23,329 bases of DNA, taken from Spirogloea muscicola (Eukaryota; Streptophyta; Zygnematophyceae; Spirogloeales; Spirogloeaceae). Shown in pieces: positions 1 through 23,329 of this stretch. The stretch lies in the NCBI GenBank assembly GCA_009602725.1, contig WELB01000180.1, positions 171,784 through 195,112 of the forward strand. The letters are read 5' to 3'. A program made the position numbers and the translations under genes. The notes below the pieces were generated by a model. That model did no database searches and was not told where the DNA came from. It saw only the letters and a program-made list of their open reading frames with translations. The stretch's first letter is position 1, and each line of letters opens with the position of its first letter.

Positions 1-1838
<1,838 letters not shown>

Positions 1839-2747
1839 TGTGTTTTTGGCTTTTACAGTGTCAAGCCCTGCATCTCGTGCAACTCTCCATCTACCCCCTC
1901 TCCTTCAGATCCAGAATAGGTCTTGCTTCAGACATGGGGGTTTATCTGCAAGCTTTAGGTTGCTGCATGTGTGCTGCAGGATGAACGTAGACGGTTGCAA
2001 GCACGCACGTGACCTGGGGAGATTGTCTGGCTTGTCCAGCAGGTGACAGACCAAGTAGATGCCACCATGCCTTTATACCCACACAAGCTCCTAAAATACG
2101 ACCAGATAAGATGAGTTGCTCACAAGATAGTGTGCCAGATACTACCATCTACCCGGCTGAGGATCTGTGATCGTTGATCTACCTGAGTCCTTCGTTTGTG
2201 AAATCCAAAGAAAACGGCACAATCACTATAGACCTCGTGTCCACGCTAGCCCTTCCTCTACCTGCATCCACATTAATCGCACAGGTGAATACAAGCATGC
2301 GCTTGCGTCGTTCACGGAGGTCATTATGCGGATCGGAGGCGTGGCGCCTAAAGTGGCGCACGCCCTGGAGTGGCGCGCCGCCTTTGGCGTCGTTACGTGA
2401 TCGGCGCGGCGAGAAATGTGACGATTGAAGAGATTGCCAGGCGGCCTGCAGCGCGGTGCAGTGACCGGGCGGCGAGGAATGGAATGCCGACCAGTCGCGT
2501 GACAGGAGTCGAGGCCCTGAAGAGTCAACGGCATCCCAGATCTCGGAGCGGGGCGGGAGCAAGAGAATCATGCTTTGACCCATTCGCAAGGCCCCCGGTG
2601 AAGCGGACGGCCTTGGAGTATCAGACTATGATCATGTGACCATCAGCCGACGAGAGCTGGCTTCCCACCACTCCTTGCACGACTCAACTCTCCCCGGGGG
2701 CCCGTGTGGACGTCGAGCGCCCGGTGGCCACTCTTACCTACGCAGCC
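1839..2747. other. Intergenic region between cyclophilin and SYCP2-like gene
   Basis: This holds the cyclophilin 3' untranslated region and presumably the promoter of the next gene on the same strand. Short open frames occur on both strands but none resembles a known protein or joins to a neighbour. Base composition shifts to very GC-rich at about 2300-2560, which may mark the promoter or first untranslated exon of the downstream gene. Confidence 0.5.
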
Positions 2748-5700
2748 ATGGACGGTCATGTCGATGAGCTGCTCGACCAGGCTGAGGCGGAGGTGCAGGC
2801 GGCGGCCGCTGGACACGCTTCGCCGCTGGCGGCAAACCAGGACCGCATCAGGACACTCTGCGCACTGCTGCAGAAGGCAGGCCACCAGCACATATTCCAG
2901 ACTCTCGCACGGCCTCAGAGATGTCCACCGCATCCGGAGCTGTATATGTAGGAGTAGTGTCCTGACTTTTGCACATAAGAGCGCGATCTGCTGCAGGTAC
3001 AGACGAGCAGCCTTGCAGAGGCCAATATGTATACAGCACGGACTGCAGCGGCAAGACTCATTCGCAACATCCGTGGTTTAGTCTCGGCCAACCCGCCGTC
3101 AATGGAAGCTTTGATAGATTTTACTCTGCAAACGCAGCTGGTGAATTGTCTTAGTGCCATACACGATCATCTGGTACCAGCTCGCAAAGCAGCATCATCA
3201 GTGGATGTGAACTCCACCATGGACTGCTTGGGAGAGGTGTACTACATCATTGAAGATCTTTCTGAAACCGCATCAGGTGAGCTTGCGGCCCTCACCACGG
3301 CCGATGTCCCCTCAAGAATTGCTGGGAAGGTCTGTGGCTCAATGATAAGCGAGAAGCACAGCATTCCCTTGATGCAGGTGTGGTCAAGGCAGGTATTCAT
3401 TTGCATGTGAAGCTGTTCCTGCGCAGGCAAAGCTGCGTGTGGCAAAGCCTTTGTGAGCAGGTTGTCAAGACTTGCGATGGGTGGAGATGATGCTCACCTG
3501 AGCACGAAGGTCCGCCGAGCACTTCTTGACTGTCTGTGCGCTTTGATCAGCCTTTCACCCAACAACCAGAGCTTGTTGCTCCAGGAACCAGGGTGGTAAG
3601 TGACACAATAGCGGTGCCAAAATTTGGCTTCTCAACAATCTACTTTCTGTGCTGGCACTCCCACTTGCCTTTTGAATGCAATCGACATCATCCAAATCCT
3701 CAGAACAAGCACAGCAACATTCCACTACAAGTGTAGCCACACTGTAACACATGAGATCGATCTCAAGCTGTACACAAACTACCATGACTCTGTGCAGCCT
3801 CGACCTGTTTAACAGACAACTAGCTGAATGTGGGGACTTCACCATGCAAGGGACCCTTGCAGGTTCGAAAAATTTCAAATTTCGAACCGAATTATCCATG
3901 ACCTTTTCGGGCCATTGAACATTTCCTCGCCCTTGCCTTCTGCAGAGTGCTCTTGACAAGGCAGAGCAGTCACGTCACTGCGCGTCACTTGCTTGCAGAA
4001 ATTCTCTTCAGGCTAAGCTGGAGGGCGCCACAATTGACTGCTCAACTCAGTAACTCCCAAGTTGTCAAGTTTCTGAAAAGTGTCCACGGCAAGAAACAGC
4101 ATGACCTTGTTGCTGAGATCCGTCAACTTGTCAACATCGTCAACAAGGCGAACGCTCCATATAGGAGGTATGTCATCGAGAAGCTTGACTTTGTCCTAGA
4201 TGTTGACCAATACGTCAGATTATCACTCATTAATAACAGTGATTGGTGTTCTGCTCTTTGTCTTTGGTGGCAGTGTGCACTCCTTTGTGTTGAAGAGTTT
4301 GAGGATTGGTGGCGCGGATGTCACCTCTCGAGATGAGAGGTGGATTGACTTCGGATATGGCGGTTTGAGTTGTTATGTGTTGAGTAACACAACTGAAGCC
4401 CGTCTGCTCGACATACATTACCGAGATCTTCAATCTGTTAAAAGTATGTCAGTATCCTTGACAGGTCATCTGCATGCAGGTGTATGAGAATCACATACCT
4501 GATTCTGTTGATTATATTTTGGACCTTCGAAATTGACATGCACATATTGACATTGCCTACCTGACCAGGGCTTTCTGATGAAATCCTCGCAATCCAGCCA
4601 ACAGATACTGTTGTGGATCGTATCGTACAGGAGGTACAATATTCAAACCTCGTGTAACCTATACGTCGCAGCTCTGACAATGTCATGACTGCAGTATAAG
4701 CAAGGCGAATCTATGACTCTTTAACTGCAGACCCTGATCAACTTCCATCCATACTCCCGCCCTACTCCTGCCTTGCAAACAGCTGCAGATGGAACATCAA
4801 GGACAATTCACGCTGGCAATACATTTGAATTGTTCAGGTAATTGGCCTTCGCTACCAGAGTACTGCAAGCTTGAAGATGTTCATGTAACATGCATAACGT
4901 TGGAATATCATTGTGCTCTCACACAGCTGCTGGCTTCTCCCAGACCTAGATTTCTTTGAGGCTTGCACTCTTCCGAAAGTGAAAGTGTGGTGTAAGGAGA
5001 AGGCCTCCATTGGCATAACAACCTCAGGCGAATATCCACCAAAGCAAAAGAAGCCCACGGCGATGCCCAAGCTTATACAACAACAAGCTGCAGAAAAGAG
5101 TGGCGCCTCTACGGGAGCTGTTGCTGCAGAAAGATCGCAACCCCTGAAGCAACACCCCTCACAGTCTCATGAGCAGGCCAAGTGTGTGAATACACCAAGT
5201 AATCAAGCCTTTCATAGGAAGCCACATTCACCGACTACTCCTCACTTTTTTTCCCACATGCCAAATGAGCTACAATATCTTTCAGAGGAACCGGTCCATC
5301 GAAGGCAACCAAGAAGAGGCTCAGCAGCAGGACTCTCCAGTCATGTTTCCCCTCTCAAAAAGCACATGAGAAGCTATGAAGAAGCTGTAGAAGGACTACC
5401 GTCGAGACGTCATCCACACCATAAGCAGCTCAGTAAGAAGAGCAGAGGCACTTTACAACTGCTGCTGCGTGGCTATGCAAGGACGCATCACTCTGGCGTG
5501 GTTCGCCTAGAGATCCTGGGTTCCAAGAAGGAGCTGCACCTGCACTTGAAGAAAGTGCAATACGAGGTATCAGGGCCGGTGCCACTATCTATATGTCATC
5601 ATGATCTATCTTCTACCGTCGATCGATGTCATCACTGTCTCATGCAACACACTGACACGATGAATGCATAGCCTATACAATGTGCAGGCCTGATCATGTA

Positions 5701-5843
5701 CTAAACCTACACTGGTGCTATTGCTGACCTTGGCAGACTAGACCTTGCAGTCACCTGTGACAAAGTTTCAATACGACCAGAAGCGTGACTTGGTCATTGA
5801 CATCCTCTTTCTCAGCCTACAAACAGTCTCCCATGGCGTGTAG
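2748..5843 (+). CDS. Candidate SYCP2-like meiotic axis protein (ARM-like plus PH-like domains)
   Basis: SYCP2 is a mammalian chromosome axis protein whose N-terminus folds as ARM-like helices followed by a PH-like domain. Coding segments seen here: start ATG 2748 in a good context (MDGHVDELLDQAEAEV), then about 2997-3377, 3427-3592, 3946-4167, 4274-4436 (or 4443), 4480-about 4500, 4573-4634, 4731-4837, 4927-5571 and 5751-5843. The segment 3946-4167 (LLAEILFRLSWRAPQLTAQL to LVNIVNKANAPYRS) reads as helical repeats, and the next exon has RDERWIDFGYGGLSCYVLS, matching the SYCP2 motif WIDF-x2-GS-x-TLSFYI at the same place after the helices. The 4927-5571 exon begins SCWLLPDLDFFEA and continues into a Lys/Gln/Ser/Pro-rich linker. 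I see no long coiled coil at the C-terminus, unlike SYCP2 or plant ASY3. Two junctions (3377 to 3427, and 4436 to 4573) do not join in frame by simple GT-AG splicing, so a sequence error, unusual splicing or decay is possible. The first intron donor is also uncertain. Confidence 0.5.
3845..3888. repeat. Two abutting perfect hairpins in an intron
   Basis: The first inverted repeat has 8-base arms (TGCAAGGG / CCCTTGCA) with one base between, at 3845-3861. The second starts at the very next base and has 9-base arms (GGTTCGAAA / TTTCGAACC) with a 9-base loop, at 3862-3888. They lie in the intron 3593-3945 of the SYCP2-like gene. The second contains a palindromic GGTTCGAA, reminiscent of a tRNA B box, but no tRNA can be folded around it. 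Confidence 0.75.
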
Positions 5844-6230
5844 GAGTTACAGCTATCAAGTAGTGCTCTGCTCTGCAGACGCCTTCTTGGCCAACAATGC
5901 GTTGATGTGCGCACTTTGCTGTGACCTGCTTAGCTGTAGGTCAACTCTGATAAAGCAGCTCAAAGGTCATTGTTCTGTGCTATGTCATGAGCTCACAGGG
6001 CAGAACAACAGGTACAGGCTATTTAGCAAGTCAACCTCCTCTCCCTCCCTTCACCTCAACGAGCATGACTTCTGAATTAAGTCAGCAAGATGCCCGTGGC
6101 AACTCATGTATGATCAGGGGACTAATAAGGAGAGTTGATGTGACAAGGAGGTAATCTGGCAAGCTGCGATTGGAGCAGACAGCCACCGTTTGATAGTCAC
6201 TTTCAATCAGGTTGCAAAAGCCTGATCTGC
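5844..6230. other. Convergent 3' region between SYCP2-like gene and farnesyltransferase
   Basis: The two genes end facing each other, so this stretch should hold both 3' untranslated regions. Some open frames cross it on the + strand (for example 5924-6075), but none continues the upstream protein convincingly. A further 3' exon of the SYCP2-like gene here cannot be excluded. Confidence 0.4.
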
Positions 6231-9200
6231 TCAAAAACATCTGCCTGTTCGGCTCATGGACCTCCAAGTTATGCTCATCGCTGAGCAATCAAATGCTGCC
6301 AAGACTAAGGAAGTAGTCACGAGCCTCTTGGTAGCGGACAATGTGCAGAGCGGCTCGGCAGGCTCCAGGAGATTGGAGTAGGGCCCGAGGACGGCGCAGG
6401 GAGGGGGAGGCGGCCATGGTGCCCCCGTATCATCCAGCTCCCAGCTGTACTGGTGCGGCATGCTCTCTGCGTGCTGCGCAGCGGACAGGCCGCTGAGGCA
6501 GTAGCAAGTGTGGTAGTAGTCGCGGGCCTTGCCAGGCTTGTCCCGCAGGCCTCCGTCGATTACCTGGCCCACAGATGCAGACACAAGCATGTGACTCCCT
6601 GCTCCCTCCTTCCAGCCGTAAGCAGGCTCCAATCTCTACCTGAGATGCACTGCCTCCAGATAGAGACCTGCTTGGAACATAGAAGGCTACCAAGTGCGCC
6701 ACAAGGATAGCAGTCAAGTATTGCAACAGGTATGCAGCCAGGAAATAGGTGATATCAAGCCGCCGACACATGACCTGCGGCCTAATCCGTTTGTGAGGAA
6801 ACCAGCAAGTACCTGGGAGCAGAGCAGCAAGTAGGCCTGGAGAGCACGAGAGTTGAATCCTGGCCACGCTTCGTTCTCCCCATCATCAACATCCACATCG
6901 CCATCCTCGTCCTGGCCCTGCCCAGCAGCGGCCACCTCGTCACCGCTGCCCTCTTCCAAAATCTCAACCTTGTGGCGGCCTGCTTGCTCTCGGTCTGAAA
7001 CATGCGGGAAGAGCTCAGCGGCCTTGACAATCACACAAATCATGTGGTCCGGCGAAGCTGGTTCCTCCGTGCCCCAGTGATGGCCGCCCAGTCCTCCAAG
7101 CCCAGCCGCTGCGCGCGGCAGCGAAGCCTCCTCCTCATGCTGGCAGCCCACGTTGGCGGCCTCTCCCTGCCCGCTGACCTCCGCCCTCCTTGCTGTGTCC
7201 TCCTCTTGCCGATTGTGATGCGCGCTTGACCCGTTGGCACTGTCCGTCACACTGCCTGCCACTTGCCCTCCTCTGCTAGTGTTCTGCTCGCCTGCCTCTG
7301 CCGCCGCGGTCTGTGATGCTGGACGCACAGAAGGCTCGTGCTCTGCAGCCGCCTTTGCACGCCATCTTTCTCGGCCAACATCATCCTCTGCCCCATCGCT
7401 ACTGCCAACAGAGCCGTTTTGGCAGCTTGGTGCCATGCCTTGACTGCCATCCTGCACTTCCCTGTCTGAGTGGCGGCTCTCCTGAGGCTGCCAGAGACCC
7501 CCTCTCATGGCCTTTCGGGGCACCGCAAAGTGGTCAGTCAGTTGCGGCATTAGCCTGTTCAGCAGGAGGATGAGGCCACCCTGGCAATGGCGGCGCAAGC
7601 AGATGGTCAGCGTAATGGGGGCCCGCACACATAACTAGTAAGCGTCCCAGATGACACAGTCAAGGTGTCTTGATAGTGCTTAGCTGCACTCAATACTTTT
7701 GAACTTTGTCACAGTTGTCAATGTGGAATAAGAAGTTGGCCTCACCTGACCTGCCAGAAAGAGTAGCAGCCATCCACGAGCTTGTTTGTCCGGCCCTGGA
7801 AGCCGCCTTCCACCTGGCCTTGACGGAACACTGCCCAGTCCTGCAAGCCACTCACATTGAGGCCTGAAAAATCTCAAGAAGCTCAGCATCTAGCTTAAGT
7901 ACTCAGCACTCACTATGATTCACATCTCAGTCGGAGGAAATCTTCACGTTGCTCAAGGATTTTTCCGAGACTGGCCATCATTGAGTTTCACGTGCAACTT
8001 CAGTTTCTCAGCTCTTCAGTACATGTCCAACTCTGACATCTTTGCTAATCGTACCAGGCAGCAGTTGGCGGTCTGCCATCTCAAAGCAAGTTGCACAAAG
8101 CCAGCGCCCATTGCAATTACCAGCAAGGAAGTCAAGTGGAGCTTGTCCACCTCGCCGGCGAGAATGGCAGCCGCGAGGCCGCAGAATGTGTACCAAGATG
8201 AAGTCGTCCATTGTGCAGGTAAGCAACTGCCTAAACGCCAATTTCTCAATAGTGACTTGATGACCAACTAAACGGCGCAGCATCAGCACTGAGACTGCCC
8301 AACTAGCCTTCTTCCATTAGCAGCCCCACCTGATTAGCGTACCATTCACGGATCCAGGCCATATTGCAGAACTGAAGTAGACTCTGTTATTTGACATATA
8401 ATCAAAGTTGCACCCGTTGCTCACCCGCCGTGTGCTTCATTGCCAGGCTCGCCCCCCGTCCCCCCCTCATATGTCTGACAGCTGGCACAAACTGGAATGC
8501 AGATGAGTATGAACTGGAATACAGATAAGTATGAAGCGCTTGGCTCTATGTGCTCATAGAACTATCTATCTACACAATAGCAGGTTGCACCCAAGGTATA
8601 CTCTCCGTTAAGATGGCGAGGTGAGTCTCCTGGCTTTGCCAAGTCACAGAACCATGGGAGATTACTGTCAGACTGCGACTCACTTGGCCAAATAATTTCC
8701 AACGCCTCTCAGGAGGTCCGGCGTTGTGATACTGAGAATGTGAGCCACCTAGGTTTAAATAGCAGCACCACGGCTTCAGCCAGCGCCCCGAACTCGACTA
8801 GTTTGCCCCCCTTAAGGTGATCCAGCGAGCAGGTCAATTTGCACGCTGCAATTCACTGCTTTGACGGACATATACTGGTCCAAGGCAGGACCCTCAACAG
8901 CGAAGCAGATGCAAAAGCACAAAGCCCAGACTCTGAGCAGCATGTCCTTTCTTTGGGCCACTCTGAGCTGCAGGAAGGTGCCAGATGCAGCTGCTGCTCG
9001 AGTCTGCATGACAGCGGAAGTTTGCGCAGGAAGTGTCAAAAGGGGCGACTCACAGCAAGGGCGGTGTAGCTGCCACGGATATCAATTTCCCCGTCGTCGT
9101 GCATGCTGCTCGGCTCGGCAAACCAGACTGTGTGTTTGTCATGTTATCAACAGTAGTGAATCCTGCTAGTGTTGAGCTTGTGACAAGCTCAACACAGTTT

Positions 9201-10343
9201 CTTAGCTGCTATGCAGTCCAAATTGCTAATGCTGTCGGTGAGATAACAGCAAGGAGTTAAGCTTGAGAAGGGCGACTTTACGTGAAACCACCGCCAGGCG
9301 CCTTCATCCTCCCGAGAAAGGCCGCCATCGCGGGCCTGGAGCGAGCAGACGTTGCGTAGGCGTCATCGGCAGCAACACCCGCCGCACTAAGCAGAGCCCG
9401 AGCAACACAGCCACTATGCTGACTTGGGCTGGAGATCCTCTCTGAAATAGCGCAACTGGCCATGACCAAGCTTAAGAGTATTTGGGTGAGCAGGGACCAC
9501 GCCTGTCGATGACTGCCAGAGCTTCGCCGCCGCCGATGGTGGCCAGCGCACACACGGCTGCGTACGTGGTTGCCAGGTGCGCCATCTGCAAGACCGATGT
9601 GCGGCGGCGCAGAGCCGAAGCTTGAGCGTCGAGGCTGCCAATCTCGATCAGGAGGGCAGGATGAGAAGCAGCATCAAAATACAAGTTGCGACATGATGAC
9701 TATGGGTGGTTGAGCACGGCGAAGTGGCAGCGGTGCAGCACGTACCTGCCCCGGCCCGCCGCCAAAGCCGCCTTCGGGGTGCTGCAACCCAGGCAGGACC
9801 CAGCGATGGCAGTGCATGCTGATCAAAGGCAGCCGCTGTCGCAGCAAGACGGAGCATGACGGCAGAGGCACCGAGACCCATCGGCCGCACCGGTGGTTGC
9901 CACCGAATGTGACGTTCAAGAAGCTGCGGCCGCCAAGGTGGGGCAAGCGCCGCACCTGGCAGCGAGCCAGGAAGGCTGCGCAGCTGTCTGCGAGGCGGCG
10001 CTCCAGCCGGTGGCCCAGCAGCGCCAGCGAGTGGAGGATCCAGTAGCACACCCATGGCCGGCTGGCACGATGGCGGCAGGGCGGCGGCCATCGCGGGCGG
10101 CGGAGGCGGCGGCGTCAGGGAGGGTCTAGGAATTTGGGTTTGGGGTTTGAGTTTGTGTTAAATGGGTATTACTGATGTGGGTTAGGAGCGGCAGTGGCGC
10201 CGGGCTCGAGGGCTGCGCGGGACTGGCGAGCAGGCCCGCGGCCGCCGCCGCCGCACCTGGCATCCAGCGCCGCGTAGAGGCCGGAGAGGCGCTGCAGGCC
10301 CTGGAGGCAGAACGCCACGTGGCGGCCCCTCCACAGCTCGATC
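6231..10343 (-). CDS. FNTB: Protein farnesyltransferase beta subunit
   Basis: The beta subunit carries the zinc site and farnesyl diphosphate pocket of the enzyme that prenylates CaaX proteins; plants call it ERA1. Exons on the minus strand: 10343?-10257, 10061-9956, 9781-9746, 9585-9503, 9335-9282, 9105-9054, 8748-8684, 8481-8425, 8193-8121, 7840-7751, 7580-6813 and 6563-6231. Family motifs appear in order: LDASRPWVCYWILHSL, CQHPEGGFGGGPGQ, MAHLATTYAAVCAL, MHDDGEIDIRGSYTALA, CQTYEGGTGGEPGNEAHGG, YTFCGLAA, VEGGFQGRTNKLVDGCYSF and GGLRDKPGKARDYYHTCYCL. The zinc ligands Asp (7772-7774), Cys (7766-7768) and His (6510-6512) are present, as are the Arg, Lys and Tyr of the active site. Exon 7580-6813 encodes about 210 extra residues compared with human. 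One intron uses a GC donor (9502-9501) and one seems to end in TG (8195-8194). The 5' end is unresolved: the first exon seen starts after a possible acceptor at 10344 or runs into a Gly-coding GGC repeat, with no in-frame ATG. Its partner alpha subunit is not in the window. Confidence 0.93.
8490..8533. repeat. 22-base tandem duplication in farnesyltransferase intron
   Basis: Two adjacent copies of AACTGGAATGCAGATGAGTATG differ at two positions (G to A in both cases). They lie just upstream, in the gene's direction, of the exon at 8481-8425. Confidence 0.8.
9169..9195. repeat. Perfect 13-base inverted repeat in farnesyltransferase intron
   Basis: The arms GTGTTGAGCTTGT and ACAAGCTCAACAC are perfect complements separated by a single base. 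The structure lies in the intron between exons 9335-9282 and 9105-9054, so it would form a tight hairpin in DNA or pre-mRNA. Confidence 0.85.
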
Positions 10344-10395
10344 CTGCCGCCGCTGCAGCCGCCGCCGCAGCCGCCGCCGCCGCCGCCGTCGCCGT
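10344..10395. repeat. GCC/GGC trinucleotide-rich tract
   Basis: Imperfect GCC triplets on the + strand read as GGC (Gly) in the frame of the first farnesyltransferase exon seen. The tract may be coding for a poly-Gly N-terminus or may sit in an upstream intron or leader; it obscures the gene's start. Confidence 0.7.
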
Positions 10396-10440
10396 GGATG
10401 GCAATGGTCGCCGTGAGCTATTGTAGGCGATAGCTTGGTG

Positions 10441-10456
10441 CTCAGTCAGAGCAGGG
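10441..10456 (+). repeat. 16-base word A, copy 1
   Basis: CTCAGTCAGAGCAGGG occurs here and again, identical and on the same strand, at 20058-20073. Another shared word lies about 85 bases to the right. Confidence 0.8.
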
Positions 10457-10539
10457 CTATTTACTGAAGGCCGCAATATCAAGGTTTTCGACATACTCTT
10501 GGATTACCCCTTAGACGTACATTTGTCCAATGTGCTTGC

Positions 10540-10555
10540 CTTTGTACTTGGCCAC
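10540..10555 (+). repeat. 16-base word B, copy 1
   Basis: CTTTGTACTTGGCCAC occurs here and at 19835-19850, with further partial matching on the right (GGCC and CTCC spaced alike). Confidence 0.8.
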
Positions 10556-10950
10556 ACATGGCCTCCCCATCTCTTAATATACACGCATTTTCTTAGAGGA
10601 CAACGCACTCACACAAACGCTAACACTTGTCGTCGTATACGAAGAAAACTATGATTTTCAAACAAAATCTGCTTGAAATAAAAAACGTTGTCAAATGTGT
10701 AGGAGCTGAGCTGGGTCTCCAGCTCAACCCATAGAAGTGCGCGCCCATAGAGAGAAGGCGCGCGGGGCGCATGAATTGAAAGGGAGGCCAATTCAAGCCA
10801 ATACATTGTTCAGGCAGAGTCGAGTGCAGACTAAACAAGGCTACATAATACGGAGACCAATCTAAGGTACCTAAGATGACATTAGTACCCACGGGTGAGC
10901 ACAAACAAATCTGACAAGCTAACTTGGGGAGCTGGAGCGCCGCCACGAAA

Positions 10951-11545
10951 NNNNNNNNNNNNNNNNNNNNNNNNNNNNNNNNNNNNNNNNNNNNNNNNNN
11001 NNNNNNNNNNNNNNNNNNNNNNNNNNNNNNNNNNNNNNNNNNNNNNNNNNNNNNNNNNNNNNNNNNNNNNNNNNNNNNNNNNNNNNNNNNNNNNNNNNNN
11101 NNNNNNNNNNNNNNNNNNNNNNNNNNNNNNNNNNNNNNNNNNNNNNNNNNNNNNNNNNNNNNNNNNNNNNNNNNNNNNNNNNNNNNNNNNNNNNNNNNNN
11201 NNNNNNNNNNNNNNNNNNNNNNNNNNNNNNNNNNNNNNNNNNNNNNNNNNNNNNNNNNNNNNNNNNNNNNNNNNNNNNNNNNNNNNNNNNNNNNNNNNNN
11301 NNNNNNNNNNNNNNNNNNNNNNNNNNNNNNNNNNNNNNNNNNNNNNNNNNNNNNNNNNNNNNNNNNNNNNNNNNNNNNNNNNNNNNNNNNNNNNNNNNNN
11401 NNNNNNNNNNNNNNNNNNNNNNNNNNNNNNNNNNNNNNNNNNNNNNNNNNNNNNNNNNNNNNNNNNNNNNNNNNNNNNNNNNNNNNNNNNNNNNNNNNNN
11501 NNNNNNNNNNNNNNNNNNNNNNNNNNNNNNNNNNNNNNNNNNNNN
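10951..11545. other. Assembly gap (595 N)
   Basis: All bases are N. The coding frame of CAP-G is already open at the first base after the gap, and farnesyltransferase lacks a start before it, so the gap hides at least the CAP-G N-terminus. The real length may differ from 595. Confidence 1.
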
Positions 11546-14500
11546 ACGCAGGGCCGCCTCCGCGACCGCCTGGCCGGCGCACGCGCCGCGGCCGTGCGCG
11601 CGCTCGCCCGCATGGCGGACCCCGGCGACGCCGGAGACTACGCCGGCGACACCACGCTCGCGCTCTACTGCGAGCTCCTCCACACCGACAAGAGCGCCGT
11701 GAGCCAACGCAGCGCCGCACAGACCTCCATGTCTCCTTCGGCACTGCCGTCTTCTCTTGTGTCTTCCACTTGCGCCCTGACCAGAAATGTCGGCTCCACC
11801 TCCGGGCCGCCGCGGCCGCTGCTGCAGGACGTGAGGCGCGCGATCGTGGCTAGCCTCCCGCCGTGCCCGGCGGCTGCTGAGGCCGTGCTGGAGCGCGTCA
11901 CCGATGTCGACGCGGGCGTCCGCTGCGCCGCCTTCTCCTGGCTCGCTCACAAGCTGCCCATGACGGCCCTCAGGCAAGCCGCACCCATCTGAAGTTCCTC
12001 TCCTTCTCCCCCCGCCTCCCTCCTCTCTCCTTCCTCATTGGGTGTCTGTCCTCCCAACTCGGCAGTGTGGACCAGCGTGTGCGCGGGCTGCGCGAGGGCC
12101 TGGCGGACCTGACGCCGGCGGCCCGCAACGAGTGCGCCGCCATGCTGGAGTTGTGGTGCGGTCACCACTGCGGCGGCGACATGGCGCTGCTGCTCGCGCG
12201 CCTGGCGCCAGCAGCCGGGCCGCAGAATGAGGCGGTCGCCGAGCTGGCTGCACGGCGCTTTGTGGAGGCCGGGCTGCTCCGGCCGTCCCCGGGGGCGACG
12301 CTGCGGCAGCAGGCCGATTGGGCCGAGCAGGGGAGCGCTGGCAGCCCTGGCGCTGCCGAATGCGTCGCGCCAGAGCACGCCCTGTGCTTCCGCGTCCTCA
12401 CCGAGGCGCTGTACGGCGAGGCCGAGGCGAGCGCCGCCGTTCCTGAGCTGCTTGTGGTCTGCAGCCTGCCATCGGGAGGGTGGATGGAGGGAGGACTGCC
12501 GCCGTCGAGCTGACATGGCTATGACTGGCTCTTCTGCCCTGCGTCCGACGTTGATGCAGGACAAGGGCCGGAGAGCAGCGGCCACCGGCGGCGGTGAGGC
12601 GGCAATGCTCGCTGCAGAGGCGGCTGCTGTCAACGCGGCCCTGGAGGCAATGCTGCCGGCGACTGTCACGGACCACGTGCGGCTTGTGGAGAGGCACCTC
12701 ACAACCGGTGGTGCGGCAGCGCTCCTCTGCCTCCCCTCCTCCCTGCTGCTGCACTTGGCGGCGCTGCTGACGGCCACCGCCGCCGCGTCGAGCTGTGCCA
12801 GGGCCGGAGGCCCGTTTCGCCGCACGGCAGCTCCTGTACATGGCGGTGCCCATGGACTTCGCCGATGCGGCCGGGCGGGCAGCAGCCGCCGGACTCGTGC
12901 GCCGCCTCCTGCTCGACAGTGGTGGTGGCAGCGGCGGCGCTGGCTCGGAGCTCGCAGCAGCTGGCTCCGACGAGGCGCCGCCAGATCGGCCGGTCCTCTT
13001 GGCTGACAAGCAGGTCCACTGCCGCACCCTGCTGCTTTGAGCTGCCGGTATGGCTTCGCCTGATCGGTCGCATGACACGTGGCTGCTGTCGTCTCGCTTG
13101 CTCGCAGTGGCGCGACGTGGTGGACACGTTCTCGCGCCGCGTGCACGGCGAGGGCACCGAGTGGGCAGCCGCCGTCGTGGCGCCGCTCGGCGAGCTCGGC
13201 GGCTTGCCGTCAGGCGCCAACGCTCCCCGGGGAGCCACAGACTGGGGCCGCGCCCTCGGTGCTGCCGAAGTGCTGCTTTCCAGCGCCACCGGGCCGCGCC
13301 AGCTAGTGACCGCCGGCGCCAGCCCCGCCGCCCTGCTCGACCACCTGCTCCTGCCGGCGGTGAGAGCTACCGCCGCTTCTCTCCTCCGCCAGCTCTTCTG
13401 GCTAGTGGCGAGTCCTGCCAAGCCAGCGGTCACAACGCTCGCTGTTGTGCTTCTGCTACAGGCTGGTCACGGCGATTCCCCCGTCCGCACGGCGGGCCTA
13501 CGCTGCTTGGCGCTGCTCGGGCACATGGACGCGGGCGCCGCCCAGCTGGCGCTGCCGGTGCTGGAGAGAGTGGCAGCAGACGCGAACGCCAAACCATGCG
13601 AGAGGCACACTGCGGTCAAGGCCCTCGTGGACCTGACACTGTGCCACGGTGCTGATGGCCTCGATGGAAAGGACGGCGATGGTGGTGGCACAGCAGGCCT
13701 CCAGCTCTCAGACCTCCTGGTTGCGCTCCTCGACGAAGGCCAGGAACGTGAGGAGGGAGGTGAGGGAGGTGAGGAGGGAGGGGATGCAGAGGACGAGGCC
13801 GGCAGCCCAGATGAGGAACGAGGAGGGGGGGCCGTGGAGGGCATCCATGGCCTCGCTGCCGAGGGCCTGGCAAAGCTCCTGCTTTGCCGACCACCGCCGG
13901 ACGCCTCGACGGTGCCGAGCGAGACTACGAAGCCGCTGGCTCGGCTCCTGGCGCTGTACGGCTGCCTCGACCGCGAGCGCAAGCCTCGGCTGCAGCAGTG
14001 CCTCTACATCTTCTTTGAGAACTACGCGGTCCTGGCCGCTGCAAACCAGGCGAGACGTCGCCTAGCCCTGCAAAGCCTCCATGTTCTCTGCCCCTAACTT
14101 TGTCGCCACCATTGCAGGTCTTGTACATCTACGCCAGCAGACGACAGCGAGAAACCCCTCTGCCAAAGCAGGCCTGCTGATCTGGCGCTGAGCGTGCCGT
14201 CATGCTTTCAGCGCGCTATCGCCGCTGTTTTTCTCGAGGTGGTCCTGCGGAGCTGGCCGCAGCTTGCCGACGGTTCCCGTGTGGCGACTGCCAAGCGCAA
14301 GTGAGCATTAGTGTAACTACACCGATTAGAAGAGCCAGTATCTGTCATTGACTGAGACCATTTACAGTATTAGTGAAACCATTTACACTTAAGTACTTGA
14401 TTAGCTGAGGCTATCATTCAACCAAGTGATGAAATCAGTGCCTTCATGTTAACCTGTTAAGCTGATATGCAGGCCGCCCTTGTCAGCAGCTGACACCGAT

Positions 14501-16013
14501 GTCGGCTGCTCGCTGTGCGCAGGCAGGCGGCGCAGCTCGCACAGCTCATGGTCGCCCTGCTGCAGCGGCCGCTGCTGGCAGCGCAGCAGGGCGGTGACGA
14601 TGGGGAGCACCCGACGGCGGCCAGCGACAGTGGCCTCCCAGCTGCGCCGGCGCCTGTCATGGACGAGGACGACACCGACAGGGGCTACGAGGCGCTTGCC
14701 CTCCAGCTGGCGGCAGAGATCGTGCGCGGCCGCTCGCGGCCCGACCGCCGCACACTCTCGTCAATGCTTATGAAGTGCTTATCGGCACTGACGCTCCGGC
14801 CGTCCCAGCGGGAGCCGATAGCGGTCCTCCTCGCCCTTGCTCCCAGGTGCGCAGCAATACTGGACGCTTTTAGGGCACCTGACTGCAAGCCACTGATTAC
14901 ATCACACTTTACTTTTTGTCTTTTGATGGAGCTACAAATTTGGTTGCAACAGGATGGCAGAGAAGGTTGCCGGCGATGGTGCCGCATGTGTGGAGCTGCA
15001 GGCCATGACGGCCAGGCTGGAGCAGCTATCTCTTGACCGCAGCGGCGCATTTGCCGCGCGCATCCCCAACGACGACCTCGATGCTCTGCTGGATGGTCCG
15101 CGTCCTTGCATACCCAAGTACCGGCGCTGGCAACCGACTCGGCGTGCTGGGGTGGCCCACATTTGTTGCTTACTGAGAGTCGGAAGCCCCATGCTCCATG
15201 CTGCCAGGTCTGGCTGCGGCTCCATCATCAAGGGAGGGCGACAGTGTTGAGGTGGAAGACGGTGGCACTCTGGAGGAGTCTAGGCAGCGTCAGCAGTCCT
15301 CAGAAGTGCAGCGCCGCAAGTCTCGCTCAGGTGTGACTGACAGCTGGTGGTACTCTGACTGATTGATTAGCCTTAAATGCAATTAAGTTAGATGTTGCAA
15401 GCAAGCTGCAATCTTGACAGTGTAGAAGCATCATTTCTATGTCCACGACTTTACTTCTTCCTTTCTTTTTGACTTGCGTTTGTTGCAAATTATGCATGCA
15501 AGTGACGCAGGCTCACTGTCTGCATTGCCAGGCAATCCAGGGCCGCGAGCTGCCAGTGGCGACGAGGTGCCAAAGTCGAGGCGGCAACAGCCTCGCCAGC
15601 AGAGCAAAGCCCAAGCACTTGCCCGGCTGTCGACGTCCTCCACAGGCTCTGCAGTTGAGGAGCTCTCGCTGGCTGGAGACTTGGAGCCGCGGAGTACGGT
15701 TGAGGCAGTTGCAAATGAATCGAGCGATGATCAAGTGGCAACGGGGGACTGTCCAGGTGTGGACCTTGCTGTTGGCCAGAGGGTACAACATGCGAGACGG
15801 CACCGTGCTGCAGCAGTCACTGGTATGACAGATTCTGAGCGGGACATTGAGAACGTGGAGAATGTCCAGTCACTTGGTCAACCGCCGCAGCTAATGATGG
15901 TGGCTGCCAAGAGGCGCTCCAGCAAGGGGGGGGCCATGTCTCACATTAGGCCAGCTTTGATGGAGAACCTGCTGCTCAGTGAAGAACGGAGTGCAGCTTC
16001 TTCGGCAAGCTGA
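11546..16013 (+). CDS. NCAPG: Condensin complex subunit CAP-G (condensin subunit 3), N-terminus in gap
   Basis: CAP-G is a HEAT-repeat subunit of condensin I that binds DNA with CAP-H during chromosome compaction. Exons: <11546-11698, 11828-11973, 12066-12438, 12560-12707, 12802-13013, 13108-13359, 13462-14049, 14212-14300, 14523-14846, 14953-15095, 15208-15330 and 15532-16013. They sum to 1011 codons with consistent phases. Family landmarks: DVRRAIVASLPPCPAAAE, SVDQRVRGLREGLADL, RRAAATGGGEAAMLAAEAAA (as in plant CAP-G), GPEARFAARQLL, SPVRTAGLRCLALLGHMD and AAEGLAKLLL in the C-terminal Cnd3 domain. An acidic Glu/Gly insert lies at about 13736-13830 and a disordered, charged tail from about 15208 to the stop. 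Roughly 180 N-terminal residues expected from human CAP-G are missing into the gap. Two introns start with GC (11974, 14050). The donor at 12439 (GTTCCT) is weak and could be wrong. The tail exon 15532-16013 might hide a small intron. Confidence 0.93.
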
Positions 16014-16988
16014 GAGGCATGGGCTGCCCCTTGTCAAGCTCGCCAAGCACCTACAAGCTTTCGGAAGCAGTCTTCACTGTGAGCAAGTTCCGATAGTCAA
16101 GATGCACAGGTGTCTGCCTACGTAGTGGACACACATTGTAGCAGTTAGCCCGTTGTGGGCAAGATCTTGCTTGGTCCAATTGTATACTTTGACGCTGTGC
16201 GGTCGGCGCCTTCTTGAGATATGATATAGAGGACTCTGAGACCATGTCATACATGGACGGTGCTCCTAAAGAGCACAATGCGTGCATGATGCGTGGCTTA
16301 TCCAGAAATGATTTATGCAGACTGAAAGTGATCAAGCACATGTACAGGTAGGTTACATGGAGAGATTTGCGATCCAAATCCTTAGAGCCGCCTGTGCACC
16401 CTGCCTAAAATTGGACTTAGACCAACACGCAAGTCCAATGTGTACCTTACGAATGCTTGGATGGAGGAGATAACAGGAGCATTGGCTGAGTGACCAGCCC
16501 GAGAAGGATGTCTGGAAATGCACGGCTTTCAGGATCTCTTTGTTTGTCGAGGTACAGTAGTAGGCAGAAGGCCAAGCCAGTGTGCACTCAATCGTGGTAC
16601 AAGCACAATCTCATCAGCTCAGAGGACTTTCGAATAGCTGTGAGGTATGCAAGTCAGGAGCAAGACTAGCTGCAGAAACTCCAAGGTTGCAAATATGTCC
16701 GCCATGCAGCTCGAGCTACATCTGAAACCTTCAGACATGCGAAGCATGACGAAAGCCTGCGAAGGAATGAAAATTTGAGGGCATGGTATCCCATGCATTC
16801 CCGCCGTCAGCAACGTCGACCGTCCCGAGAATGTACCACAGTGCCAGATTTGCCATTGCCGTAAAATGTGGGCATGATGCTTACCCAGACTGAGTGCCAT
16901 GGCCAATGCCAAAGCCATGCTGCTCTGACAACCCAGTCGCTTGTTAAAATTTTCAGGCATGGATGCTGCCTGAGAGATAAGCTTCATT
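16014..16988. other. Convergent 3' region between CAP-G and zinc-finger gene
   Basis: Both neighbours end here. The open frames seen (for example 16987-16619 on the minus strand) resemble nothing known, and the sequence is AT-richer than the genes. It is probably 3' untranslated sequence and spacer. Confidence 0.5.
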
Positions 16989-19249
16989 TCACCTTGTTCT
17001 CTTTCTCAAAGTTCTGCCCAGCTTCTTAGTGCCGGGCTTGATTTGTAGCACACTGGAAACAGCGGCACCAGCTATGGCTGCAGCTCTGATAGCACTCGGG
17101 CGTGCCAATGCAGTACCTTTCCTCAGTGGCGTATTCTGTTCTTTGGCAGTTGCTTCGGCGGAAGTTGCGCCCTCCTTGGCAGCCATTACCTGAATTTCAA
17201 CAAGCTCAAGGCAGAGCTTCTCATCATTGCAAGGCGAGAGCAGACCATTGCAGATGAGCACACTTAGCTCGGGCAATCATGCCATTGCAAAGGGCAGAAA
17301 AACACTTGAGACATCTATCAAGGTGCATGCGCTTGCATGCAACCAATGCTTGCCACCCGCCACCAGGTATGTTGGTCATCAACCTTTAGCTTGGCCCGCT
17401 TGCGCTGCCGCTGCCGCCCTCGGCTATTTCGGTCACTGCGCACTTGCATCTGACAGTGACAACAATCAAGCGCGGTCGATGTGAGCTTCTTGTGCGATGT
17501 AGTACAGCTGCTATTAAGGCTTACTATCCTGAAACCCGCCACTTGAAAACACATCCATCTGCCAGTTTCAGAAGACCAATGTGCTGAATGTCTCCTTCAA
17601 TACTTCTCAAAGTAGGGAGGACCTCTGACTCTGTCCATCATAGCTGGCAAGTTGAAGAAGCTGTCAATCTGCTGACTGCCTGCAGGAAGCAAAGTGCACC
17701 CGGGCTGCAGCCTGTGACAGTCGCTGGAGGCGCTCGGTGTGTGTTTCGGTGGCCTCCTCTTCCTCGCCTTCGCTGTTGAGCATCACCGCTAGCCGCCCTT
17801 CTCTGGATTTCTTCAATGATCGAGCATGGCCCTGTGCACGCCAAGGTACAACGTCTGGTTTTCAGCTCATTGATCTCAACCGGCTGATGCAAGCAGGAGA
17901 AGGCACACATTCTAATGCAGCCCGCAGTGGCAACAGACGCAGGTACGACAGTCTCACAAACTCTAGCATAGTCCCAAACACACTTTTCTAGCATCAATAT
18001 CCTCGCAATCTGTGGTGGACGATGTAGTGCAGAGCTTTGAGATGACAATGAGCACTTCAGAGTGATGGTAGCCTAAGCGATTGAGGTTTTGGAACAAAGG
18101 GTGTGAGGCTTGCAAGAGTGGAAGCTGTGCGGCACCTTGGACGCCAGGTGGGCTTCCATGGACTTTTCAGAGAGGCAAACGGCCTGGGGGCAGATGCGGC
18201 ATTTGAGGACACGGCCGGCCGCCCCGACACAGAGCACGAGGCCGCCCTCCTCCATCTGCGCCTCGAGCTCCGTGTCACTTCTGCAGACATTGCTGCCCTC
18301 GTCATCGTCCTCCAGGACAGCCTCCGCCCACTGCCGCTTGAGCGCAGTGGGCGGTGCGTGCAGCAGCCTCTGCCCTTCCTCCTCCTCCTCGTCCTCCTCC
18401 TCCTCCTCCTCCGCCTCCTTCTCCCCCTCCTCCTCCTCCTCCTCCTCCTCCTCCGCCTCTGGTGACCGTGCAATGCCCTCGCTCTCCTCTGCGTCTTCGT
18501 CCTCATAGCCTTCCTCAGCTGCGTCTCTTCCACTCTCGTTGATGGTTTCGCTGGCTGACTTCTCATCAACTCGGACGCTTCTGCCTCTCCTGGCCCTGGC
18601 TTCCCTGGGGCCGCCCTCTTCAGACCTTGGCTCCACTGCACATAGGGTGAGACACAACTTAAGTGAGCAACTCAACACTTCTGCGATGATGGGGTGGGGC
18701 CCAACTGAGGCATGGAGACTGCTCCCCCGGATCCCACTGTAGCCAGTAGCAGATGGTTGCTGGCACCACTGGGAGTGCAGCGAATTTGCAAACTTGGGCT
18801 TACACAGATTCTGCGCCTGGTTGCTCACAGGGCAGGCCTCCGAGTCCTTCCTTGATTGTGAAGGAAGCGGAGAGGCAGGCAAGCGCCATGACATACCTGT
18901 GCGAGCGCTCGCGTGATCTGCATCTGGCGACTCCACGTCGCTGTCGTGCTCCGAAGCTGCGTACGGCCCACCACAGTCAGGCCCAGAACCGAGCGGGCTC
19001 TGGTGCGTTGACGGACGGCGCAGGCGGGCATGGAGCTGCACGACATGTGCGCAACCTGCTGCCCAGGCGCGGCAAGACCTCGGCGCCGGCACAAACAGCG
19101 GCGTGCTCGCCTGGCCAGGGCTCGTCGCCGCCGCCGGGCTCGACGCCAGAGCTCGAGTCGGAGCTCGAGCTCGAGCTGCCGGAGGCGCTGCCGCCCTCGC
19201 CGCCGCCGTCAGAGCCGTGCAGCAAGCGGTAGTTGCGCCGCTTGATCAT
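16989..19249 (-). CDS. Acidic single C2H2 zinc-finger protein, possibly nucleolar
   Basis: Function unknown. Exon model: 19249-19111, 18956-18897, 18635-18136, 17831-17700 (end uncertain), 17449-17384 and 17189-16989, about 365 residues with all phases agreeing. The start MIKRRNYRLLHG is followed by Gly/Ser stretches, then a long Glu/Asp-rich region including a poly-Glu run. One zinc finger follows, C-x2-C-x13-H-x5-H: CRICPQAVCLSEKSMEAH, then LASK and, across an intron, GHARSLKK. This resembles U1/JAZ-type fingers that bind RNA or double-stranded nucleic acid. After it comes EGRLAVMLNSEGEEEEATE, then a basic segment (SRGRQRQRKRAKLK) and a basic end (KKLGRTLRKRTR). From memory, plants have a protein family with this order. 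Acidic runs plus basic tails suggest a nuclear or nucleolar place, but that is inference. The first intron is best explained by a GC donor (19110-19109). A piece at about 17680-17610 looks coding in another frame and may be an extra exon. Confidence 0.7.
18377..18459 (-). repeat. GAG trinucleotide tract encoding poly-Glu
   Basis: CTC triplets on the + strand, broken by a few CCG or TTC-type changes, read as Glu-rich runs in the zinc-finger gene. Such tracts often vary in length between individuals. Confidence 0.9.
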
Positions 19250-19379
19250 GGTGCTTCCAGGTCCGGCTGCTCAGGCCACGCCGCAAGGACCGCCGTCCAG
19301 AGTCCAGAGTCTCGGCTTCTCCGCGGCCTCGGCAGCCACTCCCACGCCCACCACGCACGCGGACGCTGTCAAGGAAGCA

Positions 19380-19448
19380 GGGTTCAGGGTCTAGGGTATA
19401 GGGTTTGACTTAGGGTTCAGGGTTGAGGGTTTAGGGCTTAGGGCTTAG
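19380..19448 (+). repeat. Degenerate interstitial telomere-like repeat (TTTAGGG type)
   Basis: About ten degenerate units with a GGG core spaced six to nine bases apart, including TTTAGGG, TTCAGGG, GGGCTTAGGGCTTAG and GGGTCTAGGGTATAGGG. The unit matches the plant and green algal telomere repeat TTTAGGG. It sits about 130 bases upstream of the start of the minus-strand zinc-finger gene. Confidence 0.75.
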
Positions 19449-19489
19449 CCCGAGAAGCGTCGCAGTGTGCTGAGGTCGCTCCGCCTTGC

Positions 19490-19681
19490 CTATAGGACCG
19501 GAGCCACTTGTTGGGCTTGGCGAAGTGCAGCCGTGAGCGCCGCAGGCGGCTCTAGCCTGCCGTTGTCAGGATGCACTGCAAGCCACTGATAGACCGGGTG
19601 GCGACCTTCGCGCTCTGAGAGGGAGAGGGCGTCGTCGTGTGTCAGCCATGTTCGCAGCGAGCTCAGGCTCCTGCGTTGCAC
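19490..19681 (-). other. Exon-like open frame without ATG, unidentified
   Basis: A 63-codon frame with coding-like composition (for example LSEREGRHPVYQWLAVHPDN) ends in a stop but has no in-frame ATG. It could be the last exon of an unrecognised minus-strand gene, a gene remnant, or chance in GC-rich DNA. I recognise no family. Confidence 0.25.
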
Positions 19682-19834
19682 CAGAAAGCTGGTCGAGCTT
19701 CAGCTGGTGACACAACGGCTCGTCAAATTGCCGTCTGGTATTCAGGCATCAGTTGGCGCCCTCTACGTGCTGACCCGTGGTAACTGACCGGGTCAGCTTA
19801 GCGGCAGCTGATGAACATCTGTCAATGTACTTAA

Positions 19835-19850
19835 CTTTGTACTTGGCCAC
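19835..19850 (+). repeat. 16-base word B, copy 2
   Basis: Identical to 10540-10555. It lies in the spacer upstream of the zinc-finger gene, about 390 bases right of the telomere-like tract. Confidence 0.8.
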
Positions 19851-20057
19851 TCAGGCCCTCCGTCACTCAACACACTCCATTCCTTTCCAGGAAATCGGAC
19901 TTCGACCATCCCTCTTAGGCTGGCCTTTCACAGCCATTGCCTCACACGGAAAGGCTTCGTCTTCAGGCGACTAGAGCCACAAGCCGCCGCAGTGATTATG
20001 CAATTTTCTCGAGTGGTCTGACTTGATTGACATTGAATCAAGATATGTCCAGCCAGA

Positions 20058-20073
20058 CTCAGTCAGAGCAGGG
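20058..20073 (+). repeat. 16-base word A, copy 2
   Basis: Identical to 10441-10456. The order of words A and B is swapped relative to the first locus, so this is not a simple duplication of one block. Confidence 0.8.
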
Positions 20074-20714
20074 AGCTGCTAAACAGTAATTAGCTAACTG
20101 GGCCATGGATCAGGGTGCAAGGCCTTGGACCCCACCCACCCAACTCTGGATCTAAAGCTTGAGCTCCACTCTTGCCCTTATCCTTTCTGTCCTGAGCATC
20201 AGTTCATGGACTGAAGGCCTGCATAATGCAAGGCAGAACTACTAGGCCTAAGCAATGCCTTGGCGTCTGCACTCTCGGTGCTCCTCTTCTAGAGCAGTCT
20301 CACTGCTTGGTAGGAGCAACGCAGGCCGGCGCTTAGGCATATGGGGATGTCGCACGTCTGGCATTCAAGCAGGCTTTGGCTTTGGAACTTGCTCGCAGGA
20401 TCTTGGAGCTATGCCAGCTTCTGGCATCCAGCATGCTCGCCTTGGCAGTCGTTGTCACTGGGGCTCACGTCTCAGCTCAGTTTGACATACGTGCCGCACG
20501 GTGCAACATGGCTGCTGCTTGGAGTGACCATCTTCCCCGCAGCTCAGACCGACAAGCAGCGCCGGCTCACAACCGCCTGACGAGCTCATTTGCTGCGACT
20601 TGCCGAACCTGCTTGAGGGCCTGGCGATGGCTTCTCGATTGCAGCGGCGAGTCTGTGCAGCCAGCGGCGGCACAGGGCAGCGCAGCGAGGTAGGAAAGGG
20701 GCGGCAGCGCCGCC

Positions 20715-23098
20715 TCAGTTGGACCAGACATGCACAAGGCCGTTGCGGTTGCCTGTATAGATCTCATTGCGCTCCTCGTCGTAGAAGAGGGCGGTCACGT
20801 CTTCGAGCGCCTCGGCGACGCTTGAGCGGATGACGGATGAGTTCGCTGACGCCCGCGGCGCAATCTGCACGCTCTTGTCGTCCGCCCGGATCTTGGCCAT
20901 GCAACGACCTGTGAGTATATTGCTTATGTTGATCGAACCTGGCCAAGCAAATCACACGCCAGCACCAATGCGCGCATCAGTCTCCGCAAAACTGCTCATG
21001 GGTCATTAGCCTTTAGCTTCTACATCACTGTAACCCTAGCCATTTACGCAGATTCTCCGCAATTGAACTTTGGGACCTCAAGCACTTCGCCAGGTGAGCA
21101 GTAACGGAAATGCCCAAGTGCACAAGTAAACTATACTGACAGCAGCAGCGACCAGCACATTGGTAGAGCCGGCAGCACCACGGCTGCTGAAGGTGGCGGG
21201 CTCACCGCAGCCAGCGGCATCAGGAAAGGCAAGCGGGGAGGCCTTGCAGTAAGAGAAAATTAGGTCCTGTTCGGACGTAATGTAGATGTTGTTGGTATTA
21301 CAGTCGGGGTACCAAAGCAGGTGGTCCTCAAATTGTGTGACAAGCTCGCCACGGAAGTTCCAGACGGCCACCGTGCGGTTACGGAACGTCAAGAAGAGCT
21401 GGTTCTCGTAGAGGAATATAAAAGCTGACGGTGTCATGAACTCGGTCGCGCTCACCTCCGTCAGGTGCAGGTTCCGCACCTGTGCCAGTAACCCGACTAC
21501 CATACAATTAGTCCAGATCATTGAAGCTCAATCACGGTGACATTGGGACCAACTACAACAGTGGGAACGCCCAGGCAACAGTCGAATCAACTCACGTCGA
21601 GGATCTGGAGGTTCTCGTTTTCCTGCTTCACAAGCAGCTTCTCGTTGAACTGCTCAATGAAGTCCACCTTCTTGTTGCGATGCAGCAGGTGGTTGAAGCG
21701 CTTGAGCACCGTCCCGTCCTCAATGGACAGGATCGTGAGCGTCACGTGGCTTGGCTGCCGGTTGAAGATGAGCAGCATGATGCCAGGGCTGCACAATGTA
21801 CCATCACACGCCAGCAAGAGCTATAAGCAACCAAGCATCCTTCTTCATCTCTCTCCCCCCGCCGCCTACTCTCCATCTTCCATACAGATAGTGCTCCAGC
21901 AAGGTGAGCTAGAAGAGATGCCAACAGACGAGCAGCAGTGTCCCCTCACCTTATCTTGATTTCCTGGACATTTTTGTTGGCGACAGAGTAGAGGAGGTTG
22001 TAGTTCTTGAGGTCAAAGACCTTGTAGATACGTTCCGCAGCGGAGTAGGTGAGAACTTTGCCGTTGACGTCATCAAACTCAACGAAGCCCGGCCAGCGCA
22101 GCGACTCAGACTCAAATAGCGGGAAGCCGGCGTCAGGCTGGCCGCGCCGGATGTACTCGATCGGCGTTGTCCGGCACTTGAGTGACGAGAAATTGTCACT
22201 CTCGTACACCGACACAGTTATGAGTGAGTCGTTGTTCTTGTTGTGGAACAGCGATCGAATCACCTCGTCCGCGTGGATGTTCAGAAAGCAGATGCGCTTG
22301 TTTGTCTCTGGACATGAACAGCGCCAGTGACCAAACAACTTAGGCGGACTGGAAAAGTGGCCTTGACAAGCGGGAGAGCAAGCAGCACACAGGGTAAGTG
22401 GGGTGGGGTGAGGGGGGGATAGCTGGAGCTTTTCAGAGAATAGGTGCACTGGAGGAGGGCTGTAGAGGAGAGAGGAGGGAGGCGGGAGGAGAAGCTCCAT
22501 GGAGCTGCCCTAGAGCAGAAGGCATAGGGCCAAACAAAGGAAGGTGACAGGCAATGTGGAAGGAGGCGGCCGCATAACAATGCCGAGCCAATTGCGGCGG
22601 CGGGCCTGGCACCTCGGCTGAATGCAGCACAAACGCCGGAGTGGGCGAGCGCAAAGATGACGTCGCGCGCCGCCACGATCTCCACAATGCGCGACCGCTT
22701 CTTGAGGAAGGGCAGCTTCACAAACTGGTGCGCCTTGGGGTCATGTGTGTCAAACTCCTCCTGCAGCAGGAAAGGCGCATGGAAAAGGGCGAAGGAGGAA
22801 ATGCAGGGTCAGCCTGTGACAAGAAGAGGGGACAGGGAGGGGCAACAACAGCATGGGTGTTCAAGGGTGGGCCCGAACGCAAGGCTGGGGGGAAGAGACG
22901 GTGAGGGGGGGGCCGGGGCTTGAGAAAGAGGGTGGGAGACAGTAAGCAGGGAGAGGAGGGAGAGAGAGTGGCGGGCGAGAGGGAATGCATAGGACCAAAG
23001 TGAAGTTTAGGACTGAGCAGTGGAGACCAAGACGTGTACTGGGTGATGGAGGGCCTGAGTAGCCGAGTACAGAGACAAGCACACCCTATGGACTTACA
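20715..23098 (-). CDS. Conserved plant-type WD40-like protein, function unknown
   Basis: Exons on the minus strand: 22760-22613, 22307-21950, 21788-21596, 21479-21206 and 20938-20715, all GT-AG and phase-consistent, giving 398 residues. A further upstream exon ending at 23098 (donor GTAAGT, reading HFLCNSD in phase 0) is plausible, but its start is not found. Landmarks: KKRSRIVEIVAARDVIFALA, NNDSLITVSVYESDNFSSLK, FESESLRWPGFVEFDDVNGK, SPGIMLLIF, HLLHRNKKVDFIEQFNEKLL, ENQLFLTFRNRTVAVWNFRG, WYPDCNTNNIYITSEQDL, SINISNILTGRCMAKI, and the end TGNRNGLVHVWSN. These match, nearly residue for residue by memory, an Arabidopsis transducin/WD40-like protein pair of about 460 residues and unknown role. 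The repeats should form a beta-propeller scaffold. About 60 N-terminal residues relative to the plant proteins are not located and may lie in 22761-23329 or beyond the window. Such strong conservation suggests an essential partner-binding surface (inference). Confidence 0.88.
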
Positions 23099-23247
23099 TC
23101 ACTGTTGCACAGGAAATGCAGGGAGCCCAAGTGCAGAAGGAGGAGAAGAAAGATGGGTGCGGGCAAGAGCTAGAAGCTGCTGCTAATGTTGAGAGGCGGG
23201 CATGAAAGCTTTACTATGTGTATTTACATGTGTGAGAAGTATAGTAG

Positions 23248-23250
<3 letters not shown>
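22761..23250 (-). other. 5' region and probable first intron of the WD40 gene
   Basis: The stretch 22860-22990 is strongly purine-rich on the + strand (pyrimidine-rich on the coding strand), fitting an intron with a very long pyrimidine tract. A canonical GTAAGT donor is at 23097-23092 on the minus strand. No initiator ATG that joins in frame was found. Confidence 0.5.

Positions 23251-23329
<79 letters not shown>
23251..23329. repeat. (GA)n microsatellite at window edge
   Basis: A perfect GA dinucleotide run of 79 bases reaches the last base, so the sequence ends inside a simple repeat. This is a typical place for an assembly to stop. Confidence 0.98.

Follow-up and report, generated by a model that had tools for sequence, protein, structure and literature searches.

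A gene on the forward strand of the Spirogloea muscicola genome is likely to be this alga's counterpart of SYCP2 in animals, Red1 in yeast and ASY3 in plants, or else a close derivative of that group of meiotic axis proteins. The gene has several exons and occupies about 2748–5843 of the window, the stretch of 23,329 nucleotides that was analysed (C180:171784–195112; contig WELB01000180.1, in a genome of 153 Mb and 471 contigs), with a cyclophilin-like stretch on one side and a minus-strand prenyltransferase gene on the other. Its product probably consists of an ARM-like domain followed by a PH-like domain and is probably kin to SYCP2, because the match to SYCP2 is colinear, the spacing is equal and a candidate closure motif lies at the expected place. 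By kinship and presumed mode of action it is probably a divergent axis protein of the SYCP2/Red1/ASY3 kind; we withhold full SYCP2-type membership because the coiled coil that belongs to that type was looked for and not found.

Splice sites and reading frames were modelled from the DNA, and the exon structure, apart from the end of exon 1, is supported by comparison of three copies of the gene in the genome (see below). Exon 1 (2748–2920, +), which encodes the N-terminal part (MDGHVDELLDQAEAEV...FQTLARPQ), is open and conserved in all three, as is the ATG at 2748; its 3′ end is assumed, the only phase-0 GT donors among the listed sites, at 2760 and 2793, both falling within the conserved stretch. 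ARM-like helices are encoded by exon 2 (2997–3276, +; alternative acceptors at 2982 or 3003), whose GTGAGC donor and frame are kept in the three copies at 93–96% identity, by exon 3 (3427–3592 or 3595, +; 97–98% identity) and by exon 4 (3946–4167, +; 90–93% identity), which ends the ARM-like part with ...LVNIVNKANAPYR and measures 222 bases in the window copy against 225 in the other two. Exon 5 (4274–4443, +; 94–95% identity) opens the PH-like domain with its WIDF motif (VHSFVLKSLRIGGADVTSRDERWIDFGYGGLSCYVLSNTTEARLLDIHYRDLQSVK), and the intron that separates it from exon 4 is only 71–82% identical among the copies, compared with 90–95% for the flanking exons. From order and length, the PH-like region appears to extend past 4443 through exon 6 (4569–4633, +; 85–91% identity) and exon 7 (4783–4837, +; LQMEHQGQFTLAIHLNCS; the start at 4783 keeps the frame open in all three copies) into the beginning of exon 8 (4944 to about 4990); the confident part of the profile alignment ends in exon 5. 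The remainder of exon 8 (4944–5566, +) holds the closure-motif candidate, a less conserved linker and a conserved C-terminal block, and exon 9 (5751–5843, +) supplies the C-terminus, its frame ending at a stop at 5841–5843 in the window copy. With exon 1 included, the deduced protein has about 615–620 residues. Our first gene model, with exon 7 from 4731 and exon 8 from 4927, gave no open frame in C27 and C28 and was replaced by the starts at 4783 and 4944, and an exon 2 running on to 3377 before a 49-base intron was ruled out by the conserved GTGAGC donor at 3277. A sequence-only reading of the window had proposed a coding span of 2997–4443; the exons it named at 3946–4167 and 4274–4443 are as it described them and both are conserved in the two other genomic copies, while the stretch behind 3276, at which exon 2 ends, proved to be intron and the PH-like region does not appear to stop at 4443.

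The two further copies, on contigs C27 and C28, were located through the Pfam families of the neighbouring genes, and they align with the window gene from end to end, with identities of 85.4% and 86.5%. When the whole genome was searched at the protein level, 21 exons were matched, seven each on C28, C27 and C180, and, with E values up to 10 and the best candidates scored, no fourth place was found. The exon 2 and condensin matches lie 10471, 10483 and 10556 bases apart in the three copies. The ARM–PH module is coding and under constraint (purifying selection), because identity among the three copies is 85–98% in exons and 71–91% in introns, and because the three pairwise Ka/Ks values are 0.26, 0.27 and 0.20 for exons 2–7 (0.45, 0.39 and 0.34 for exons 2–8). 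Invariant columns make up 196 of 223 in the ARM exons, 103 of 113 in the PH-like part, 99 of 148 in the linker and 14 of 36 in exon 9. Several genes are present in two to four places in this genome (C180, C27, C28 and other contigs), and, where this was measured (the SYCP2-like gene, ASY1 and the Mnd1 region), the copies share about 84–90% identity along most of their length, in introns as well as exons. This has the look of a diverged polyploid, a hybrid or an unmerged assembly.

The similarity to SYCP2 was assessed by profile comparison with hhalign. The human query was confirmed as SYCP2 by its match to PDB 5IWZ at 729 bits; 5IWZ reads EEFWIDFNLGSHTLSFYI, so that the SYCP2 motif given in the sequence-only reading was correct. 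The N-terminal region of human and mouse SYCP2 against the three algal copies gave a score of 34.2 at an hhalign probability of 28%, and none of 500 column-shuffled decoys reached that score (best 25.0); an earlier three-copy run gave 32.9 (0 of 400 decoys, best 27.7), and the window sequence alone, in the first gene model, gave 29.6 (0 of 301 decoys, best 25.6). Over all runs the probabilities lay between 15 and 32%, and the pairwise E values against human plus mouse SYCP2 were 0.0005–0.0006, with a confident core confined to the last ARM helices and the start of the PH domain, where exon 5 aligns with SYCP2 EEFWIDFNLGS.TLSFYI. At low threshold the alignment is colinear across 337 columns, with low confidence outside the core. 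The aligned core begins at residue 241 in the human protein and 243 in the algal one, an offset of 2 with exon 1 joined at its assumed place; an offset of at most 2 was seen in 16 of the 500 decoys. About half of the score comes from the WIDF block: with WIDF masked it fell to 17.7 in an unchanged register (decoy p about 0.15). In the first gene model, the ARM part alone scored 12.4, which is no match, and the part from the hinge onward 22.2. Among the 202 stop-to-stop frames of at least 60 residues in the window, the exon 5 frame was the top scorer at 22.3.

Searches without a chosen partner were silent. Neither SYCP2_ARLD nor SYCP2_SLD was matched in Pfam up to E 1, where the human SYCP2 control gave 238 and 160 bits, nor up to E 10 with single and three-copy queries, a range in which the HMMER filters drop most matches above 0.1; a PDB sequence search with the same two kinds of query and the same E limit of 10 did not retrieve 5IWZ. 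The models PF18584 and PF18581 found no match in the whole genome, but the controls of that search were likewise silent. A pattern search for relatives returned 389 stretches in prokaryote genomes and 24 in viral contigs, none of which was confirmed. The profile evidence appears real but modest: the score stands above chance, because no decoy in 500 reaches it, and is weakened by its dependence on the WIDF block. The SYCP2-like order, spacing and motif first read from the letters are borne out in their colinearity, their offset and their standing among decoys, but not by the hhalign probability or by the blind searches. An unrelated ARM protein did not emerge as the top match, yet no Pfam family passed the cut-off either, the best trace being SAPS at E 0.16 in one of the three copies.

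Directly behind the PH-like domain, at 4994–5053 (+), lies a candidate HORMA closure motif, KEKASIGITTSGEYPPKQKK, in which KEKASIGITTSG is invariant across the three copies; the post-PH sequence CKEKASIGITTSG is likewise common to all of them. In Red1 and SYCP2, the HORMA-binding closure motif directly follows the ordered N-terminal domain, and in Arabidopsis the ASY3 motif comprises residues 8–35 and that of ASY1 lies at its C-terminus (PMC6349405). We compared the core KEKASIGI of the gene with TRKASITV... at the end of the algal ASY1, GRKTSMVR... at the end of Arabidopsis ASY1 and SRKISIGV near the start of Arabidopsis ASY3. With a core drawn from the last three, KEKASIGI was the best-scoring position in each copy (of 550, 557 and 557 positions). 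In the three copies, 17, 45 and 29 of 5000 shuffled 30-residue post-PH segments scored as well, as did 129, 158 and 145 of 2000 whole-protein shuffles, figures to be read with the fact that the core was picked after the sequences had been seen. The Arabidopsis ASY3 motif on its own gave no significant match to the post-PH segment of the C27 copy (581 of 5000 shuffles were as good), and in the whole C27 protein its best match lay elsewhere (2378 of 5000). We regard the KEKASIGI region as a candidate closure motif, which owes its weight to its position, the one that the motif has in SYCP2 and Red1.

A presumptive partner is encoded in the same genome. The HORMA exons of an ASY1 gene carry SACKMVRTLVQLMRTLD, identical to Arabidopsis, and in two copies (the third, C118, was left out) the last two exons join to give a tail of ...SQRTRKASI followed across the joint by TVDAINQAMKRFKSEP, laid out as in Arabidopsis ASY1, ...RRGRKTSMVREPILQYSKRQKSQAN. 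With Arabidopsis ASY1 as the tblastn query, the region of that protein that links the HORMA domain to the tail gave no significant match apart from a VKSVLDPCE stretch. Behind the HORMA domain, the algal ASY1 copies L032 and L033 contain AKRPRGRPRTRALA, which looks AT-hook-like by eye.

No C-terminal coiled coil was found in the three deduced proteins by heptad scoring, in which Arabidopsis ASY3 and ASY4 served as positive controls. The 28-residue maxima were 1.15, 1.19 and 1.28 in the three copies, none reaching 1.3, compared with 1.54 and 1.65 in ASY3 and ASY4, which contain 38 and 53 windows of at least 1.3, respectively. At 21 residues, the copies have three, four and seven windows of at least 1.3, none of which starts in the final 250 windows; scores there peak at 1.13, 1.17 and 1.16. 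What the C-terminus does contain is the conserved block KKSRGTLQLLLRGYAR..SGVVRLEILGSKKELHLHLKK at 5435–5566 (+) in exon 8, with 37 of 44 columns invariant compared with 99 of 148 in the linker. The block matches no Pfam family, gives only hits of E 0.46 or worse in the PDB, mostly antibody light chains, and finds nothing below E 1 in its own genome besides the three copies.

Three other accounts of these observations have to be weighed. The gene might encode an unrelated ARM/HEAT-repeat protein that contains WIDF by chance and has no role on the meiotic axis; no family model matches it, the profile score rests on a short block that loses significance when WIDF is masked, the ARM part matches nothing by itself and the best sub-threshold trace belongs to SAPS. 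We nevertheless consider this distinctly unlikely, given that the register is colinear and the spacing equal over the module, that exon 5 leads all 202 frames, that a motif resembling the ASY1 tail lies exactly behind the PH-like region and that SYCP2-type genes have already been reported from green algae. That the gene encodes a full SYCP2-type ASY3, with a coiled coil that escaped us through the gene model or sits in an unrecognized exon, is improbable: a coiled coil is part of the definition of the family, DNA was the sole guide to the 3′ end of the model and the last exon of the window copy is frameshifted, but only about 370 bases separate the stop shared by the other two copies (corresponding to window 5861–5863) from the end of the facing prenyltransferase frame at 6231, the listed frames of at least 45 residues in 5500–6500 score at best 1.33 over 21 residues, where Arabidopsis ASY3 and ASY4 reach 1.69 and 1.74, and the 28-residue maxima of the deduced proteins fall short of both controls.

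The remaining account concerns the window copy: if the genome is polyploid or hybrid, this one of the three copies may be decaying, with its function partly lost. In the window copy, use of the stronger GTAAGT donor at 3596 would create a TGA over the exon 3/4 joint (TG/A, where the other copies have TG/C); exon 4 is one codon shorter, and the loss of a single base from exon 9, relative to both other copies, alters the last residues. The GTGGTA donor three bases upstream, at 3593, nevertheless leaves the frame across that joint open, and comparison with the other copies still gives a Ka/Ks of 0.26–0.27 over exons 2–7, so that we think decay rather unlikely.

The sequence-only reading had also presented the module as unheralded in plants and algae and as pushing back its age; this does not hold, as Archaeplastida SYCP2-type genes and an origin in LECA had already been published. 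The survey of 343 genomes and transcriptomes by Tromer et al. (2021; PMC8131943) defines the SYCP2-type by its ARM–PH–coiled coil topology, Archaeplastida included, with a profile E value below 0.01 to the last ARM repeats and the full PH domain as the criterion of similarity, and deduces that LECA had a single gene of this type. The same paper describes a duplication of ASY3 (I–II) in Chlamydomonas reinhardtii, an algal SYCP3-type ASY4L and the loss of ARM and PH from ASY3 in Spermatophyta, and lists Marchantia among the species in the search path of its Figure 2. A plant survey of 2023 detected ASY3 in chlorophytes (PMC9957857), and RED1 of the brown alga Ectocarpus has ARM, PH, a coiled coil and HOP1 binding (PMC12678776). 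In the limited body of literature covered, we found no description of an algal protein that combines an ARM–PH module with a closure motif of the plant type, nor of an ARM–PH axis protein lacking a coiled coil; these two features are possibly what is new here.

Set beside these systems, the algal protein shares with the N-terminal region of mouse SYCP2 (5IWZ), in which an ARM-like and an Spt16M/PH-like domain precede the closure motif, the order, the hinge and the WIDF-containing start of the PH-like part, together with the spacing from the N-terminus and, in candidate form, the motif directly behind it. It differs in being too diverged for Pfam and PDB sequence searches, in its length (compared with 1500 residues) and in that no C-terminal coiled coil was found. 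Arabidopsis ASY3 resembles it in the closure-motif-like SRKISIGV, but seed-plant ASY3 has the coiled coil and not the ARM and PH domains, the reverse of the alga. The archaeplastid SYCP2-type ASY3 proteins, such as Chlamydomonas ASY3 I–II and that of Marchantia, have the module in the green lineage as this protein probably does, but followed by a coiled coil, a comparison made with their published description. Ectocarpus RED1 also combines ARM and PH in an alga, with HOP1 binding as a feature of its own; it is from a brown rather than a green alga and possesses a coiled coil (residues 1075–1291, modelled with AlphaFold2).

Among other meiotic families, the genome contains Mnd1 and TBPIP/Hop2. 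It also contains TP6A_N, which is common to Spo11 and topoisomerase VI, and Rad21_Rec8_N, which alone cannot separate Rec8 from Rad21. An SCP-1 (ZYP1) model found no match in the genome, its controls being likewise silent. Elsewhere in the window there are a fragment of a cyclophilin-type isomerase at about 520–760 (+; Pfam Pro_isomerase, E 3e-9), the facing prenyltransferase gene at about 6231–10400 (−; Pfam Prenyltrans), by eye a farnesyltransferase beta subunit, a condensin subunit CAP-G-like gene at about 11546–16010 (+; Pfam Cnd3, E 2e-20), preceded by an assembly gap at 10951–11545, and a gene at about 20700–22800 (−) that matches DUF7899 strongly (E 9e-70 and 2e-41 for two exon frames). 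Degenerate TTTAGGG-like repeats, seen by eye at 10120–10170 and 19380–19445 within the contig, are reminiscent of interstitial telomere sequence, and the window begins with a poly-A run (1–122) and ends with a long GA repeat (23250–23329).

The binding partner of the SYCP2 and Red1 N-terminal region is uncertain, with cohesin, chromatin and centromere proteins having been proposed. If the algal protein adopts the fold that we infer, its ARM-like helices and PH-like domain would anchor it on meiotic chromosomes, and the ASY1/HOP1 HORMA domain would capture the short motif behind them, which would load ASY1 onto the axis, where it would promote break formation and interhomologue repair. Without a C-terminal coiled coil the protein would not by itself build an axis filament, and the conserved C-terminal block would stand in the place of the coiled coil. 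On this basis we tentatively put forward, as a possibility to which we give less than even weight, that the gene kept the ancestral ARM–PH module with a plant-like closure motif and exchanged the coiled coil for another C-terminal block, making it a non-polymerizing, HORMAD-recruiting axis adaptor.

West et al. (2019; PMC6349405) described the plant ASY3 without the N-terminal domain of Red1 and SYCP2 as a mystery, the evolutionary part of which is answered by Tromer et al. (2021), as they describe it, in that the module is ancestral and was lost in seed plants. If the reading of the algal gene is correct, an ARM–PH module placed directly before an ASY1/ASY3-like closure motif would unite both published observations in one molecule. 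An adaptor of the kind proposed would then show why seed-plant ASY3 begins with its closure motif, all the parts that precede it having been lost, and would provide a testable truncation point for ASY3; it would also prompt one to ask how an axis can function if its core protein has no coiled coil.
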